Source: Roseovarius sp.
GTDB taxonomy: Bacteria > Pseudomonadota > Alphaproteobacteria > Rhodobacterales > Rhodobacteraceae
Assembly (NCBI GenBank): GCA_021775255.1
Contig: JAJFIA010000013.1
Location: forward strand, 1-64,000
Length of the DNA: 64,000 nucleotides
Reading direction: 5' to 3'
Under the pieces are notes generated by a model. It did no database searches, was not told where the DNA came from, and saw only the letters and a program-made list of their open reading frames with translations. Shown here piece after piece: positions 1-64,000 of the stretch; position 1 is the first letter of the stretch; each line of letters begins with the position of its first letter. A program made the position numbers and the translations under genes.

Positions 1-29
1 TTGACGGGGCGGATGGCGCGGCATAGAAC
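1..29 (+). promoter_or_regulatory. putative promoter of the tRNA-Asp pair
   Basis: TTGACG at 1-6 is followed after about 17 nt by TAGAAC (24-29; CATAGA in a slightly shifted reading). It lies about 36 nt upstream of the first tRNA, a sensible distance for a sigma70-type promoter. The window begins exactly here, so upstream context is missing. The -10 match is imperfect. Confidence 0.45.
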
Positions 30-64
30 CCGGGCTTACGTCTGAGGGATCAGGCGGGCAGCGG

Positions 65-141
65 GCGGTTGTAGCTCAGTTGGTTAGAGTGCCGGCCTGT
101 CACGCCGGAGGTCGCGGGTTCGAGCCCCGTCAACCGCGCCA
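65..141 (+). tRNA. tRNA-Asp (GTC), copy 1
   Basis: A complete 77-nt cloverleaf. The acceptor GCGGTTG (65-71) pairs with CAACCGC (131-137), followed by discriminator G and an encoded CCA (139-141). The anticodon loop reads CCTGTCACG, giving anticodon GTC (Asp). The T arm GGTTCGAGCCCC is present. A second copy starts 35 nt downstream and differs only at position 80, in the D loop. Confidence 0.97.
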
Positions 142-176
142 CCGCTGCCCCCATGGATCAGGATAAGGACGTCTGC

Positions 177-253
177 GCGGTTGTAGCTCAGCTGGTTAGA
201 GTGCCGGCCTGTCACGCCGGAGGTCGCGGGTTCGAGCCCCGTCAACCGCGCCA
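177..253 (+). tRNA. tRNA-Asp (GTC), copy 2
   Basis: Identical to copy 1 except for C instead of T at position 192 in the D loop. It has the same GTC anticodon, acceptor stem and encoded CCA. The tandem arrangement with a 35-nt spacer suggests one transcript from the promoter at the left edge. tRNA 3' ends are common integration sites. No integrase is seen nearby, but the next two genes look like variable surface-polysaccharide genes. Confidence 0.97.
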
Positions 254-322
254 TTTTCTGCCGTGATCATTTTGATAATGGGGCCTAATCCTAGCAAAAC
301 AAGGCGATACGGTTTCTAATTA

Positions 323-1105
323 TCAGGTAGCTTTCTGATGATACTGAACGGTCAGATAATTGCATATCTGATTAAGATTTCCGAACCAGTGATCATCATG
401 CACGTACTCCAGCCCCAGCGCTTCGACACAATAGGGGCTAATCGCACCAGTTCCCCGGGGAAGCACAGATCTACCCGCCTGCACTTTGGTCATGGTACCC
501 AGATCACATTTTTCAAAGCCTGCTAATGCGGCAATCTGATTGTAAACATGTACCAGAACATGAGGCGTCGGATGGTTTATTGCGTAACATGGAAGACGTT
601 CCTGATAAGTCTGACGAATATATTCAGCAATCTCAATGTCCGCGCCCAGATTTTCCCGCCGCTGCATTTCGGCGAGCGAGGCATCCAAGCGAATCTGGTT
701 TTGTGCATCAATCTCACCACTCAGATATTTACTGCGTGCTTGCACGTCGCCATATTTTTTCAATGCATCGATAAAGCAACCGCCACCATCAACACGTGCA
801 GAGCCTTTGCTGGCCAGTTTTTCCATCCGGCGAAAACCGGTCAGATATATATAGGGTGTGAAGATTGTATCTTTGTTTGGTCGCAAGGCAAGAATGTTAT
901 CTTTGTTAAATGTTACATCGGAAGTGACCAGTTGGGAAATCACCAGATCCGAACTTTCTATGGCCCGTAATGTCGTCTCTTCATCAAACTTGCCAAAATA
1001 GGGCGTAATGGAGTCAAATCTCGACTTGGCCGTTCCGGTTTCATTGTAGAACATCCGGTATTTGCTCATCTGGCAGTTCCCAAGGAAAAGAATATCGACG
1101 CTCAT
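323..1105 (-). CDS. WcbI-like polysaccharide biosynthesis protein
   Basis: 260 residues. The N-terminus MSVDILFLGNCQ carries the GNCQ signature (residues 9-12) of the WcbI family, putative acetyltransferases of capsular polysaccharide synthesis with an SGNH-hydrolase-like fold. A later histidine-rich stretch around residue 180 (NHPTPHVLVH) fits the second conserved block. There is no signal peptide or membrane segment, so a cytoplasmic site is expected. The start has a strong Shine-Dalgarno AAGGAG. It lies 23 nt downstream of the large TPR protein on the same strand, so the two probably form an operon. The family call rests on the N-terminal motif and length. The acetylated substrate cannot be told from the sequence. 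Confidence 0.7.
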   Translation of the reverse strand: MSVDILFLGNCQMSKYRMFYNETGTAKSRFDSITPYFGKFDEETTLRAIESSDLVISQLVTSDVTFNKDNILALRPNKDTIFTPYIYLTGFRRMEKLASKGSARVDGGGCFIDALKKYGDVQARSKYLSGEIDAQNQIRLDASLAEMQRRENLGADIEIAEYIRQTYQERLPCYAINHPTPHVLVHVYNQIAALAGFEKCDLGTMTKVQAGRSVLPRGTGAISPYCVEALGLEYVHDDHWFGNLNQICNYLTVQYHQKAT

Positions 1106-1128
1106 ATATTTCTCCTTAAGTAGCTTTG

Positions 1129-3306
1129 TTAAGGCAGGGCAATATTATCAAAAGCGTTGCTTTTTGGGAATCTTTGCCGGACCATCGTCAGAGTGGATTT
1201 TGCCTCGTCCATCCGCTGGGCCGTGGCCAGAAAATCAATATACATCGCATAGCCTTTAGGCGTGGCAAATTCTGTGTCGCAGACAATGCGCATCGCCTCA
1301 AAAGCGGCCTTGGGTTGATTGTCATCGACAAATGCCTGCGCCTGTTTTTGCCGCATATAGCCGGATAAGGGCGCAAGTTTTGCAATTTTATTATAGGTTT
1401 CAACCAGTTTTTTGGTGTTTCCCATACGCTGCCACAGGTTTCCTTCGATCTCAAGCACTGAGGCGTAGCCGTCGAGCCGGGGCACGGCCTGTGTCAGCAG
1501 GGCTTCGGCTTCGTCCAGCCGTTTGTGGCGTGTCAGTGTATTGCCAAGCCATACCTTGTAAATCGGTGCCTCACAAAGCGCGACTGCTTTTTCAGCCCAG
1601 CCCAGCATTTCAGGGATATTACGGCGCTGCCAGTTGGCATAGCTGAGGCGGTAGGCGTTAAGCGCGGTGGCAGATTGATCAAATACCGCATTTAACAGTC
1701 GGACGGCCTCATCGGGATCACCGAAATGAATTTCCAGCAGACCTTCATAGCCACGCATCCAGGGTGCATCGCCGGACTTTCCGCGGAGCTTTTCAATCTT
1801 GTCAAGCAGTTGTTTGGCTTCGGGTTTTTTGGGCTTGGGTTGATTGCCCAGAAAAAATATCCAGTTCCAGACCAGCGGCCGCAGGTTTGGCAGGGTTGTG
1901 CCGTTATCTTCGGGAAGGTCTTTGATCATTTCCGGATAGGTTGTTTGCAAAATCCGGTAGGGCGCACCCCGCTGACTTTGCTTCAACAAATCGGCCTCGA
2001 TCGGGAATGCGTTTGTATCATTGAAAATTCCCGATTGATAGAAGGCGGCAACCATTGCCTCGTTATGGGGATGCATGGGGTCAGTCCAAAAGGCATTTTG
2101 GGCGTGGCGCAGGGCGTTTTCATGCTGTTCTTGCAACTGGTGCGCATAGCTGCGGCACTGATCCAGTATCACCTTGTCTTTTGGAAACAGAACATAGCCT
2201 TTGTCCGCGGCCTCTGCCATGCGCAGAATGGATTCATAATCACCCAATTGGCTTTGCAGAATACAGGCCGAAGAATAGATATGAGAAATATTCAACCCGC
2301 GTAAAATCCAGCTTTCCATCAACCGTCCGGCACGGGCCGGTTGTTTGTTCTTGAGCAGGTAATCGGTGGCATGTACCAGACATTGCCCGATTTCGCCATT
2401 ATTGAAATCATCTCTGGGTGCGGCTTCCAATTGTGTAATGAATTCTTCAAAAACCTTTGCGTAGTCGGGTTCATTGAAATCATCCATCAAGGGCACAATT
2501 GGGATGTTCCCCAGTTCAGCCGCAGCGGCAGAGAATGCACTTTGCGCCGGGGCGATGATCTTACTGCAATGGGACATCGCATAGAGTTCGAGGAAATCGT
2601 ATCCGGCCTCTGTCAATGGCATATCCCCAATCAGATCCCGCAAAGAGCTAGCGGTTGGGAATTCATCTTTGTAAAGCTGTAGGGTTGCCTTTTCATCGGA
2701 AAATAAAATAACTGCGGTTTCGGCTTCGAGATTCTTGCGCATATGATATTTGTAGAACTGTGTCGGGATGAATTTTTTCGGCCAGGATCGGTTTTTAGCC
2801 CTGAGCACATCAACCAGATCTCCGCGCCGGATGTGATAGGCTGTGGCCCCTTTCAGTTTGTTTTCCAGATCGGTAAAAATACCTGCCAACTGGGGGGATT
2901 TGGCAATATCATGAAAGGCCTTTACAAAATCCTTGCGCACCTCATCAGGGTCTTCATCGGGGAACGAAAAAATACCAAAAGCCATGTCAATCAGCACGTC
3001 TTTGCCTCTGGCAATGTGGTTAAGAAACTGCTTGCTGGTCTTGTCTGAAAAATCGCCGATGCGGGTGGATTTACTCCGGCGCTTTCGCCATTCGTCATCT
3101 GTCATGAAGTGACGGTCGACAAATTCGCTTGCAAAGAGCTCGGTTGCGTCGTTGAAGATTGCGCCTATATCCGTTGCCTGCACCCAATAAACCAAAAACG
3201 GAATGTCATAGGCGTCAGAAACCCGCTTTGTGTTGACCAGCGATATCAGGCGGGCTCCGAACCGGTCAGCCCTGTATGAGAGCAACATTCCTTTTTTATT
3301 CGGCAT
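1129..3306 (-). CDS. fucosyltransferase-like (HxRxGD) domain protein with C-terminal TPR repeats
   Basis: 725 residues. The first ~290 residues resemble the GDP-fucose-using glycosyltransferase fold: HIRRGD at about 158-163 is the HxRxGD motif of alpha-1,6 and related fucosyltransferases, and the stretch around 195-245 (ILFSDE, then AMSHCSKIIAPAQSAFSAAAAELG) resembles the second half of that fold. From about residue 300 to the end there are repeated helical pairs with A/L/Y spacing typical of tetratricopeptide repeats. The combination suggests a cytoplasmic enzyme modifying a glycan or protein, with TPRs for partner or acceptor binding. It probably shares an operon with the WcbI-like gene. 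The donor sugar is not deducible. A weak Shine-Dalgarno leaves some doubt about the start. Confidence 0.6.
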   Translation of the reverse strand: MPNKKGMLLSYRADRFGARLISLVNTKRVSDAYDIPFLVYWVQATDIGAIFNDATELFASEFVDRHFMTDDEWRKRRSKSTRIGDFSDKTSKQFLNHIARGKDVLIDMAFGIFSFPDEDPDEVRKDFVKAFHDIAKSPQLAGIFTDLENKLKGATAYHIRRGDLVDVLRAKNRSWPKKFIPTQFYKYHMRKNLEAETAVILFSDEKATLQLYKDEFPTASSLRDLIGDMPLTEAGYDFLELYAMSHCSKIIAPAQSAFSAAAAELGNIPIVPLMDDFNEPDYAKVFEEFITQLEAAPRDDFNNGEIGQCLVHATDYLLKNKQPARAGRLMESWILRGLNISHIYSSACILQSQLGDYESILRMAEAADKGYVLFPKDKVILDQCRSYAHQLQEQHENALRHAQNAFWTDPMHPHNEAMVAAFYQSGIFNDTNAFPIEADLLKQSQRGAPYRILQTTYPEMIKDLPEDNGTTLPNLRPLVWNWIFFLGNQPKPKKPEAKQLLDKIEKLRGKSGDAPWMRGYEGLLEIHFGDPDEAVRLLNAVFDQSATALNAYRLSYANWQRRNIPEMLGWAEKAVALCEAPIYKVWLGNTLTRHKRLDEAEALLTQAVPRLDGYASVLEIEGNLWQRMGNTKKLVETYNKIAKLAPLSGYMRQKQAQAFVDDNQPKAAFEAMRIVCDTEFATPKGYAMYIDFLATAQRMDEAKSTLTMVRQRFPKSNAFDNIALP

Positions 3307-3671
3307 TAATACATATTCCGTTTGCGGGTTTTGTGTGAATTCCAGAATTCAGGTACTACATCGTTTCCTTAAGTAAAAGCTTGGGTTTGGGCCAGCAAAT
3401 GTAATGGGCTGTTTGAGTGAATTGTTCCGGATGCCAGTATTGTATAGCCTTGTATGATAAAGATTTCACCAGTTTAACCCCAGTTATTGCATCATGTTTT
3501 GTATCTGATGTGCAATCCGGGCGATTATGTGCTCACTCTTGTGCAAAACTGTGTTTTTGGCTGTAAAAGTATAACAAGTCTTTGCTTGCATGCCGGGCGT
3601 GGTGGACCTAGAAAGGCCCGGATTTTATGGGCTGCGGGGACGTGGCCATTGAGCAATGGATGAGGATGAAC
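3307..3671. other. intergenic stretch, divergent promoter region upstream of tig
   Basis: No gene seen in 365 nt separating the divergent TPR protein and tig. It is AT-richer than its surroundings. It holds an imperfect inverted repeat, TTGCATCA (3487-3494) and TGATGTGCAA (3506-3515), with a 2-nt bulge. A possible -10 TATAAC lies near 3571. No promoter for either side could be assigned with confidence. Confidence 0.4.
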
Positions 3672-5003
3672 ATGCAGGTCACTGAGACGCTGAACGAGGG
3701 CCTGAAACGGGCCTACAAGATGATCCTTTCGGCGGCAGAGCTGGATGAGAAGGTCAATGAAAAGCTGAAGGAAGCGCAGCCCAATATTGAGCTTAAGGGC
3801 TTTCGCAAGGGCAAGGTGCCGCTGGCATTGCTGAAGAAGAACTATGGCCAGAAGGTTCTGGGCGAGGCGATGCAGGAAGCTGTGGACGGCGCCATGGGCA
3901 AGCATTTTGAGGAAAATGGCGTGCGCCCGGCCGGGGAGCCGGATGTGAAGATGGCCAATCAGGAATGGAAAGAGGGCGACGATGTTGAGATCGAGATGTC
4001 CTATGAGGCTTTGCCGGAAATTCCCGAGGTAACGCTGAAGAAGGTCAAGCTGCAGCGTCTGGTGGCCAAATCCGATGATGCGGGTATTGATGAGGCGCTG
4101 AACAATCTGGCGGAAAGCGCGCAGGAATTTGAGGATCGCAAGAAGGGGTCCAAGGCCAAGGATGGCGATCAGGTTGTGATTGATTTTCTTGGCAAGGTGG
4201 ACGGCGAGGCGTTTGAGGGGGGGGCATCGGAGGATTATCCTTTGGTGCTTGGCTCAAACAGCTTCATCCCCGGCTTTGAAGAGCAGCTTGTTGGCCTCAA
4301 GGCTGGTGATGAGAAGGATGTTGAGCTGAAATTCCCTGAGGAATATCAGGCCGAGCATCTGGCGGGTAAGGCTGCGGTGTTTAGCTGTAAGATCAAGGCG
4401 GTGAAGGCACCGGCGAAGGCCGAGATCAATGATGAGCTGGCGAAGAAGTTTGGCGCCGATGATCTGGCGGCGCTGAAAACTCAGATCGGCGAGAGCCTGG
4501 ACGGTGAATATGCCGCAGCGGCGCGGGCGATTATGAAGCGCAACCTGTTGGACGCGCTGGATAAGATGGTGAGCTTTGAGCTGCCGCCAACGATGGTTGA
4601 GATGGAAACCAAGCAAATCGCGCATCAGCTCTGGCATGAGGAGCATCCCGATGTGCAGGGCCATAATCATCCGGAGATTGAACCGACGGATGAGCACAAG
4701 GAACTGGCCGAGCGCCGGGTGCGTCTGGGGCTGTTGCTGGCCGAGCTGGGGCGCAAGGCCGAGATTGAGGTGACAGATGCCGAGATGAGCCAGGCGGTGA
4801 TGAATCAGGCGCGGCAATATCCCGGGCAGGAGCGCGAATTCTTTGAATATGTGCAGAAAAACCCGCAGATGCAGCAACAGATGCGCGCGCCGATCTTTGA
4901 AGATAAGGTTGTGGATTACGCGATTGAACTGGCTGAGGTGACTGACAAGGAAATCAGCCGCGATGATCTGAAAAAAGCGATTGAGGAAATGGAGGCTGAA
5001 TAA
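3672..5003 (+). CDS. tig: trigger factor, ribosome-associated chaperone
   Basis: 443 residues. Trigger factor binds the ribosome exit tunnel at L23 and shields nascent chains. The N-terminal domain carries the ribosome-docking signature GFRKGKVP at about residues 43-50. A central FKBP-type prolyl isomerase domain follows at about 155-245 ([20 protein letters not shown], then [16 protein letters not shown]), and then the long helical C-terminal arms. The start [13 protein letters not shown] was chosen because it matches the usual family N-terminus and has GAGG 6-7 nt upstream; an in-frame ATG 45 nt earlier lacks a good ribosome site. It is transcribed alone and ends at a shared hairpin facing luxI. 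Confidence 0.95.
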
Positions 5004-5031
5004 GCCTTTTATCCTGATGTGAAAATATGAT

Positions 5032-5059
5032 CGGGGCCGCCCTGCCATTGGCGGCCCCG
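5032..5059. terminator. bidirectional terminator between tig and luxI
   Basis: CGGGGCCGCC (5032-5041) and GGCGGCCCCG (5050-5059) form a perfect 10-bp stem with an 8-nt loop between the convergent tig and luxI genes. On the minus strand the stem is followed by ATCATATTTT, a moderate U-rich tail. On the plus strand the tail is poor. Confidence 0.75.
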
Positions 5060-5067
5060 AATTGCAT

Positions 5068-5868
5068 TCAGGCGTCTATGGCGCGCGCCGATTGGAAACG
5101 GTGGGCCAGGGCCTGTTGCAAAGCCAGCGCTGCAGCTTTTTCTGTTTCATTTTCTGCGGATGCAATCTGTTCATTGCAGTATGAGTGCAGGTCGATCCTT
5201 GGTTTTTCCGGTGCATTTGCGGGTTGGAAATGTGCCGCGGCGGTGATCTCGTCTTCGGAGATGAATACATCGTGGTGAATGCCTGCAAAATTGCGCAAGC
5301 GGTTGATGCGTTCATCAGTGCAATCCAGCAGAGCGGCCAGGGCGGGCACTTTGCCCATGTCCGTCTGCTTGCCGACATAACCGTAAGGCGCATTATCCGA
5401 ACGCTTGAGGATGCGGTCCATCAGCGGATCAATCACCGTGACAATATCCGTGATGCCGGCATTTTTGGCCGCCTCAAGTGAGGCGATCATAAGTTCGCAG
5501 GTGGCAAAAGAAACTGTCATACCATCTTTTCCACGCAGACGTTTTGTATCAACACAAAAGCGAGTTGATTCCCAGAGTGTGGGGCTGCGCAAGGGCGGCT
5601 CTCCATTCAGGATGGTGGAAAACACATCTGCCAGCATATGCGGGCCTGTTGTTTGCAGGGCACGCACACAGGAGACAACCTGCCCCTGATCGTCCAACCC
5701 GACGGCATAGGCGGGGTTGAGATCATCAAATTTATCGCGCTCCATGCCGTCCTGGATTGTGACATCCCAGCCCATCCGTTCGCCGAAAACGCGGGCGCGC
5801 AGGCGGAACATATCGTTCATGTAGCTGGTAAATTTATGCTTGTTTGATGCATCAATGACTAAGATCAT
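5068..5868 (-). CDS. LuxI-type acyl-homoserine lactone synthase
   Basis: 266 residues. The enzyme makes N-acyl-homoserine lactone signals from SAM and acyl-ACP in the cytoplasm. The family-invariant residues are visible: R and F in RLRARVFGERMGW (about 23-35), the E/D/D set in GMERDKFDDLNPAY (about 41-54), SCVRAL (about 66-71), and the WESTRFCVD block (about 98-106), which holds the invariant E and R. It is longer than the typical 200-215 residues, with an extra ~40-residue C-terminal tail. The start has GAGG 7 nt upstream. It is the last gene of the XRE-luxR-luxI group. Its Shine-Dalgarno lies in a predicted hairpin arm, so translation may be regulated. Acyl-chain length cannot be predicted. 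Confidence 0.92.
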   Translation of the reverse strand: MILVIDASNKHKFTSYMNDMFRLRARVFGERMGWDVTIQDGMERDKFDDLNPAYAVGLDDQGQVVSCVRALQTTGPHMLADVFSTILNGEPPLRSPTLWESTRFCVDTKRLRGKDGMTVSFATCELMIASLEAAKNAGITDIVTVIDPLMDRILKRSDNAPYGYVGKQTDMGKVPALAALLDCTDERINRLRNFAGIHHDVFISEDEITAAAHFQPANAPEKPRIDLHSYCNEQIASAENETEKAAALALQQALAHRFQSARAIDA

Positions 5869-5873
5869 TTTGG

Positions 5874-5909
5874 AACCTCGTGAGTTAGGGTTGCTATGGG
5901 AACGAGGTT
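5874..5909 (-). promoter_or_regulatory. 5' hairpin over the luxI ribosome binding site
   Basis: On the minus strand AACCTCGT (complement of 5902-5909) can pair with ACGAGGTT (complement of 5874-5881), with a 20-nt loop. The 3' arm contains the luxI Shine-Dalgarno GAGG immediately before the ATG at 5868. Formation of the stem would hide the ribosome binding site. This is seen as perfect 8-nt complementarity; regulation is inference. Confidence 0.45.
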
Positions 5910-5941
5910 AAATTTTTTTAGGAATGATGCTATTAGGGGAA

Positions 5942-5965
5942 TCCCGTAGATCGGACTCAACGGGA
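5942..5965 (-). promoter_or_regulatory. candidate lux-box-like dyad upstream of luxI
   Basis: TCCCGT (5942-5947) and ACGGGA (5960-5965) flank 12 nt, a dyad of roughly lux-box size lying about 75 nt before the luxI start and just after the luxR stop. LuxR-family activators commonly bind such dyads upstream of luxI. The sequence does not match a known consensus closely. Confidence 0.35.
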
Positions 5966-6000
5966 ACTCATACAAAGGCGGTCGTGCTTTTGATACGGAC

Positions 6001-6720
6001 CTATTCCGGGTAGACCAGACCAAGCGAGATTGCCCGGCCGATGGCTTGCGGTGTGGTCAGGGCGGCGAGCTTGGTGCGGGCGGAACGAAGATGCACTTCA
6101 ACTGTGCGATGCGAGATCGAGAGGATATCGCCGATATCCTGTTGGCTTTTTCCCGCTGCGATCCATTGCAAAATTTCAGTTTCGCGGGCTGAAAGGTTGG
6201 GTTGATTGAGAATCCGCGAAAGGGGATCAGAGCGAATGATCAGATCATGGAAGTAAACCGCCATGGATTGCAGATCGCTGATGGTTTCCTGCCGGAGCTT
6301 ATGGAAGTCGGCGGCGGGGAGATTGCTTGTCAGGCTGAGTCCGCCGATATCACCATAAGGTCCATGAACAGGGATGGTGAGGCCGGTATTGCTGATGTTG
6401 AAATCATGCGCATCACGAAACACGGTTTTGAAATTCCGGGTGTGTTCCAGCCGCCCCCAATCCACCGGAGCGATTGAACGGCGGGCCTCGGTGAGGGTGG
6501 GATCTATCCGGTAATATTCCTTTTTGACATAATGGTCTGCCCAGGCATCATCATAGGTCATATGGCCATGGGTTGTGCCTTTGATCGGGTTCACACCGGC
6601 ATAGGCAACGTGATCAAAGCCAAATTTTTCACGCATCTGAAAAAGTATGTCGGTAAAACCGCCGTCACGCCCGGAAATGGCGTTCAAATCAAAATGATCT
6701 ATCAGGTCGGCCTGTTTCAT
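6001..6720 (-). CDS. LuxR-family quorum-sensing transcriptional regulator
   Basis: 239 residues. The N-terminal autoinducer-binding domain (about 15-160) shows the family Y, W, D and P positions in YDDAWADHYVKKEYYRIDPT and a later G-rich NTGLTIPVHGPYGDIGGL. The C-terminal helix-turn-helix (about 175-235) has the GerE/LuxR signature LSARETEILQWIAAGKSQQDIG and HRTVEVHLRSARTKL. The start MKQADLIDHF was preferred over an in-frame start 102 nt upstream, because AAGGA precedes it at good spacing and the longer form would overlap the upstream XRE gene. The synthase gene luxI lies 132 nt downstream on the same strand, so this is probably its cognate receptor, binding an acyl-homoserine lactone. Confidence 0.92.
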   Translation of the reverse strand: MKQADLIDHFDLNAISGRDGGFTDILFQMREKFGFDHVAYAGVNPIKGTTHGHMTYDDAWADHYVKKEYYRIDPTLTEARRSIAPVDWGRLEHTRNFKTVFRDAHDFNISNTGLTIPVHGPYGDIGGLSLTSNLPAADFHKLRQETISDLQSMAVYFHDLIIRSDPLSRILNQPNLSARETEILQWIAAGKSQQDIGDILSISHRTVEVHLRSARTKLAALTTPQAIGRAISLGLVYPE

Positions 6721-6733
6721 TCCCGGTTTTCCT

Positions 6734-7120
6734 TCAAGCGTTTGTTTCCTGATCTTCCACACAATCAAGGGAGCGCAGGATGGCCCCCATGGCCTTTTTC
6801 TGTGAGGCGGGAAGGCGTTCATAAATCGCGGTGAATTCTATGGTATCGGAGCTGACGGGTTCGAATTTCATTGGGGCTGCATGGCCGGTTTGCTGGGTTT
6901 CGGGCAATTCCAGATCTTCAAAGAAATATGAGATATGGACATGCAGCGCATCGGCCATTTGCCACAGACGCGAGGCGGCGACGCGGTTACTGCCGGATTC
7001 GTATTTCTGTATCTGCTGAAATTTCACACCGACGCGATTGGCCAAGTCGGTTTGTGAAAGTTTCAGACCTTTGCGGCGGGATTTGATCCTGTTTCCAACA
7101 GCCTTGTCTATGTTATTCAT
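6734..7120 (-). CDS. XRE-family helix-turn-helix transcriptional regulator
   Basis: 128 residues. An N-terminal HTH_3/Cro-C1 domain spans about residues 8-65: VGNRIKSRRKGLKLSQTDLANRVG, then VKFQQIQKYESGSNRVAASRLWQMADAL. The rest is a polar tail without a recognised domain; no ligand or oligomerisation motif is evident. It sits 13 nt upstream of luxR on the same strand and is likely co-transcribed, so it may set the expression level or timing of the quorum-sensing pair, but its target is unknown. XRE proteins of this layout occur both as chromosomal regulators and as phage repressors. Confidence 0.85.
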   Translation of the reverse strand: MNNIDKAVGNRIKSRRKGLKLSQTDLANRVGVKFQQIQKYESGSNRVAASRLWQMADALHVHISYFFEDLELPETQQTGHAAPMKFEPVSSDTIEFTAIYERLPASQKKAMGAILRSLDCVEDQETNA

Positions 7121-7274
7121 TTACTTGCCATCCCAAAACGGCACCCAAGTTGCTGGCGGTGGCTTGGGCGAAAATATTTATGATGATACCGCTATGGTAG
7201 AAGCCTAGCATGAAAAATTGCGCCTTGTCGAGCCTGCTGGAAAGGTGGCAGGCACAGGGCAATGACACGGACAT

Positions 7275-7305
7275 AAAAAAACCGCGCGACCGGGGGGGCG
7301 CGCGG
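7275..7305 (-). terminator. Rho-independent terminator of the rpsF-rpsR-rplI operon
   Basis: On the minus strand a CCGCGCG/CGCGCGG stem (7282-7288 with 7299-7305, 10-nt loop) is followed directly by seven T residues (complement of 7275-7281). It lies 25 nt after the rplI stop codon. Classical intrinsic terminator. Confidence 0.9.
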
Positions 7306-7329
7306 CGATAATTTTCAGTTCAGACCGGT

Positions 7330-7983
7330 TTAGATGTCGTCGCTTTTTTCGGCATCCGCATCGGCAGAATCTTCCGCATCCGGGAGAATGTCTTCAACGG
7401 CTTCGGCCAGATCCTCATCATCAGAGGCCGCAGCGCCGATGTCATCGAACAATTCCGCAATCTCGAAATCAGCGGCTTCCTCGGCCTCGGCGGCGGCATC
7501 CTGAATGGATTTGCCGGTGGCTTGCAATTCGGCCTCTTCGGGGGAGCGGGCGACATTGAGCTGAATAACCGCTTCGACCTCGGGGTGCAGCGAGACGATA
7601 ACCTCGTGCAAGCCCAGTTCCTTGATCGGGCGGGCAAGCGACACCTGTTTGCGATTCAGCGAAAAGCCGTTTTCCGTGGCGGCGTCGGCTGCGTCACGGG
7701 TGCTGACCGAGCCATAAAGCGCGCCGGCGTCAGAAGCCTGACGAATCACGATGAATTGCTGATCATTCAGCTTTTCAGCCATTTTCTCGGCTTCATTGCG
7801 GGTTTCCAGATTGTCGGCTTCAAGCTGGGCCTTGCGGCCCTCAAAATCAGAGATGTTTTGCGCCGAGGCCGACAGGGCCTTGCCCTGGGGCAGAAGGTAA
7901 TTGCGGGCAAAGCCGGGTTTTACATCGACAACTTCGCCCATCTGGCCAAGTTTGGCGACGCGTTCAAGAAGGATAACTTGCAT
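7330..7983 (-). CDS. rplI: 50S ribosomal protein L9
   Basis: 217 residues. L9 binds 23S rRNA near the L1 stalk and helps maintain the reading frame. The N-terminal domain [36 protein letters not shown] is the textbook L9 signature, joined by a long helix to the C-terminal domain. Typical L9 has about 150 residues; here a ~65-residue acidic, alanine-rich tail (about 150-217) follows. The tail is rich in D, E and A, and similar tails occur in other alphaproteobacterial L9 proteins. It is the last gene of the S6-S18-L9 operon, with an AGGAG ribosome site, and is followed by a strong terminator. Confidence 0.97.
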
Positions 7984-7993
7984 GGTTTTCTCC

Positions 7994-8221
7994 TTACTTC
8001 ACGGCATAGGGAAGCAGGGCGAGAAAGCGGGCGCGTTTGATGGCGCGCGCAAGTTCGCGTTGCTTCTTGGCCGAAACGGCGGTGATGCGCGATGGCACGA
8101 TTTTGCCACGCTCAGAGATATAGCGCTGCAACAGGCGGGTGTCTTTGTAGTCAATCGCTGGCGCGTTATCGCCCGAGAAGGGGCAGACTTTACGGCGGCG
8201 GAAAAATGGTTTGGTACCCAT
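7994..8221 (-). CDS. rpsR: 30S ribosomal protein S18
   Basis: 75 residues, normal length. S18 forms a heterodimer with S6 on the platform of the small subunit. The family block [48 protein letters not shown] is intact and basic; an N-terminal [12 protein letters not shown] carries the conserved cysteine region. It lies 10 nt upstream of rplI and 26 nt downstream of rpsF, so it is the middle gene of the operon. Confidence 0.97.
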
Positions 8222-8247
8222 GGTTTATGTCCTTATCTGTCTGGGGA

Positions 8248-8601
8248 TCAACTGCGCGGGCGGCGCTCGCCGCGCTCTTCGCGTTTTTGCATCATCACCG
8301 AGGGGCCCTCGGCGTGCTCATCAACCTTGATGGTCAAGACCCGCATCACATCATCATGCAGGCGCATCAGGCGCTCCATTTCCTGAATGGCCGGCGCGGG
8401 CGCGTCGGTTTTCAGGAAGGCATAGTGGCCCTTGCGGTTTTTGTTGATCTTGTAGGCCATGGTTTTGACGCCCCAATACTCGTGTTCCACGATCTTGCCA
8501 CCATTGTCGGACAGCACGGCACCAAAATGTTCGATAAGGCCTTCGGCCTGCGCGCCGGACAGGTCCTGACGCGCAATCATTACATGCTCATAAAGGGGCA
8601 T
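8248..8601 (-). CDS. rpsF: 30S ribosomal protein S6
   Basis: 117 residues. S6 pairs with S18 in the 30S platform. MPLYEHVMIARQDLSG is the standard N-terminus, and the central block GGKIVEHEYWGVKTMAYKI is the family signature. The start was set at the ATG preceded by GGAG; an in-frame ATG 66 nt upstream would give an atypical N-terminus. It is the first gene of the rpsF-rpsR-rplI operon and has a good promoter about 110 nt upstream. S6:S18 autoregulatory leaders are known in bacteria; I did not identify one here with confidence. Confidence 0.96.
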   Translation of the reverse strand: MPLYEHVMIARQDLSGAQAEGLIEHFGAVLSDNGGKIVEHEYWGVKTMAYKINKNRKGHYAFLKTDAPAPAIQEMERLMRLHDDVMRVLTIKVDEHAEGPSVMMQKREERGERRPRS

Positions 8602-8708
8602 GTTCACTCCACTTCTATCAAGGCGCATTTCAAAGGCGGGCGTAAAATCCTGTCGCTGCCCGGCCACGAGAGACTGCGCGGTTCAGATGATTTGCGACAG
8701 GAAGGGCG

Positions 8709-8737
8709 CGTATACGACGGAACTGCCTGTAATACAA
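8709..8737 (-). promoter_or_regulatory. promoter of the rpsF operon
   Basis: On the minus strand TTGTAT (complement of 8732-8737), a 17-nt spacer and TATACG (complement of 8709-8714) form a well-spaced sigma70-type promoter about 110 nt upstream of rpsF. Confidence 0.65.
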
Positions 8738-8835
8738 GGCCGGGATGGCTGGACTGAATTTAACCTATATACCGCCTAATTCTCGTCATGATTGCGGGTC
8801 ATTGTGTATCATAACGTAGATGCGAGGATATGGAA

Positions 8836-9318
8836 ATGTCTGCTCAATCAAATGTAGTCCCAAACGGGCCCTGGAAATTCCTGAAAGCCTATAAGGGTAA
8901 TAAATGGAATTTGTTAAAGAATAGTGTCGTTACACTGATTGGTGCCGTTTTTCTGGCTGCATCGGTCTGGGTATGGGTAGAGCCTGTCGCCGCCGGTGAT
9001 GTGGCCATGCTATTGATAAAAATGGCATTATCCTTTGGTTTGCTGAGCCTTGGTTTTGTTGTGATCAATATGCTGGACAGCCATGAAAACATACCGGTTA
9101 TTCAGCTTGATCCAATGCGCCGCCGCCTGAGTGTGACGGAAGTGAGCAAGCGCGGCGAGCCGGTGCACACAACGCATTATCTGCTGGATGAGCTTTCGGA
9201 AATTACCATGCGTGATAACCTTTTAACCGCACGCGATATGACAGGCCGTCATATTGCCGTGGTGCCGGTGTATGATGCGGTTGCCGAAAAAGCGATTCGC
9301 GAGGCTTTGTCGGTCTGA
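8836..9318 (+). CDS. hypothetical two-TM membrane protein
   Basis: 160 residues, not recognised. Two hydrophobic helices are visible, roughly residues 28-48 (SVVTLIGAVFLAASVWVWV) and 57-78 (AMLLIKMALSFGLLSLGFVVI), followed by a soluble C-terminal domain of about 80 residues (ENIPVIQLDPMRRRLSVTEVS onward) that looks like a small beta-rich domain of the PH-like type. The start at 8836 has GAGG 8 nt upstream; an alternative ATG lies 6 nt earlier. It is transcribed alone, ahead of a good terminator. The arrangement (hairpin membrane anchor plus cytoplasmic beta domain) is seen here; function is unknown. Confidence 0.65.
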   Translation: MSAQSNVVPNGPWKFLKAYKGNKWNLLKNSVVTLIGAVFLAASVWVWVEPVAAGDVAMLLIKMALSFGLLSLGFVVINMLDSHENIPVIQLDPMRRRLSVTEVSKRGEPVHTTHYLLDELSEITMRDNLLTARDMTGRHIAVVPVYDAVAEKAIREALSV

Positions 9319-9394
9319 ACCCGACTGAGGGTTTTGATGACCGGATTATCTGAGCTGTTCATATAACCACATGACATGTTGAATTCTGTGGAAT

Positions 9395-9422
9395 TGCCCT
9401 TTGCCCATGCAAAGGGCATTTT
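9395..9422 (+). terminator. Rho-independent terminator
   Basis: TGCCCTTTGC (9395-9404) and GCAAAGGGCA (9409-9418) form a perfect 10-bp stem with loop CCAT, followed by TTTT. It ends the transcript of the small membrane protein gene, before the YceI gene. Confidence 0.85.
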
Positions 9423-9466
9423 CGTTGTCAAAGCCGCAATAGTGCGGCGTAATATTGGAGTGAGAC

Positions 9467-10042
9467 ATGAAGACTGTTCTATTTGCCGCTGTTTTGGCGC
9501 TGAATGCAAACCCGGCCCTGGCAGCCCCTGAGACATATGTCCTGGACCCGAGCCATAGTCAGATCGTTTTTTCCTATCAGCATCTGGGATTTTCAACGAC
9601 CCACGGAATGTTTTCCGGATTTGGTGGCGAGATCAGTTTTGATGCTGAAAACCCGGCCGCCTCATCGGTGTCGGTTTCCATGCCTGTGCGATCCATGATG
9701 ACCGGCTGGGAAGCCCGGTTTGAGCATTTCATGAGCGATGATTTCTTTGGCGCGGGGGAGGGCGACATGATCAGTTTCACCTCTACCGGGATTGAGGTGA
9801 CAGGTGAGAACACCGCCAATATTACCGGAGACCTGACAATGCATGGCACGACCAAATCCGTTGTGCTGGATGCCGTGTTGAACAAGGCCGGTGCGCATCC
9901 GATGAATGACGGGCAGGAATGGGCAGGGTTCAGCGCCACGACCACGCTGCTCAGGTCGGATTATGGCCTGGATAAGTTTGCGCCATTTGTCAGCGATGAG
10001 GTTGAGGTGAAGATCTCGATCGAGGCTGGCAAGTCGGAATAA
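9467..10042 (+). CDS. secreted YceI family protein
   Basis: 191 residues. YceI proteins are periplasmic lipocalin-like beta-barrels that bind polyisoprenoid or similar lipids. A Sec signal peptide is visible (MKTVLFAAVLALNANPALAA, cleavage probably after ALA at about residue 19). The mature start ETYVLDPSHSQIVFSYQHLGFSTTHGMFSGFGGEI matches the family, as do the ITGDLTMHGTTKSV block and the DYGLDKFAPFVSDEVEVKISIE ending. The ribosome site GGAG lies 6 nt before ATG. It is monocistronic, with terminators on both sides. The physiological ligand is unknown; roles in stress or isoprenoid handling are family-level inference. Confidence 0.93.
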   Translation: MKTVLFAAVLALNANPALAAPETYVLDPSHSQIVFSYQHLGFSTTHGMFSGFGGEISFDAENPAASSVSVSMPVRSMMTGWEARFEHFMSDDFFGAGEGDMISFTSTGIEVTGENTANITGDLTMHGTTKSVVLDAVLNKAGAHPMNDGQEWAGFSATTTLLRSDYGLDKFAPFVSDEVEVKISIEAGKSE

Positions 10043-10051
10043 GACCCCAAT

Positions 10052-10102
10052 CCACTCACGGGGGAAAGAGCTGCTTACCGCAAGGTGAGTGGCCCTTTTT
10101 TT
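10052..10102 (+). terminator. probable terminator after the YceI gene
   Basis: CCACTCAC (10052-10059) and GTGAGTGG (10085-10092) form an 8-bp stem around a 25-nt loop, followed by CCC and a run of T. The long loop is atypical but the U-run is strong. Confidence 0.65.
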
Positions 10103-10181
10103 GTGCTGGCCTTGTTTGGTGTGCCCTTAACAGAACGTAAACAATACGGTCTTTCAGGTGGGCCGGGAGCGGCGAAAAACC

Positions 10182-10210
10182 TTGACTTTACGGGTGGTTA
10201 CACGTATAGG
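10182..10210 (+). promoter_or_regulatory. putative promoter of the GTA cluster
   Basis: TTGACT (10182-10187), 17-nt spacer, TATAGG (10205-10210): the clearest sigma70-type promoter in the window. It lies about 120 nt upstream of g1 and points into the GTA cluster. A terminator-like hairpin follows at 10240-10272, so the leader may be attenuated. Activator sites for GTA regulators cannot be recognised by eye. Confidence 0.65.
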
Positions 10211-10217
10211 TTGCGCC

Positions 10218-10272
10218 ATGCTGATTGATGTGTGAAAGCGCCCTCGGGGGGTATTATCCCCGCAGGCTTTTT
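10218..10272 (+). promoter_or_regulatory. GTA leader: five-codon ORF and terminator-like hairpin
   Basis: Just downstream of the promoter is a tiny ORF ATG CTG ATT GAT GTG TGA (10218-10235). Five nucleotides later comes a hairpin: GCC (10240-10242) with GGC (10265-10267), and CGGGG (10245-10249) with CCCCG (10258-10262), separated by a 2x2 internal loop and followed by TTTTT (10268-10272). This has the shape of an intrinsic terminator before g1 at 10331. Alternatives are the end of a ~55-nt small RNA, or a leader that GTA regulators must read through. The structure is visible; regulation is inference. Confidence 0.5.
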
Positions 10273-10330
10273 ACATGTCAAAACTATGCGGAGGGGCAAT
10301 TACTGCAATCGCATGAGGCATTGAGCACGC

Positions 10331-10672
10331 ATGACATTGATTACCCCCGATGACGGCCCCACGGGCCTGAGCGCTTCGGTTTTATCGCTGCAAAATCAAC
10401 TGAGTGATATGAAGGCCGATCTTGAAGCGCTGCAGGAGAAGGTCAGGGCCGGAGACTTTGAAGAACTGAAAAATTCAACACGGGCGATTTCCGATATCCG
10501 GCAATGGCTGAAAATCGCAATAGAAGCAGAGGTGACCCTCAATGAACGTAACAAACGCAAAAAAGGCATTGTCCGCGACTATGCCCTCGACTTCGACACA
10601 GCACGGGCTCAGATCGGGTGCCGCCTGGATCGCCTCAGAAGGGCTAGATGCCCAAATGGATTTCCTCGATAG
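10331..10672 (+). CDS. GTA small terminase subunit (g1)
   Basis: 113 residues. The counterpart in Rhodobacter capsulatus GTA (g1) is the small terminase that recognises DNA and starts packaging. The protein is mostly helical, with a coiled-coil-like first half (LSASVLSLQNQLSDMKADLEALQEKV) and a central ISDIRQWLKIAIEAEVTLNE. Size and position directly before the large terminase agree with g1. It has no canonical DNA-binding domain, as expected for GTA TerS, which packages non-specifically. The gene overlaps the start of g2 by 131 nt in a different frame. The ribosome site is weak. Assignment is by position and general character more than by motif. Confidence 0.8.
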   Translation: MTLITPDDGPTGLSASVLSLQNQLSDMKADLEALQEKVRAGDFEELKNSTRAISDIRQWLKIAIEAEVTLNERNKRKKGIVRDYALDFDTARAQIGCRLDRLRRARCPNGFPR

Positions 10673-11951
10673 CCTTGATGAGGGCGAATTGCTGGCGCTG
10701 CCCTATCTGTTTGAATTCTGGGCGATGGAGCATCAACTGCCGCCGGAGGGTGACTGGCGGGCCTGGGTGATCATGGGCGGGCGCGGTGCGGGGAAAACGC
10801 GCGCAGGTGCGGAATGGGTGCGCGCACAGGTCGAAGGCTCGCGCCCTTTGGATGAGGGGCGCTGCCGGCGGCTGGCGCTGGTGGGGGAGACGATTGATCA
10901 GGTGCGCGAGGTGATGATATTTGGCGAAAGCGGAATTTTGGCCTGTTCGCCTGATGACCGCAGGCCGGAATGGCAGGCCTCGCGCAAGCGGTTGATCTGG
11001 CCCAACGGGGCCACGGCGCAGGCGTTTTCGGCGCATGACCCTGAGGGCCTGCGGGGGCCGCAGTTTGACGGCGCCTGGGTGGATGAGATGGCCAAGTGGA
11101 AGAAGGCGCGCGATACCTGGGATATGTTGCAGTTTGCCTTGCGGCTGGGGGATCATCCGCAGGTCTGTGTGACCACGACGCCGCGCAATGTGGGGGTTTT
11201 GAAGGAGCTGGTTCAGTTGGATACGACGGTGGTGACATCCGCCGCGACGGAAGCAAACAGCGCGTTTCTGGCGGAAAGCTTTCTGGAAGAAGTGCGGGCG
11301 CGCTATGCCGGTACGCGGCTGGGGCGGCAGGAACTGGATGGTATTTTGCTGGACGAGGCTGAGGGGGCGCTGTGGAATTCGGCGGGGCTTGAGGCGTGCC
11401 GGGTGGATCAAGCGCCCGAGATGGACCGGATCGTGGTGGCGGTTGATCCGCCGGTCACGGGTAAGGATAGCTCGGATGAATGCGGGATTGTCGTGGTGGG
11501 GGCCATCACAAAAGGCCCGGTGCAGGATTGGAAGGCTTATGTTTTACATGATGCCACAATCGGGGCGGCCTCGCCCAATCGCTGGGCCAATGCGGCGATC
11601 AGGGCGATGGAGGCCTGGGGCGCGGAGCGGCTGGTGGTTGAAGTCAATCAGGGGGGTGATCTGGTATCATCGGTGATCCGGCAGGTGGACCCGCTGGTGC
11701 CGATCAAGGCGGTACATGCGAGCCGGGGCAAGGTAGCACGCGCCGAGCCTGCGGCGGCACTCTATGAGCAGGGGCGGATATACCATCTGAAGGGGCTGGG
11801 CGAGTTGGAGGATCAGATGTGCGCGATGACGGCACAGGGGTTTGAGGGCAAAGGCAGCCCTGACCGGGTGGACGCGCTGGTCTGGGCGCTGACCGAGCTG
11901 ATGATTGAACCGGCAGCGAAATGGCGGCGGCCTCAGGTGCGGGCGGTGTGA
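10542..11951 (+). CDS. GTA large terminase, DNA packaging ATPase-nuclease (g2)
   Basis: 469 residues. It drives headful packaging of host DNA into GTA capsids. Walker A GGRGAGKT lies at about residues 79-86 after the family block LLALPYLFEFWAMEHQLPPEGDW, and Walker B is in FDGAWVDEMAKW at about 185. The C-terminal RNase H-like nuclease shows acidic positions in RIVVAVDPPVTG and in the RVDALVWALTEL ending. The start at 10542 has AGAGG upstream and gives a 131-nt overlap with g1; a start at 10581 is possible but has a poorer ribosome site. In canonical GTA clusters the portal gene follows directly; here about 1 kb of foreign-looking DNA intervenes. Confidence 0.95.
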   Translation: MNVTNAKKALSATMPSTSTQHGLRSGAAWIASEGLDAQMDFLDSLDEGELLALPYLFEFWAMEHQLPPEGDWRAWVIMGGRGAGKTRAGAEWVRAQVEGSRPLDEGRCRRLALVGETIDQVREVMIFGESGILACSPDDRRPEWQASRKRLIWPNGATAQAFSAHDPEGLRGPQFDGAWVDEMAKWKKARDTWDMLQFALRLGDHPQVCVTTTPRNVGVLKELVQLDTTVVTSAATEANSAFLAESFLEEVRARYAGTRLGRQELDGILLDEAEGALWNSAGLEACRVDQAPEMDRIVVAVDPPVTGKDSSDECGIVVVGAITKGPVQDWKAYVLHDATIGAASPNRWANAAIRAMEAWGAERLVVEVNQGGDLVSSVIRQVDPLVPIKAVHASRGKVARAEPAAALYEQGRIYHLKGLGELEDQMCAMTAQGFEGKGSPDRVDALVWALTELMIEPAAKWRRPQVRAV

Positions 11952-11990
11952 GGGGGGTTGGTTGTAATGCGAATAGAACTGTAGGTGAAT

Positions 11991-12132
11991 GCCGGGCAGC
12001 GCCTGCCCGTGGGATGGTGCCGCAACATTTGTGATCTGTCACATAATCTCCGCCAAACACATCCCGCCCTCTGAACTAGGCGCTACCCTCATCCAAGCAC
12101 CAGCCCGCCGGGACGGGCAGGCGCTGCCCGGC
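11991..12132. repeat. perfect 20-nt inverted repeat within the GTA cluster
   Basis: GCCGGGCAGCGCCTGCCCGT at 11991-12010 is repeated exactly inverted at 12113-12132, with 102 nt between. Right of the second arm lies another palindrome, GGCGC/GCGCC at 12133-12137 and 12141-12145. CCCGCCGGG near 12104 faces CCGGGCGGG near 12153 with one mismatch. No coding capacity is apparent. The block sits between the large terminase gene and the DUF4440-like gene and may be a non-autonomous palindromic element. Confidence 0.85.
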
Positions 12133-12267
12133 GGCGCAATGCGCCTTGATACCGGGCGGGAAAATGGGTCTTGGGGTTTGTAATGGGTTTGAAGCGAGTG
12201 ACCCCATGCCGTACAATCTATGGGTTTCGCGATGCTAGACGGCAAAAACAATTGATGCCAGAATGCG

Positions 12268-12660
12268 ATGATGCATGATTCAGATAAAATACTGGATAAA
12301 GACACTTTGGCTGAAATTCAGACTTTAGAGGAAAGTCTGTGGAGAGCCGAAACACGATATAATTACAAATTTATGGACAGAATGTTTTCTCCAGACTTTT
12401 TTGAGTTTGGTCGTTCGGGAAAAACCTATTCTCGAACGGAAATGATTTTAAACGAAGGGAAAACTGGTGAAATTGCGGCAACTATTCCATTGCCAAAATT
12501 TCATGCTCGTTATCTGACGGATGATGTCGTGCAAACCATATATGTCAGCGAAGTCAAATATGATGGGAAATTATTGCGTGCGAATAGGTCATCAATTTGG
12601 AGTCGCTTAGATGGTTTGTGGCAATTGAGATTTCACCAAGGTACGCCGATAGAAAATTAG
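12268..12660 (+). CDS. DUF4440 / NTF2-like protein, insertion between GTA g2 and g3
   Basis: 130 residues. The sequence LAEIQTLEESLWRAETRYNYKFMDRMFSPDFFEFGRSGK and the later TIYVSEVKYDGK, then SSIWSRLDGLWQLRFHQGTP, have the layout of DUF4440/SnoaL-type NTF2-like proteins: an N-terminal helix pair followed by a curved sheet. No signal peptide or membrane segment is seen. No catalytic residue can be named. The gene is visibly AT-rich (about 40% GC in hand-counted lines) beside GC-rich GTA genes, and it separates terminase from portal, so it was probably acquired. It is flanked on the left by a strong palindromic block. It is not a known GTA structural gene; a role in particle production is neither shown nor excluded. 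Confidence 0.75.
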   Translation: MMHDSDKILDKDTLAEIQTLEESLWRAETRYNYKFMDRMFSPDFFEFGRSGKTYSRTEMILNEGKTGEIAATIPLPKFHARYLTDDVVQTIYVSEVKYDGKLLRANRSSIWSRLDGLWQLRFHQGTPIEN

Positions 12661-12955
12661 CCTTATAAAACCCATCGGCTTTGTGACAGGCGATGGTGGT
12701 TTGTGGGGCAAAACGGGCATCCCACCTTTTGAACAGGCTGCCAATGAGATTCGAGCGCAAAAAATCAACTTCATAGGTTTTCATCATCAGTGATAACGAC
12801 TGCTTTTGGCATTTGGGCTGGTCCTGTTCAACCGTCCGGGCAGCCCCAACAGATGCAACGCGCGGTGTGATTTAGCTTTGTTAAACTTTTGGACGTCTGA
12901 TGCGCATCAAGCGGGAAACCCCGGATTATTTGGCATCAGCAAGGAGCATCACAGG
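12661..12955. other. non-coding stretch between the DUF4440 gene and the portal gene
   Basis: About 295 nt without a convincing gene. Just after the DUF4440 stop an imperfect hairpin can form (AACC then CATCG near 12668, with CGATG and GGTT near 12692-12702), but without a U-run. An open frame into the portal gene exists from 12806, but its translation does not match portal N-termini. AAGGAG at 12941-12946 is the portal ribosome site. Confidence 0.5.
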
Positions 12956-14158
12956 ATGATTTTGGACTTCTTTCGGCAAAATGGAGCGGCGAAGGTGCCT
13001 GGGGAATCTCAGCCTGAGCAAAAGGCCAGTGCGACGGGTGGGATCATGGCGTGGCATGGCTCGGGGCGGGTGGCGTGGAGCCCGCGCGATACGGTGACGT
13101 TGACGCGCACCGGATTCAATGGCAATCCGGTTGGGTTTCGCTGTGTCAAGATGATAGCCGAGGCCGCCGCCGCGCTGCCACTGGTGTTGCAGGATGAAAT
13201 GCAAAGGTTTGCGGTGCATCCGCTGCTGGAGCTGATCAACAGCCCCAATCCGGCGCAGGGCCGCGCGGAGCTGTTTGAGGCTTTGTATGGCCAGATGTTG
13301 CTGACCGGGAATGCCTATCTGGAGGCCGTGGGGGCCGAGGAGGGTGTGCCGCTGGAGCTGCATGTGCTGCGCTCGGACCGGATGAGCGTTGTGCCGGGGC
13401 CGGATGGCTGGCCGGTGGCGTATGAATATGCGGTGGGCGGGCGTAAGCATCGGTTTGATGTGAGCCAGGGCGCGCCCATGGTGCTGCACCTGAAAAGCTT
13501 TCATCCGCAGGATGATCATTACGGGTTTTCGCCGATGCAGGCGGCGGCGCAGGCGGTGGATGTGCATAATAGCGCGAGCCGCTGGTCGAAGGCTTTGCTG
13601 GATAATGCGGCGCGGCCAAGCGGGGCGATTGTCTATCGCGGGGCCGAGGGGCAATCGGCGCTGAGCACGGATCAGTATGACCGGCTGGTGAGTGAGATGG
13701 AGAGCCATCATCAGGGCGCACGCAATGCGGGCCGTCCGATGCTGCTGGAAGGTGGGCTGGATTGGAAACCGATGGGGTTTTCACCCTCGGATATGGAATT
13801 TCAGAAAACCAAGGAAAGTGCGGCGCGTGAGATTGCGCTGGCATTCGGGGTGCCGCCGATGTTGCTGGGCATTCCGGGGGATGCGACTTTTGCCAATTAT
13901 CAGGAGGCCAACCGCGCGTTTTACCGCCTTACGGTGTTGCCGCTAGCGGCGCGGGTGGCGGCGGGTGTGGCGGATTGGCTGGCGGGCTTTACCGGTGATG
14001 ATCTGGATCTGAAGCCGGATTTGGATCAGGTGTCGGCGCTGTCAAGTGAACGCGATGCGCAATGGAAGCGGGTCGCGGGGGCGGATTTCCTGACACAAGC
14101 GGAAAAGCGCAGTTTGCTGGGCTTGCCGGCCTTGACGGATGAGGCTGCTGATGGATGA
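12956..14158 (+). CDS. GTA portal protein (g3), HK97 family
   Basis: 400 residues. It forms the dodecameric portal at the capsid vertex through which DNA enters and leaves. Family blocks: MILDFFRQ start, WHGSGRVAWSPRDTVTLTRTGFNGNPVGFR (about 33-62), LINSPNPAQGRAELFEALYGQMLLTGNAYLEA (about 95-125), and the C-terminal REIALAFGVPPMLLGIPGDATFANYQEANRAFYR (about 298-330), characteristic of HK97-like portals. The start was set at the ATG preceded by AAGGAG at 9 nt; an upstream in-frame start would add 50 unrelated residues. The stop overlaps the next small GTA gene. Confidence 0.95.
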   Translation: MILDFFRQNGAAKVPGESQPEQKASATGGIMAWHGSGRVAWSPRDTVTLTRTGFNGNPVGFRCVKMIAEAAAALPLVLQDEMQRFAVHPLLELINSPNPAQGRAELFEALYGQMLLTGNAYLEAVGAEEGVPLELHVLRSDRMSVVPGPDGWPVAYEYAVGGRKHRFDVSQGAPMVLHLKSFHPQDDHYGFSPMQAAAQAVDVHNSASRWSKALLDNAARPSGAIVYRGAEGQSALSTDQYDRLVSEMESHHQGARNAGRPMLLEGGLDWKPMGFSPSDMEFQKTKESAAREIALAFGVPPMLLGIPGDATFANYQEANRAFYRLTVLPLAARVAAGVADWLAGFTGDDLDLKPDLDQVSALSSERDAQWKRVAGADFLTQAEKRSLLGLPALTDEAADG

Positions 14159-14390
14159 GCCGCGGGAGCCCGCGAGATACGGGTTTGAGGCGTTTGATTG
14201 TGCGCCGGCGCTGAGGCTGGAGGCCAATGAGCGGGTAACGCATTTGCAGTTCAAGGCGCAAAATGAGCGGCTGCAGCGGATTGAGGCGATGATGGAACGG
14301 CTGGAGAAACGCCTGTGGCTGGCGGTTTACGGTGTGGTGGCCGCGATATTGGCGCAGACGTTTCAGCCATTATTGGCGGCGTTGCCGTGA
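14151..14390 (+). CDS. small GTA head protein with membrane segment (g3.5)
   Basis: 79 residues from MDEPREPARY; an in-frame ATG 12 nt upstream is also possible. It matches the small GTA head-formation gene (rcc01685-type) lying between portal and protease in R. capsulatus. A helical, charged middle part (VTHLQFKAQNERLQRIEAMMERLEKR) is followed by one hydrophobic helix (LWLAVYGVVAAILAQTFQPLLAAL) at the C-terminus. It overlaps the portal stop by 8 nt, with GAGG before the ATG, so it is probably translationally coupled. The exact role in head formation is not established from sequence. Confidence 0.8.
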   Translation: MDEPREPARYGFEAFDCAPALRLEANERVTHLQFKAQNERLQRIEAMMERLEKRLWLAVYGVVAAILAQTFQPLLAALP

Positions 14391-14398
14391 GAATTTTG

Positions 14399-14430
14399 AA
14401 GGGGTGTGGGTTTCACCCACCCTACGGGAA
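14399..14430. repeat. palindromic repeat, family A, between g3.5 and g4
   Basis: GTGGGTTTCACCCAC and its flank CCTACGGG (through 14428) match, in the same relative layout, the repeats at 40290-40361 and 58593-58613. The unit GGGTGGGTGAAACCCACCC is itself a hairpin (8-bp stem, 3-nt loop), resembling REP elements. It occupies the spacer immediately before the g4 start region. The left arm here carries one substitution (GGTGTGGG). Confidence 0.75.
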
Positions 14431-14449
14431 CATGAGAAGGATGAGGCCT

Positions 14450-15001
14450 ATGGAAAGCGGTTTGGAACAGAAATTTTGCAGGTTTGACGAGGAGCTGACC
14501 GTTACCGACGGGATGAGCATTGAGGGCTATGCCAGCTTTTTCAACGACCCAGACAAGGGCGGTGATATTGTGGCCAAGGGGGCCTATGCCGCGTCATTGA
14601 AGCGGTTGGATGCTGAGGGCCGTCAGGTGAAAATGCTGTGGCAGCATGATCCGACGGAACCCATCGGCATCTGGAATGAAGTGCGCGAGGATGCGCGCGG
14701 GCTTTTCGTCAAGGGCCGCCTGCTGGATAGTGTGGGGCGGGGCCGCGAGGCCGCTGCCTTGATTGCCGCGGGGGCGATTGACGGGCTTTCCATCGGTTAT
14801 CGCACGGTGCGGGCCACTAAGGATGACAAGGGCCGCAGGCTCTTGCAGGAACTGGAGCTTTGGGAGGTGTCGCTTGTGACATTTCCGATGCTTCCCAGTG
14901 CGCGGGTCGGGGCCAAGGGGGACACTTTGGCCGATGACATGATGCGCGAGTTGGCGGCGGCCTTTGAGGGCGCGCGCCGGGAGATGGCGCAGATGAGATA
15001 G
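14450..15001 (+). CDS. GTA prohead protease (g4), HK97 family U35
   Basis: 183 residues. It cleaves the N-terminal scaffold part of the major capsid protein during head maturation. The catalytic-type histidine is in MLWQHDPTEPIG (H66) and the serine in AIDGLSIGYR (S114), with the family EGYASFFNDPDKGGDIV block at 25-41 and LWEVSLVTFPM near 150. The start at 14450 was chosen for the AAGGATGAGG just upstream; earlier in-frame ATGs at 14432 and 14441 are possible. A family-A palindrome lies directly upstream. The capsid gene follows after 34 nt. Confidence 0.93.
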   Translation: MESGLEQKFCRFDEELTVTDGMSIEGYASFFNDPDKGGDIVAKGAYAASLKRLDAEGRQVKMLWQHDPTEPIGIWNEVREDARGLFVKGRLLDSVGRGREAAALIAAGAIDGLSIGYRTVRATKDDKGRRLLQELELWEVSLVTFPMLPSARVGAKGDTLADDMMRELAAAFEGARREMAQMR

Positions 15002-15035
15002 GCGCGCCGCAGACCTTAACAAACAGGATCAAGAG

Positions 15036-16229
15036 ATGAGCAAAACCGAGGAGAATTCTCGGACCGGGGGAGATCTGTCTGCAGATCATTCTCCTGTCGC
15101 CGAGGTGAAGACCGCTGTTGCGGGTTTCATGAATGACTTCAAGGGCTTTCAGTCCGAGATGAGTAACCGACTTCAACAACAAGAAGAGAAAATGACCATG
15201 TATGAACGCAAAAACATAACCCCGGCCCGCCATATCCTGGCGACAAGTGCCGAGATCGAAGCACCGCACAAAAAGGCGTTCAATGCCTATCTGCGCAGCG
15301 GTGATGATGATGGCCTGCGCGGGCTTGAACTGGAAGGCAAAGCGCTGAGCACGGCTGTGGCCGGCGATGGCGGCTATCTGGTGGATCCGCAGACGGCGGA
15401 GACCATCAAATCGACATTGAGCTCGACCGCGTCGATCCGGGCGATTGCCAATGTTGTTGGTGTTGAGGCCGTTAGCTTTGACGTGCTGATTGATCACACC
15501 GATGTGGGCCATGGCTGGGCCACGGAAACCGCTAGTGTGTCTGAGACCTCGACACCGGTGATCGACCGCATCAGCATTCCGCTGCACGAGCTGAGCGCAT
15601 TGCCGAAAGCCTCGCAGCGCCTTCTGGATGACAGTGCGTTTGACGTGGAAACCTGGCTTGCGGGCCGGATTGCCGACAAGTTTGCCCGCGCCGAAGCGGC
15701 GGCGTTTGTTGGCGGTGACGGCATTGATAAACCCACCGGTTTCCTGACCCATACCACGGTTGATGATGCAAGCTGGGCTTGGGGCAGCCTTGGTTATATC
15801 CCGACCGGTGTGGCTGGTGATTTTGCGGGCCCCGATGAGATTATTGATCTGGTTTATGCGCTGGGCGCTGAATACCGCGCCAATGGCACCTTTGTGATGA
15901 ATTCCAAAACCGCCGGCACCGTGCGCAAGATGAAAGACGTGGATGGCCGCTTCTTGTGGTCGGATGGTCTTGCGGCGGGTGAGCCTGCGCGCCTTCTGGG
16001 GTATCGGGTGCTGATTGCCGAGGATATGCCGGACATTGCGACAGACGCGATGGCGATTGCCTTTGGGGATTTCAACGCGGGCTATACCGTGGCGGAACGC
16101 CCGGACCTGCGGGTGCTGCGTGATCCCTTCAGCGCCAAGCCGCATGTTTTGTTCTATGCCACAAAGCGTGTGGGTGGTGATGTGAGCGATTTTGCCGCGA
16201 TCAAGCTGCTGAAATTCGGCATCTCGTAA
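15036..16229 (+). CDS. GTA major capsid protein (g5), HK97 fold
   Basis: 397 residues. The N-terminal ~100 residues (to about ARHILATSAEIEAPHKKAF) are charged and helical with a coiled-coil-like part, the scaffold (delta) domain usually removed by the g4 protease. The rest is the HK97 capsid fold: STAVAGDGGYLVDPQTAETIKSTL, ASIRAIANVV, ISIPLHELSALPKASQRLLDDSAFDVETWLAGRIADKFARAEAAAFV and GDGIDKPTGFL are typical blocks. AGGA lies 8 nt upstream. It stands between the protease and head-tail connector genes, as in RcGTA. This is the most conserved and most used marker of Rhodobacterales GTAs. Confidence 0.97.
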   Translation: MSKTEENSRTGGDLSADHSPVAEVKTAVAGFMNDFKGFQSEMSNRLQQQEEKMTMYERKNITPARHILATSAEIEAPHKKAFNAYLRSGDDDGLRGLELEGKALSTAVAGDGGYLVDPQTAETIKSTLSSTASIRAIANVVGVEAVSFDVLIDHTDVGHGWATETASVSETSTPVIDRISIPLHELSALPKASQRLLDDSAFDVETWLAGRIADKFARAEAAAFVGGDGIDKPTGFLTHTTVDDASWAWGSLGYIPTGVAGDFAGPDEIIDLVYALGAEYRANGTFVMNSKTAGTVRKMKDVDGRFLWSDGLAAGEPARLLGYRVLIAEDMPDIATDAMAIAFGDFNAGYTVAERPDLRVLRDPFSAKPHVLFYATKRVGGDVSDFAAIKLLKFGIS

Positions 16230-16383
16230 GGGATGTGCGGATGGGGCCGGGCCAGTGTCCGTGCCCCGGCGCGCGCTGTCGTGACTTCAAGCGTTGTCCA
16301 GCTGCTCCCCTCCGTCCGAGCAACGTGAGACGGCGCGCGCCACACCCCTTTGGAGGGGCCCCGGGATTTCTTGGAGAGTTTCC

Positions 16384-16983
16384 ATGGTGTTAACCGAACA
16401 AACTGCGGCCCCCCTGACCGCGCTGCCACTGGCAGAATTCAAAGCGCATCTGCGTTTGGGAACCGGATTTTCTGATGATGACATTCAGGATCCCGTGTTG
16501 GAAAGTTTTTTGCGGGCGGCGATGTCGGCGATTGAAGCGCGTACGGGCAAGATTTTGATCGAACGCACGTTTTCGTGGATCATCAATGCCTGGCGCGACA
16601 GTGCGGGGCAGGCGTTTCCTGTGGCGCCTGTGACTGATATTCTGTCATTCTTTTTGAACGATGCCAATGGCGACCCGATTGTCATTGATTTCAGCCTTTA
16701 CCGGCTGGAGCAGGACATGCAGCGGCCGGTTTTACGGCCCACGGGCACTGCGCTGCCGACGATTCCGACAGGGGGCACCGCGCAGTTGTTTTTTGCCGCA
16801 GGCTTTGCCGATAGCTGGGGCGGTTTGCCCGCTGATCTGGCGCAGGCGATGCTTTTGCTGGCGGCGCATTATTATGAATACCGCCATGAAACCGCGCTGG
16901 GTGAGGGCTGTATGCCTTACGGCGTGAGCAGCCTGATCGAGCGCTACCGCACGGTGCGCCTGTTTGGCGGAGGGCGGGACTGA
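16384..16983 (+). CDS. GTA head-tail connector / adaptor (g6)
   Basis: 199 residues. It corresponds to the adaptor ring attached under the portal (gp8/gp6-like head-tail connector family). Recognisable: PLAEFKAHLRLGTGFSDDDIQDPVLESFLRAAMSAIEARTGK near the N-terminus, a WRD/VAPVTDILSF middle, and a C-terminal helix bundle LPADLAQAMLLLAAHYYEYR. The start MVLTEQTAAPL was chosen since the longer upstream frame runs through non-coding spacer; GGAGAG precedes it. Its TGA overlaps the ATG of g7. Confidence 0.9.
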   Translation: MVLTEQTAAPLTALPLAEFKAHLRLGTGFSDDDIQDPVLESFLRAAMSAIEARTGKILIERTFSWIINAWRDSAGQAFPVAPVTDILSFFLNDANGDPIVIDFSLYRLEQDMQRPVLRPTGTALPTIPTGGTAQLFFAAGFADSWGGLPADLAQAMLLLAAHYYEYRHETALGEGCMPYGVSSLIERYRTVRLFGGGRD

Positions 16984-17321
16984 TGGCGCATGTCAATCTG
17001 AATCGCAAGCTGGTGCTGGAGGCACCACAACGCGCGCCTGATGGTGCGGGCGGGTTTAGCGAGACATGGATTCAACTGGGCACGCTTTGGGCCGAGGTCA
17101 AGGCGCGCACTGGCCGTGAAACCCTGGGCGAGGCGGTGAGCCTGTCCAATACCGGGTATCGCATCACCGTGCGCGCCGCCGAGTTTGGCGCGCCTTCAAG
17201 GCCCGCGCCGGAACACCGGTTTCGTGATGGATCGCGGATTTTTCGCATCCTCGCAGTTGCCGAACAGGATTGTAACGGCCGGTTTCTGACCTGCTTTGCC
17301 GATGAGGAGGTAGCGGTATGA
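16983..17321 (+). CDS. GTA head-tail stopper / joining protein (g7)
   Basis: 112 residues. It belongs to the SPP1 gp16-like head-completion (head-tail joining) family: MAHVNLNRKLVLEAPQRAPDGAGGFSETWIQLGTLWAEVKARTGRE is the typical opening, followed by NTGYRITVRAAEFGAPSRPAPEHRFRDGSRIFRILAVAEQD. It overlaps g6 by 3 nt and g8 by 4 nt (ATGA), so the genes are translationally coupled. It sits in the connector below the adaptor ring in GTA particles. Confidence 0.9.
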   Translation: MAHVNLNRKLVLEAPQRAPDGAGGFSETWIQLGTLWAEVKARTGRETLGEAVSLSNTGYRITVRAAEFGAPSRPAPEHRFRDGSRIFRILAVAEQDCNGRFLTCFADEEVAV

Positions 17322-17737
17322 CCTATGCGGTATCCGCAGCGCTGCAGGCGGCTGTGTTCCAAAAGCTGAGCAATGATGTGGCGCTGAACGCGCTGGTGGG
17401 CACGGCGATTTATGATGCCTTGCCTGCGGGCACATTGCCCTCTCTCTATGTCACGCTTGGGCCGGAGGATGCGCGTCAGCAATCGGACAAGACAGCCGAG
17501 GGTGCGTGGCATAATTTCATCATTTCCGTGATCACCGACAGCGCCGGATTTTTCGCCGCCAAGCAGGTGGCTGCGGCGATCAGCGATGCGTTGATTGATG
17601 CGGATCTCACGCTCACCCGCGGACGGCTGGCGGGGCTTTATTTTTTCCGGGCGCGGGCCCGCAGGGAAAGCACCGGGCAACAGCGCCGGATTGACCTGAC
17701 GTTCCGCGCCCGCGTGGACGACACAACAACCCCCTAA
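17318..17737 (+). CDS. GTA tail terminator protein (g8), DUF3168
   Basis: 139 residues. DUF3168/tail-terminator family: VSAALQAAVFQKLSNDVALNALVGTAIYDALPAGTLPSLYVTLGPEDARQQSDKTAEGAWHNFIISVIT is characteristic, ending with YFFRARARRESTGQQRRIDLTFRARV. It caps the tail tube on the head-proximal side. GAGGAGG lies before its ATG, and it overlaps g7 by 4 nt. Confidence 0.9.
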   Translation: MTYAVSAALQAAVFQKLSNDVALNALVGTAIYDALPAGTLPSLYVTLGPEDARQQSDKTAEGAWHNFIISVITDSAGFFAAKQVAAAISDALIDADLTLTRGRLAGLYFFRARARRESTGQQRRIDLTFRARVDDTTTP

Positions 17738-17755
17738 CTTTTTGGAGATAAGACT

Positions 17756-18169
17756 ATGGCAGTGCAAAATGGTAAAGATCTGCTGATCAAGATTGATCTG
17801 AGTGATGACGGCAGTTTTCAGACGGTGGCGGGCCTCAGGGCGACACGCATCAGTTTCAATTCTGAAAGCGTGGACGTGACAAGCCTGGAAAGCCCTGCGG
17901 GCTGGCGTGAATTGCTGGCGGGTGCCGGGGTGAAATCGGCGGCGATCAGTGGCTCGGGCGTGTTTCGTGATGAGGCCAGTGATGCCCGTGTGCGGCAGAT
18001 ATTCTTTGATGCCATCACCCCGGATTTTCAGGTGATCATCCCCGAGTTCGGCACCATTGAAGGGCCGTTTCAGGTGACGTCGATTGAATATGCCGGCAGC
18101 CATGACGGCGAGGCCACCTATGAGCTTTCGCTGGCCTCGGCCGGCTTGCTGACCTTCCTGGCGATTTAA
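17756..18169 (+). CDS. GTA major tail (tube) protein (g9)
   Basis: 137 residues. It forms the hexameric rings of the tail tube. The opening MAVQNGKDLLIKIDLSDDGSFQTVAGLRATRISFNSESVDVTS and the ending EGPFQVTSIEYAGSHDGEATYELSLASAGLLTF are those of the phage major tail protein TP901-1/GTA family. It has a separate ribosome site (TTGGAGAT) after an 18-nt gap, compatible with high expression relative to neighbours. Confidence 0.93.
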   Translation: MAVQNGKDLLIKIDLSDDGSFQTVAGLRATRISFNSESVDVTSLESPAGWRELLAGAGVKSAAISGSGVFRDEASDARVRQIFFDAITPDFQVIIPEFGTIEGPFQVTSIEYAGSHDGEATYELSLASAGLLTFLAI

Positions 18170-18172
18170 GCC

Positions 18173-18493
18173 ATGGCCAACCCCTGGGCAGGTGAAGTGG
18201 CGCTGGTGATCGACGGCAAGCGGCATGTGCTCAAGCTGACGCTTGGGGCGCTGGCCGAGCTGGAGGCCGGGCTTGAGGCCGATACGTTGGTGGCATTGGT
18301 GGAGCGGTTTGAGACAAGCGCGTTTTCCACCCGTGATGTGCTGGCGCTGATTGTGGCGGGCCTGCGCGGGGGCGGCTGGGATGGCAGCGCGGCGGATCTG
18401 CTGGCGGCCGAGATAGAAGGCGGGCCATTGGCGGGCGCGCGCGCGGCGGCAGAGCTGCTGGCGCGGGCCTTTGCCATGCCCGGGGCGGCATGA
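18173..18493 (+). CDS. GTA g10, tail assembly chaperone-like (gene transfer agent family protein)
   Basis: 106 residues. The opening MANPWAGEVALVIDGKRHVLKLTLGALAELEAGLEADTLVALVERF matches the GTA gp10 family, thought to act with g10.1 as tail-assembly chaperones for the tape measure protein. It overlaps g10.1 by 4 nt (ATGA). No frameshift signal was noticed between g10 and g10.1; in many siphophages the two chaperones come from a programmed frameshift, here from two overlapping genes. Confidence 0.88.
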   Translation: MANPWAGEVALVIDGKRHVLKLTLGALAELEAGLEADTLVALVERFETSAFSTRDVLALIVAGLRGGGWDGSAADLLAAEIEGGPLAGARAAAELLARAFAMPGAA

Positions 18494-18690
18494 GCGGGTT
18501 TGACTGGGCTGAATTGCTGGAGGCCGGGCTGCGCGGTCTGGGCCTGCGGCCGGATGAATTTTGGGCGCTGACGCCTGCCGAATTGCGCCTGATGCTGGGG
18601 AGCGGCGGCAGTGCGGTCATGGCGCGGGCGCGTCTGGATGAGCTGTTGCAGGCTTATCCTGATCAGATTGGAGCGAAAGACGATGGTTGA
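18490..18690 (+). CDS. GTA g10.1, phage tail assembly chaperone
   Basis: 66 residues. MSGFDWAELLEAGLRGLGLRPDEFWALTPAELRLMLG is the signature of the short phage tail assembly chaperone family (rcc01693-like). It overlaps g10 by 4 nt at the start and g11 by 8 nt at the end. It presumably binds the tape measure protein before tail polymerisation; that role is family-level inference. Confidence 0.88.
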   Translation: MSGFDWAELLEAGLRGLGLRPDEFWALTPAELRLMLGSGGSAVMARARLDELLQAYPDQIGAKDDG

Positions 18691-19342
18691 TATTGTAGAA
18701 TTGGATGAGCTGGACGCACAGATCGAGGCGCTGGATCAGTCGCTGGGCGGGGCCACGCAGATGGCCGCGAGCTTCAACACCGAGATGGAGCGGGTGCGCG
18801 GCGCTTTTTCCAGCACCGGTCAGGATGTGGCGGCACTGGACCGGGGGATCAGCCGGGGGCTGAACTCGGCCATCCGGGGGGCAGTGGTGAATGGCGACAG
18901 CCTGTCGGATTCGCTGCGCAGATTGGCCACCTCGCTGATTGATTCGTCATTCAACAGCGCGGTGCGGCCGGTGACCAATCAACTGGGCGGGATCGTATCG
19001 CAGGGGATTGGCGGGCTGATTGGCAATCTATTGCCGTTTGCGAAGGGCGCGGGCTTTGCCCAGGGCCGGGTGATGCCGTTTGCCAATGGCGGGGTTGTGT
19101 CCGGCCCGGTGAGTTTTCCCATGCGCGGCGGTGCCGGGCTGATGGGAGAGGCGGGCCCCGAGGCGATCATGCCGCTGGCGCGCGGCACCGATGGCCGGTT
19201 GGGCGTGCGCGGGCAGGGCGGCGGCAATGTCAATGTGGTGATGAATATCACAACGCCGGATTCTGAGGGCTTTCGCCGAAGTCAGGGGCAGATTGCGGCG
19301 CAGCTTGGCCGGGCGATTGGCCGTGGTCAGCGCAACCGTTAA
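18683..19342 (+). CDS. GTA tail tape measure protein (g11)
   Basis: 219 residues, short as in other GTAs, consistent with a short tail. N-terminal helices (ELDELDAQIEALDQSLGGATQMAASFNTEMERVRGAF) are followed by a glycine-rich amphipathic part (NQLGGIVSQGIGGLIGNLLPFAKGAGFAQGRVMPFANGGVVSGP) and the GGAGLMGEAGPEAIMPLARGTDGRLGV block common at the C-terminus of tape measure proteins. The start MVDIVELDELD lies inside the end of g10.1 (8-nt overlap); an earlier in-frame start would only add shadow sequence. It sets tail length and occupies the tube lumen. Confidence 0.92.
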   Translation: MVDIVELDELDAQIEALDQSLGGATQMAASFNTEMERVRGAFSSTGQDVAALDRGISRGLNSAIRGAVVNGDSLSDSLRRLATSLIDSSFNSAVRPVTNQLGGIVSQGIGGLIGNLLPFAKGAGFAQGRVMPFANGGVVSGPVSFPMRGGAGLMGEAGPEAIMPLARGTDGRLGVRGQGGGNVNVVMNITTPDSEGFRRSQGQIAAQLGRAIGRGQRNR

Positions 19343-19347
19343 CTCAA

Positions 19348-19454
19348 GCGTTTCAGGGCGGTCATCGATCACATGAATAACCTGAAACGCCCACAACATT
19401 TTTAGGTTCCGCGCGTTTCGCATGATTGTTTGAAAAAACAATAAGTCGAAACGC
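19348..19454. repeat. nested inverted repeats between g11 and g12
   Basis: Two consecutive structures share the core GCGTTTC/GAAACGC. First, GCGTTTCAGG (19348-19357) with CCTGAAACGC (19381-19390), 10 bp. Second, GCGTTTCG (19413-19420) with CGAAACGC (19447-19454), enclosing ATTGTTT (19425-19431) with AAACAAT (19436-19442). Together they fill most of the 130-nt spacer, the longest between tail genes of this cluster. They may be an mRNA processing or stability element or a partial terminator. There is no U-run after the second. Confidence 0.75.
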
Positions 19455-19472
19455 TCAATCGGGAGAAGTGAG

Positions 19473-20105
19473 ATGAATTTTCATGAGGTACGTTTTCCCG
19501 CCAATCTGAGCTTTGGCTCGATCGGCGGGCCGGAACGGCATACGGATATTGTCACCCTTGCCAACGGCTATGAGGAGCGCAACACGCCCTGGCAGCATTC
19601 GCGCCGCCGGTTTGATGCGGGGGCTGCGATGCGGGGGCTGGATGATATTGAGACGCTGCTGGCGTTTTTCGAGGCCCGGCGCGGGCAGATTTACGGGTTT
19701 CGCTGGAAAGACTGGTCGGATTACAAATCCTCGGCCTCGGAGTTTGGGGTGGATTACCAAGATGAGATCATTGCCATTGGCGATGACGTGACGGCGGTGT
19801 TTCAGCTTAACAAGACTTACCGGTCGGGGGCGTACACCTATTTGCGACCGATTACCAAGCCGGTGCTTGGCTCGGTCAAGATGGGGCTTTCGGGCGATGA
19901 GCAGCAGGAGGGCGTGCATTACGAGGTGGATACCACCACCGGCATTGTCACCTTCGAGCATCCGCCCAATGACGGGCTGGAGATTACCGCGGGCTTTGAA
20001 TTTGACGTGCCGGTGCGGTTTGATACCGATCGGATACAAATCTCGATGGCCAGTTTTCAGGCCGGTGAAGTGCCAAGCGCGCCGGTGGTCGAGGTGCGGG
20101 TATGA
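19473..20105 (+). CDS. GTA distal tail protein (g12), DUF2460
   Basis: 210 residues. DUF2460 family: MNFHEVRFPANLSFGSIGGPERHTDIVTLANGYEERNTPWQHSRRRFDAG and the block FEARRGQIYGFRWKDWSDYKS are diagnostic. In GTA particles it forms the distal ring connecting tube to baseplate hub. GGGAGAAG precedes the ATG after the structured spacer. Overlaps g13 by 4 nt. Confidence 0.93.
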   Translation: MNFHEVRFPANLSFGSIGGPERHTDIVTLANGYEERNTPWQHSRRRFDAGAAMRGLDDIETLLAFFEARRGQIYGFRWKDWSDYKSSASEFGVDYQDEIIAIGDDVTAVFQLNKTYRSGAYTYLRPITKPVLGSVKMGLSGDEQQEGVHYEVDTTTGIVTFEHPPNDGLEITAGFEFDVPVRFDTDRIQISMASFQAGEVPSAPVVEVRV

Positions 20106-20992
20106 GCGGGCTGAACGCCGGATTGCAGGCGCATCTTGAGACCGGGCTGACAACGACCTGCCGCTGCTGGGCGTTGACGCGGGTGGATGGTGTTTTGTTC
20201 GGATTTACCGATCATGATGGTGATCTTTCGTTTGAAGGCATTGATTTCAAAGCTGAAAGCGGGCTTAGCGCCCTGGCGTTGCAGCAATCGACCGGCCTGT
20301 CGGTGGATAATACCGAGGCGCTGGGCGCCTTGAGTGCCGATGTGATCCGTGAGGATGATATCGAGGCCGGGCGCTATGACGGGGCCGAGATACGCGCCTG
20401 GCTGGTGAACTGGCAAAACGTGGCCGAGCGGCAGTTGCAGTTTCGCGGCACAATCGGCGATCTCAAGCGCACCGATGGCGCGTTTGAGGCGGAATTGCGC
20501 GGCCTGACTGAAGCATTGAACCGGCCTTTGGGGCGGGTCTATCAAAAGCCGTGCAGCGCGGTTCTGGGCGACAGAAACTGCAAATTTGACCTGACGCAGC
20601 CGGGATTCACCAACGAGCGCGATGTCGAGATCGTCGAGGAGCGGCGGGTGTTCAGATTTGACGCCTTGCCGGGATTTGAAGAGGGCTGGTTTCAGTTCGG
20701 GCGGCTGGTGATGCTGTCAGGCGCCGCTGTTGATCTGAGCGGATCAATCAAGCACGACCGGATTGAAGATGATGAGCGGGTGATCGAGCTATGGCAGCCG
20801 CTGAGGGCGGAAATTGTGGCCGGGGATCGGCTGAGGCTGGATGCGGGCTGTGACAAGCGCTTTGAGACTTGCCTGTTCAAGTTTGATAACCTGCTGAATT
20901 ATCAAGGCTTTCCGGATATTCCCGGCGATGACTGGACAATAACCGACCCCACCAAGGCCGGAGATCTGAGCGGCGGGAGCCGCCGGTCATGA
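20102..20992 (+). CDS. GTA tail hub protein (g13), DUF2163
   Basis: 296 residues. DUF2163 family: opening LNAGLQAHLETGLTTTCRCWALTRVDGVLFGFTDHDGDLSFEG, then DDIEAGRYDGAEIRAWLVNW. A four-cysteine pattern is visible, C-x7-C in KPCSAVLGDRNC (about residues 151-159) and C-x6-C in GCDKRFETC (about 251-258), which resembles the iron-sulfur ligands of lambda gpL-type tail tip proteins; a cluster here is inference. It belongs to the baseplate hub. Overlaps both neighbours by 4 nt (ATGA). Confidence 0.92.
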   Translation: MSGLNAGLQAHLETGLTTTCRCWALTRVDGVLFGFTDHDGDLSFEGIDFKAESGLSALALQQSTGLSVDNTEALGALSADVIREDDIEAGRYDGAEIRAWLVNWQNVAERQLQFRGTIGDLKRTDGAFEAELRGLTEALNRPLGRVYQKPCSAVLGDRNCKFDLTQPGFTNERDVEIVEERRVFRFDALPGFEEGWFQFGRLVMLSGAAVDLSGSIKHDRIEDDERVIELWQPLRAEIVAGDRLRLDAGCDKRFETCLFKFDNLLNYQGFPDIPGDDWTITDPTKAGDLSGGSRRS

Positions 20993-21432
20993 GCGAACAG
21001 GCACAAAAGATTGTGGCGGCGGCGCGTGGCTGGATCGGCACGCCCTACCGGCATCAGGCCTCGTGCAGGGGGGCGGGCAGCGATTGTCTGGGCCTGTTGC
21101 GCGGGGTCTGGCGCGAGGTTCTGGGCGAGGAGCCGCAGAAAATCCCGGCCTATTCAATGGATTGGTCCGAGCCTTCGCGGGTTGAGGCGCTATGGCAAGG
21201 GGCCGAGCGGCATCTTGTGGCAAAGAAAACAGAGGATGAGGCCATCGGCGATGTGCTGCTGTTTCGCATGCGCGAGGGGGCGGTGGCGAAACATCTGGGG
21301 CTGGCGGGGCAGATCGGCCCAAAGGCCACATTCATTCATGCTTATTCCGGTCACGCAGTGATGGAAAGCCCGCTGAGCGCGCCGTGGAAAAGGCGCATTG
21401 TGGCGCGGTTCAGATTTCCCGAAGGGAGCTAA
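20989..21432 (+). CDS. GTA NlpC/P60-type cell wall peptidase (g14)
   Basis: 147 residues. NlpC/P60-like cysteine peptidase of the GTA/phage cell wall peptidase family: the catalytic cysteine is in GSDCLGLLRGVWRE (C33) and the histidine probably in AVAKHLGLAGQIG (about residue 103). It is thought to open the peptidoglycan of the recipient during DNA delivery. Overlaps g13 by 4 nt; g15 starts 4 nt after the stop. Confidence 0.92.
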   Translation: MSEQAQKIVAAARGWIGTPYRHQASCRGAGSDCLGLLRGVWREVLGEEPQKIPAYSMDWSEPSRVEALWQGAERHLVAKKTEDEAIGDVLLFRMREGAVAKHLGLAGQIGPKATFIHAYSGHAVMESPLSAPWKRRIVARFRFPEGS

Positions 21433-21435
21433 ATT

Positions 21436-24400
21436 ATGGCGACTATTGTTCTTTCAAGTGTGGGGGCGGCTGTGGGCGGCTCGATCGGCGGCTCGGTTCT
21501 GGGTATTTCCTCGGCTGCGATCGGGCGCTTTGCCGGGGCCGTGATCGGCCGCTCTATTGATCAGCGCCTTTTGGGGCAGGGATCGGACGTGGTGGAGACC
21601 GGCCGGGTGAACCGGCTGCGCCTGACCGGCGCGGGCGAAGGCGAAGCGGTGGCGCAGGTTTATGGGCGGATGCGGGTCTCAGGCCAAGTGATTTGGGCCA
21701 CGGAATTTCAAGAGAATGTGACCACGACCGGCGGCAGGCGCGGCGGCAAGGGCGCGCCGAAACCGCCCACCCCGACGCAGCGCAATTTCAGCTATTCCAT
21801 CAGCCTGGCGATTGCCCTGAGCGAGGGCGAGATCAGCCATGTGGGCCGGGTCTGGGCGGATGGATCGGAGATTGCGCCCGACAGCCTGAATATGCGGGTC
21901 TATCGCGGCACCATGGATCAACTGCCGGATTCCAAGATGGAAGCGGTTGAGGGTGCAGGTTTGGTGCCGGCCTATCGCGGCACGGCCTATGTGGTGATCG
22001 AGGATCTGGATCTGGCGACATTCGGCAACCGGGTGCCGCAGTTGACATTTGAGGTTACCCGCCCGTCGCAGCCTTTTCAGGAGGGCTATGAGCTGGACCC
22101 CGCGCATGGGATAAAGGCGGTGGCGATGTTGCCCGGCAGCGGTGAATACGCCCTGGCAACCACGCCGGTGAACATCAATTTCGGTTTTGGCACTGGCGGG
22201 CTGGCGAATGTCAATTCGGCCTCGGCCAAGGCGGATTTTGCCACCTCATTGGAAAACCTGACCGGTGAGATACCGGGCTGCCGGGGGGCATCCCTGGTGG
22301 TGAGCTGGATTGGCGATGATCTGCGCAGCAATCTGGCCACGATCCGGCCCAAGCTGGAGCAGAAGGATTTTGATTCCTCGAACATGCCCTGGCAGGTTTC
22401 CGGGCTGACACGACAAACCGCGCAGCTTGTGGCCCGCGATGGGGATGACCGGCCGGTCTATGGCGGCACGCCCGCCGATGCCTCGGTGATCGAGGCCATT
22501 CTGGCGTTGCAGCAATCGGGCAAGGACGTGATGTATTACCCGTTTATCCTGATGGAGCAGACGGCAAATAACGGCCTGCCGGACCCCTATAGCGACGCAC
22601 CCGATCAGGCGATATTGCCGTGGCGCGGGCGCATCACCCTGTCAAAAGCGCCGGGGCAGCCCGGCAGCCCGGATGGCACGGCGGCGGCGGATGCGGAAGT
22701 GGCGGCGTTTTTCGGCACCGCGCAGGCCAGTGATTTCATTATTGGCCCGGTCAATCCGGCTCCGGATCCGAATGCGCCCCAAAATGGCGCGATTGAGCTG
22801 TTGAGCTTTGGCGGGGCCGTCAAGCAAAGCCCGATCACGTATAATGGCCCCGATGAATGGGGATACCGGCGGTTTATCCTGCATCAGGCGGCCCTCTGTG
22901 CGGCTGTGGGCGGGGTTGAAAGCTTCTGCATCGGCTCGGAAATGCGCGGGCTGACGCAGATCAGGGGCGCGAATAACAGCTTTCCGGCGGTCACGGCGCT
23001 GATTGATCTGGCAACCGAGGTGCGTGCCCTGCTGGGGCCGGATGTGAAGATCAGCTATGCCGCCGACTGGTCGGAATATTTTGGCTTTCATCCGCAGGAT
23101 GGCAGCGGCGATATATTCTTTCACCTTGATCCGCTTTGGGCCGATAACAACATTGATTTCATTGGCATCGACAATTACGTGCCGCTGTCGGACTGGCGCG
23201 AGGGGCAGGACCATCTGGATGCGAATTTTGGCGCGATTTACAAGCTGGACTATCTGCAATCCAATATCGAGGGCGGAGAGGGGTTTGACTGGTTCTATCA
23301 TTCCCCCGAGGCGCGCGAGGCGCAAATTCGCACGCCGGTCTTTGATAGCGCTTACGAGGAACACTGGATTTTCCGGTTCAAGGATTTTCATGGGTTTTGG
23401 CTGAATTCCCATCACGAGCGGGTGGGCGGTGTGCGCGCCGGATTGCCAACCGATTGGGTGCCGCAATCGAAACCATTCCGCTTTACCGAATTTGGCTGTG
23501 CGGCGGTCGACAAGGGCAGCAATCAGCCGAATAAATTTGTCGATGCGAAATCATCGGAATCAAGCCTGCCGAATTTCTCGGACGGGCGCCGGGATGATCT
23601 GATCCAGCATCAGTATCTGCGGGCGATGACCGGCTATTGGAATGATCCGGCGCATAACCCCATATCCATCGAATATGATGCGCCGATGATTGATATGGAA
23701 CATGCCCATGTCTGGGCCTGGGATGCGCGGCCCTATCCGTTTTTCCCCAATAATCGCGGACTGTGGAGCGATGGCGAGAATTATTCGCGTGGGCATTGGA
23801 TCACCGGGCGGGCGTCATCGCGGTCGCTGGCTTCGGTGGTGGATGAGATCAATATTGTGGCCGGTCTGGAGCACTATGATTTATCGCATCTGTTTGGTTT
23901 TGTGCATGGGTTCCTGGCGGATCGGGTGGGCGAGGCGCGGGCCTCGTTACAACCCTTGCAACTGCGCTATGGCTTTGATGCGGTTGAGCGCGACGGGATC
24001 TTGAAATTTGAGCTGCGCGACGGGCTGCTGGACATGCTACTTGATCCACAGTTTCTGGTGCGTGATCCTGAACTGAACGCGGTGCTGGAGGAAACAAGGG
24101 GCGCGGCGGCAGAGGCCGCCGGGCGGGTGCGGCTGCGGTTTATCGAGGCCGATGGCAATTTTGAGGTGATCGCGGAAGAGGCGATTTTGCCCAATGAGGC
24201 CACACATGCGGTTTCCACCTCGGAAATGCCATTGGTGATGACGCGGGCGCAGGGGCGGCAGACGGTTGAACGCTGGCTGTCGGAAACGCAGGTGTCTACC
24301 GATACGCTGCGGCTTTCACTGCCGCCCTCAAAGCTGCAACTGGGGGCTGGCGATATTTTCGGCCTGCCCGAGGATGGCGGCACCGGATTGTTCCGGATTG

Positions 24401-25455
24401 ACCGGGTTGAAATCCTGGGCAATGCCCAGCGGATTGAGGCGGTGCGGGTTGAACCCGAAAGCTATCGCCCGATTGATATTGATGAAATTCCCGCCCGGGT
24501 GCGGACATTCACGCCGCCTTCGCCGGTGACACCCTTGTTCATGGACCTGCCGCTGATGCTGGGCGATGAGGTGCCGCATGCGCCGCATCTGGCGGTGACG
24601 GCCAGGCCATGGCCGGGCACGGCAGCGCTGTATTCATCGGATGTGGATGCCAATTATCAGCTTAACCTGATCGTGCCCGCGCCCACCCCGGTTGGGATGA
24701 CGGAAAACCAGATGCCGCATGCCCGTGAAGGGGTGATTGACCGTGGCGATGGCCTGATCGTTAAAATGCTATCAGGACAGTTGGAAAGCGTGGGCGATGA
24801 GGAATTTCTGGCGGGGGCGAACCTATGTGCGATAGGCGATGGCACGCCGGATGGCTGGGAATTGTTCCAGTTTCGCGATGCCGAAATGATTGCCGAGGAC
24901 ACCTATTTCCTCAGCCACCGTTTGCGCGGTCAGGCGGGGACAAATTCGGCCCAGACCGGTGCCTGGCCGGTGGGGTCGATTGTTGTGCGGATGGATGGCA
25001 CGCCGTTGCAGATTGCCCTGGCCGAGGCCAAGCGCGGGCTGGCGCGGCATTACCGCGTCGGGCCGGGGGCACGGCCGGTGGATGACCCTTCATTTCAGCA
25101 TGCGGTGTTGGCGTTTGACGGCATCGGCCTGAGGCCCTACAGCCCGGCGCATTTGCGGGCAAGCGCGCAGGCATCTGGCGATATTGATTATAGCTGGATC
25201 CGGCGCACTCGCATTGGCGGTGATCGCTGGGATACGCCCGAGGTGCCGCTTGGCGAAGAAACTGAGCAATATCTGTTGCGGGTGATGCAGGGCACAAATG
25301 TGCTGCGCGAGGTGATAGTGAACACGCCTGATTGGACCTATAGCGCGGCGGATCAGGCCAGCGATGCCCTAAGCGGCGCGTTTGAGCTCAATGTGGCGCA
25401 AATATCGGCCAGCTTCGGCCCCGGTGTGTTTGCCATACTGGCACAATCCGCCTGA
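21436..25455 (+). CDS. GTA baseplate megatron / host specificity protein (g15)
   Basis: 1339 residues, the largest GTA protein. A glycine- and alanine-rich hydrophobic N-terminus (about 1-40, VGGSIGGSVLGISSAAIGRFAGAVIG) resembles a membrane-penetrating segment. The middle (about 430-760) is the GTA TIM-barrel-like (glycoside hydrolase-like) domain, with blocks VGGVESFCIGSEMRGLTQIRG, YAADWSEYFGFHP and IDFIGIDNYVPLSDW. Then comes the Phage-tail_3-type beta region and a C-terminal receptor-facing part. In RcGTA this trimer makes the central spike of the baseplate. It ends the cluster; a type-B palindrome follows 6 nt after the stop. Confidence 0.95.
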   Translation: MATIVLSSVGAAVGGSIGGSVLGISSAAIGRFAGAVIGRSIDQRLLGQGSDVVETGRVNRLRLTGAGEGEAVAQVYGRMRVSGQVIWATEFQENVTTTGGRRGGKGAPKPPTPTQRNFSYSISLAIALSEGEISHVGRVWADGSEIAPDSLNMRVYRGTMDQLPDSKMEAVEGAGLVPAYRGTAYVVIEDLDLATFGNRVPQLTFEVTRPSQPFQEGYELDPAHGIKAVAMLPGSGEYALATTPVNINFGFGTGGLANVNSASAKADFATSLENLTGEIPGCRGASLVVSWIGDDLRSNLATIRPKLEQKDFDSSNMPWQVSGLTRQTAQLVARDGDDRPVYGGTPADASVIEAILALQQSGKDVMYYPFILMEQTANNGLPDPYSDAPDQAILPWRGRITLSKAPGQPGSPDGTAAADAEVAAFFGTAQASDFIIGPVNPAPDPNAPQNGAIELLSFGGAVKQSPITYNGPDEWGYRRFILHQAALCAAVGGVESFCIGSEMRGLTQIRGANNSFPAVTALIDLATEVRALLGPDVKISYAADWSEYFGFHPQDGSGDIFFHLDPLWADNNIDFIGIDNYVPLSDWREGQDHLDANFGAIYKLDYLQSNIEGGEGFDWFYHSPEAREAQIRTPVFDSAYEEHWIFRFKDFHGFWLNSHHERVGGVRAGLPTDWVPQSKPFRFTEFGCAAVDKGSNQPNKFVDAKSSESSLPNFSDGRRDDLIQHQYLRAMTGYWNDPAHNPISIEYDAPMIDMEHAHVWAWDARPYPFFPNNRGLWSDGENYSRGHWITGRASSRSLASVVDEINIVAGLEHYDLSHLFGFVHGFLADRVGEARASLQPLQLRYGFDAVERDGILKFELRDGLLDMLLDPQFLVRDPELNAVLEETRGAAAEAAGRVRLRFIEADGNFEVIAEEAILPNEATHAVSTSEMPLVMTRAQGRQTVERWLSETQVSTDTLRLSLPPSKLQLGAGDIFGLPEDGGTGLFRIDRVEILGNAQRIEAVRVEPESYRPIDIDEIPARVRTFTPPSPVTPLFMDLPLMLGDEVPHAPHLAVTARPWPGTAALYSSDVDANYQLNLIVPAPTPVGMTENQMPHAREGVIDRGDGLIVKMLSGQLESVGDEEFLAGANLCAIGDGTPDGWELFQFRDAEMIAEDTYFLSHRLRGQAGTNSAQTGAWPVGSIVVRMDGTPLQIALAEAKRGLARHYRVGPGARPVDDPSFQHAVLAFDGIGLRPYSPAHLRASAQASGDIDYSWIRRTRIGGDRWDTPEVPLGEETEQYLLRVMQGTNVLREVIVNTPDWTYSAADQASDALSGAFELNVAQISASFGPGVFAILAQSA

Positions 25456-25460
25456 CCGCC

Positions 25461-25527
25461 CGCGTCCCGGCCCCCGCGCCGGGACCTCTCCTCAGACCGG
25501 GAGGTCCCGGATCAAGTCCGGGACGCG
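25461..25527. repeat. palindromic repeat pair, family B, after g15
   Basis: Arm 1 (25461-25488) begins CGCGTCCCGG and ends CCGGGACCTC; arm 2 (25501-25527) is its inverted counterpart, GAGGTCCCGG, ATCAAGT, CCGGGACGCG. Each arm is itself a hairpin. The same unit recurs at 32769-32830. The centre of arm 1 differs (CCCCCGCG), so one half has diverged. It lies between the end of the GTA cluster and the convergent DksA-like gene and could act as a terminator or boundary. Confidence 0.85.
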
Positions 25528-25536
25528 CGGGGTGCA

Positions 25537-25893
25537 TTACCCGCTGGCGCATTGGATGCATCTTGTGGCCGCCGGATCAAACTCAAGCCGTTTCAATGCA
25601 ATTTCCTCGCCGCAATCCTCGCAATAGCCGTATTCGCCGTCTGCCATGCGCCGCAACGCCGCCTTCAGGCGGCTTTTTTGCGTTTGCCTGCGCGCGTGAT
25701 TTGCCTTGGCCATAGCCTGATTTTGCAACGCATCCATCCGGCTGAGCCGCCCAACGGCCTGCTGGTCAAGCTCGACCGTGGCCTGCCCGGCGGCCCCTGT
25801 TGCATCTTCCTCGTTCAGCTCATTCAGGCGTATGCGGATGATTTCACGGTATTTTTCAAACTCTGATTCATTCATTTCAGTTATCTTTGCCAT
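25537..25893 (-). CDS. TraR/DksA family zinc-finger protein
   Basis: 118 residues from MAKITEMNESEFEKYRE (a start 18 nt later is also possible; both have weak ribosome sites). A helical N-terminal coiled-coil region (about 10-75) is followed by the C4 zinc finger YCEDCGEEIALKRLEFDPAATRCIQC (about 90-115) of the DksA/TraR family, proteins that enter the RNA polymerase secondary channel. In the coiled coil I see no obvious D-x-x-D-A tip as in E. coli DksA, so it may be one of the short DksA-like paralogues. It is divergent from cysE and convergent with the GTA cluster. Confidence 0.88.
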   Translation of the reverse strand: MAKITEMNESEFEKYREIIRIRLNELNEEDATGAAGQATVELDQQAVGRLSRMDALQNQAMAKANHARRQTQKSRLKAALRRMADGEYGYCEDCGEEIALKRLEFDPAATRCIQCASG

Positions 25894-25907
25894 CACAGGT
25901 TTTGCAT

Positions 25908-25935
25908 TTTGCCATTCGTGCCTATCTGTTATAGT
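25908..25935 (+). promoter_or_regulatory. putative cysE promoter
   Basis: TTGCCA (25909-25914) and TATAGT (25930-25935) are separated by 15 nt, slightly short, and lie 25 nt before the chosen cysE start. The -10 is a near-perfect match. Confidence 0.45.
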
Positions 25936-25959
25936 CGGAGACGCGAAAGGAACATGCAA

Positions 25960-26766
25960 ATGGCAAAAACACAATCAAAACTGGCCGAGATTGATCCGGT
26001 CTGGGCGCGGCTGACATCTGAAGCTGCTGCTGCCATTGAGGCTGAGCCGCTGATGGGCGGCATGGTGCATTCCAGCATTCTGCATCATGCAACGCTCGAA
26101 TCGGCCCTGGCTTACCGGATTTCGCTCAAGCTCGCGTCAAATGAAATGCCCGAGCAGATTTTACGTGAGATATGTGATCAGGCTTTTGGCTCTGACCCTG
26201 AAATCGCTCTGGAATCGCGGGCCGATATTGTTGCGGTGTATGAGCGTGATCCGGCCTGCGACCGGTTTTTGCTGCCGATGTTGTTTTTCAAAGGCTTTCA
26301 GGCGGTGCAGGCCTACCGCGTGTCGCATTGGCTGTGGAAGAAAAATCGCAAGGATATGGCGCGGTTTTTTCAGATGCGCGCCTCGGAAGTTCTGGGGGTG
26401 GATATTCACCCGGCGGCAAAAATTGGCAAGGGCATCATGATTGACCATGCCCATTCTATCGTTATCGGTGAAACCGCCGTGGTCGGCGATAATGTGTCGA
26501 TGCTGCATTCCGTCACCCTTGGTGGCACCGGCAAGGAAGAAGAGGACCGCCACCCGAAAATTGGCTGCGGCGTGTTGATCGGGGCGGGCGCGAAGGTGCT
26601 GGGCAATATCAAGGTTGGGAATTGCAGCCGCATTGCCGCAGGTTCTGTGGTGCTTGAAGAAGTGCCGCCGTGCAAGACCGTGGCGGGCGTTCCGGCCAAG
26701 ATCGTTGGCGAGGCGGGATGTGATCAGCCTTCTGTAGCGATGGATCAGCTTTTGGGCGTTCGTTAA
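25960..26766 (+). CDS. cysE: serine O-acetyltransferase
   Basis: 268 residues. It makes O-acetylserine from serine and acetyl-CoA, the first step of cysteine synthesis. The N-terminal helical domain is DPVWARLTSEAAAAIEAEPLMGGMVHSSILHHATLESALAYRIS. A left-handed beta-helix of hexapeptide repeats follows (about 150-240: GVDIHPAAKIGKGIMIDHAHSIVIGETAVVGDNV), with the catalytic-type H in DHAH and the glycine-rich loop LGGTGKEEEDRHPKIG. The start MAKTQSKLAEIDPVW was chosen with AGGA at 8 nt; the frame extends further upstream without support. cysE downstream of the GTA cluster is a common arrangement in Rhodobacterales. Confidence 0.95.
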   Translation: MAKTQSKLAEIDPVWARLTSEAAAAIEAEPLMGGMVHSSILHHATLESALAYRISLKLASNEMPEQILREICDQAFGSDPEIALESRADIVAVYERDPACDRFLLPMLFFKGFQAVQAYRVSHWLWKKNRKDMARFFQMRASEVLGVDIHPAAKIGKGIMIDHAHSIVIGETAVVGDNVSMLHSVTLGGTGKEEEDRHPKIGCGVLIGAGAKVLGNIKVGNCSRIAAGSVVLEEVPPCKTVAGVPAKIVGEAGCDQPSVAMDQLLGVR

Positions 26767-26774
26767 TACGCGCG

Positions 26775-26805
26775 CGCCCCGCGGCCCGGCTCGGGTGGCG
26801 GGGCG
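26775..26805 (+). terminator. GC-rich hairpin between cysE and pdhC
   Basis: CGCCCCGC (26775-26782) and GCGGGGCG (26798-26805) pair, with an additional CCCG/CGGG inner stem. It sits between the convergent genes cysE and pdhC. The U-rich tail is weak (TGTGTTT). Confidence 0.55.
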
Positions 26806-26823
26806 GGATGTGTTTGACAGCTT

Positions 26824-28107
26824 CTAAGCTAGCATCACCATCGGGTTTTCGAGGTTGTCGACGATGGCCTGCAACAGCTCTGCCCCAAGCGCGCCGTCGA
26901 TGACGCGGTGATCGACACTCAAGGTGCAGGACATCATCGTGGCCACGGCCAATTCGCCATCCTCGCCCACGATGGGGCGTTGCTTGCCCGCCCCTACGGC
27001 CAGAATGGCGCCATGGGGCGGATTGATCACGGCATCGAAATTATCAATCCCCATCATGCCGAGATTGGAGATGGCAAAGCTGCCGCCCTGATATTCATGC
27101 GGCGCCAGCTTGCGGTCGCGGGCGCGGGTGGCGAGATCTTTCATCTCGGTCGAGAGCGCGGAAAGCGATTTCATTTCAGCATCCTGCAAGACCGGCGTGA
27201 AAAGGCCGCCTTCGATGGCCACGGCCACGGCCACGTCAGAATGCCGGAATTGCAGCACCTTATCGCCGGCCCATACCGCATTGGCGGCGGGCACAGATTG
27301 CAGCGCCAAAGCACAGGCCTTGATGATGAAATCATTGACGCTGAGCTTGACGCCCCGCGCCTCAAGCTGCTTGTTGAGCTGGCTGCGGAATTTCAACAGC
27401 GCATCCAGCTTTATCTCGCGGCGCAGGTAGAAATGCGGCACGGTCTGCTTGGCCTCGGTAAGGCGCGCGGCGATGATCTTGCGCATGCCGTCAAGGGCAA
27501 TCTCGCGGTAATCACGGCCCTCATACATGGCGGCGATTGCGCCTGTGGATGGCCCCGTGGGGGCAGGGGCGGCGGCTTGCGGCCCCGGTATGGTGGCAGT
27601 TGTACCAGGAGTGGCATTTTCCACATCGGCCTTGACGATGCGGCCATGCGGGCCTGAGCCGGTGATCTGCGTGAGGTCAAGGCCCTTGTCGGCCCCAATC
27701 CGGCGTGCCAGAGGCGAGGCGAAGATGCGGCTGCCGCTGGCGCTTTTTGGCGCTGCCGTGGCAGGCGGTGCAGCCGCAGCCGCAGGTGCAGCGGGGGCTT
27801 GGGGTTGAGGCCCCGGCTCGGTGGCCGGGGCGCGGGTGGTGCTGCCGATGTCATCGGCGCTTTCGCCGTCTTCCAGAAGCACCGCGATGGGCGTGTTCAC
27901 CTTGACGCCCTCAGAGCCGTCCGCCACCAGGATTTTGCCGATGGTGCCTTCGTCCACCGCCTCGAATTCCATCGTTGCCTTATCGGTTTCGATCTCGGCC
28001 AGAAGGTCGCCGGAGCTGACCGTATCGCCTTCTTTCACCAGCCATTTGGCCAATGTGCCCTCTTCCATCGTCGGCGACAGGGCGGGCATGAGAATTTCTA
28101 TTGGCAT
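26824..28107 (-). CDS. pdhC: pyruvate dehydrogenase E2, dihydrolipoamide acetyltransferase
   Basis: 427 residues. The E2 core of the pyruvate dehydrogenase complex transfers acetyl groups to CoA. Lipoyl domain at 1-80 with lipoyl-lysine in [10 protein letters not shown] (K43); an Ala/Pro-rich linker at about 90-125; E3/E1-binding domain at about 127-165 ([36 protein letters not shown]); catalytic domain from about 200, with the active-site DHRVIDGA near 395. The preceding gene pdhB carries an almost identical lipoyl domain. The stop is 12 nt from nothing else on this strand; it is the last gene of the operon, after a 12-nt gap from pdhB. Confidence 0.97.
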
Positions 28108-28119
28108 CGCGTGTCTCCT

Positions 28120-29505
28120 TCAGCGGTAGGTCACTTGTTTGACGGCATTGATCACCTCATCGGTGGTCACCAAAGCCAGTTTTTCAAGATTGGCGGCATA
28201 GGGCATCGGCACGTCCTTGCCGGTGCAGTTGATCACTGGCGCATCAAGATAATCAAATGCGCGCTCCATGATGGTGGCGCTCAGGTGATTGCTGATCGAG
28301 GCCACGGGCCAGCCCTCTTCGACGGTGACACAGCGGTTGGTTTTCATCACGCTTGCCAGCACCGTATCGTAATCGAGCGGGCGCAGGGTGCGCAGATCAA
28401 TCACCTCGGCGGAGATGCCTTCATCAGCCAACCTGTCAGCCGCCTCAAGCGCATATGTCATGCCGATGCCAAAGCTCACGATTGTCACATCCGAGCCCTC
28501 GCGCCAGACGCGCGCCTTGCCGAACGGCACGGTGAAATCATCCAGCTTGGGCACCTCAAAGCTTTTGCCATAAAGGATTTCGTTTTCCAGAAAGATCACC
28601 GGGTTGGGATCACGAATGGCGGATTTCAACAGGCCTTTGGCGTCAGAGGCCGAATAGGGCATCACCACTTTCAGCCCCGGCACCTGCGCATACCAGGCAG
28701 CGTAATCCTGAGAATGCTGCGCGCCGACGCGGGCGGCAGCACCGTTGGGGCCGCGAAACACGATCGGGCAGCCCATCTGACCGCCGGACATATAAAGCGT
28801 CTTGGCGGCGGAATTGATGATCTGATCAATCGCCTGCATGGCAAAATTCCAGGTCATGAATTCAACAATCGGGCGCAGGCCGCCAAGGGCAGCCCCAACG
28901 CCGATGCCGGCAAAGCCGTGCTCGGTTATCGGTGTGTCGATCACCCGTTTGGCGCTGAATTCTTCCAGCAGGTTTTGGGTGATTTTATAAGCGCCCTGAT
29001 ATTCGGCCACTTCCTCGCCCATGATGAACACATCTTCCGAGCGGCGCATTTCCTCGGCCATGGCCGCGTTCAGCGCCTCGCGTACGGTCTGCATTTCCAT
29101 CTCGGTGCCCTCGGGCCAGTCAGGTTCCACCGCAGGCGGAACCTGTCCCGCACTTGATGCGGGACCTGTTGCGGTTTTCGCCTCCGCCGGGGCTTTTATC
29201 GGCTGAGGCCCCGGCTCGGGGGCCGGGGCGGGCGCCTCGCTCGCAATATCGTCCGCGCTCTCGCCCTCTTCCAGCAACACCGCGATGGGGGTGTTTACCT
29301 TGACGCCCTCGGTGCCATCCGGCACCAGGATTTTGCCGATTGTGCCTTCATCGACAGCTTCAAATTCCATCGTGGCCTTGTCCGTTTCAATCTCGGCCAT
29401 GATGTCACCGCTGGCAACGCTATCGCCCTCTTTTACCAGCCATTTGGCCAATGTGCCTTCTTCCATCGTTGGTGACAGGGCAGGCATCAGAATTTCTGTT
29501 GGCAT
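28120..29505 (-). CDS. pdhB: pyruvate dehydrogenase E1 beta subunit with N-terminal lipoyl domain
   Basis: 461 residues, longer than the ~330 of plain E1 beta because an E2-like lipoyl domain (1-80, lipoyl-lysine in [10 protein letters not shown]) is fused in front, as known in several alphaproteobacteria. The E1 beta part starts near residue 135 ([37 protein letters not shown]) and contains TPIAEHGF-like [27 protein letters not shown]. The linker around residues 114-129 is encoded by two palindromes (29121-29165), one similar to the dispersed family-B repeat, so part of the linker may be an inserted element. It forms the alpha2beta2 E1 with PdhA. Confidence 0.96.
29121..29165. repeat. palindromic element inside the pdhB linker
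   Basis: GTCCCGCA, CTTGA, TGCGGGAC (29145-29165) is a perfect 8-bp hairpin with the same CTTGA core as family B (TCCCGGACTTGATCCGGGA). Directly adjacent is CAGGTTCC (29121-29128) with GGAACCTG (29138-29145). Together they encode about 16 linker residues in frame, between the lipoyl and E1 beta domains. Confidence 0.7.
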
Positions 29506-29532
29506 GTTGTTTTCTCCTGAAATATCTGACGC

Positions 29533-30528
29533 TTATGCGTCTGCGTAGATGTCAGTCCAAAGCTCGGCAGGGGCGGGCTCGGGGCTGTCCTTGGCAAATT
29601 CTGCCGCGGTGTTGACGATGCTCTTGATGTCTTTGTCAATCGTTTTGAGATCGGCTTCAGACGCGTGTTTGCCCTTGAGCAGCAATTCGCGCACATGCTC
29701 GATCGCGTCTTTTTCGTCGCGCATTTTCTGCACCTCTTCACGGGTGCGGTATTTTGCCGGGTCCGACATGGAATGGCCGCGGTAGCGGTAGGTCTTGACC
29801 TCAAGAATGTAAGGGCCCTTGCCCGCGCGACAATGCGCCGTGGCCTTTTCCCCGGCGGCTTTTACCTCTTCAACCCGCATGCCATCCACCGCTTCGCCGG
29901 GTATGCCAAATGCCTCGCCGCGGGTGTATATATCCGGGCTGGAAGTTGAGCGTTTTTGCGCCGTACCCATGGCATAATGGTTGTTCTCGATCACGAAGAT
30001 CACCGGCAATTGCCACAGGGCGGCCATGTTGAAGGTCTCATAAACCTGCCCCTGATTGGCCGCGCCGTCACCGAAATAGGTGAAGGTCACGTTGTCATTG
30101 CCGCGATATTTATCGGAAAATGCCAGCCCCGCGCCAAGCGGGACATTGGCACCGACAATGCCGTGGCCACCGTAAAAATGCTTGTCCTTCGAGAACATAT
30201 GCATCGAGCCGCCCTTGCCGCGTGAATAGCCGCCTTCACGGCCAGCAAGCTCGGCCATGACACCGTTGGGATCCATGCCACAGGCCAGCATATGGCCGTG
30301 ATCGCGGTAGGTGGTGATGCGTTTGTCACCGTCTTTGGCGGCGGCCTCAAGCCCGACAACAACCGCCTCCTGTCCGATGTATAAATGGCAGAACCCGCCA
30401 ATAAGGCCCATGCCGTAGAGCTGCCCGGCCTTTTCCTCGAATCGGCGGATCAGAAGCATGTCATAATAGAATTGTTTCAGTTCATCGGCGGAAGCGTTTG
30501 ATTTCTTTGCGCTTTTCCTGGTGGCCAT
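29533..30528 (-). CDS. pdhA: pyruvate dehydrogenase E1 alpha subunit
   Basis: 331 residues. With PdhB it decarboxylates pyruvate using thiamine diphosphate. The TPP-binding motif is at about 165-195: FGDGAANQGQVYETFNMAALWQLPVIFVIENN. Other blocks: LLIRRFEEKAGQLYGMGLIGGFCHLYIGQEA near the N-terminus, KGGSMHMFSKDKHFYGGHGIVGANVPLGAGLAF, and the phosphorylation-loop-like YRYRGHSMSDPAKYRTREEV. First gene of pdhABC, 27 nt before pdhB. An 8-nt inverted repeat lies 24 nt upstream of the start codon. Confidence 0.97.
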   Translation of the reverse strand: MATRKSAKKSNASADELKQFYYDMLLIRRFEEKAGQLYGMGLIGGFCHLYIGQEAVVVGLEAAAKDGDKRITTYRDHGHMLACGMDPNGVMAELAGREGGYSRGKGGSMHMFSKDKHFYGGHGIVGANVPLGAGLAFSDKYRGNDNVTFTYFGDGAANQGQVYETFNMAALWQLPVIFVIENNHYAMGTAQKRSTSSPDIYTRGEAFGIPGEAVDGMRVEEVKAAGEKATAHCRAGKGPYILEVKTYRYRGHSMSDPAKYRTREEVQKMRDEKDAIEHVRELLLKGKHASEADLKTIDKDIKSIVNTAAEFAKDSPEPAPAELWTDIYADA

Positions 30529-30551
30529 TTTGTTGGACTCCCCTTTGAGAA

Positions 30552-30575
30552 AAGTAGTTTAGCATTTAACTACTT
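30552..30575 (-). promoter_or_regulatory. inverted repeat upstream of pdhA, candidate operator
   Basis: AAGTAGTT (30552-30559) and AACTACTT (30568-30575) are perfect inverted arms around 8 nt, just upstream of the pdhA ribosome site. Size and position suit a dimeric repressor site. The binding protein is unknown. Confidence 0.4.
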
Positions 30576-30696
30576 CATACACTATTCAATGCGCTCTGAC
30601 GAGATGATTTTTTATAGCGGTGTTATCAGGGGCGGGGGCGGGGGCTCATCCGCCCTTACAGGCGGCCTCGCATTGGGGCACATAGCTGGCTGTGAT

Positions 30697-30996
30697 TTAC
30701 CTGATCACAATCTCATCGCTGCGCAGCAGGCCAAGCACATCGCGCGCCTGCTGATCCAGCAAATCCAGATCAAGATAATCGTCTGACAGGCGGTGGGTGA
30801 GGTTTTCCATCCGCGCGACCTGAGCTTGCAGATCATCAAGCCGGGCCTGCAAGGCATGGCTTTCGGCCTCGATCTCGGCGCGGCGAAACAGGCCGTAATC
30901 ACCCTGCACCGCGGCAAATGTGAAATAGAGCCCAAGGCTGAAGGCCAGAGCGAAATAGATCAATGCGCCAAAGGCCGGCTTTTTGCGGGATGTCAT
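30697..30996 (-). CDS. ftsB: FtsB/DivIC-family cell division protein
   Basis: 99 residues. Single N-terminal membrane helix (GALIYFALAFSLGLYFTFAAV, about 9-30) followed by a coiled coil (about 38-75: AEIEAESHALQARLDDLQAQVARMENLTHRL) and a short C-terminal segment DYLDLDLLDQQARDVLGLLRSDEIVI, the septum-formation-initiator layout. It works with FtsL and FtsQ at the division septum in the inner membrane. The start MTSRKKPAFG was chosen with GAGG 9 nt upstream; a longer frame of 16 residues exists. ftsB before pdhA is the usual order in Rhodobacterales. Confidence 0.88.
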   Translation of the reverse strand: MTSRKKPAFGALIYFALAFSLGLYFTFAAVQGDYGLFRRAEIEAESHALQARLDDLQAQVARMENLTHRLSDDYLDLDLLDQQARDVLGLLRSDEIVIR

Positions 30997-31127
30997 CACT
31001 TGCGCCTCAATTTCCGCCTCTGTCGGTCGGGCGGTGACCTGCACCGTGGCACAGTTTTGCAGCTTTGTGAATCCCCTTTCACTGAAATATCAATGCAGGC
31101 TAGGCTTTATTCAAAGGAGAGTCGCTT

Positions 31128-32753
31128 ATGTCACAGTCGGATCCATATGGCCTGCCGCCTGCTCGGGAGGTGATCAATCAACCGGCAATACGCCAGGATG
31201 CGGATTTGTGGCGCGATGATCCGGCGTTGCAGGCCCATGCGGTGGCCGCGGGGGCGGATGCGGGGCATCTTGCGGCATATGGCGCCCAAATGGGCCTCTC
31301 TGAGATGCGCGAGGCCGGTTGGCTGGCCAATCGTAACAAGCCTGAGCCCGAGCTTTTCGATACCGGCGGGCGGCGGCTGGATCAGGTGCGGTTTCATCCG
31401 GCGTATCATCAACTGATGCGGGCGGGGATTGAAGCCGGATATGCGGCGCTTGCCTGGGAGGGCCATGAGGGCGGCCATGCGACCCATGCGGCGATGGTTT
31501 ATCTGACATCACAGGTTGAGCCGGGCGTGTGCTGCCCGATGACGATGACCTATGCCGCCGTGCCCGCCCTGCGCGCCGATCAGGCGATATTCGATCACTG
31601 GGGGCCGAAGCTGACGGCGCGGATATATGACCCGGAGGCGAAACCTCTGGATCGCAAATCCGGGGCGACCATGGGCATGGCGATGACGGAAAAGCAGGGC
31701 GGCTCGGATTTGCGATCCAACAGTACCACGGCCACGCCGGAGGGGGATTTTTACCGGCTGGAAGGGCATAAATGGTTTTGCTCGGCGCCGATGTCGGACG
31801 GGTTTCTCACATTGGCGCAGGCGCCGGACGGGCTGACCTGTTTTGTGGTGCCGCGCTGGCTGGAAGGGGGGCGCAACGGCATTCATATCCAGCGCCTCAA
31901 GGACAAGCTGGGCAATCACGCCAATGCCTCGGCCGAGATCGAATATCACGGCGCGCTGGCGCAGCGGCTGGGCGATGAAGGGGCCGGGATCAGCACCATT
32001 ATCGAAATGGTGCATCACACAAGGCTGGATACGGCCATGGCCCCCGCCGGGCTGATGCGGGCCGCACTTGATCAGGCGCAGTACTGGGCGCGGCACCGCT
32101 CGGCCTTTCAAAAAACCCTGATTGATCAGCCGCTTATGCGGGCGGTGCTGGCCGATCTGGTGCTGGATTGGGAGGGGGCGCTGGCGCTGGGCCTTTATGT
32201 GGCGAAGGCGTTCGATGGCATGTCTGAGCGCACGCGCGCCTTTGCCCGGCTGGGGGTGGCTCTGGCCAAGTTTCTAAGCAACAAGCTTTGCCCCAACCTG
32301 GTTTATGAGGCGATGGAGGTGCTGGGCGGCATGGGTTATGTCGAGGACACCGGCCTGCCGCTTCTTTATCGCGAGGCACCGCTGAATTCGATCTGGGAAG
32401 GCTCGGGCAATGTGATCTGTCTGGATATTTTGCGCACATTGCGGCGCGCACCATTGGCGGCTGAGGTGCTAAGCGATGAGTTGGAAAAGGCCAGCGGAGT
32501 AAATCACCGCTATGATGCGGCAATGAAGGCGCACAGGCAGCGCTTTCCCGAATTGCCGGATGATGCCCTGGCGCGGTGGTTTGCCGAAAGCCTGGCCACG
32601 TTGCTCACGGCCTCGGTTCTGATCCGCCATGCGCCGACCCCTGTATCGGATGCCTATGTGGCGACCCGGCTCATGGGCGAACGCGGCCGGGTTGCCGGGG
32701 CCATATCGGGGGTGGATTTCAGCGCAATACTGGCGCGTCTGGGAGAGACGTAG
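31128..32753 (+). CDS. AidB-like acyl-CoA dehydrogenase
   Basis: 541 residues. Acyl-CoA dehydrogenase family, AidB/isovaleryl-type subgroup: long N-terminal part (PYGLPPAREVINQPAIRQDADLWRDDPALQ), the FAD-binding block ATMGMAMTEKQGGSDLRSNST (about 185-205), KWFCSAPMSDGFLTLAQAP, and C-terminal VYEAMEVLGGMGYVEDTGLPLLYREAPLNSIWEGSGNVICLDILR (about 390-435), the glutamate-containing region typical of AidB. E. coli AidB is a DNA-binding flavoprotein of the adaptive response. The substrate of this one is unknown; it may be a true dehydrogenase. AAGGAGAG ribosome site. Monocistronic, ending at a family-B repeat. Confidence 0.88.
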   Translation: MSQSDPYGLPPAREVINQPAIRQDADLWRDDPALQAHAVAAGADAGHLAAYGAQMGLSEMREAGWLANRNKPEPELFDTGGRRLDQVRFHPAYHQLMRAGIEAGYAALAWEGHEGGHATHAAMVYLTSQVEPGVCCPMTMTYAAVPALRADQAIFDHWGPKLTARIYDPEAKPLDRKSGATMGMAMTEKQGGSDLRSNSTTATPEGDFYRLEGHKWFCSAPMSDGFLTLAQAPDGLTCFVVPRWLEGGRNGIHIQRLKDKLGNHANASAEIEYHGALAQRLGDEGAGISTIIEMVHHTRLDTAMAPAGLMRAALDQAQYWARHRSAFQKTLIDQPLMRAVLADLVLDWEGALALGLYVAKAFDGMSERTRAFARLGVALAKFLSNKLCPNLVYEAMEVLGGMGYVEDTGLPLLYREAPLNSIWEGSGNVICLDILRTLRRAPLAAEVLSDELEKASGVNHRYDAAMKAHRQRFPELPDDALARWFAESLATLLTASVLIRHAPTPVSDAYVATRLMGERGRVAGAISGVDFSAILARLGET

Positions 32754-32768
32754 CATTCTACTCCGGCG

Positions 32769-32830
32769 CGTCCCGGACTTGATCCGGGACCTCTACGTTG
32801 GCCGGGAGGTCCCGGATCAAGTCCGGGACG
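32769..32830. repeat. palindromic repeat pair, family B, between AidB-like and DUF1289 genes
   Basis: Perfect 25-nt inverted arms at 32769-32793 and 32806-32830 with a 12-nt spacer. Each arm is itself a hairpin around CTTGA or TCAAG. Same unit as at 25461-25527. It lies between convergent genes and overlaps the last codons of the DUF1289 gene, whose stop TGA is in the middle of arm 2. Could also terminate transcription on both strands. Confidence 0.9.
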
Positions 32831-33059
32831 TACGCCCTGTGCGCCCACCCCTGCGTCGCCCCCGCAGCAATGGCGCGCGCTCGGGCAGGGCGCGCATGAG
32901 GCGCAGGCGTTCCTCGGGGCTCATCTTTGACCAAAGGCGTATCTCATCGGTGGTACGGTGACAGCCCATGCAAATCCGTGCCTCGGGATGCAGAACGCAG
33001 ACGCGCACGCAGGGGCTGTCAATCTCATCGCGTGTCCAGACGGGGATATCTTCACTCAT
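32817..33059 (-). CDS. DUF1289 family small cysteine protein
   Basis: 80 residues. MSEDIPVWTRDEIDSPCVRVCVLHPEARICMGCHRTTDEIRLWSKMSPEERLRLM is a DUF1289 protein: the conserved cysteines C-x3-C-x7-C-x2-C suggest metal binding. The C-terminus is Arg-rich and its last codons and TGA stop lie in a family-B repeat arm (see repeat 32769-32830), so the natural end may have been extended or replaced by insertion. Its ATG overlaps the ruvX stop (ATGA), suggesting translational coupling. Function unknown. Confidence 0.88.
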   Translation of the reverse strand: MSEDIPVWTRDEIDSPCVRVCVLHPEARICMGCHRTTDEIRLWSKMSPEERLRLMRALPERAPLLRGRRRGGRTGRTSRT

Positions 33060-33532
33060 GGTGCGGCTTTCATATGGCTCAGGCGATCCAGAACACCTTG
33101 CAGGATATAGGACGCGGCGATATTGTCGATCACCCCGGCGCGGCGTTTTCGTGACACATCCGCCTCCAAAAGCGCTTTTTCGGCGGCAACGGTGGATAAT
33201 CGCTCGTCCCAAAAGCCGATTGGCAGATCGGTGAGGCGCGCAAGATTGCGGGCAAAGGCGCGGGTGGACTGGCAGCGCGGCCCTTCCGAGCCGTCCATAT
33301 TCAGCGGCAGGCCAAGGATGATGCCGCCAAGCTGGCGTTCAGCAATAATTTCCAGCAAACGCGCGGCATCAAGGCCGAATTTCCTGCGCCGGATGGTCTC
33401 ATGCGGGCTGGCCACCGACAAAAGCCTGTCAGAGATGGCCACGCCAATGGTTTTGCTGCCTAGGTCAAGCCCGATCAATCCGCTCATCGGGGGCAGGGCG
33501 GCGTTGAACTTCTCGATCTGCTGATAGATCAT
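33056..33532 (-). CDS. ruvX: Holliday-junction resolvase-like protein RuvX/YqgF
   Basis: 158 residues. RNase H-fold YqgF family, implicated in 16S rRNA pre-processing and junction resolution. Motifs: LIGLDLGSKTIGVAISD near the N-terminus (acidic D), GGIILGLPLNMDGSEGPRCQSTRAFARNL, and the C-terminal PIGFWDERLSTVAAEKALLEADVSRKRRAGVIDNIAASYILQGVLDRL with the D in DNIAA. The start at 33532 overlaps the ccmI stop by 4 nt (ATGA); a longer frame of 52 extra residues is unsupported. Part of a coupled ccmI-ruvX-DUF1289 run. Confidence 0.93.
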   Translation of the reverse strand: MIYQQIEKFNAALPPMSGLIGLDLGSKTIGVAISDRLLSVASPHETIRRRKFGLDAARLLEIIAERQLGGIILGLPLNMDGSEGPRCQSTRAFARNLARLTDLPIGFWDERLSTVAAEKALLEADVSRKRRAGVIDNIAASYILQGVLDRLSHMKAAP

Positions 33533-34764
33533 TCGGCCACTCCGGCCACTCCGGCCTGTTCGGCATTGGCCCTGATCTGCGCCAGATCTTCCGGGCGCTC
33601 CGAGAATACCTGCTGCGCCTCCTGCCAGACGGCACGCGCCTTTTCGGTCTCGCCCAGAACGCCGTAAGCCCCGATCAGGCGCGCCCATTCCGCCGCGCTG
33701 CCGCCTTCACTTGCCAGCCGGTCGGACAGGCGCGCGACCATGCCGCGGATCATTTCATCCCGGTCCTCCTGTGACATGTCCTGCGCCGCCTCAAGCTGAT
33801 CGGCACTGGGACCTGTCAGATCATCCACCGGGGGCAGTGTATATCTCACCCCGGCCCGCCAGGCGAGCTCTTCGATCTGGCCGCGAATGAGCTGTGTCCA
33901 GGGCGCGTCTGCCGGGCCTTCGCGCAGCAGCTTGTCCCAGATACGAAAGGCGGCATCGGGGCGGTCAATCTGCATGAGGTAAAGCCCCAGATAATAGCGT
34001 GCTGTGGGTTGGCCGGAATTGCGCGCAAGCGCCGCGCGTAGCGCCGTTTCCGCATCGGTTGAAACATAGCCACTGGCCGCCGAGACCATCAGATCGGTCA
34101 AAAATGCGTAATCATCCGCCGTGGCCTGCACCCCTTTGACGCGGATCAGTTGCTGCTGCGCCTCATATGCCGCAGTGATGTTGCCCAAAGCGGCCTCATT
34201 GCGGGCCAAAAGCGTCAGCCCCTGCAAATCATTTGGCCGGGCTTTGACGGTTTTGCGCAGGCGCTCCATCAGGGTAAGGAAATCTTCGCTCACCTCGGGG
34301 GCCTGAATTTGAGCGGGGGCCAAAGCCTCGGCCTCGGTCTGCGAAAGCCGTTTGGCGCGGGCCATCTCCGAGGCGGCAATGCGTCTGGCTTGCGGGTGAT
34401 CCCCAAAGCCGGGCTGGCCAGTATAGGCATAAAGCGCCACCGATCCGCCCCCAACCAGCAGTGCAAGAATGAAGGCCATGGCCCGCCCGGCACCACGCGG
34501 TTGCCCGCCGGTTTCCCCCCCGGATTTCAACTGTGCATCCGCTGCCAGCACCCGACGCGAGACCTCGGCCCGGATACGTTCAGCATTACCTTCGTCGATC
34601 ACGCCCCGGCCAAGATCGCGCTCAACCTCGCGCAACTGATCGCGGTAGACCTGCAAATCATAGGCCGCAGGCGGTGCATCCCCCACACGACCCCGTATCA
34701 GGGTCAGGCCAAGCAGCGCGGCAACGCCAAGCGCAAGGGCCGATATGATGATCCAGAACAGCAT
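33529..34764 (-). CDS. ccmI: cytochrome c biogenesis protein CcmI
   Basis: 411 residues. CcmI is an inner-membrane apocytochrome c chaperone. It has two N-terminal membrane helices (about 2-24, MLFWIIISALALGVAALLGLTLI, and about 95-115, MAFILALLVGGGSVALYAYTG) with a cytoplasmic loop QVYRDQLREVERDLGRGVIDEGNAERIRAEVSRRVL between them, then a periplasmic TPR domain (about 160-400). The C-terminus is encoded by two to three tandem 9-nt units (GGCCACTCC on the plus strand). The other ccm genes start at 62838, so the system is split in two loci. Confidence 0.93.
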   Translation of the reverse strand: MLFWIIISALALGVAALLGLTLIRGRVGDAPPAAYDLQVYRDQLREVERDLGRGVIDEGNAERIRAEVSRRVLAADAQLKSGGETGGQPRGAGRAMAFILALLVGGGSVALYAYTGQPGFGDHPQARRIAASEMARAKRLSQTEAEALAPAQIQAPEVSEDFLTLMERLRKTVKARPNDLQGLTLLARNEAALGNITAAYEAQQQLIRVKGVQATADDYAFLTDLMVSAASGYVSTDAETALRAALARNSGQPTARYYLGLYLMQIDRPDAAFRIWDKLLREGPADAPWTQLIRGQIEELAWRAGVRYTLPPVDDLTGPSADQLEAAQDMSQEDRDEMIRGMVARLSDRLASEGGSAAEWARLIGAYGVLGETEKARAVWQEAQQVFSERPEDLAQIRANAEQAGVAGVAE

Positions 34765-34983
34765 GGTTTCTCCCGTGTTTTCAGCCCCTCATGTAACCTT
34801 GTGACATCCGGGAAAAAAGGACCAATAGCAGATATAGCTGATTGCCCCCTGCGCGATGTTGCCGCAATGTCGCGAATGTGATGTTTTTTGCCGCCGGGGG
34901 TGTTCTTTTTGTGACCAACTTGTCGCATTACCCATGTCAGGCAGTCCGGCTGCCAATCCAACCCCTGTATTGGAACCGCCCTT

Positions 34984-36228
34984 ATGAAACGATATTCCGC
35001 CTTTGCCATCGCCCGTGAAGCCTTTCGCAACCATATGGGATGGGGCCGGGCCTGGGCCTCGCCCGAGCCAAGGAAAAAATATGATGTGATCATCATCGGG
35101 GCCGGCGGGCATGGGCTGGCGACGGCGTATTATCTGGGCAGGAATTTCGGCATCACCAATGTGGCGGTGCTTGAGAAGGGCTGGCTTGGCGGCGGCAATA
35201 CCGGTCGAAATACCACGATTATCCGCTCGAATTACCTGCAGGATCCATCGGCAGCGATTTACGAGAAAGCGCGCGGGCTTTATGAAACCCTGAGCCAGGA
35301 TCTCAATTACAACGTGATGTTCAGCCCAAGGGGCGTGATGATGCTGGCGCAGACCCAGCACGAGGTGCGCGGTTATGAGCGCACGGCCCATGCCAATGCT
35401 TTGCAGGGGGTGAAAACCGAATTCATCGGCCCGGACAAGGTCAAACAACTGGTGCCGATCATCAATATTGACGGGCCGCGCTACCCGGTTCTGGGGGCCT
35501 TGTGGCAGGCCCGTGGCGGCACCGCGCGCCATGATGCAGTGGCCTGGGGATATGCGCGGGCCTGCTCGAACATGGGCATGCATATCATCCAGAAATGCGA
35601 AGTGACCGGCGTGCGTCAGGAGGCCGGCAAGGTTGTCGGCGTTGACACCACCCGCGGCGCGATTGACTGCGATAAGCTGGGCATGGTTGTGGCCGGTCAC
35701 GCCGGCCATGTGGCGGGCATGGCGGGCTTTCGTCTGCCGGTTGAATCGGTGGCGTTGCAGGCGCTCGTCAGCGAGCCGATCAAGCCTTGCATGGATGTGG
35801 TGGTGATGGCCAACACGGTGCATGGCTATATGTCACAATCCGACAAGGGCGAGATGGTGATCGGCGGCGGCACCGACGGCTATAACAATTACACCCAACG
35901 TGGCGGCTTTCATCATATCGAGGAAACCGTTCGCGCATTGGTGGAAACCTTCCCGATGATCGCGCGCCTGAAAATGCTGCGGCAATGGGGCGGGATCGTG
36001 GATGTGACCGGTGATCGCTCGCCCATCATCGGCCCCACGCCCCTGGAGAACTGCTTCATCAACTGCGGCTGGGGCACCGGCGGCTTCAAATCCATCCCCG
36101 GCTCAGGCTGGGGCTTTGCCGAGCTGATGGCCAAAGGTCATTCGCCCCTGACCGAGGCCTTTGGCCTGAACCGGTTTTATGAGGGCCGTTTCATTGACGA
36201 GTCTGTTGCAGCGGGGGTGGCACATTGA
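34984..36228 (+). CDS. soxB: sarcosine oxidase beta subunit
   Basis: 414 residues. Part of heterotetrameric sarcosine oxidase, which oxidatively demethylates sarcosine to glycine. The FAD dinucleotide motif VIIIGAGGHGLATAYYLG is at about 37-54, followed by VAVLEKGWLGGGNTGRNTTIIRSNY. The covalent-FMN-type histidine is probably in GTARHDAVAWGYAR (about residue 182). C-terminal block: WGGIVDVTGDRSPIIGPTPLENCFINCGWGTGGFKSIPGSG. First gene of soxBDAG; twin AT-rich hairpins follow the stop before soxD. Upstream spacing of 219 nt to ccmI holds divergent promoters I could not place. Confidence 0.96.
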   Translation: MKRYSAFAIAREAFRNHMGWGRAWASPEPRKKYDVIIIGAGGHGLATAYYLGRNFGITNVAVLEKGWLGGGNTGRNTTIIRSNYLQDPSAAIYEKARGLYETLSQDLNYNVMFSPRGVMMLAQTQHEVRGYERTAHANALQGVKTEFIGPDKVKQLVPIINIDGPRYPVLGALWQARGGTARHDAVAWGYARACSNMGMHIIQKCEVTGVRQEAGKVVGVDTTRGAIDCDKLGMVVAGHAGHVAGMAGFRLPVESVALQALVSEPIKPCMDVVVMANTVHGYMSQSDKGEMVIGGGTDGYNNYTQRGGFHHIEETVRALVETFPMIARLKMLRQWGGIVDVTGDRSPIIGPTPLENCFINCGWGTGGFKSIPGSGWGFAELMAKGHSPLTEAFGLNRFYEGRFIDESVAAGVAH

Positions 36229-36243
36229 TATTCACCTACGCCC

Positions 36244-36289
36244 AAAATCTTTCAAAAAGATTTTGCCAAAAGTTTTTGAAAAACTTTTG
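36244..36289 (+). repeat. twin AT-rich hairpins, family C, after soxB
   Basis: Hairpin 1: AAAATCTTT (36244-36252) with AAAGATTTT (36256-36264). Hairpin 2: CAAAAGTTTTT (36267-36277) with AAAAACTTTTG (36279-36289). They begin 16 nt after the soxB stop and have a close relative at 45825-45871 after the ABC exporter gene. Inside the sox operon they might attenuate or stabilise the soxB message. Confidence 0.8.
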
Positions 36290-36328
36290 TGCGCTTGAAA
36301 GCAACTCTTTCGCTGAAAGGAAGCAATC

Positions 36329-36658
36329 ATGCTGATCCTAACCTGCCCCGTCTGCGGCGTTACCGGTGAAGAAACCGAATTTCACGGCGGCGGTGAAGCC
36401 CATCTCAAGCGCTTTGGCCCCGGCTCGGGTGACACAGAATTCCACGGCTACCTGTTCACCAGGGAAAACCCCAAAGGTGTGCATTTTGAACGCTGGCGGC
36501 ACAATAACGGCTGTGGCAAATGGTTCCACGCGGCGCGCTGCACCATGACGCTGGAAATATTCGGCACCTACCTCGCGCAAACCTATGAGCCGCCCCAGCA
36601 TATCAAAGACGCCATCACCGCCAAACGCCCCGGCTGGAAATGGAGAGAATTCTCATGA
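36329..36658 (+). CDS. soxD: sarcosine oxidase delta subunit
   Basis: 109 residues. Small zinc-containing subunit of tetrameric sarcosine oxidase. Metal-type residues: C and C in LTCPVCGVTGEETEFHGGGEAH, with H in EAH and a late C in NNGCGKWFHAARC. The block GDTEFHGYLFTRENPKGVHFERWRHNNGCGKWFHAARCTMT is diagnostic. AAAGGAAG ribosome site. soxA begins 61 nt after its stop. Confidence 0.95.
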   Translation: MLILTCPVCGVTGEETEFHGGGEAHLKRFGPGSGDTEFHGYLFTRENPKGVHFERWRHNNGCGKWFHAARCTMTLEIFGTYLAQTYEPPQHIKDAITAKRPGWKWREFS

Positions 36659-36719
36659 TCTTTCATTTTTCCCTAAATACTCAAATCACCACATCCGCCA
36701 AAGGCAGGGGGATCACAAT

Positions 36720-39700
36720 ATGAGCACACGCCTTGCCACCGGCGGCCGCCTACTCAACAAGACCTGCGCGCTGAATTTCACCTTCAACGGCAAACGCATG
36801 TCGGGCCATGCGGGCGATACCCTTGCCTCGGCTTTGCTGGCCAATGATCAGATGCTGATCGGGCGTTCGTTCAAATACCATCGCCCGCGCGGCGTGGTGG
36901 CAAGTGGTGCGGAAGAGCCAAACGGCCTTGTCGGCATGGGTGAGGGGGCCAAGTTTGAGCCCAATCAGCGCGTCACCACAACCGAATTGTTCGAAGGCCT
37001 TACCGCCAAAAGCCAAAACCACTGGCCCAGCCTTGTATTTGATCTGGGTGCCGTCAACACCAAACTGGCACGCTTCCTGCCCGGCGGGTTTTACTATAAA
37101 ACCTTCATTCAGCCGCGCGCCTTCTGGAAACATGTCTACGAGCCGATCATCCGCAAATCCGCAGGGTTAGGCAAGGCGCCCAAAGACCGCGACACCGATA
37201 AATATGAGCATTTCTATGCCTTTGTGGATGTCCTGATCATCGGCGGTGGCATTGCCGGGTTGCAGGCCGCGCGTGCGGCGGGGCAGGCCGGGGCCAAAGT
37301 TCTGCTGCTTGAGCAAACCGCCCATTGGGGCGGGCGCGCGCCGGTGGATGGTGGCACGGTTGATGGCCATCCGGTTGAAGCATTCATCGAAAATACAGTT
37401 TCCGAATTGCAAGCAATGAAAAACGTCACCCTGCGCAATCGCACCATGGGGTCAGGTGTTTATGACCATGGCTATGTGCTGGGCTATGAGCGCGTGGGCG
37501 ATCATCAGCCGGGTGCGGCCGGTCCGCGCCATCGGCTCTGGCGTATCCGTGCGGGGCAAGTGATCGCCGCCACCGGCGCCATTGAGCGGCCGCTAAGCTT
37601 TGCCGGTAATGACATCCCCGGCGTGCTTTTGGCCTCGGCCATTCGCGATTACGTGGTGAATTACGGTGTCTCGGTAGGGGATCGCACGGTCGTTGTGACC
37701 AATAATGACGATGCTTACCGCACGGCGATTACCCTGAAAAAACAGGGGTTGATCGTGCCGGTCATTCTGGATGCCCGGGCTGAGGGCGGTGGGGAGCTTG
37801 CCCTTCAGGCCCGCGAATTGGGCATCCGGGTTGAAAACGGCAAGGCGATTGCCAAGGTCAAGGGCCACAAGCGCGTGACCGGTGTGGAAATCTGCGCTCA
37901 AGCCGGAGAAGGGGCCGTGCTGGAAGAGATTGATTGCGATGCGGTGGCGATGTCGGGCGGCTGGTCGCCGGTGGTGCATCTGTGGTCGCATTGCGGTGGC
38001 AAACTGAACTGGGACGAGGCAAACGCCATGTTCCGCCCCGATGCCACGCGCCCGCCCACCGGTGCGGATGGGGAAGGGTTTGTCAGCGCTGCCGGGGCCG
38101 CCAATGGCGCGCTTGAGATACAGGAACTGCTGAAAGATGCCGACGCCGCAGGCAAGGCCGCCGCCAAGGCCACCGGCCACAGCCCCAAACGCAAAGCCGC
38201 CCCCAAGGGTGAGGCCGAGATCGAGACACCGATGCAACCTGTCTGGCTGATGCCGCAGGGGGCGCATGTAAAACTGCGGATGAAATCATGGCTGGATTAT
38301 CAGAATGATGTGAAGGTATCCGATATTCAACTGGCGGCACGCGAGGGTTATGAAAGCGTTGAACATGCCAAGCGTTACACCACCATCGGGATGGCCACGG
38401 ATCAGGGTAAACTGAGCAATATCAACGGTCTGGCAATCCTGTCGGACGCCTTAAATCAACCTATCCCGCAAACCGGCACCACCACGTTCCGCCCGCCCTA
38501 CACGCCTATTTCCATGGCCTCGATCGCAGGCGAGGCGCGTGACGAATGCTTTCAGCCGCTGCGCAAAACCCCGATACATGCCTGGCACGAGGAAAACGGA
38601 GTTTACTGGGAGCCGGTGGGTGCCTGGCGACGGCCCTATTGCTATCAAAAACCCGGTGAAAGCATTGATGAGGCGGTCAACCGCGAGGTTATAAATACCC
38701 GCAAAAGCCTTGGCCTGCTGGATGCGTCAACCCTGGGCAAGATCATTGTCAAAGGCCCGGATGCGGGCAGATTTCTCGACATGCTTTACACCAACATGAT
38801 GAGCACGCTGAATCCGGGCCGCTGCCGCTATGGCCTGATGTGCAATGAAAACGGGTTTTTGATGGATGATGGGGTTGTCGCAAAGCTGGATGACGAGACA
38901 TATCTCTGCCACACCACCACCGGCGGGGCCGAGGTGATCCATGGCCATATGGAAGAATGGCTGCAAACCGAATGGTGGGACTGGAAGGTATTTACCGCCA
39001 ATCTAACCGAACAATATGCGCAGATTGCCGTGGTCGGCCCGATGGCGCGCAAAACCCTTGAAAAGCTCACCGATGAAGATCTGAGCGCTGAGGGGCTGAG
39101 CTTCATGGGCTGGAAGGATTATACGCTTGATGGCATCCATGCCCGGATTTACCGGATCTCGTTTTCCGGCGAATTAAGCTATGAGATTGCCGTGCGCGCC
39201 TCTGAGGGCCGCGCTCTTTGGGATAAGCTGATGCAGGCGGGGGCCGAATTTGACGTGACGCCTTACGGCACCGAAACCCTGCATATTCTGCGCGCCGAAA
39301 AGGGCTTTATCATGATCGGCGATGAGACCGACGGGACGATCATTCCGCAGGATCTGGGGCTGCACTGGGCCATTTCCAAAAAGAAAGACGATTTTCTGGG
39401 TAAACGCGCACAGCAACGTGCGCATATGACCGATCCGAACCGCTGGCAGCTTGTTGGGCTGGAAACTCTGGATGGCTCGGTACTGCCAGAGGGGGCCTTG
39501 GCCACGGCAGAGGGCGTGAACGCCAATGGCCAGCGCAATCTGCAGGGGCGGGTGACCTCGACCTATCATTCGGCCACTTTGGGGCGCGGCATCGCCATGG
39601 GTCTGGTTTTTGGCGGGCCTGAGCGGATGGGCGAGGTTCTGAGCTTTGCCAAACTGGATGGCACAGATGTGCAGGCGATGATCGTTGATCCGATCTTCTT

Positions 39701-39734
39701 TGACAAAGACGGGGAGAAGCAAAATGTCAGATAA
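36720..39734 (+). CDS. soxA: sarcosine oxidase alpha subunit
   Basis: 1004 residues. Large subunit with three parts: an N-terminal ferredoxin-like fold (CALNFTFNGKRMSGHAGDTLASALLANDQMLIGRSFKYHRPRGVVASGAEEPNGLV), a NAD-binding Rossmann domain (VDVLIIGGGIAGLQAARAAGQAGAKVLLLEQ, about 170-200), and a C-terminal folate-binding aminomethyltransferase (GcvT) domain from about 620 (ASTLGKIIVKGPDAGRFLDMLYTNMMSTL). The folate domain accepts the one-carbon unit as methylenetetrahydrofolate. The start MSTRLATGGRLL was chosen with AGGGGGAT upstream; the open frame extends 45 residues further into soxD. Overlaps soxG by 11 nt. Confidence 0.96.
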   Translation: MSTRLATGGRLLNKTCALNFTFNGKRMSGHAGDTLASALLANDQMLIGRSFKYHRPRGVVASGAEEPNGLVGMGEGAKFEPNQRVTTTELFEGLTAKSQNHWPSLVFDLGAVNTKLARFLPGGFYYKTFIQPRAFWKHVYEPIIRKSAGLGKAPKDRDTDKYEHFYAFVDVLIIGGGIAGLQAARAAGQAGAKVLLLEQTAHWGGRAPVDGGTVDGHPVEAFIENTVSELQAMKNVTLRNRTMGSGVYDHGYVLGYERVGDHQPGAAGPRHRLWRIRAGQVIAATGAIERPLSFAGNDIPGVLLASAIRDYVVNYGVSVGDRTVVVTNNDDAYRTAITLKKQGLIVPVILDARAEGGGELALQARELGIRVENGKAIAKVKGHKRVTGVEICAQAGEGAVLEEIDCDAVAMSGGWSPVVHLWSHCGGKLNWDEANAMFRPDATRPPTGADGEGFVSAAGAANGALEIQELLKDADAAGKAAAKATGHSPKRKAAPKGEAEIETPMQPVWLMPQGAHVKLRMKSWLDYQNDVKVSDIQLAAREGYESVEHAKRYTTIGMATDQGKLSNINGLAILSDALNQPIPQTGTTTFRPPYTPISMASIAGEARDECFQPLRKTPIHAWHEENGVYWEPVGAWRRPYCYQKPGESIDEAVNREVINTRKSLGLLDASTLGKIIVKGPDAGRFLDMLYTNMMSTLNPGRCRYGLMCNENGFLMDDGVVAKLDDETYLCHTTTGGAEVIHGHMEEWLQTEWWDWKVFTANLTEQYAQIAVVGPMARKTLEKLTDEDLSAEGLSFMGWKDYTLDGIHARIYRISFSGELSYEIAVRASEGRALWDKLMQAGAEFDVTPYGTETLHILRAEKGFIMIGDETDGTIIPQDLGLHWAISKKKDDFLGKRAQQRAHMTDPNRWQLVGLETLDGSVLPEGALATAEGVNANGQRNLQGRVTSTYHSATLGRGIAMGLVFGGPERMGEVLSFAKLDGTDVQAMIVDPIFFDKDGEKQNVR

Positions 39735-40296
39735 TGTCAGCGCCTTGGATAAGGCGAGCTATGAGGGCTTTGTGAAGGTTGAAGAAGCAGGCCTGCGCGG
39801 GATGATCACGCTCCGGGGCGATCTGGGCTCGGTGAAAATCAAGAATGCAGCTACCGGGGTTGCTGGCGTCGACATGCCTGAACAGGGCCATGCCAACAGT
39901 GTTGAGCAAAGCGGGCTGGCCTGGATGTCACCGGATGAGCTTTTGGTGATGCTGCCTTATGGCGATGTGAATGCCGCCCTGGCGCAGATCACCAAACACC
40001 TGAAAGGCCAGCATTATCTGGCTGTGGATGTGTCTGATGCCCGTGCGGTATTCCGGATATCCGGTGCAGGCGCGCGCGAAGTGATCGCCAAGCTTTGCCC
40101 GGTGGATATGTCACAGGACGCCTTCAAACCCGGCCAGTTCCGCCGCACCCGCATGGCGCAGGTTCCGGCGGCGTTCTGGATGGGTGAGGATGAAGCCGTG
40201 CATATTATCAGCTTCCGGTCGGTGGCGGAATATGTCTTCAACCTTTTGAAAAATGCCGCCGCGCCGGGCAGTGAAGTGGGCTATTTGAACCCGTAG
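39724..40296 (+). CDS. soxG: sarcosine oxidase gamma subunit
   Basis: 190 residues. Gamma subunit of tetrameric sarcosine oxidase, itself with a GcvT-like fold: GLRGMITLRGDLGSVKIKNAATGVAGVDMP, LAWMSPDELLVMLPYGD, VDVSDARAVFRISGAGAREVIAKLCPVDM and FRRTRMAQVPAAFWM are typical. The start overlaps the soxA end by 11 nt, with GGGGAG just upstream, so translation is coupled. A family-A palindrome pair begins before the stop: 40290-40296 encode its last residues. Confidence 0.95.
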   Translation: MSDNVSALDKASYEGFVKVEEAGLRGMITLRGDLGSVKIKNAATGVAGVDMPEQGHANSVEQSGLAWMSPDELLVMLPYGDVNAALAQITKHLKGQHYLAVDVSDARAVFRISGAGAREVIAKLCPVDMSQDAFKPGQFRRTRMAQVPAAFWMGEDEAVHIISFRSVAEYVFNLLKNAAAPGSEVGYLNP

Positions 40297-40361
40297 GGTG
40301 GGTGAAACCCACCCTTGTGCGGGTATTTTTCAAGGGGGGTGGGTTTCACCCACCCTACGGG
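40290..40361. repeat. palindromic repeat pair, family A, between soxG and sodB
   Basis: Arm 1 (40290-40314) and arm 2 (40337-40361) are perfect inverted 25-nt copies of CCCGTAGGGTGGGTGAAACC plus CACCC. Each arm folds as GGGTGGGT, GAA, ACCCACCC. The first arm overlaps the soxG stop codon (TAG at 40294-40296). Related copies at 14403-14428 and 58593-58613. REP-like layout of two inverted palindromes with a short linker. Confidence 0.92.
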
Positions 40362-40374
40362 GCGCCTAAACAGC

Positions 40375-40406
40375 TTGACCTTGCCCCATCATTTCCGCCA
40401 TCTATC
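40375..40406 (+). promoter_or_regulatory. putative sodB promoter
   Basis: TTGACC (40375-40380) with CATCTA (40399-40404) at 18-nt spacing, about 40 nt before the sodB start. The -35 is good, the -10 moderate. Confidence 0.45.
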
Positions 40407-40444
40407 CCCAATATCACACGCATGAACAACAAAGGGGGCCAAAA

Positions 40445-41044
40445 ATGGCTTTTCAACTTCCTGATCTTCCCTATGCCCATGACGCGCTGGCCGCAAATGG
40501 CATGTCAGCCGAGACCATGGAATACCACCATGATATGCACCACAACGCCTATGTCACCAATGGCAACAAGCTGATTGAGGGCACTGAATGGGCCGGTAAA
40601 TCCCTTGAAGAGATCATCACCGGTACCTATGACGCGGGCGCCGTGGCACAGAACGGTATTTTCAACAATATCAGCCAGTTATGGAACCACAATCAATTCT
40701 GGGAAATGATGGGCCCGGGGGCATCATCCATGCCCGGAGAGCTGGAAAAGGCCATCATTGAAAGCTTTGGCTCGGTGGATGAATTCAAATCGCAGTTCTC
40801 AGCCGCAGGCGCGGGGCAGTTCGGCTCGGGCTGGTGCTGGCTGGTGAAAAACAAGGATGGATCACTGGCGGTGACAAAAACGGAAAACGGCGTGAACCCG
40901 CTCTGCTTTGGGCAGACGGCGCTTTTGGGCTGCGACGTGTGGGAGCATTCCTATTACATTGATTTTCGCAACAAACGCCCGGCGTACCTCTCGAATTTCC
41001 TTGATAATCTGGTGAATTGGGAAAACGTCGCCGCGCGGATGTAA
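40445..41044 (+). CDS. sodB: superoxide dismutase, Fe/Mn family
   Basis: 199 residues. Converts superoxide to hydrogen peroxide and oxygen. Metal ligands are visible: H in METMEYHHDMHHNAYV, H in ISQLWNHNQFWE, and D and H in LLGCDVWEHSYYIDFRNKRP. The glutamine near GAGQFGSGWCWLV is the Fe-type position. The N-terminus MAFQLPDLPYAHDAL and the absence of a signal peptide indicate a cytoplasmic enzyme; Fe is more likely than Mn but not certain. AAAGGGGG ribosome site; a strong terminator follows. Confidence 0.95.
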   Translation: MAFQLPDLPYAHDALAANGMSAETMEYHHDMHHNAYVTNGNKLIEGTEWAGKSLEEIITGTYDAGAVAQNGIFNNISQLWNHNQFWEMMGPGASSMPGELEKAIIESFGSVDEFKSQFSAAGAGQFGSGWCWLVKNKDGSLAVTKTENGVNPLCFGQTALLGCDVWEHSYYIDFRNKRPAYLSNFLDNLVNWENVAARM

Positions 41045-41070
41045 AATCTCTGACCAGCAAAAACAATCAG

Positions 41071-41099
41071 GCCCCTGCAAAATAATGCGGGGGCTTTTT
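41071..41099 (+). terminator. Rho-independent terminator of sodB
   Basis: GCCCCTGC (41071-41078) pairs with GCGGGGGC (41087-41094), one G-U pair, 8-nt loop, followed by TTTTT (41095-41099). It lies 26 nt after the sodB stop. Confidence 0.88.
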
Positions 41100-41113
41100 A
41101 TTGGATACATTGA

Positions 41114-42010
41114 ATGACCGAGGCCACCAAAGGCGTGCTTGCCCTGATCCTGACCTGTACCATCTGGGGGCTGTCGGGGCTTTATTACAAACTGCTTGAG
41201 CATATCCCCCCGATCGAGATTCTGGCGCATCGCACGCTCTGGTCGTTCATATTTTTCGCCCTTGTGCTGATGTATCAGGGGCGGCTCAGGGTGCTGGGTC
41301 AGACTGTTGGATCATGGCGGGCCGCGATGGTGGTGGGGGTGGCCGCCTTCATGATCTCGATCAACTGGTTTGTGTTCATCACCTCAATCCAGATTGGCCG
41401 CGCGGTTGAGGCTTCACTGGGCTATTACATCTTCCCGCTGGTTGCCGTTTTGCTGGGCGCGGTTGTGCTGCGCGAAAATCTGGGGCGGGCGCAGATGCTA
41501 GCGGTGGGGCTGGCCACAATCGCGGTGATCACGCTGACGGCGGGCCTTGGGGTGACGCCGTGGATTGCGCTGATACTGGCCACGTCATTCGGGCTTTACG
41601 GGCTGATCAAAAAGCGGATTGGGGCGGGGCCGGTTGTATCGGTCACGGCAGAAGTGATGCTGCTTGCGCCGATTGCCCTGATCGTGCTGGCCGAGGTGCA
41701 TCTGCGCGGTGCAGGCGCGTTTGGCAGCACCATATCCGATAGCCTGCTTCTGGCATTCTCAGGACTGCTGACAGCTACCCCGTTGATCATGTTCAGTTAT
41801 GCCGCAAAGCGGGTACGTTTATCCACCGTGGGCCTTGTGCAATACATCAACCCGACATTTCAGTTTCTGGTGGCCACCTTTGTTTTTCGTGAGCTATTCA
41901 GCTTCTGGCACGCGCTCGCCTTTGCCATGATCTGGCTGGCATTGGCGATTTATACCTTTGCCGCCTTGCGTCAGGACAAAGCCTTGCGCAATGCCGCCGA
42001 TAATTCCTGA
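41114..42010 (+). CDS. rarD: EamA-family transporter RarD
   Basis: 298 residues. Ten predicted membrane helices of the DMT/EamA superfamily. MTEATKGVLALILTCTIWGLSGLYYKLLEHIPPIEILAHRTLWSFIFFALV is the RarD opening, with later GRAVEASLGYYIFPLVAVLLGAVVLRENL and VGLVQYINPTFQFLVATFVFREL. Substrate unknown; chloramphenicol sensitivity was the original name-giving trait in other bacteria. The end of the gene overlaps the convergent LOG gene by 40 nt. Confidence 0.92.
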   Translation: MTEATKGVLALILTCTIWGLSGLYYKLLEHIPPIEILAHRTLWSFIFFALVLMYQGRLRVLGQTVGSWRAAMVVGVAAFMISINWFVFITSIQIGRAVEASLGYYIFPLVAVLLGAVVLRENLGRAQMLAVGLATIAVITLTAGLGVTPWIALILATSFGLYGLIKKRIGAGPVVSVTAEVMLLAPIALIVLAEVHLRGAGAFGSTISDSLLLAFSGLLTATPLIMFSYAAKRVRLSTVGLVQYINPTFQFLVATFVFRELFSFWHALAFAMIWLALAIYTFAALRQDKALRNAADNS

Positions 42011-42522
42011 ACATTGCCCACGACCTGCACAAAATCCAGTATTGAGGCATCGGCAAAGCCATTGGCAATCACATGCCCTATCATTGTCAACAAAGGCTGC
42101 CAGTATTCTTCGGTATTGAGCAGGAATATGGGCTTTGCGTGCAGGCCAAGCTGCCGCCATGTGAGCACTTCAAAAAACTCATCCAGAGATCCGGCCCCGC
42201 CGGGCAGAACCACAATCGCATCCGAGCTTTTGAACATCATCTCCTTGCGTTCATGCATGGTCTGGGTGACGTGAAGTTCGGTCAGATCGGATTTGCCGGC
42301 TTCACGGTCCATCAGATGCTGCGGGATCACACCAAAGGTATCGGCACCGGCCTTTTGCGCCGCCCGCGCCGTGGCCCCCATCAGCCCGACATCGCCCGCG
42401 CCATATACCAGCCGCCAGCCATGGCTGGCCAGCATCAGGCCCACATCGGTGGCCTCCTCCATGAATATCGCCTGATTGCCCGGTCGTGAGCCGCAAAAGA
42501 CACATACTGATTTAACTGTCAT
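41971..42522 (-). CDS. LOG-family protein (cytokinin riboside monophosphate phosphoribohydrolase type)
   Basis: 183 residues. LOG/TIGR00730 family: SVCVFCGSRPGNQAIFMEEA start, RLVYGAGDVGLMGATARAA (GGG-like nucleotide-binding turn), and the PGGxGTxxE motif here as PGGAGSLDEFFEVLTW, with Ser in place of Thr. These cytoplasmic enzymes hydrolyse nucleotide 5'-monophosphates at the ribose-base bond; whether this one makes cytokinin is unknown. The start MTVKSVCVFCGS was preferred over a longer frame. Overlaps rarD at the 3' end by 40 nt, and is divergent from the LysM gene. Confidence 0.92.
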   Translation of the reverse strand: MTVKSVCVFCGSRPGNQAIFMEEATDVGLMLASHGWRLVYGAGDVGLMGATARAAQKAGADTFGVIPQHLMDREAGKSDLTELHVTQTMHERKEMMFKSSDAIVVLPGGAGSLDEFFEVLTWRQLGLHAKPIFLLNTEEYWQPLLTMIGHVIANGFADASILDFVQVVGNVQELSAALRKALS

Positions 42523-42628
42523 GAAAATTCCCGCTACTGACAAAGGGTTGTTTTGACCCTTGTTAGCCCTGTTGTTATTGTCGGGCAACCGTGCAACGTG
42601 TTGCAGGGTGTGCTGGGGAAGGATGCAA

Positions 42629-43936
42629 ATGAGCAATCAGGCAGGATGGGCGAAAGCAGGCAATTACGGCATTGCCGTCATTGCATTGGTGATTATCGTA
42701 GGCATTGGATTGTTTCTTGCCGGTGTTTTTAAGCCGGTTGAATTATCCAGATCACCCGATGATGCGATACAATCAACGCCCCGGCCCGCAACAGGCAACA
42801 CTGCGGCGGATGAAACCCAAGATCAGACGGCGGCAAGCAATGCTGAAGCCGGCGATTTGACGGCTGCAAATCCTGAAGGCTCTGCCGCTGATGTGGAAGA
42901 ACCGGCAGAAATTGCCACGGATGCACCTGAAGAACCGGCTGTCACTGCTGAAGGGGAAGATGCTGAGCGCGCCGAGGCCGCCCTTCCCCCGCCCCCGGTG
43001 ATTGATGTGTTCCGGCTGGAAACCGATGGCGGAATGCTTGTTGCCGGGCAGGCCGAGCCGGGATGGGATGTCGCGATTCTGGTGGATGGTGCCGAGATTT
43101 TGACGGTGATACCGGATGCCGCCGGGCAGTTTGTAGAATTCCTGGATTTGGAATACAGCGATCAGCCGCGTGTTTTATCCTTGCTGATGCGCGCCCCTGA
43201 CGGGCAGTCTGAGCTTGCCTCAACCGGAGAAATAATACTGGCCCCCACTCAAAAGCCCACCCCGATTACAACAGCGGAAGCAGTGCAATCGGAGCCGGAT
43301 GAGCCGGGGGCATCTGCGCAGGCGGGCCCGTCTGAGGATGGAGCGGCTGGCAAGACAGAGGCCAATGTTGATGTGCAGCAGGAGATCGGTTCACAGGCGG
43401 TATTACTGGCAGACGAAACCGGAGTGCAGGTTTTGCAGCCGCCTCAATCCGGTGACGCCTCTCCCGAGGTCATGTCAAGCGTTGCGATAGATGCGATCAC
43501 CTATTCCGACGAAGGCCAGGTGCAGCTTTCCGGGCGGGGAAGTGGCAAAGGCTCTGTTCGGGTCTATCTGAACAATGCGCCGGTGATGACCACCGATATT
43601 TCCGAGGATGGCAACTGGCGGTCTGATCTGCCGCAGGTCGATACCGGGGTTTATACGCTGCGGATTGATGAGCTGGATGATGCAGGCCGCGTGACATCGC
43701 GGGTTGAAACCCCGTTCAAGCGCGAGGATGAGGATGTGCTGGCACAGGCCGCTGCGGATCAGGCGTCATCGAAAATAAGGGCGGTAACGGTACAGCCGGG
43801 ATCAACCTTATGGGCGATCTCGCGTGAGGCTTATGGCGAGGGCATCTTGTATGTGCGGGTTTTTGAGGCCAATAGCGACCGCATCCGCGACCCTGATCTG
43901 ATCTATCCCGGTCAGGTATTTGCCATACCTGAGTAA
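42629..43936 (+). CDS. LysM-domain cell-envelope protein
   Basis: 435 residues. One membrane helix near the N-terminus (YGIAVIALVIIVGIGLFLAGVF, about 12-33), then an acidic low-complexity, Ala/Glu/Pro-rich part (about 40-125), two Ig-like beta domains (about 130-210, VFRLETDGGMLVAGQAEPGWDVAILVDG; and about 285-360, QVQLSGRGSGKGSVRVYLNNAPV), and a C-terminal LysM domain VTVQPGSTLWAISREAYGEGILYVRVFEANSDRIRDPDLIYPGQVFAIP (about 386-435). It probably binds peptidoglycan from a membrane anchor. The start at 42629 has AAGGA 7 nt upstream; an ATG 6 nt before is too close to that site. Confidence 0.88.
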   Translation: MSNQAGWAKAGNYGIAVIALVIIVGIGLFLAGVFKPVELSRSPDDAIQSTPRPATGNTAADETQDQTAASNAEAGDLTAANPEGSAADVEEPAEIATDAPEEPAVTAEGEDAERAEAALPPPPVIDVFRLETDGGMLVAGQAEPGWDVAILVDGAEILTVIPDAAGQFVEFLDLEYSDQPRVLSLLMRAPDGQSELASTGEIILAPTQKPTPITTAEAVQSEPDEPGASAQAGPSEDGAAGKTEANVDVQQEIGSQAVLLADETGVQVLQPPQSGDASPEVMSSVAIDAITYSDEGQVQLSGRGSGKGSVRVYLNNAPVMTTDISEDGNWRSDLPQVDTGVYTLRIDELDDAGRVTSRVETPFKREDEDVLAQAAADQASSKIRAVTVQPGSTLWAISREAYGEGILYVRVFEANSDRIRDPDLIYPGQVFAIPE

Positions 43937-43999
43937 CCGAGGCTGGCAATTCCGCGCTTGCGGGCCTATCTCTGGCGCTGTGAAATTTGAAAGCACCTG

Positions 44000-45820
44000 A
44001 TGCGCCGCTCCAGCCTGACAACAACCGAAATGCCCAAAAACGGCGGCCGTACCATTCGCCGGGTGCTGCCGTATTTATGGCCCAGTGATCAGCCCTGGGT
44101 AAAACGCCGGGTTGTCCTGGCGATGCTGGCGCTGGTTGCGGCCAAGCTCATCGCCGTGGGCACGCCGTTTTTCTATAAAGCTGCGGTGGATGCCCTGGCG
44201 GGTGATGGCGGCAATCCGGCGTGGATGCTGGCCATTGGCGCGGTTGGCCTGACGGTGGCTTACGGCATGGCACGGCTGATGAATGTGGGGTTTCAGCAGT
44301 TGCGCGATGTGATTTTCGCGCGTGTGGGGCAGCGGGCGTTGCGGGCGCTGGCCTTGCAGACATTCAGCCATATTCACAGCCTGTCAATGCGCTATCACAT
44401 CACCCGAAAAACCGGCGGCCTGAGCCGGATCATTGAGCGTGGGGTCAAGGGCGTTGATTTCTTGCTGCGGTTTTTGCTGTTTTCCATCGGGCCGCTTGTT
44501 CTTGAACTGATCCTGATCGGCATTGTTTTGTGGGTTTTGTTTGATTTTTGGTATCTGGCGGTGGTGATGGTGGTGATTGCTTCCTATGTGGTTTTCACCT
44601 TCCGGGTCACGGAATGGCGGGTGAAGCTGCGCAAGGCGATGAATGACTTTGACACCGACGCCAACCAAAAAGCCATCGACAGCCTGCTGAATTTTGAAAC
44701 CGTGAAATATTTCGGCGCTGAAGCGCGCGAGGCCGCGCGGTATGATGTGGCGATGCGGGGGTATGAAGCGGCGGCCTTGCAGACCTCATATTCGCTGGCC
44801 ATGCTGAATTTTGGCCAGTCATTTCTGATCACGTCCGGCCTTGTGATCGTGATGGTCATGGCTGCCTTTGGGGTGCAGAGCGGTGCGCTGAGCGTGGGTG
44901 ATTTTGTCATGGTCAACGCCTATATGATCCAGATTACCATGCCGCTCAATTTCCTTGGTACGGTCTACCGCGAAATCCGCCAATCGCTGGTGGATATGGG
45001 CGAGATGTTCGATTTGCTTGAGCAGCCCCCGGATGTGACGGACAGGCCCGGTGCCGAAGCATTGCAGGTTGCGGGCGGGATCATTGATTTTGAAGCTGTG
45101 AGATTTGGCTATGAACCTGAACGCCCGATTTTGCAGGGCATCAGCCTGCGTGTGCCAGCGGGGAAGACGGTGGCAATAGTGGGATCTTCGGGATCGGGTA
45201 AATCCACCATCGGGCGGCTGCTGTTCCGGTTTTACGATGTGCAGGGCGGGGCAGTGAAAATCGACGGGCAGGATCTGCGGGATGTAACGCAATCCAGCCT
45301 GCATGATGCCATCGGCGTGGTGCCGCAAGACACGGTTTTGTTCAATGATAGCGTTGGCTATAACATCGCCTATGGCCGCGACGGGGCGACGCAGGCTGAC
45401 ATAGAAGAGGCGGCAAAAGCAGCCCAGATACATGATTTCATTGCCGGGTTGCCGGATGGCTATCAGACTATGGTGGGCGAGCGTGGGCTGAAACTGTCGG
45501 GAGGTGAAAAACAGCGGGTGGGGATTGCCAGAACGCTGCTTAAAAATCCGCCCATATTATTGCTGGACGAGGCCACCAGCGCGCTTGATTCCCAGACCGA
45601 GCAGGGCATTCAGGGGGCATTGGCGCGGGCCGGGCAGGGGCGTACGGTGATCACCATTGCCCACCGGCTTTCTACCATCGCTGATGCGGATCGGATTGTG
45701 GTGCTGGAAGAGGGCCGGATCGTTGAGGAGGGCACACATGCCGGGTTACTGGCACAACAAGGGCGCTATGCCGACCTGTGGCAACGGCAGGCCAGCGAAA
45801 AAGTCATATTGGCTTCATGA
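44000..45820 (+). CDS. Atm1-type ABC exporter (permease-ATPase fusion)
   Basis: 606 residues. ABCB/ATM1 family heavy-metal or glutathione-conjugate exporter of the inner membrane. Six-helix transmembrane domain at about 30-325, with the family block FNFETVKYFGAEAREAARYDVAM (here LLNFETVKYFGAEARE, near 230). Nucleotide-binding domain: Walker A VGSSGSGKSTIGRLLFRF (about 395-412), signature LSGGEKQRVGIARTLL, Walker B ILLLDEATSALD, and H-loop IAHRLST. Works as a homodimer. Atm1-type proteins link to cytosolic iron-sulfur and metal homeostasis; the substrate is inferred from family. Twin AT-rich hairpins begin 5 nt after the stop. Confidence 0.93.
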   Translation: MRRSSLTTTEMPKNGGRTIRRVLPYLWPSDQPWVKRRVVLAMLALVAAKLIAVGTPFFYKAAVDALAGDGGNPAWMLAIGAVGLTVAYGMARLMNVGFQQLRDVIFARVGQRALRALALQTFSHIHSLSMRYHITRKTGGLSRIIERGVKGVDFLLRFLLFSIGPLVLELILIGIVLWVLFDFWYLAVVMVVIASYVVFTFRVTEWRVKLRKAMNDFDTDANQKAIDSLLNFETVKYFGAEAREAARYDVAMRGYEAAALQTSYSLAMLNFGQSFLITSGLVIVMVMAAFGVQSGALSVGDFVMVNAYMIQITMPLNFLGTVYREIRQSLVDMGEMFDLLEQPPDVTDRPGAEALQVAGGIIDFEAVRFGYEPERPILQGISLRVPAGKTVAIVGSSGSGKSTIGRLLFRFYDVQGGAVKIDGQDLRDVTQSSLHDAIGVVPQDTVLFNDSVGYNIAYGRDGATQADIEEAAKAAQIHDFIAGLPDGYQTMVGERGLKLSGGEKQRVGIARTLLKNPPILLLDEATSALDSQTEQGIQGALARAGQGRTVITIAHRLSTIADADRIVVLEEGRIVEEGTHAGLLAQQGRYADLWQRQASEKVILAS

Positions 45821-45824
45821 TGCC

Positions 45825-45871
45825 AAATCTTTTGATAAAAGATTTGCAAAAAGTTTTTTTGAAAACTTTTT
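45825..45871 (+). repeat. twin AT-rich hairpins, family C, after the Atm1-type gene
   Basis: AAATCTTTT (45825-45833) with AAAAGATTT (45837-45845), then AAAAAGTTTT (45848-45857) with AAAACTTTTT (45862-45871). Same two-hairpin design as 36244-36289. U-rich right arm suits transcription termination. Confidence 0.82.
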
Positions 45872-45875
45872 CTGG

Positions 45876-46124
45876 CTAACACAAAATATTCACCGGCTGG
45901 TTATTACAGAAAATAATGACCTGCCCTGCATTTTCCACCGCGTGATACCCGCGCCTGGTGATTTCACGCAGGAAACGTGTACGCCCGACGATCCGGTCAA
46001 CATCATGCAGGCTGCGGCGGACGGAGGTGCCATCGCGCGCTGCCTTGGCATTGAATATTTGCCGCATCCAGATATCCGCAGGCAACATGATTTGCATCTG
46101 TGACATACCGGCAATCTGACGCAT
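45876..46124 (-). CDS. small conserved-looking hypothetical protein
   Basis: 82 residues from MRQIAGMSQMQIMLP; alternative start 18 nt later. Not recognised with certainty. The sequence DIWMRQIFNAKAARDGTSVRRSLHDVDRIVGRTRFLREITRRGYHAVENAGQVIIFCNNQPV looks like a real folded small protein (a helix-turn-like basic part and a beta end), not a shadow, and lies in the gap after the RND gene, on the same strand, beginning 22 nt past its stop. No clear ribosome site. It might be a regulatory or nucleic-acid-binding small protein; function unknown. Confidence 0.5.
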   Translation of the reverse strand: MRQIAGMSQMQIMLPADIWMRQIFNAKAARDGTSVRRSLHDVDRIVGRTRFLREITRRGYHAVENAGQVIIFCNNQPVNILC

Positions 46125-46146
46125 TATAGTTAATGACGGCTTAAAA

Positions 46147-49100
46147 TTATTCCGCGGCACGCAATGGCTTGTTGCCGTTTTCAGGGTCATCAGCAGATAT
46201 TTCACTGGTTTCATCTGCATCCGGTAAGCGGCTGCTATTTTTCAGATTTTGCTCATCCCAGATAATCTCGGGCGCTCTGACCCGTTTGGCGGCAATATTG
46301 AGCGCCCAGTCATTGGCCGCCCGGCTGCCTCTTCCCATCGAGAACATCGCAAAAACCCGCGCCAGCCATTGCAGATAAGTTGCTGACCAGATCCGCAACG
46401 CCAGCATTGAAGGCGTGAAGATCAACGTCAGAACCGTGGCGATGCCAAGGCCGAAAACAACCGCTGTGGCCAGTTGTTTCCACCAAAGGGCAGTAGGGCT
46501 GTCGAAGCTATAGCCGCCGTTGATGAAATCAAGGCTGAGGCCAAACATCATCGGGGCCAACCCCGCCATGGTGGTGATCGTGGTCAGCAAGACCGGGCGG
46601 ATACGGGCCTCGGCGGTGCGGGTGATGGCCTCGATCCGGGGCATGTAGCGGCTGAAATCCTGATAGGTGTCGATCAGCACGATATTGTTGTTCACCACAA
46701 TCCCCGCCAGCGCCACGATGCCGGTGCCGGTCATGATGATTGAAAATGGCTGGTTCATCACCAACATGCCGATCAGCACACCGGTGGTGGACAAGACCAC
46801 CGCCAACAGCACCAGAACCGCGTTATAGACGCTGTTGAACTGCGCCAGTAGGATGATGAACATCAGCCCAAGGGCCCCAAGAAATGCCTGTTGCAGGAAG
46901 GCACCGGATTCGGCCTGTTCGTCGGCGTCGCCGGTCCATTCATATTCCAGCCCGGCGGGCAAAACACCGCTTTCCAGCCATTCGGTGATATGGGCAATGC
47001 GCTCATTTGCCGTCAGGGGCACTTCGGTTTTATTGCCGCGCGCGTCCGTCTTGGTGACAGTCATTCCCTTGATGAAATCTGCTTTGACATCAAAAAACCG
47101 GGTCTGATCCACCCTGTCAATCTGCGCCAGCCCCGGCACCGGTTTGCGCGAGATGAAATTCGACAGCGGCACCAGCCCGTCTTCGGTGCGCACTTTCAAT
47201 GTATCAAGCGTGCTCAGAACCCGGTATTCATCGGGCAGGCGGATACGGATATCCACCTCGTCGTCGCTGCTGTCTACGCGCATGGTATCCAGCAAAATCC
47301 CGCGGGTGACCAGTTGCACCATCGCACCCACGATCACCACATCCGCGCCAAAGCGCCCGGCCTTGGCCACGTCCACATCAATTTGCCAGTCAATCCGGGG
47401 CAGGGGCAGGGTATCTTCAATCAGGGTCAGGCCGGTTGTTTCATCAAATTTGGCCCGTGCCAGTTTGGTGAAATCCCTGAGCACCTGACGGTCATTGCTT
47501 TTCAATCGCAGATGCACCGGTTTGGGCGAGGCCGGGCCGCGCTCAAGCGCCAGTATCTCGATTTTGATGCCGGGAATTTTGCTCAGGCTTGCGGTGAGTT
47601 CGTCAATGGTGACATCGCCGTCATTGGCCGGGTTGGTGATCTGACGCTGCACATCATACCCGATAATTGGCACGGTGAACCATGTCTCATAGGCTGTGGG
47701 GCGGTCCTCCCACGGGATGATCTCAAGCTGCACCTGCCCGATTGTATCCAGCGGCGGTTTTGCCCCGCCGGTGTTGTTGTTGAGCCCGCCATCGCCGGCA
47801 AAGGCAAAGGCGCTTTTGATGTTGGGATGGGCCAGGACTACCTGCTCAACCTGATCCACCAGAGCATCCTTTTGCTCGATCGAAAGGTTGCCGCGGGCGC
47901 GCACATAAACCAGCGCATTCTCGGGCTCGGATTCGACAAAAAACTCAACCCCGCGATTATGGCCGATGAAGAAGATCAGAACCGTGCCCACCAGCACGAA
48001 TATGGCGCCAAACGCCAGCAACGGGGCCACCGGATTACCCGCAATCATATGGATGAAACGGCCAAAAGCGGTGCGGTGATAACCGGATTTCACTTTCTCA
48101 TCGCGGTTCGGGAAAACCCTGCGCCGCGCCCCACGCATCAAATTGCCAAAGCGGCGGGGAAGGGCAAGGACGGCCAGAAACACGGTTACCACACCGGTCA
48201 TGCCCACCGCCGCGAAGATCAGCGCCAGCATGAGCAGGGCAAAAGAAAGCACCAATGAAGGCACGACCGAGCCGATGATGGCCGTCATATCCATTGTGGA
48301 AAATTGCAGGCTGACCTGCTCAAGCAGATAGGGCATTGTGGTTTTGGCCAGCATCACGGCACCAATCGCCACCGGGAACAACGATAGATGCCAGATGTAA
48401 TGCGCTTTGGCGATCCGGTTGATATGGTCATTGAACCAACGCTCCATCCGCCCGGTGACGCCGCCCATCACCGGCAGATAGACCAGTGCCACCAGCAAGG
48501 ATGCCGACAGCACGAATATCAACGTGACCGGCAACATGCGCATGAACTGCCCCGGCACACCGGGCCAGAACAGCATCGGCAGAAACGCGCATAAGGTTGT
48601 TGCGGTTGAGCTGACCACCGGCCAGAACATCCGCTTGGCGCTTTCCACATAAGCATGCATCGGGCCCACGCCCTCATCAATCCGCCGGTCGGCATATTCC
48701 ACCACCACGATCGCCCCGTCCACCAGCATCCCGACAGCAAGGATCAGGCCAAACATGACAATGTTGGAGATGGCCACACCCATGATGGCCAGCATGGCAA
48801 AACACAGCAAAAACGAGGTTGGAATGGCAAAACCGACCAGCAAGGAAGGCCGGATGCCAAGGGTTGCCAGGATCACGATCATCACCAGCGCAATCGCTGT
48901 CATCACAGCGCCTTCCAACTGACTGACCATCGAGGCAATGGTGCGCGACTGATCCGTTGATGTGCCCACGGTTATCGCCGCGCGCATTTCATCGGGCCAG
49001 GCAGCCTCGGCCTCGGCCACGGTTTTGCGCACCAGATCGGCGGTATCAATGATGTTATAGCCTTTGCGCTTGACCACTTGTAACGCCACGGTGTTTTCGC

Positions 49101-49923
49101 CATTGAAACGCGCGGTGCCAAGGCGGTCTTCAAATGTCAGATTGATCTGCGCCAGATCCCCAAGGGTCACCACCCGATCACCATTGGTTTTGACCGGCAG
49201 GTCATAAATATCGCTTGTCGAGTTGAATGAGGAAGGGATTTTGACGGAAAACGCCCCCTGCGCGCTATCAACTTCACCCGCGGCAATCAGTTGGTTGTTG
49301 TTTTGCACAACCGAGATCAGCTCGCCTGCGGTGACGTTATAGGCCTCAAGCCGCAATGGATCGATCAGCACCTCGACCATTTCATCACGGTTGCCGGCAA
49401 TACCTGCTTCCAGCACCGGCTCAAGCCCCTCGATCTTATCCTGCAAATCCTTGGCCAGACGCGCCAGGGTGCGCTCGGGCAGGGTGCCGGTGAGATTGAC
49501 GATGATGATCGGGAATTCGCTGAAATTCACCTCATTGATCTGGTATTTTTCAGCGTCATCGGGAAAATCTGCCTCGGCCTTGTCCATGGCATCGCGCACA
49601 TCGGCCAGAATTTTGGTTTTGTCCCAGCCAAATTCAAATTCCAGCGCCACACCGGCGTAATTCTCCGCCGCGGTGCCGGTCATTTCCTTCAACCCGTCAA
49701 GATCGCTCAGCTCGGATTCCATGACCTTGACCAGAAGCTTCTCGCTGTCCTCGGCAGAAATGCCGGGGAAGGGGACCGAGACGAACAGCGCCGGGATCTC
49801 GATATCGGGCTCACCCTCCTTGGGCAGGCCAAGATAGGCCAGCGTGCCCGCCAGAATCGACAGGATAATAAAAGCAATGACCATGCGTGCCCGGGCCGCA
49901 GCCCAGTCAACCAGCCCTGTCAT
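46147..49923 (-). CDS. RND-family efflux transporter permease
   Basis: 1258 residues, longer than AcrB (about 1050). Resistance-nodulation-division inner-membrane pump: N-terminal TM1 with ARARMVIAFIILSILAGTLAYLGLPKEGEPDIEIPALFVSVPFPG; a large periplasmic part at about 35-330; the TM4 motif GMLVDGAIVVVEYADRR at about 400, keeping the D407-equivalent but with Gly at the D408-equivalent; second periplasmic domain at about 660-960; and a C-terminal cytoplasmic tail of about 60 residues. Extra length comes largely from the middle soluble segment (about 540-640). Overlaps the adaptor gene by 4 nt (ATGA). Drug range is not predictable. Confidence 0.93.
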   Translation of the reverse strand: MTGLVDWAAARARMVIAFIILSILAGTLAYLGLPKEGEPDIEIPALFVSVPFPGISAEDSEKLLVKVMESELSDLDGLKEMTGTAAENYAGVALEFEFGWDKTKILADVRDAMDKAEADFPDDAEKYQINEVNFSEFPIIIVNLTGTLPERTLARLAKDLQDKIEGLEPVLEAGIAGNRDEMVEVLIDPLRLEAYNVTAGELISVVQNNNQLIAAGEVDSAQGAFSVKIPSSFNSTSDIYDLPVKTNGDRVVTLGDLAQINLTFEDRLGTARFNGENTVALQVVKRKGYNIIDTADLVRKTVAEAEAAWPDEMRAAITVGTSTDQSRTIASMVSQLEGAVMTAIALVMIVILATLGIRPSLLVGFAIPTSFLLCFAMLAIMGVAISNIVMFGLILAVGMLVDGAIVVVEYADRRIDEGVGPMHAYVESAKRMFWPVVSSTATTLCAFLPMLFWPGVPGQFMRMLPVTLIFVLSASLLVALVYLPVMGGVTGRMERWFNDHINRIAKAHYIWHLSLFPVAIGAVMLAKTTMPYLLEQVSLQFSTMDMTAIIGSVVPSLVLSFALLMLALIFAAVGMTGVVTVFLAVLALPRRFGNLMRGARRRVFPNRDEKVKSGYHRTAFGRFIHMIAGNPVAPLLAFGAIFVLVGTVLIFFIGHNRGVEFFVESEPENALVYVRARGNLSIEQKDALVDQVEQVVLAHPNIKSAFAFAGDGGLNNNTGGAKPPLDTIGQVQLEIIPWEDRPTAYETWFTVPIIGYDVQRQITNPANDGDVTIDELTASLSKIPGIKIEILALERGPASPKPVHLRLKSNDRQVLRDFTKLARAKFDETTGLTLIEDTLPLPRIDWQIDVDVAKAGRFGADVVIVGAMVQLVTRGILLDTMRVDSSDDEVDIRIRLPDEYRVLSTLDTLKVRTEDGLVPLSNFISRKPVPGLAQIDRVDQTRFFDVKADFIKGMTVTKTDARGNKTEVPLTANERIAHITEWLESGVLPAGLEYEWTGDADEQAESGAFLQQAFLGALGLMFIILLAQFNSVYNAVLVLLAVVLSTTGVLIGMLVMNQPFSIIMTGTGIVALAGIVVNNNIVLIDTYQDFSRYMPRIEAITRTAEARIRPVLLTTITTMAGLAPMMFGLSLDFINGGYSFDSPTALWWKQLATAVVFGLGIATVLTLIFTPSMLALRIWSATYLQWLARVFAMFSMGRGSRAANDWALNIAAKRVRAPEIIWDEQNLKNSSRLPDADETSEISADDPENGNKPLRAAE

Positions 49924-51155
49924 TCGCTGATCCCTTTATAAGAGGCGGCAACGCGTACGCCGTCGGTGACATATTCCTGGCCAATGATGATCACATCCGC
50001 CCTATCCGGCAACCCATCCAGCCAGACACCATTAGTTGTATCATTGATCATCGTAACAGGCATGAACAAAGCCTTGTTCTCGGCGGTAACAACGCGCACA
50101 CCTAATGTGCCTTCATCATTCAGGGTCAGGGCCGATTGCGGCAGAAGATGCGCCTTGATGCCTTCGGCTTCGATCAATATCTCGGCAGTCTGACCATCAC
50201 GAATGGCAAGATCGGGATTGGGCACTTCGATCTCAACCCGGAATGTGCGGGTGGTGGGATCGGCCGAGCGCGACAGGAATATTACCTTGCCCTCAACCTC
50301 ATCGCCCGAGGCAAGGCGCGCCCCGGCATGGGCCCCAAGGCGCACGCGGCTCACTTCGGTTTCGGGAACAAAGCCAACCAGAATCACCGGATCAAGCTGA
50401 ATCACCGTGGCACAAAGGCTGCCCGGTTGCAGCAGGCTGCCCAGTTCGGCAGTGTCTGATTCCAGCACGCCATTGAAGGTTGCGGTAATCGTCAGGCGTT
50501 TGATTTCCTGTTCGGCGGCAACCACCGCAGCGGCGGCGGTCTGAATGCCCGCCTGCGTGGTTTCCAGCCCTGAACGTGCCGCCTGAACCGCCGCTTCGGC
50601 CGAGCTGACAGCGGCGCGCGTTGCCGCCACACGGGTTTCTGACGCAAATCCCTCAACCGAAAGCTTTTCAGCGGCATTCACATTGATCTCGGCCTCGGTC
50701 AGCAGGGCCTGAGCCTCAAGCAGGCGCGCCTTTGATTCGGGGATATGTGCGCGCGCTTCCACAAGCCGGGCCTGTGCCTCGGCCAGGCTGGCCTCGCGGG
50801 CGGCGGGATCAAGCCGGCATAATAGCTGGCCCTCCTCAACGAATGCCCCCTTGCGCAGCGGATCGGATATCACCTGACCCGAGGTTTCAGAGCGCAGTTC
50901 AACCTCGCGGTCGGCTTCGGTCTGGCCGCGCAGAATAAGGGCATTATTAACCGGTTGCGCGGCTGAATGCACGGCGATGACACCAATCAGATCAGGCGCA
51001 TCAACCGGCTGCGCGGTGCCGGCATCCTCTGCCGGTGCTGTATTTTCCTCAGGGGCCGGGGCAAACATCGCCACAAAGGCCTCGCGCTGAAACACGAACC
51101 CGTAAATCAACACCGACACCACAATGGCGGCAAATACTGGAAACAATCGCATCAT
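49920..51155 (-). CDS. RND efflux periplasmic adaptor (membrane fusion protein)
   Basis: 411 residues. HlyD/AcrA-type adaptor. One N-terminal membrane helix (LFPVFAAIVVSVLIYGFVF, about 4-22), an acidic/proline linker, then barrel-sandwich and coiled-coil domains: VELRSETSGQVISDPLRKGAFVEEGQLLCRLDP (lipoyl-like, about 95-130), helical hairpin LAEAQARLVEARAHIPESKARLLEAQALLTEAEINVNAAEKL, then ITATFNGVLESDTAELGSLLQPGSL. It joins the pump to an outer-membrane channel (none in this window). First gene of the pair; a palindromic operator-like site is at 51229-51246 upstream. Confidence 0.93.
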   Translation of the reverse strand: MMRLFPVFAAIVVSVLIYGFVFQREAFVAMFAPAPEENTAPAEDAGTAQPVDAPDLIGVIAVHSAAQPVNNALILRGQTEADREVELRSETSGQVISDPLRKGAFVEEGQLLCRLDPAAREASLAEAQARLVEARAHIPESKARLLEAQALLTEAEINVNAAEKLSVEGFASETRVAATRAAVSSAEAAVQAARSGLETTQAGIQTAAAAVVAAEQEIKRLTITATFNGVLESDTAELGSLLQPGSLCATVIQLDPVILVGFVPETEVSRVRLGAHAGARLASGDEVEGKVIFLSRSADPTTRTFRVEIEVPNPDLAIRDGQTAEILIEAEGIKAHLLPQSALTLNDEGTLGVRVVTAENKALFMPVTMINDTTNGVWLDGLPDRADVIIIGQEYVTDGVRVAASYKGISE

Positions 51156-51228
51156 GTGCCCTTTTGAATGTTGCTGCCCGCCTGTCAGGATATTTGGGGG
51201 GTGCGCGCGCTTATCAACCGTAAATTCA

Positions 51229-51246
51229 CTAAACTGACCAGTTCAG
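51229..51246. promoter_or_regulatory. palindromic operator-like site between the RND pair and YfgM gene
   Basis: CTAAACTG (51229-51236), AC, CAGTTCAG (51239-51246): 8-nt arms with a single mismatch around a perfect AACTG/CAGTT core. Size and shape suit a TetR-type regulator, which often controls RND pumps. No TetR gene lies in the window. Confidence 0.5.
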
Positions 51247-51360
51247 AATATACTTTTCGCCGCAAAGCTTCAAGATGGGCCATTCCTGCAACACCAAGGC
51301 CCCTTGGCAGGGCCGGGGCTTCGCGGTAAGAGGGGGCAAAATATCAATGGGAAGAGATGC

Positions 51361-52014
51361 GTGAGCGATACCGACAGTTTTATTGATGAGGTGACCGAAG
51401 AGGTCCGGCGTGATCGTTTGTTTGCGTTGATGAAGCGTTATGGCTGGATCGCGGTTCTGCTGGTGTTTGTTCTGGTGGGCGGGGCTGCGTGGAATGAATG
51501 GCGCAAGGCCCAGACCCGCGCGGCGGCGCAGGAATTCGGTGATGGCATTCTTGCCGCCCTTGAACTGGATGAAAATGCCGGGCGTGCCGCGGCCCTGGGT
51601 CAGCTCAGCTCGGAGGATACTTCGGCGCAGGCGGTGCTTGATCTGCTGGCATCTGGCGAGCTTGAAAGTGATGACCCAAAGGCGGCGGTAACGCGGCTTC
51701 TGGCCCTGGCTGACCGCAGCGGAACGCCGCTGGTTTATCGCCAGATTGCCATCCTCAAGGCGGTGGCCATCCCCGGATCGGGGCTGAGCGCAGATCAGCG
51801 CCGGGCGCGGCTGGACAGTATTGCGCTGGCGGCCGGCATGACCGGGCTTTTGGCCGAAGAGCAACTGGCCTATCTGGATATTGAAACCGGCGAAAACGAT
51901 GCGGCGATTGAACGCCTGCAGGGCATTGCGGAAAATGCCGGGGCCTCTGCGGGCTTGCGTCAGCGGGCGACACAAGTGATTGTGGCGCTGGGGGGTGCCT
52001 TGCCCGAGGGTTGA
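51361..52014 (+). CDS. YfgM-like ancillary SecYEG translocon subunit
   Basis: 217 residues. Starts with GTG (VSDTDSFIDEVTEEVRRDRLFALMKRYGWIAVLLVFVLVGGAAW), with GGAAGAG upstream; the longer TTG frame is not supported. One membrane helix at about 27-48, then a periplasmic helical TPR-like domain (EEQLAYLDIETGENDAAIERLQGIAENAGA). YfgM links the Sec translocon to periplasmic chaperones in E. coli. The order yfgM-bamB-der is the usual one. Regulatory details are not visible. Confidence 0.82.
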   Translation: MSDTDSFIDEVTEEVRRDRLFALMKRYGWIAVLLVFVLVGGAAWNEWRKAQTRAAAQEFGDGILAALELDENAGRAAALGQLSSEDTSAQAVLDLLASGELESDDPKAAVTRLLALADRSGTPLVYRQIAILKAVAIPGSGLSADQRRARLDSIALAAGMTGLLAEEQLAYLDIETGENDAAIERLQGIAENAGASAGLRQRATQVIVALGGALPEG

Positions 52015-52090
52015 TGGCATAGGATTATGACAAACCGCCGCCATGATCAGACGGGCATGGGGCATGATGGGTAAAACGGGGGCTTGAGCT

Positions 52091-53416
52091 TTGAGATCAA
52101 CTGGTATTTGTCTGGGGCTGGCTTTTGTTCTTGTCCTTGCAGGCTGTCAAAAAGACGATCCGATCCTGCCCGGAATTCGCGAGAATATCCGCGATGAACA
52201 GGCCAATCCGGCCTATATCCCGAATGAAGAGGCCAGCACTGTCAATGATCTGCCGCTGGTGCTGCCGCAGGCGGTGGTGAATGCCGAATGGACGCAAAGC
52301 ATCGGCTCGGAGCTGACGCGCATCGCCCACCCCGCCCTGAGCAAGGCACCGCAGCTTGTCTGGTCGGCCCCGATTGGCGCGGGTGACGGCCGCAAAACCC
52401 GCATAACCGCTGATCCGGTTGTGGCGCAGGGCCGGGTCTATGTGATGGATGCACAATCAAAGGTGACCGCGCTCACCACCGCGGGCGCGCCCGTCTGGAG
52501 CACCGATCTTGTGCCCGAAAACGAATCCGGCACCGAAGCCTCGGGCGGCGGTCTGGCTTATGGGGACGGCAAGATTTTTGTCACCTCGGGCTTTGGCCTG
52601 CTGACAGCACTTGACGCAAATACCGGCGCGGTGATCTGGCAGCAGAACATGCGCGCCACCGGCACCGGCAGCCCGGCCTATATGGAGGGGATTGTCTATG
52701 CGGTTTCGGGCGATGATGTGGCCTGGGCGGTTGACGCGGCGACCGGCCGGATCAGATGGCAGCTTTCTGCCACGCCTGATTTGAACAATGTACTGGGCGG
52801 CCCCACCCCGGCGATTTCGCAAAAATATGTGGTCTTTGCCTATGGTTCCGGTGAATTTCAGGGGGCTTTCCGTAGGGGGGGCTTGCGCCTGTGGGATGCG
52901 CAGATTGCCGGGCAAAGGCCCGGATTCGCCAATGCAAGGATCGGCGATATTACCGGCGGGCCGGTGATTGTTGGCGACCGCATCTTCACCGGCAGCAATT
53001 CCGGCCGCACCGTGGCGCTTAACCTTGCCAATGGCGAGCGTGTGTGGACAGCAAAGGACGGCCCGCTCAACCGGGTCTGGCCTGCGGGCAATTCGATCTT
53101 CATGGTGACCGACCGCAATGAGCTGGTGCGGATCAATTCTGATAATGGCCGCCGCATCTGGGGCAAGACCCTGGCCTTTTTCAAAAGCGAAAAGCCCAAG
53201 CGTCAGGCACGGATCATTGCCCATCATGGCCCGGTGATTGCCGGCGGGCAGTTGATCGTGGCTTCGGATGACGGGTTTGTGCATTTCTATGATCCGATGA
53301 CCGGTGCCGAGGCCAGAACCGTGGCCCTGCCCGGCGGCGCAAGTTCAAACCCGGTTGTGGCCGGGGGCACGCTTTATGTTGTTTCGTCCAAGGGGCAATT
53401 GCACGCTTTCCGTTAG
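52091..53416 (+). CDS. bamB: outer-membrane assembly lipoprotein BamB
   Basis: 441 residues, probably starting with TTG. Lipoprotein signal: hydrophobic stretch GLAFVLVLAGC with lipobox cysteine at residue 19. Mature part is an eight-bladed PQQ-like beta-propeller with repeats such as GRVYVMDAQSKVTALTTAGAPVWSTDL, GKIFVTSGFGLLTALDANTGAVIWQQNM and GTLYVVSSKGQLHAF. BamB is a periplasmic subunit of the BAM complex that inserts beta-barrel proteins. 76 nt after the yfgM-like gene, 50 nt before der; likely same operon. Confidence 0.92.
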   Translation: MRSTGICLGLAFVLVLAGCQKDDPILPGIRENIRDEQANPAYIPNEEASTVNDLPLVLPQAVVNAEWTQSIGSELTRIAHPALSKAPQLVWSAPIGAGDGRKTRITADPVVAQGRVYVMDAQSKVTALTTAGAPVWSTDLVPENESGTEASGGGLAYGDGKIFVTSGFGLLTALDANTGAVIWQQNMRATGTGSPAYMEGIVYAVSGDDVAWAVDAATGRIRWQLSATPDLNNVLGGPTPAISQKYVVFAYGSGEFQGAFRRGGLRLWDAQIAGQRPGFANARIGDITGGPVIVGDRIFTGSNSGRTVALNLANGERVWTAKDGPLNRVWPAGNSIFMVTDRNELVRINSDNGRRIWGKTLAFFKSEKPKRQARIIAHHGPVIAGGQLIVASDDGFVHFYDPMTGAEARTVALPGGASSNPVVAGGTLYVVSSKGQLHAFR

Positions 53417-53466
53417 GCCGCGGATACTGTAACAGGGCGGCCTGACCGGCCCGGAGCCTGATTGAA

Positions 53467-54921
53467 ATGAGTTTTACCCTAGCCATAGTGGGGCGTCCGA
53501 ATGTGGGCAAATCCACGCTGTTTAATCGCCTTGTAGGCAAACGTCTGGCGCTGGTGGATAATCAGCCCGGCGTGACGCGCGATCTGCGCGAGGGGGCCGC
53601 ACGGCTGGCCGATCTGCGCTTTACGGTGATTGATACCGCCGGGCTTGAGCAGGCCACCGACGAATCCCTGCAAGGCCGGATGCGCAAGCTCACGGAACGC
53701 GCGGTGGATATGGCCGATATCTGTCTTTTCATGATTGATGCGCGCACCGGCATAACCGCAGATGATGAGGTGTTCGCCGAGATCCTGCGCAAACGCTCGG
53801 CGCATGTGATTCTGGCGGCCAACAAGGCCGAAGGGGCGGCGGCGGATGCCGGCGTGAATGAAGCCTGGGCGCTTGGGTTGGGCGAACCAATTCGCCTCTC
53901 GGCGGAACATGGCGAGGGGCTGAATGATTTATATTCGCAGCTCATGCCATTGGCCGATGAATTTGCCGAGCGCGCCAAGGCGGATGCGCCGGACACGGAC
54001 GTTGAAATTGAAGAAGATGCGCCCGGTGAGATGCGCATCCCCACCCGCGCCAAGCCGCTTCAGGTGGCCGTTGTGGGCCGGCCAAATGCCGGAAAATCGA
54101 CCCTTATCAACATGATCCTTGGCGAGGAACGCCTTCTGACCGGCCCCGAGGCCGGGATCACCCGCGATGCCATTTCCCTGCAGATGGATTGGGACGGCCT
54201 GCCGGTGCGGATCTTTGACACCGCCGGGATGCGCAAGAAAGCACGGGTGCAGGACAAGCTGGAAAAGCTTTCCGTGGGGGATGGCCTCCGGGCGGTGAAA
54301 TTTGCTGAAGTGGTGGTGGTATTGCTCGATGCTGCGATTCCGTTTGAGCAGCAGGATTTGCGCATCGCCGATCTGGCCGAGCGCGAAGGCCGCGCTGTGG
54401 TTGTGGCGGTGAACAAATGGGATATTGAGCCGAATAAACAGCAAAAACTGCGCGATCTGCGCGAAAGTTTTGAGCGCCTTTTGCCACAGTTGCGCGGCGC
54501 GCCGCTGATCACCGTATCGGCCAAGACCGGCAAGGGCATCGACCGGCTGCGCGCGGCGATTGAAAAGGCCAATGAGGTGTGGAACCGCCGGATCACCACG
54601 GCGCAGCTCAACCGTTGGCTTACCGGTATGCTTGAGGCGCATCCGCCCCCGGCACCGGGGGGCAAACGCATCAAACTGCGCTATATGACACAGGCCAAAA
54701 CCCGGCCACCGGGGTTTGTGGTGATGTGCTCATTGCCTGATAAACTGCCAACAAGCTATACGCGCTATCTGATCAACGGGTTGCGGCAGGATTTTGACAT
54801 GCCGGGCACGCCCATCCGGCTGCATATGCGCTCTCAATCGGATAAAAACCCCTATAAGGCCAAGAAGAAATCAGCCCCCTCGCGCCTGCGCAAACATCTG
54901 GGCGGCAGATCAGGCAACTGA
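53467..54921 (+). CDS. der: ribosome-associated GTPase Der (EngA)
   Basis: 484 residues. Tandem GTPase essential for 50S assembly. First G domain from the N-terminus: P-loop [14 protein letters not shown] (7-20), DTAGLEQAT, and the base-recognition motif as NKAEG in place of NKxD (frequent in this group). Second G domain near residue 203: [18 protein letters not shown], then [11 protein letters not shown] and NKWDI. C-terminal KH-like domain [41 protein letters not shown] and a basic tail. An acidic linker ([15 protein letters not shown]) joins the two G domains. Confidence 0.97.
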
Positions 54922-55058
54922 CCTGCGCGCATAACCGGCAAAAGCCTGCCGCGATTTTTCCATTGGGCTTTGCAAATCTGTGCAAAGGTCTTATTATTAC
55001 AGGGGAAAGTTTTAGCTGATTTTGCCGACCTGTTGGTTAATATAGAGGCGCCGAGGCA

Positions 55059-56054
55059 ATGCAAACAATCACCATCCGCGATTTCACCCGAAAATATGCG
55101 CATAAAAGCAATGCCATGGGGGCGCTGAGTTTTGGCGCAACTTTCGTGGTTTATTTTCTGGCACTTGGCCTGGCAGGGAAATATGCCGGACAGCTTTATA
55201 TATCCGTGCCTCTGGTCGTGATCCTCGCCTTCGCCATGGTCCGGCTTTATGTGTTGCAGCATGATTGCGGGCATAATTCGCTGTTTGCCACCAAATGGCT
55301 GAATACGGCCGCGGGCTATATCCTGTCGGTGTTTTCGCTGACGCCTTACCGGGTGATGCAGTATAACCATAATCAGCATCACGCCTATCTGGGCAATCTT
55401 GAGCATCGCGAAACCACCGAGATTTTCACCATGACATTGCGCGAATGGAACGCGGCCCCATTCGGCAAACGCCTGTCATACCGGCTTTATCGCAACCCGT
55501 TCATCATGCTGTCGCTGGGCGGTATCCTGACCTATTTCATCGTTTACCGCTGGCCGCGCAATACGCGGCATACCGGGGCGTTGGGCGTGGTGGTGCATAA
55601 TCTCATGCTCGTGGGTTTTGTCGGCCTGCTTTATCTGGCAATGGGATGGGCCGGGATTGCCATCTGGTTTGCAAGTGGGGTGCTGGCCGGGGTGATCGGG
55701 GTGTTTCTGGTCTATCTACAGCATAATTTCGAGGAAACCTATTGGGACAAAAAGCCCGATCTTGATTTCCGCAAGGCCACGCTGGTGGGCTCATCCTCGC
55801 TTGATCTGGGGCATTGGTGGGATATTGGCACCGGCAATATCGCCTATCACGATCTGCACCATTACAATCCGGGCATCCCGTCTTATAACCTGCGCCGCTG
55901 TCAGCGTGATTTGCCGGATGAGCTGAAGATGCATGAGGTTATCCGCTGGCCGCAGGCCCTGGCCAGTTTCCGGCTCAGGCTCTGGGATGAAGAGCATGAA
56001 AAACTTGTGCCCTTCCCTAAAGAACGAAAAGGCCGGGTGTTGCATCCGGTCTGA
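55059..56054 (+). CDS. membrane fatty acid desaturase
   Basis: 331 residues. Acyl-lipid desaturase of the membrane di-iron type with the three histidine boxes: HDCGH (about 68-72), HNQHH in MQYNHNQHHAYLG (about 104-108) and HDLHH in NIAYHDLHHYNPG (about 268-272). Four or so membrane helices lie between them (AMGALSFGATFVVYFLALGL; LYISVPLVVILAFAMV; FIMLSLGGILTYFIVY; LMLVGFVGLLYLAMGWAGIAIWF). It introduces double bonds, probably in membrane lipids; the position is not predictable. GAGG lies 10 nt before the ATG. DUF2235 follows 46 nt downstream. Confidence 0.93.
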   Translation: MQTITIRDFTRKYAHKSNAMGALSFGATFVVYFLALGLAGKYAGQLYISVPLVVILAFAMVRLYVLQHDCGHNSLFATKWLNTAAGYILSVFSLTPYRVMQYNHNQHHAYLGNLEHRETTEIFTMTLREWNAAPFGKRLSYRLYRNPFIMLSLGGILTYFIVYRWPRNTRHTGALGVVVHNLMLVGFVGLLYLAMGWAGIAIWFASGVLAGVIGVFLVYLQHNFEETYWDKKPDLDFRKATLVGSSSLDLGHWWDIGTGNIAYHDLHHYNPGIPSYNLRRCQRDLPDELKMHEVIRWPQALASFRLRLWDEEHEKLVPFPKERKGRVLHPV

Positions 56055-56100
56055 GCTTTTGGGTCTTGCCTGCGCAAAAGGCGGTAAGGCAGGAGGAACC

Positions 56101-57231
56101 GTGAAACGCATTTTGATTTTCTGTGATGGCACCTGGAATTCGCCAACCATTCCGCAGCCGACCAATGTAGATGCGCTGTGCCGCGCGGCGATTGAGAGTG
56201 CGGATCAGATGTGTCTCTATTTCCCCGGTGTCGGCACCGGCGGGCGGTTCAAAACCTTCATTGGCAAATGGATCAACAAATTCGGCGGTGGCGCGTTTGG
56301 CTGGGGGCTGAACCGGAATATCAAGATCGCCTATGCGGCGCTGGCCCAGACCTACGACCGGGGCGATCAGATCATGATCTTTGGTTTTTCGCGCGGGGCT
56401 TATACGGCGCGCTCGCTGGCTGGTATGATCCGCAAATGCGGCTTGATGGATAAAAATACGGTGACCCGTCGCAGGGTGAACAAGGCCTTTCGGCTCTACC
56501 GCAAACGCGGGCCCGAGAACCGGCCGGATGCCCCGCATATCTGGCGCAGGCGGCAGGCGTTATCGCCCTCTTTTGCAACCTCGCAGAAGGATCAGGACAT
56601 GCGTGCCGATGGCTCACATCTGCTTGGGATCGACTATCTTGGCATCTGGGATACGGTCGGCGCTCTGGGCATTCCCGAAACCCTTCTGGGGCCATTGGCC
56701 AGGCTGATCAACAGTCGGCATCAGTTTCATGACACCGATCTTTCCAGCATGGTCAAACATGCCCGCCACGCGCTGGCGCTGGATGAGCGGCGCAAATTCT
56801 ATAAACCGGCAAAATGGAGCAATCTTGATGATCAGGGCGGCAAACCGGGCCTCAATCACGGCAAAACCGGTGCAAACCGCCCGTATCAGCAGGTCTGGTT
56901 CATTGGCAGCCATCCGATCATGGGTGGCAGCAGCCCGGTACGCCCGTTGGTGGCTTACGGGCTGGAGTGGATCACCAAAGGCGCGGTACAGCACGGCCTG
57001 ATATTGAAGCCCGGCGCGGCGATCCCGGATGCAATACCCGATGCCACAACCCAGGCCGGTGAGATACGTGATCCCGGTGGCATATTTGAAATCGCACCCG
57101 ATCTGCTGGGGTGGCGTGACGGCCCCACCAAAAAGTCAGACCGGCACCCATCGGTTGATGTCCGGCTTGATCATGATCCTGCCTATCGGCCCCGCACAAT
57201 GCGCGCGCTACGGCCTGATCTGTGGCCCTAA
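56101..57231 (+). CDS. DUF2235 alpha/beta-hydrolase-like protein
   Basis: 376 residues, starting with GTG preceded by an excellent AGGAGG. The N-terminus [14 protein letters not shown] is diagnostic of DUF2235, with YFPGVGTGG and the nucleophile elbow [25 protein letters not shown] (GFSRGA, serine about residue 102) of an alpha/beta-hydrolase. A later [21 protein letters not shown] carries the probable acid. Some DUF2235 proteins are phospholipase effectors of type VI secretion; here there is no T6SS gene nearby, so a housekeeping lipase role is as likely. Its stop overlaps the serS stop by 3 nt (convergent). Confidence 0.88.
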
Positions 57232-58520
57232 ACCAGCACGCCCTCGGCAGTGAGCCGGGTCTTGCCGCCCAAAAGTCGATGCAAAACCTCCGGCAGATCA
57301 ACCGAACCATCGGCCTGCTGGCCATTTTCCAGCACCGCGATCAAACAGCGCCCCACCGCCAGGCCTGAGCCATTCAGCGTATGCACAAACTGCGGCTTGC
57401 CGCCCTCTGCGGGCCGGAATCGCGCTGTCATCCGCCGCGCCTGAAAATCCCCACAGACCGAGACCGAGCTGATCTCGCGGTACATATCCTGCCCCGGCAG
57501 CCAGACCTCGATATCATGGGTGCGGCGCGCGCCAAAGCCCATGTCACCGGTGCACAGCACCACGGTGCGGTAAGGCAGGCCCAGCTTTTCCAGAATACCC
57601 TGGGCGCAGGTGGTCATCCGGTCCAGCTCATCGCGGGAATTATCGGGATGGGTGATGCTGACCATCTCGACCTTTTCAAACTGGTGCTGGCGCAGCATGC
57701 CCGCCGTATCGCGCCCCGCGGATCCCGCCTCGGAGCGAAAGCACTGCGCATGTGCCACATAGCGCTGCGGCAGGCTGGCCTCGTCTACCACCTCGCCGCT
57801 CACGATATTGGTCAGCGGCACCTCGGAAGTGGGGATCAGCCACCAGCCATTGGTGGTCTGATAGCTGTCCTCGCCAAATTTCGGCAACTGCCCGGTGCCG
57901 AGCATCATCTCCTCGCGCACCAGAACCGGCGTCCATGTTTCCGTCAGGCCATTTTCATCCACATGGGTATCCAGCATGAACTGTGCCAGCGCCCGGTGAA
58001 TGCGTGCCACGGCCCCCCTGAGCACCACAAATCGCGCGCCGGAAAGCTTGGCCGCCAGCTCAAAATCCATCCCCGGTTGCACGCCCGCCAGTTGATAATG
58101 CTCTTGCGGCTTGAAATCAAACTCCGGCGGTGTGCCCCAGCGGTGAATTTCCACATTATCGGCCTCATCCGCACCATCCGGCACATCGTCATAGGGCAGG
58201 TTGGGCAGCCCCATCAACATGTCCTCAAGGGCAGCATCATCCAGACTTGCGGCATGTTTCAATTCCGCCACCTCGGCCTTTTTGGCCCCCACAAGTGCGC
58301 GCAAGCGTTCAAATTCCGCGGCGTCACCGCCGGCCTTGGCGGCACCCACCAGCTTTGAGGCTTTGTTCTGTTCGGCTTGTGCGGTCTCGGCCGCCATGAT
58401 TTTCGCGCGCCGGGTTTCATCCAGCTTCAGGATCGAGTTTGACACCGCCGCCCCCCCGCGCCGCGCCATGGCGGCATCAAAGGCGGCGGGATTGTCGCGG
58501 ATGGCGCGGATGTCATGCAT
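57228..58520 (-). CDS. serS: seryl-tRNA synthetase
   Basis: 430 residues. N-terminal long antiparallel coiled coil that binds tRNA-Ser (about 25-100, [56 protein letters not shown]). Class II catalytic core: motif 2 ([33 protein letters not shown]) and motif 3 ([25 protein letters not shown]), with TSEVPLTN between. The start [22 protein letters not shown] was set at ATG 58520; a TTG one codon earlier is less likely. Convergent with DUF2235. Confidence 0.97.
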
Positions 58521-58592
58521 CAAACTGGTCCTTTAACTGAGTCGTTTTCGTAAATCGGATTCCGGGGCCTTATGCACCAGATTTCCGGCGGG

Positions 58593-58613
58593 GTGTAGGG
58601 TGGGTGAAACCCA
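58593..58613. repeat. palindromic repeat, family A, upstream of yajC
   Basis: GTGTAGGGTGGGTGAAACCC then AC (58593-58613), the same unit as arm 1 at 40290. A single arm only: the inverted partner is absent and the sequence then breaks into CGCGCGC. Lies in the serS-yajC divergent spacer. Confidence 0.8.
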
Positions 58614-58662
58614 CGCGCGCTTTTTAACAGCCAGAGCCCATGCTTATCTGCATCTTCTTACC

Positions 58663-58689
58663 TTGCAAATACCGCCTCGCGGCCATAGG
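58663..58689 (+). promoter_or_regulatory. putative promoter of the yajC-secDF operon
   Basis: TTGCAA (58663-58668), 15-nt spacer, CATAGG (58684-58689), about 55 nt upstream of yajC. Spacing is slightly short; the ATAGGTT end resembles the promoter before the GTA cluster. Confidence 0.4.
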
Positions 58690-58742
58690 TTCCGTCAAAA
58701 TTCAATGGGGGCCGTCCCCGCAAGACATGAAGGACACGACCC

Positions 58743-59027
58743 ATGGATCAACTCGCTCAATTCATCCCGCTTATCCTGATCTTCGCGATCATGTATTTCC
58801 TGCTGATCCGCCCGCAGCAGAACAAGCTCAAGCAACATAAAGCCATGGTTGAAGCTGTGCGGCGCGGCGATCAGGTGATTACCCAGGGCGGCATTATCGG
58901 CAAGGTGACCAAGGTCAAGGATGGCCAGGAAGTTGAGGTCGAGATAGCCAAGGATGTCAAAGTTCGGCTGATCAAGGCAACCATCGCCGATGTCATCTCA
59001 AAAACCGAGCCGGCCAATAACAACTAA
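58743..59027 (+). CDS. yajC: preprotein translocase subunit YajC
   Basis: 94 residues. Single N-terminal membrane helix (FIPLILIFAIMYFLLIRPQQ, about 7-26) followed by the short cytoplasmic domain KQHKAMVEAVRRGDQVITQGGIIGKVTKVKDGQEVEVEIAKDVKVRLIKATIADV. YajC associates with SecDF. AAGGA precedes the ATG. Located 38 nt before secDF. Confidence 0.96.
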   Translation: MDQLAQFIPLILIFAIMYFLLIRPQQNKLKQHKAMVEAVRRGDQVITQGGIIGKVTKVKDGQEVEVEIAKDVKVRLIKATIADVISKTEPANNN

Positions 59028-59065
59028 GCCGCCAAGCATCCGACCCTTCTGAAAAGGCATAGTTA

Positions 59066-61699
59066 ATGCTGCAAATTGATCTGTGGAAACGCATTGTAAT
59101 CTGGGGCCTTGTCGCCCTAGGGTTGTTTCTTGCCCTGCCGAACGGTTTTTATTCCCGGGTGGAAACCCACAATGATGCCGTGGCTGCGTTGGAGGCAGGG
59201 CAGACAAGCGCCGAATTGACCGAGCAGGCGGGGGATTGGCCCGGCTGGCTGCCCTCGGGGCTGGTCAATCTGGGGCTTGATCTGCGCGGCGGGGCGCATC
59301 TTCTGGCCGAGGTTCAGGTGGAGGATGTCTATCAGGCGCGGGTTGAGGGCATGTGGCCCGAGGTCCGCGATCTGTTGCGGCAGGAAAGGGCCACCCTTGG
59401 CCCCATTCGCCTGCAACCCTCCAAATTGCCCGAACTTCGGGTGCGTCTGGTTGAAAAACCAGATCAGGTGGAAGAAGCCGCCGCATTGGTGCGCGGCCTT
59501 GCCCGCCCGGTGGCCACGCTCACCGGCGTCGGGGCCTCGGATATCGAGGTCAAAACCGACGGGGATCAGATTGTTGTGACGTTAAGCGAGGCCGAAAAAC
59601 TGGCCACCGATGAGCGCACGGTCAAGCAGGCGCTTGAGATCATCCGCCGCCGGATTGATGAGGTTGGCACCCGCGAGCCAACGATTCAGCGTCAGGGCTC
59701 TGACCGCATCTTGATACAGGTGCCCGGCATCGGCAGTGCCGCCGAGCTTAAGGAGATTATCGGCACCACCGCACAGTTGAAATTCCAGCCGGTGGTTGGC
59801 CGCACCGGCAGCGCCAGTGATGTTGCCGGTGCGGGCAATGAAATCCTGCCCTCGCTAGACGAGGAAGGCGTGTTTTATATCCTGGAAAAAGCCCCGGTCG
59901 TGACCGGAGAAGAGCTGGTCGATGCGCAGCCGGCCTTTGATCAGAACGGCCGCCCCTCCGTGTCTTTCCGGTTCAATCCCACCGGGGCGCGCAAATTTGG
60001 CGACTATACCCAGGAAAATATCGGCAATCCCTTTGCCATCGTTCTTGATGGCGAGGTGATCAGCGCGCCGGTGATCCAAAGCCATATCCCCAGTGGTGTG
60101 GGCATCATCACCGGGCAGTTTACGGTTGATGACACTGCCAATATGTCAATTCTGCTGCGCGCCGGGGCCTTGCCTGCGGGGCTGACATTTCTGGAAGAAC
60201 GCACTGTTGGCCCCGAACTGGGCGCCGACAGCATCAAGGCCGGGCAAATCGCTTGTATTGTGGCCTTTGCGCTGGTGCTGCTTTTCATGTTCCTCAGCTA
60301 TGGCACCTTCGGGATTTTTGCCAATATCGCCCTCATCATCAATGTCGGGCTGATCTTTGGCTTGCTTAGTTTAATCGGCGCAACGCTGACCTTGCCGGGC
60401 ATTGCCGGTATCGTTCTGACGATCGGGATGGCGGTGGATGCCAATGTGCTGGTGTTCGAGCGCATCCGTGAAGAGATGAAAACCGCGCGCGGCCCGGCGC
60501 GGGCGATTGAACTGGGTTATGAAAAAGCCCTGAGTGCCATTACCGATGCCAATATCACCACCTTCATCACCGCGCTGATCCTGTTCATGGTGGGCAGCGG
60601 CCCGGTGCGCGGCTTTGCCATTACCCTTGGCCTTGGTATTATCACCTCGGTATTCACGGCGATTTTCGTCACCCGTCTTATGGCGGTGATCTGGTATGAT
60701 CGCCGTCGCCCGAAAACCGTTTTGCAGGGCCGGGCGCTCAGGCTGGTGCCGAAAGAAACCCGTTGGGATTTCTTCAGCCGCTGGAAAATTACCATTGGGG
60801 CATCTTTGTTGCTGGCGCTTGTATCCTTAGCCTCATTTGGCGCCCAGGGCCTGAATTTCGGCATTGATTTCAGGGGGGGTACAACGATCCGCACCCAAAG
60901 CGCCGAGCCTGTGGATGTCGGTGCTTATCGTGCCGCCATCGCGCCGCTCAATCTGGGGGATGCAAAAATCACCGAAGTATTTGATCCGACATTTGCCGCC
61001 GATCATAATGTGGCGATGATCCGGATACAGGCGCAGGACGGACAGGAAAGTGTCTCGACAGACATCACCACATTGGTTGAACAATCCCTGCAAAAGGTAG
61101 TGCCGGACCTGATTTTCACATCCGTGGAAAGCGTTGGGCCCAAAGTATCGGGCGAGCTGATCTGGACAGCGGCCCTGGCTGTGGTTCTGGCGATAGCGGC
61201 GGTGCTTGTCTATATCTGGCTCAGGTTCGAATGGCAGTTTGCCGCCGGGGCCGTGGCGGCATTGGTGCATGATGTATTGCTGACCATCGGCGTCTTTTCC
61301 GTGCTGCAGATACAGTTTGATCTGGCCACGATTGCGGCGCTTCTCACGATTGTGGGCTATTCTCTCAATGATACGGTGGTGGTATTTGACCGGGTGCGTG
61401 AAAACCTGCGCAAATACAAGAAAATGGCGCTGGTGGAAGTGCTGAACCTCTCGATCAATGAAACCCTCAGCCGCACGATGATGACATCTGTCACCACATT
61501 GCTGGCACTGCTTGCGCTTTTCGTGCTGGGGGGGGATGTGATCCGGGGTTTCGTTTTTGCCATGATCTGGGGTGTGTTTGTCGGTACATATTCATCCGTC
61601 TTTGTTGCAAGCTTCATATTGCTGCGGCTCGGGATCAAGCGCGACTGGTCCAAGCCGGATGCCAATGCCGGCAATCAATATGCCAACATAGATGCCTGA
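59066..61699 (+). CDS. secDF: fused protein translocase subunit SecDF
   Basis: 877 residues, an in-frame SecD-SecF fusion. SecD half, about 1-545: GLVNLGLDLRGGAHLLAEV (about 65-83), the periplasmic P1 domain, then helices with IAGIVLTIGMAVDANVLVFERIREEMKTARGPARAIELGYEKALSAITDANITTFITALILF. Junction near residue 550-560 (RRRPKTVLQGRALRLVPKETRWDFF), then SecF: LNFGIDFRGGTTIRTQSAEP (about 595-614) and IVGYSLNDTVVVFDRVRENLRKYKK (about 765-790). The RND-like pump drives the late phase of protein export with proton motive force. Many relatives of this group have separate secD and secF genes. Overlaps the next gene by 8 nt. Confidence 0.93.
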   Translation: MLQIDLWKRIVIWGLVALGLFLALPNGFYSRVETHNDAVAALEAGQTSAELTEQAGDWPGWLPSGLVNLGLDLRGGAHLLAEVQVEDVYQARVEGMWPEVRDLLRQERATLGPIRLQPSKLPELRVRLVEKPDQVEEAAALVRGLARPVATLTGVGASDIEVKTDGDQIVVTLSEAEKLATDERTVKQALEIIRRRIDEVGTREPTIQRQGSDRILIQVPGIGSAAELKEIIGTTAQLKFQPVVGRTGSASDVAGAGNEILPSLDEEGVFYILEKAPVVTGEELVDAQPAFDQNGRPSVSFRFNPTGARKFGDYTQENIGNPFAIVLDGEVISAPVIQSHIPSGVGIITGQFTVDDTANMSILLRAGALPAGLTFLEERTVGPELGADSIKAGQIACIVAFALVLLFMFLSYGTFGIFANIALIINVGLIFGLLSLIGATLTLPGIAGIVLTIGMAVDANVLVFERIREEMKTARGPARAIELGYEKALSAITDANITTFITALILFMVGSGPVRGFAITLGLGIITSVFTAIFVTRLMAVIWYDRRRPKTVLQGRALRLVPKETRWDFFSRWKITIGASLLLALVSLASFGAQGLNFGIDFRGGTTIRTQSAEPVDVGAYRAAIAPLNLGDAKITEVFDPTFAADHNVAMIRIQAQDGQESVSTDITTLVEQSLQKVVPDLIFTSVESVGPKVSGELIWTAALAVVLAIAAVLVYIWLRFEWQFAAGAVAALVHDVLLTIGVFSVLQIQFDLATIAALLTIVGYSLNDTVVVFDRVRENLRKYKKMALVEVLNLSINETLSRTMMTSVTTLLALLALFVLGGDVIRGFVFAMIWGVFVGTYSSVFVASFILLRLGIKRDWSKPDANAGNQYANIDA

Positions 61700-62444
61700 T
61701 GCATTATTGCAGCTCTGGCAGGTGCCGGGGCTTGTTTGGTTATTGTTGGCAATGGCGGTTGCCGGTCTGGTGCGGGGCTTTACCGGCTTTGGCACGGCCT
61801 TGGTCTTTGTCCCCGTGGCCGGAATTTTCCTGCCGCCTCAGACGATCATCACGGTCATGGCTCTGACCGGGATCATCAGCACTTTTGTCTTGCTTCCAAG
61901 GGCCTGGGCGCAAGGCACGCGCGCCGAAGTGGGCATTCTGGCGCTGGCAGGACTTTGCACCGTGCCCATCGGGATCTGGCTTCTGAGTCAGCTTGATGCC
62001 ATGATGATCCGCTGGATGGTTGCCATCATTGCCGGCTCAACCCTGTCTGCCTTGCTGGCGGGCTGGCGGTTTTCCGGACATGTCAGCAAGCCGGGGCTTT
62101 TGCTTATCGGAGGTACGGCGGGCATTATCGGCGGCATGACCGGGCTGACCGGGCCGGCTGTCATCCTGTTTTATCTGGCCGGGCAATCGGCGGCGCAAAC
62201 GGTGCGGGCCAACACGATCTTATTCCTTGCGGCGCTGGATATTGTCATTGCCGGTAATCTGGTATTCCGGGGGTTTGTGGGGCTCAAGGATGTGATGCTT
62301 GCCGGGGCGCTGGCCCTGCCTTACTTTACCACCACAATGATCGGCCAATCGCTGTTTTCGCCGCATTACCAACGGCTGTATCGCTGGGCGGCCTATGGCG
62401 TCATTGGCCTTGCGGTTGTAACAGGGCTGCCCCTATGGAAGTGA
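61692..62444 (+). CDS. TauE/SafE-family sulfite or organic-sulfur exporter
   Basis: 250 residues. Membrane protein of the TauE/SafE family with about eight helices: WLLLAMAVAGLVRGFTGFGTALVFVPVAGIF near the N-terminus (the conserved GFTGFG), GGTAGIIGGMTGLTGPAVILFYLAG in the second half. Overlaps secDF by 8 nt and lies 3 nt before the Mth938-like gene, so it is cotranscribed. Substrate not predictable; the presence of an extra transporter here is a variation on the usual secF-Mth938-ccmA order. Confidence 0.9.
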   Translation: MPDALLQLWQVPGLVWLLLAMAVAGLVRGFTGFGTALVFVPVAGIFLPPQTIITVMALTGIISTFVLLPRAWAQGTRAEVGILALAGLCTVPIGIWLLSQLDAMMIRWMVAIIAGSTLSALLAGWRFSGHVSKPGLLLIGGTAGIIGGMTGLTGPAVILFYLAGQSAAQTVRANTILFLAALDIVIAGNLVFRGFVGLKDVMLAGALALPYFTTTMIGQSLFSPHYQRLYRWAAYGVIGLAVVTGLPLWK

Positions 62445-62447
62445 GCT

Positions 62448-62801
62448 ATGATATTGAATGAAATGGTTTTTTCCTCAGCCACGCCGATAGATGGCTATGG
62501 CCCCGGGTTTTTCCGGATCGGAGGCAAGGCCCTGAAGGGCGCGCTTGTGGTCACCTCAACCGGGGCGAAAAGCTGGGGCGGGTTCGGCGATGCCCAAACC
62601 CTGCTGGATCTGGCCGGAAAGATTGACGTTTTGTTCATTGGTACCGGGGCGGAAATAGCCCATATCCCGGTGAAAATGCGACAACAGCTTGAGGCCGCAG
62701 GGATTGGGGCCGAGATGATGAATTCCCCCGCCGCGTGCCGCAGTTTTAATGTGCTTTTATCGGAAGGGCGGCGGGTTGCGGCGGCGTTGCTGCCGGTGTG
62801 A
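62448..62801 (+). CDS. Mth938-like domain protein (DUF498/NDUFAF3-type)
   Basis: 117 residues. MILNEMVFSSATPIDGYGPGFFRIGGKALKGALVVTSTGAKSWGGFGDAQTLLDLAGKIDVLFIGTGAEIAHIP is the Mth938/NDUFAF3 fold family. Its mitochondrial homologue NDUFAF3 helps assemble respiratory complex I. Cytoplasmic; 3 nt after the TauE gene and 36 nt before ccmA. A role in complex I assembly in bacteria is inference. Confidence 0.9.
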   Translation: MILNEMVFSSATPIDGYGPGFFRIGGKALKGALVVTSTGAKSWGGFGDAQTLLDLAGKIDVLFIGTGAEIAHIPVKMRQQLEAAGIGAEMMNSPAACRSFNVLLSEGRRVAAALLPV

Positions 62802-62837
62802 CATAGATGCGCCTGTAACAGCCATGCCGATTGCGCT

Positions 62838-63467
62838 ATGAGCGGGGGAATGATGATCAACGTGACAAATCTGACCATCGCGCGGGGCGGGATCAAGCTG
62901 CTTGAGGGTGTCTCGTTCACGCTTGCAGCGGGGAAGGCTCTGGTTTTACGCGGGCCAAATGGCATTGGCAAAACCACGCTTTTACGCACCATTGCCGGGT
63001 TGCAAAATCCGGTGTCAGGGCAGATTGAGGCAGACCGGGAAAGTATGGTTTATGCCGGTCATGCGGATGGTATAAAGCCAACTCTGAGCGTCATTGAGAA
63101 CCTGAAGTTCTGGGCGCAGGTATTTGGAAATAAAGACATATCCAAAGCATTGGATGCCTTTGAGATTGCGCCGCTCGTGCATCAGCCAGCCGGGGAATTA
63201 TCCGCCGGGCAAAAGCGCCGCCTGGGGCTTGCGCGGCTGCTGGTAACGGGGCGGCCCCTGTGGATCTTGGATGAGCCGACCGTATCGCTTGATGCCGCGG
63301 CCGTTGGGATGTTTGCCGATGCCGTGCGGGCACATCTGGAACAAGGGGGGGCGGCTTTGATTGCCACGCATATTGACCTGGGCCTTGATGGCGTGGATCA
63401 GCTTGATGTGGCACCGTACCGCGCCAAAGCGCCAGAACCGGGCGATTTTGACGAGGCTTTCATATGA
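62838..63467 (+). CDS. ccmA: heme exporter ATP-binding protein CcmA
   Basis: 209 residues. ATPase of the CcmABCD heme-handling complex for cytochrome c maturation. Walker A LRGPNGIGKTTLLRTIAGL (about 38-56), signature LSAGQKRRLGLARLLV, Walker B LWILDEPTVSLD, H-loop ATHIDLGL. In-frame starts at 62838 (chosen) and at 62850/62853 are possible. Overlaps ccmB by 4 nt. Confidence 0.95.
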   Translation: MSGGMMINVTNLTIARGGIKLLEGVSFTLAAGKALVLRGPNGIGKTTLLRTIAGLQNPVSGQIEADRESMVYAGHADGIKPTLSVIENLKFWAQVFGNKDISKALDAFEIAPLVHQPAGELSAGQKRRLGLARLLVTGRPLWILDEPTVSLDAAAVGMFADAVRAHLEQGGAALIATHIDLGLDGVDQLDVAPYRAKAPEPGDFDEAFI

Positions 63468-64000
63468 TCGCCCTGCTTCAGCGCGACATGAGGCTGGCCA
63501 TGCGGGCCGGGGGCGGATTTGGGCTTGGCCTGTCTTTTTTCCTTATTGTTGTGGTACTTGTGCCGTTTGGCGTGGGGCCGCAAAGCGCCTTGCTGGGGAA
63601 AATTGCGCCGGGTATCTTGTGGCTTGGCGCGCTCTTGGCTTGCCTTCTGTCGCTCGACCGGATTTTTGCCCTTGATTGGGAGGACGGATCGCTTGACCTT
63701 TTGGCCACTGCGCCCCTGCCGATGGAAGCGATTGTGAGCGTCAAGGCCTTGGCGCATTGGTTAACCACGGGCCTGCCATTGATATTGGCCGCGCCTTTGT
63801 TCGGACTGCTGCTGAACCTGCCGGAGGCGGGTTATAAGCCATTGATTTTATCCCTTATTCTGGGAACACCGGCGCTGAGCGTGATCGGCACATTCGGCGC
63901 GGCACTGACCGTTAGCCTGAAACGCGGCGGGCTTTTGTTAAGCCTTTTGGTGCTGCCGCTCTATGTGCCGACCCTGATCTTCGGGGCCGAAATGGCGCGG
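63464..64000 (+). CDS. ccmB: heme exporter membrane protein CcmB (partial, runs off window)
   Basis: The first 179 codons are present; the gene continues past the right edge. MIALLQRDMRLAMRAGGGFGLGLSFFLIVVVLVPFGVGP is the CcmB N-terminus, with further helices (ILWLGALLACLLSLDRIF; LIFGAEMA near the cut) and the cytoplasmic LDWEDGSLDLLATAPLPMEAIVSVKALAHWL block. The ATG overlaps the ccmA stop (ATATGA). ccmC, ccmD and ccmG are expected next. Confidence 0.95.
   Translation, partial: MIALLQRDMRLAMRAGGGFGLGLSFFLIVVVLVPFGVGPQSALLGKIAPGILWLGALLACLLSLDRIFALDWEDGSLDLLATAPLPMEAIVSVKALAHWLTTGLPLILAAPLFGLLLNLPEAGYKPLILSLILGTPALSVIGTFGAALTVSLKRGGLLLSLLVLPLYVPTLIFGAEMAR

Follow-up and report, generated by a model that had tools for sequence, protein, structure and literature searches.

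A conserved element ahead of the portal gene is probably the reason why passenger genes occur at the terminase–portal joint of Roseovarius GTA clusters

The GTA cluster of the window and its insert

The DNA analyzed here, a window of 64,000 nucleotides on contig C5 of a 3.4-Mb Roseovarius genome, carries an RcGTA-type cluster that extends from g1 (10331) to the megatron gene (21436-25455); for the cluster genes, we use the customary names g1–g15. Terminase, portal, head protein, protease, capsid, connector, and megatron genes stand in the order that is usual in the RcGTA-type cluster of R. capsulatus, and terminase, portal, protease, capsid, and megatron are all found in one cluster, as expected for an RcGTA-like locus. 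The tested cluster genes are intact, and the megatron is full-length (1792 bits). Unlike in the RcGTA-type cluster of R. capsulatus, a foreign gene parts g2 from g3 in the window (Table 1), and this joint is often filled or split in the genus. One survey describes the GTA cluster as well preserved, also in its orientation (PMC9836097). A short palindromic repeat of a second kind (GTGGGTTTCACCCACC) has four copies in the window (14406, 40297, 40339, and 58599), one of which sits within the GTA cluster, between g3.5 and g4.

Table 1. Features at and around the g2/g3 joint of the window
Feature	Position	Strand	Evidence or remark
Promoter-like TTGACT-N17-TATAGG before g1	10182-10210	+	Strict pattern in 23/51 g1 leaders
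Terminator-like hairpin with T run, between the promoter-like pair and g1	10245-10262		Site scan
GTA large terminase (g2), last gene of the upstream block	10542-11951	+	Pfam Terminase_6N E 7e-31, Terminase_6C E 2e-18
Last terminase codons, left copy of a 12-nt direct repeat	11940-11951	+	11/12 alike with 12859-12870; repeat family D9
Inserted segment	11952-12858		No counterpart at the empty junctions of relatives (gap 79-142 bp in 15/47 versus 1004 bp here)
Dispersed repeat, about 175 bp, REP- or MITE-like	11986-12160		20-bp inverted arms; copies elsewhere in the genome
Acquired DUF4440 gene, 130 aa	12268-12660	+	PF14534 (E 2.5e-13); GC 38.4% versus 57.8% in the window; open frame intact
Conserved element before the portal, present whatever stands upstream	12859-12904	+	Consensus match; model R1
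Core motif CGGT-N14-TTAA, candidate GTA-regulon promoter box	12863-12884	+	Sole exact match in the window
GTA portal (g3), first gene of the downstream block	12956-14158	+	Pfam Phage_portal E 1e-89

The distance between the end of the terminase gene (11951) and the start of the portal gene (12956) agrees with the gap of about 1 kb that a first-pass annotation of the window had described. We delimit the insert to about 11952-12858, because the last 97 bp (12859-12955) represent a portal leader that is common to the relatives and thus non-foreign. The strong inverted repeats that had been seen in this region have arms of 20 nt with 100% complementarity (11991-12010 and 12113-12132), and they are part of the dispersed repeat of about 175 bp, of which further copies, 78-86% identical to that of the window, are found on contigs C1, C8, C11, and C17 of the same genome. 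Counting the contig of the window, this short inverted-repeat unit is dispersed over five contigs, in the manner of MITE- or REP-like repeats.

The protein encoded by the insert is indeed DUF4440-like and has the annotated 130 residues, with a Pfam match that covers residues 17-120 and positions 1-107 of the 107 positions of the profile (50.8 bits, compared with a curated cut-off of 25.2). The AT-richness of the gene, which had already been recognized, is also evident at third codon positions (GC3 34.4% versus 55-79% in the GTA genes compared), and the 400 bp with the lowest GC content of the 64 kb start at 12251 when scanned in steps of 50. DUF4440 proteins have an NTF2-like fold, and the protein of the window resembles them by its full-length match, with nothing special seen. 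An alignment with seven homologues contains 15 invariant columns, with 42-48% identity for six of the homologues, all of which come from other genera. A single-sequence AlphaFold2 prediction (mean pLDDT 37.5) was too poor a model for a fold assignment, and the comparison with the PDB resulted in one match only, which was at chance level (E 0.66).

The DUF4440 gene is foreign. It is present in one of 84 genomes of the genus, which is that of the window itself; none of the other 83 has the gene at this position, no match in them exceeds 29% identity, and the three further matches in the genus (27-29%) are located on other contigs or more than 1 Mb away from the terminase locus. Together with the aberrant composition, this supports the annotated view of a foreign single gene that lies between structural genes, none of which is broken. 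In a family-wide search of 394 genomes, eight others matched the protein at 31-48% identity, and the relative in genome G093 is found 3 Mb away from the GTA portal of that genome. Plasmid records matched in 56 of 72,556 cases, the best with 49% identity (Tritonibacter mobilis), phage records in one of 50,697 cases (32% identity), and a scan of viral contigs gave no match. These searches together indicate an acquired gene of a kind that resides in bacterial genomes and plasmids.

The first-pass annotation had compared the gene to a phage moron, and the resemblance lies in its being a lone foreign gene of odd composition amid structural genes, on the same strand as the cluster, with an open frame and the conserved residues of its family. 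A phage-type moron would be self-expressed by its own promoter and terminator, and it would be kept as an aid to the GTA or to the host during GTA production. However, morons are mobile accessory genes of phages or prophages, and this gene has next to no relatives in phages, none in the viral contigs, and its homologues, including the remote copy of G093, belong to bacterial genomes and plasmids. Neither a promoter nor a terminator stands out: three promoter-like and four terminator-like sites were detected on both strands of 4.5 kb, and shuffled sequences gave 2.3 and 4.7, respectively. Furthermore, the gene is confined to the window among the genus genomes, and several of the passengers that occupy the same joint in relatives are encoded on the opposite strand. 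The moron interpretation in its strict sense was therefore not upheld, and we regard it as unlikely. The DUF4440 gene itself is ordinary; what surprises is the junction, together with the promoter-like box next to it.

The g2/g3 junction in relatives

A search for the portal in 60 genomes of the genus gave 53 with a portal-like match, from which four weak phage-type matches and a contig-edge fragment (G044) were dropped, so that the junction set comprises 48 loci, namely the window and 47 relatives. The junction is empty in 15 of these relatives, where the terminase gene ends 79-142 bp before the portal, and slightly widened to 188-268 bp in four. Other genes or sequences are present in 13 of the 47, with gaps of 624-1369 bp in 12 of them; the 13th, L070, has its contig edge 1.3 kb upstream and was counted as filled because this upstream region holds a DMSP-lyase-type gene. 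In the remaining 15, the junction is split, with no terminase within 3.6-6.2 kb upstream of the portal. An accessory gene at this position, which had been thought to be unusual for such a GTA, is thus no exception in a genus with 13 filled junctions and 15 in which more than 3.6 kb separate the portal from any terminase. The expectation that the portal follows the terminase almost without a gap roughly holds in other genera, where the distance amounts to 76-353 bp in 28 of 29 loci, the 29th having no terminase in the 1.5 kb examined. Gaps of 85-454 bp were also found at 57 named loci without a strong form of the conserved element that is described below, several of which are unplaced Rhodobacteraceae, with the exception of the Roseovarius-labelled locus L191 (1259 bp). 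As Pseudohalocynthiibacter aestuariivivens (L173) has the element and a gap of 819 bp, the filling of the joint is not strictly confined to records that are named Roseovarius.

The passengers vary and include a DMSP lyase, an MFS transporter, a DMP19-like protein, a family-3 binding protein, and five proteins without a Pfam match. The DMSP-lyase-type gene is encoded on the opposite strand at the GTA junction of a group of six species (L056, L057, L060, L064, L066, and L070); the six loci share the insert by DNA similarity, and the two proteins tested match PF16867 with E 3e-47 and 1e-51. Defence cargo was considered as the content of the junction and rejected, as PADLOC detected no defence system in ten proteins, that of the window and nine from relatives.

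In the split genomes, the terminase gene is found on the same contig at a distance of 9.5-9.8 kb (G014 and G051), 48 kb (G049), 88-89 kb (G024 and G036), 320 kb (G038), or further away (G041), and it is inverted in G024, G036, and G038. In others, it is located on another contig, and no terminase was found in G018 and G043. R. mucosus DSM 17069 (L172) is among the strains with a split cluster. On a portal tree of the 48 loci, which was made by a quick method and has many weak forks, at least eight changes between near and broken junctions are required, and 18 when finer states are distinguished, with a single origin of the DMSP-lyase insert. The sister loci L071 and L073 have two stretches in common (163 and 103 bp) and carry different genes. 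L086 and L088 are empty, and their close relative L087 has an MFS gene and a differing element, which looks like the import of a block by recombination.

Reduced clusters were also seen. In eight species, a single open frame joins terminase residues 1-183 to the megatron from residue 686 onward, with an identical joint in all eight (..DE|YGC..); these loci are L090-L095, L390, and L391 of genomes G003, G460, G034, G016, G035, G457, G012, and G052, and the counterparts in the window are 10542-11090 and 23491-25455. Trees of the two fusion parts, with six and eight fusions, place most fused alleles beside the full-length alleles of their own lineage, and the same in-frame deletion of about 12 kb seems to have arisen several times. 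Microhomology at the joint was looked for in six full-length genomes, and it does not exceed chance, as the agreement of 7-9 of 20 bases is reached by 7-31% of all pairs. The dN/dS values of six fusions (0.08-0.36) were dropped as evidence of function, because the trees show several origins. Another reduced GTA, L097 (G040), has an intact terminase that is directly followed by an apparent g13 end and further tail genes, and its joint differs from that of the eight fusions.

The element ahead of the portal and its core motif

Whatever stands upstream, an element of about 46 bp is conserved ahead of the portal. Within the 200 bp before the portal, the best match is clear in 46 of the 48 loci, with 31-44 of the 46 consensus bases, and it is weak in L063 and L076, where 26 and 24 bases agree and may do so by chance. 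The element starts 75-154 bp ahead of the portal start codon. At the 15 split loci, the mean pairwise identity rises from 0.33 in the ten columns before the element to 0.73 in its first ten columns, a step to which the choice of the best match contributes to some degree. The motif alignment A1 contains 39 of the 48 elements; the window, L051, L053, L055, L063, L075, L076, L084, and L088 were omitted, being near-duplicates, the two weak elements, and others. Model R1, which was built without the window, detects the window element at E 3.7e-11. In 14 of 18 genomes, the model from the 39 relatives gives a single strong match, which lies at the portal; 13 of these 14 had contributed to the model or were very similar to it, in contrast to the genome of the window. 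The four genomes without a strong copy have the terminase–megatron fusion. In this search, about 600-1600 first-look candidates were present in each genome, of which 150 were scored. The full 46-nt element hardly occurs outside the genus: beyond the window, it was detected in two of 148 family genomes at E ≤ 0.01, in weak form and with strict filters. Of the 80 named loci, 79 were compared for their joints (L238, with 970 bp upstream, was excluded). A broken joint is found at 14 of the 22 loci that have the element and at one of the 57 without it, a difference (Fisher p 3e-9, uncorrected for kinship) that is confounded by kinship.

Alternatively, the variable joint would be neutral, a plain intergenic gap of a GTA in decay, where insertions and splits mark the loss of GTA function, and some genomes of the genus have indeed lost or shortened the cluster. 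However, the tested cluster genes of the window are intact, including the megatron, and the portal is well preserved in the genus, with 75-87% identity to that of the window in 48 strong matches other than the window and a stop in only two of 49 strong matches. In the split loci, moreover, the element is conserved next to upstream flanks that are at background identity. We consider such a neutral joint to be very unlikely.

The core of the element, CGGT-N14-TTAA, extends beyond the genus, and the idea of a genus-only element, which the family search with the whole element had first suggested, was given up when this shorter bipartite core was found in other genera. It is present upstream of the portal in 31 of the 48 genus loci and, among the 53 named loci that lack a strong element (52 from other genera), in 17, and upstream of g1 in seven of 51 leaders, the g1 of the window having none. 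Dinucleotide shuffles contain 0.1-0.2 core matches on average, and a scan of spacings from 9 to 19 shows that 14 dominates, the others being four and one matches at 9, one at 10, two at 18, and one at 19. Visual inspection of g1 leaders and of portal leaders from other genera first drew attention to the core, which was defined after portal and g1 leaders had been viewed. The counts for portal and g1 are thus descriptive and do not represent independent tests. Shuffles also ignore kinship, from which the agreement between different genes is independent.

This agreement includes a tailspike-like gene, which was found through a related box that precedes it in four genomes. The gene is present in 55 of 60 genus genomes; its leader was examined in 50 of the 55, including three of the four, and the core is found in 47 of these 50. 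An exact ACCGTNACGGT-N14-TTAA occurs in 14 of 20 genomes, in all 14 directly before the tailspike-like gene. The encoded protein has a pectate-lyase-like stretch. In the genome of the window, the box starts 141 bp ahead of this gene, and the protein has 763 residues. For TspA of RcGTA, residues up to 763 are described, which is the same length, and lysS is reported as a neighbor of tspA. A sequence comparison with the PDB at E 0.001 gave no relative of the tailspike-like protein, and lysS was not recognized by eye in 18 kb around the gene. We therefore call the protein TspA-like and no more. We infer that it belongs to the GTA genes, and in this case the core would be a sequence common to the leaders of several GTA units, as expected for a GTA-regulon promoter.

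It is the place and not the number of the sites that gives the core its meaning. The exact core occurs once in the window, a number that is equalled or exceeded in 45 of 100 shuffled versions of it. There is no genome-wide excess of CGYRCGGT-N14-TTAA, with 71 sites in 36 genus genomes versus 81 for the reversed control, and when one mismatch is allowed, 27 sites of ACCGTNACGGT-N14-TTAA are found in 20 genomes versus 39 for the control. By their coordinates, 29 of the 71 sites precede the portal (19), g1 (6), or the tailspike-like gene (4), and several other box sites are inside genes or ahead of non-GTA genes. In two genomes (L302 in G032 and L303 in G008), CGYRCGGT-N14-TTAA is found 71 bp before a gene that by eye resembles an acyl-homoserine-lactone synthase; Pfam and NCBIfam gave no match for the protein of L302, where a LuxR-like end lies upstream.

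At most empty junctions, the first bases of the element are at the same time the last codons of the terminase gene, and with an insert there are two copies (Table 1). The element could be a recombination or insertion site for a site-specific system whose insertions would duplicate about 12 bp, the conservation being that of the recognition sequence. The single right-hand edge that inserts of several lineages share would agree with this, as would the direct repeat of this edge in the window and the closely related L087 and L088, in which the element differs together with the insert. However, neither an integrase nor a transposase was recognized among ten insert proteins of nine loci, the element is retained in split loci, and the same core precedes the tailspike-like gene and some g1 genes. 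The repeat can also be explained if a single sequence is constrained twice, as the terminase end and as the element start. Insertion may have duplicated these bases, or their overlap may be a derived state; both forms are seen in the outgroups, where terminase end and element overlap in L137 and are separate in L138. A role as recombination site thus appears improbable to us.

A putative promoter of the downstream block

We favor, as the fairly probable explanation, that the passenger DUF4440 gene and its repeat survive at the g2/g3 joint because the genes from g3 onward have their own putative GTA-regulon promoter at 12859-12904. In this model, an ordinary acquired gene and a dispersed repeat would have landed between g2 and g3. 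Upon GTA induction, g1–g2 would be transcribed from a promoter before g1, and g3–g15 would be transcribed also from the element ahead of the portal, with GafA as the most likely regulator and TTAA as a possible CtrA half-site. The genes from portal to megatron would keep their own start and tolerate an upstream DUF4440 gene or an unrelated chromosomal region. With a promoter for each of the two blocks, DNA between g2 and g3 would be harmless, and the joint would be a weak seam of the cluster that repeatedly gained genes in this genus and often opened fully, leaving g1–g2 elsewhere in the genome.

The assignment to GafA is based on data from R. capsulatus, where GafA activates the GTA cluster and tspA and was placed 50-100 bp upstream of tspA by EMSA (PMC13420450); CtrA half-sites were noted in late GTA promoters (PMC9638019). 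The arrangement found here, with the core before the portal and the tailspike-like gene, resembles these GafA-dependent promoters, as GafA binds before tspA (PMC13420450), and we therefore propose that the element is a promoter under the control of GafA, which may include a CtrA half-site at TTAA. According to a 2024 paper, which also describes extra IHF sites within the GTA cluster of Caulobacter, GafA sites are not mapped at nucleotide resolution (PMC11150451). That the element is a promoter, is bound by GafA, and causes the tolerance of insertions is what we infer from the comparison of sequences, and 17 of the 48 portal leaders and 44 of the 51 g1 leaders, which have no exact CGGT-N14-TTAA, argue against the model.

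The window belongs to a class with the TTGACT-N17-TATAGG form in the g1 leader (Table 1), and its own g1 leader has no box. The hairpin is found in 22 of the 23 leaders with this form, and 33 of the 51 g1 leaders hold it 56-69 nt before g1 by plain count without shuffle control. By analogy, this arrangement would fit an anti-termination by GafA, and anti-termination has been shown for GafZ of Caulobacter (PMC11150451).

The covered parts of the GTA literature make no mention of the box, of an internal promoter in a Rhodobacterales GTA, or of a broken g2/g3 joint, and the wording "internal promoter" is absent from the covered part of PMC9638019. As Figure S7 of that paper lists putative GafA sites, part of the box finding may be known; the novelty here lies in the junction.

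Our analysis bears on the wiring of GTA clusters and on what holds them together. We see an even chance that CGGT-N14-TTAA, often in the form CACCGTSACGGTG-N13-TTAA or CGYRCGGT-N14-TTAA, would be a signature of the Rhodobacterales GTA regulon that is read by GafA alone or with CtrA, that the promoter from g3 onward would divide the cluster into two exchangeable modules, and that the joint in Roseovarius would be a hot spot for host genes, such as the DUF4440 gene or the DMSP lyase of six species, which finally frees the terminase. Being 22 bp long, of fixed spacing, and present ahead of several genes, the box is a directly testable candidate for the GafA site. If this holds true, the box would predict GTA-regulon genes in other Rhodobacterales, for which the gene context is needed because the box alone is not rare. 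The variable joint is also a warning for searches that expect the terminase beside the portal, and it would explain how host genes can enter a GTA cluster, or how the cluster can break up, without obvious gene loss. A short motif may thus mark the GTA genes of a bacterial family, and the conserved element before the portal is probably what allows passengers at the joint.
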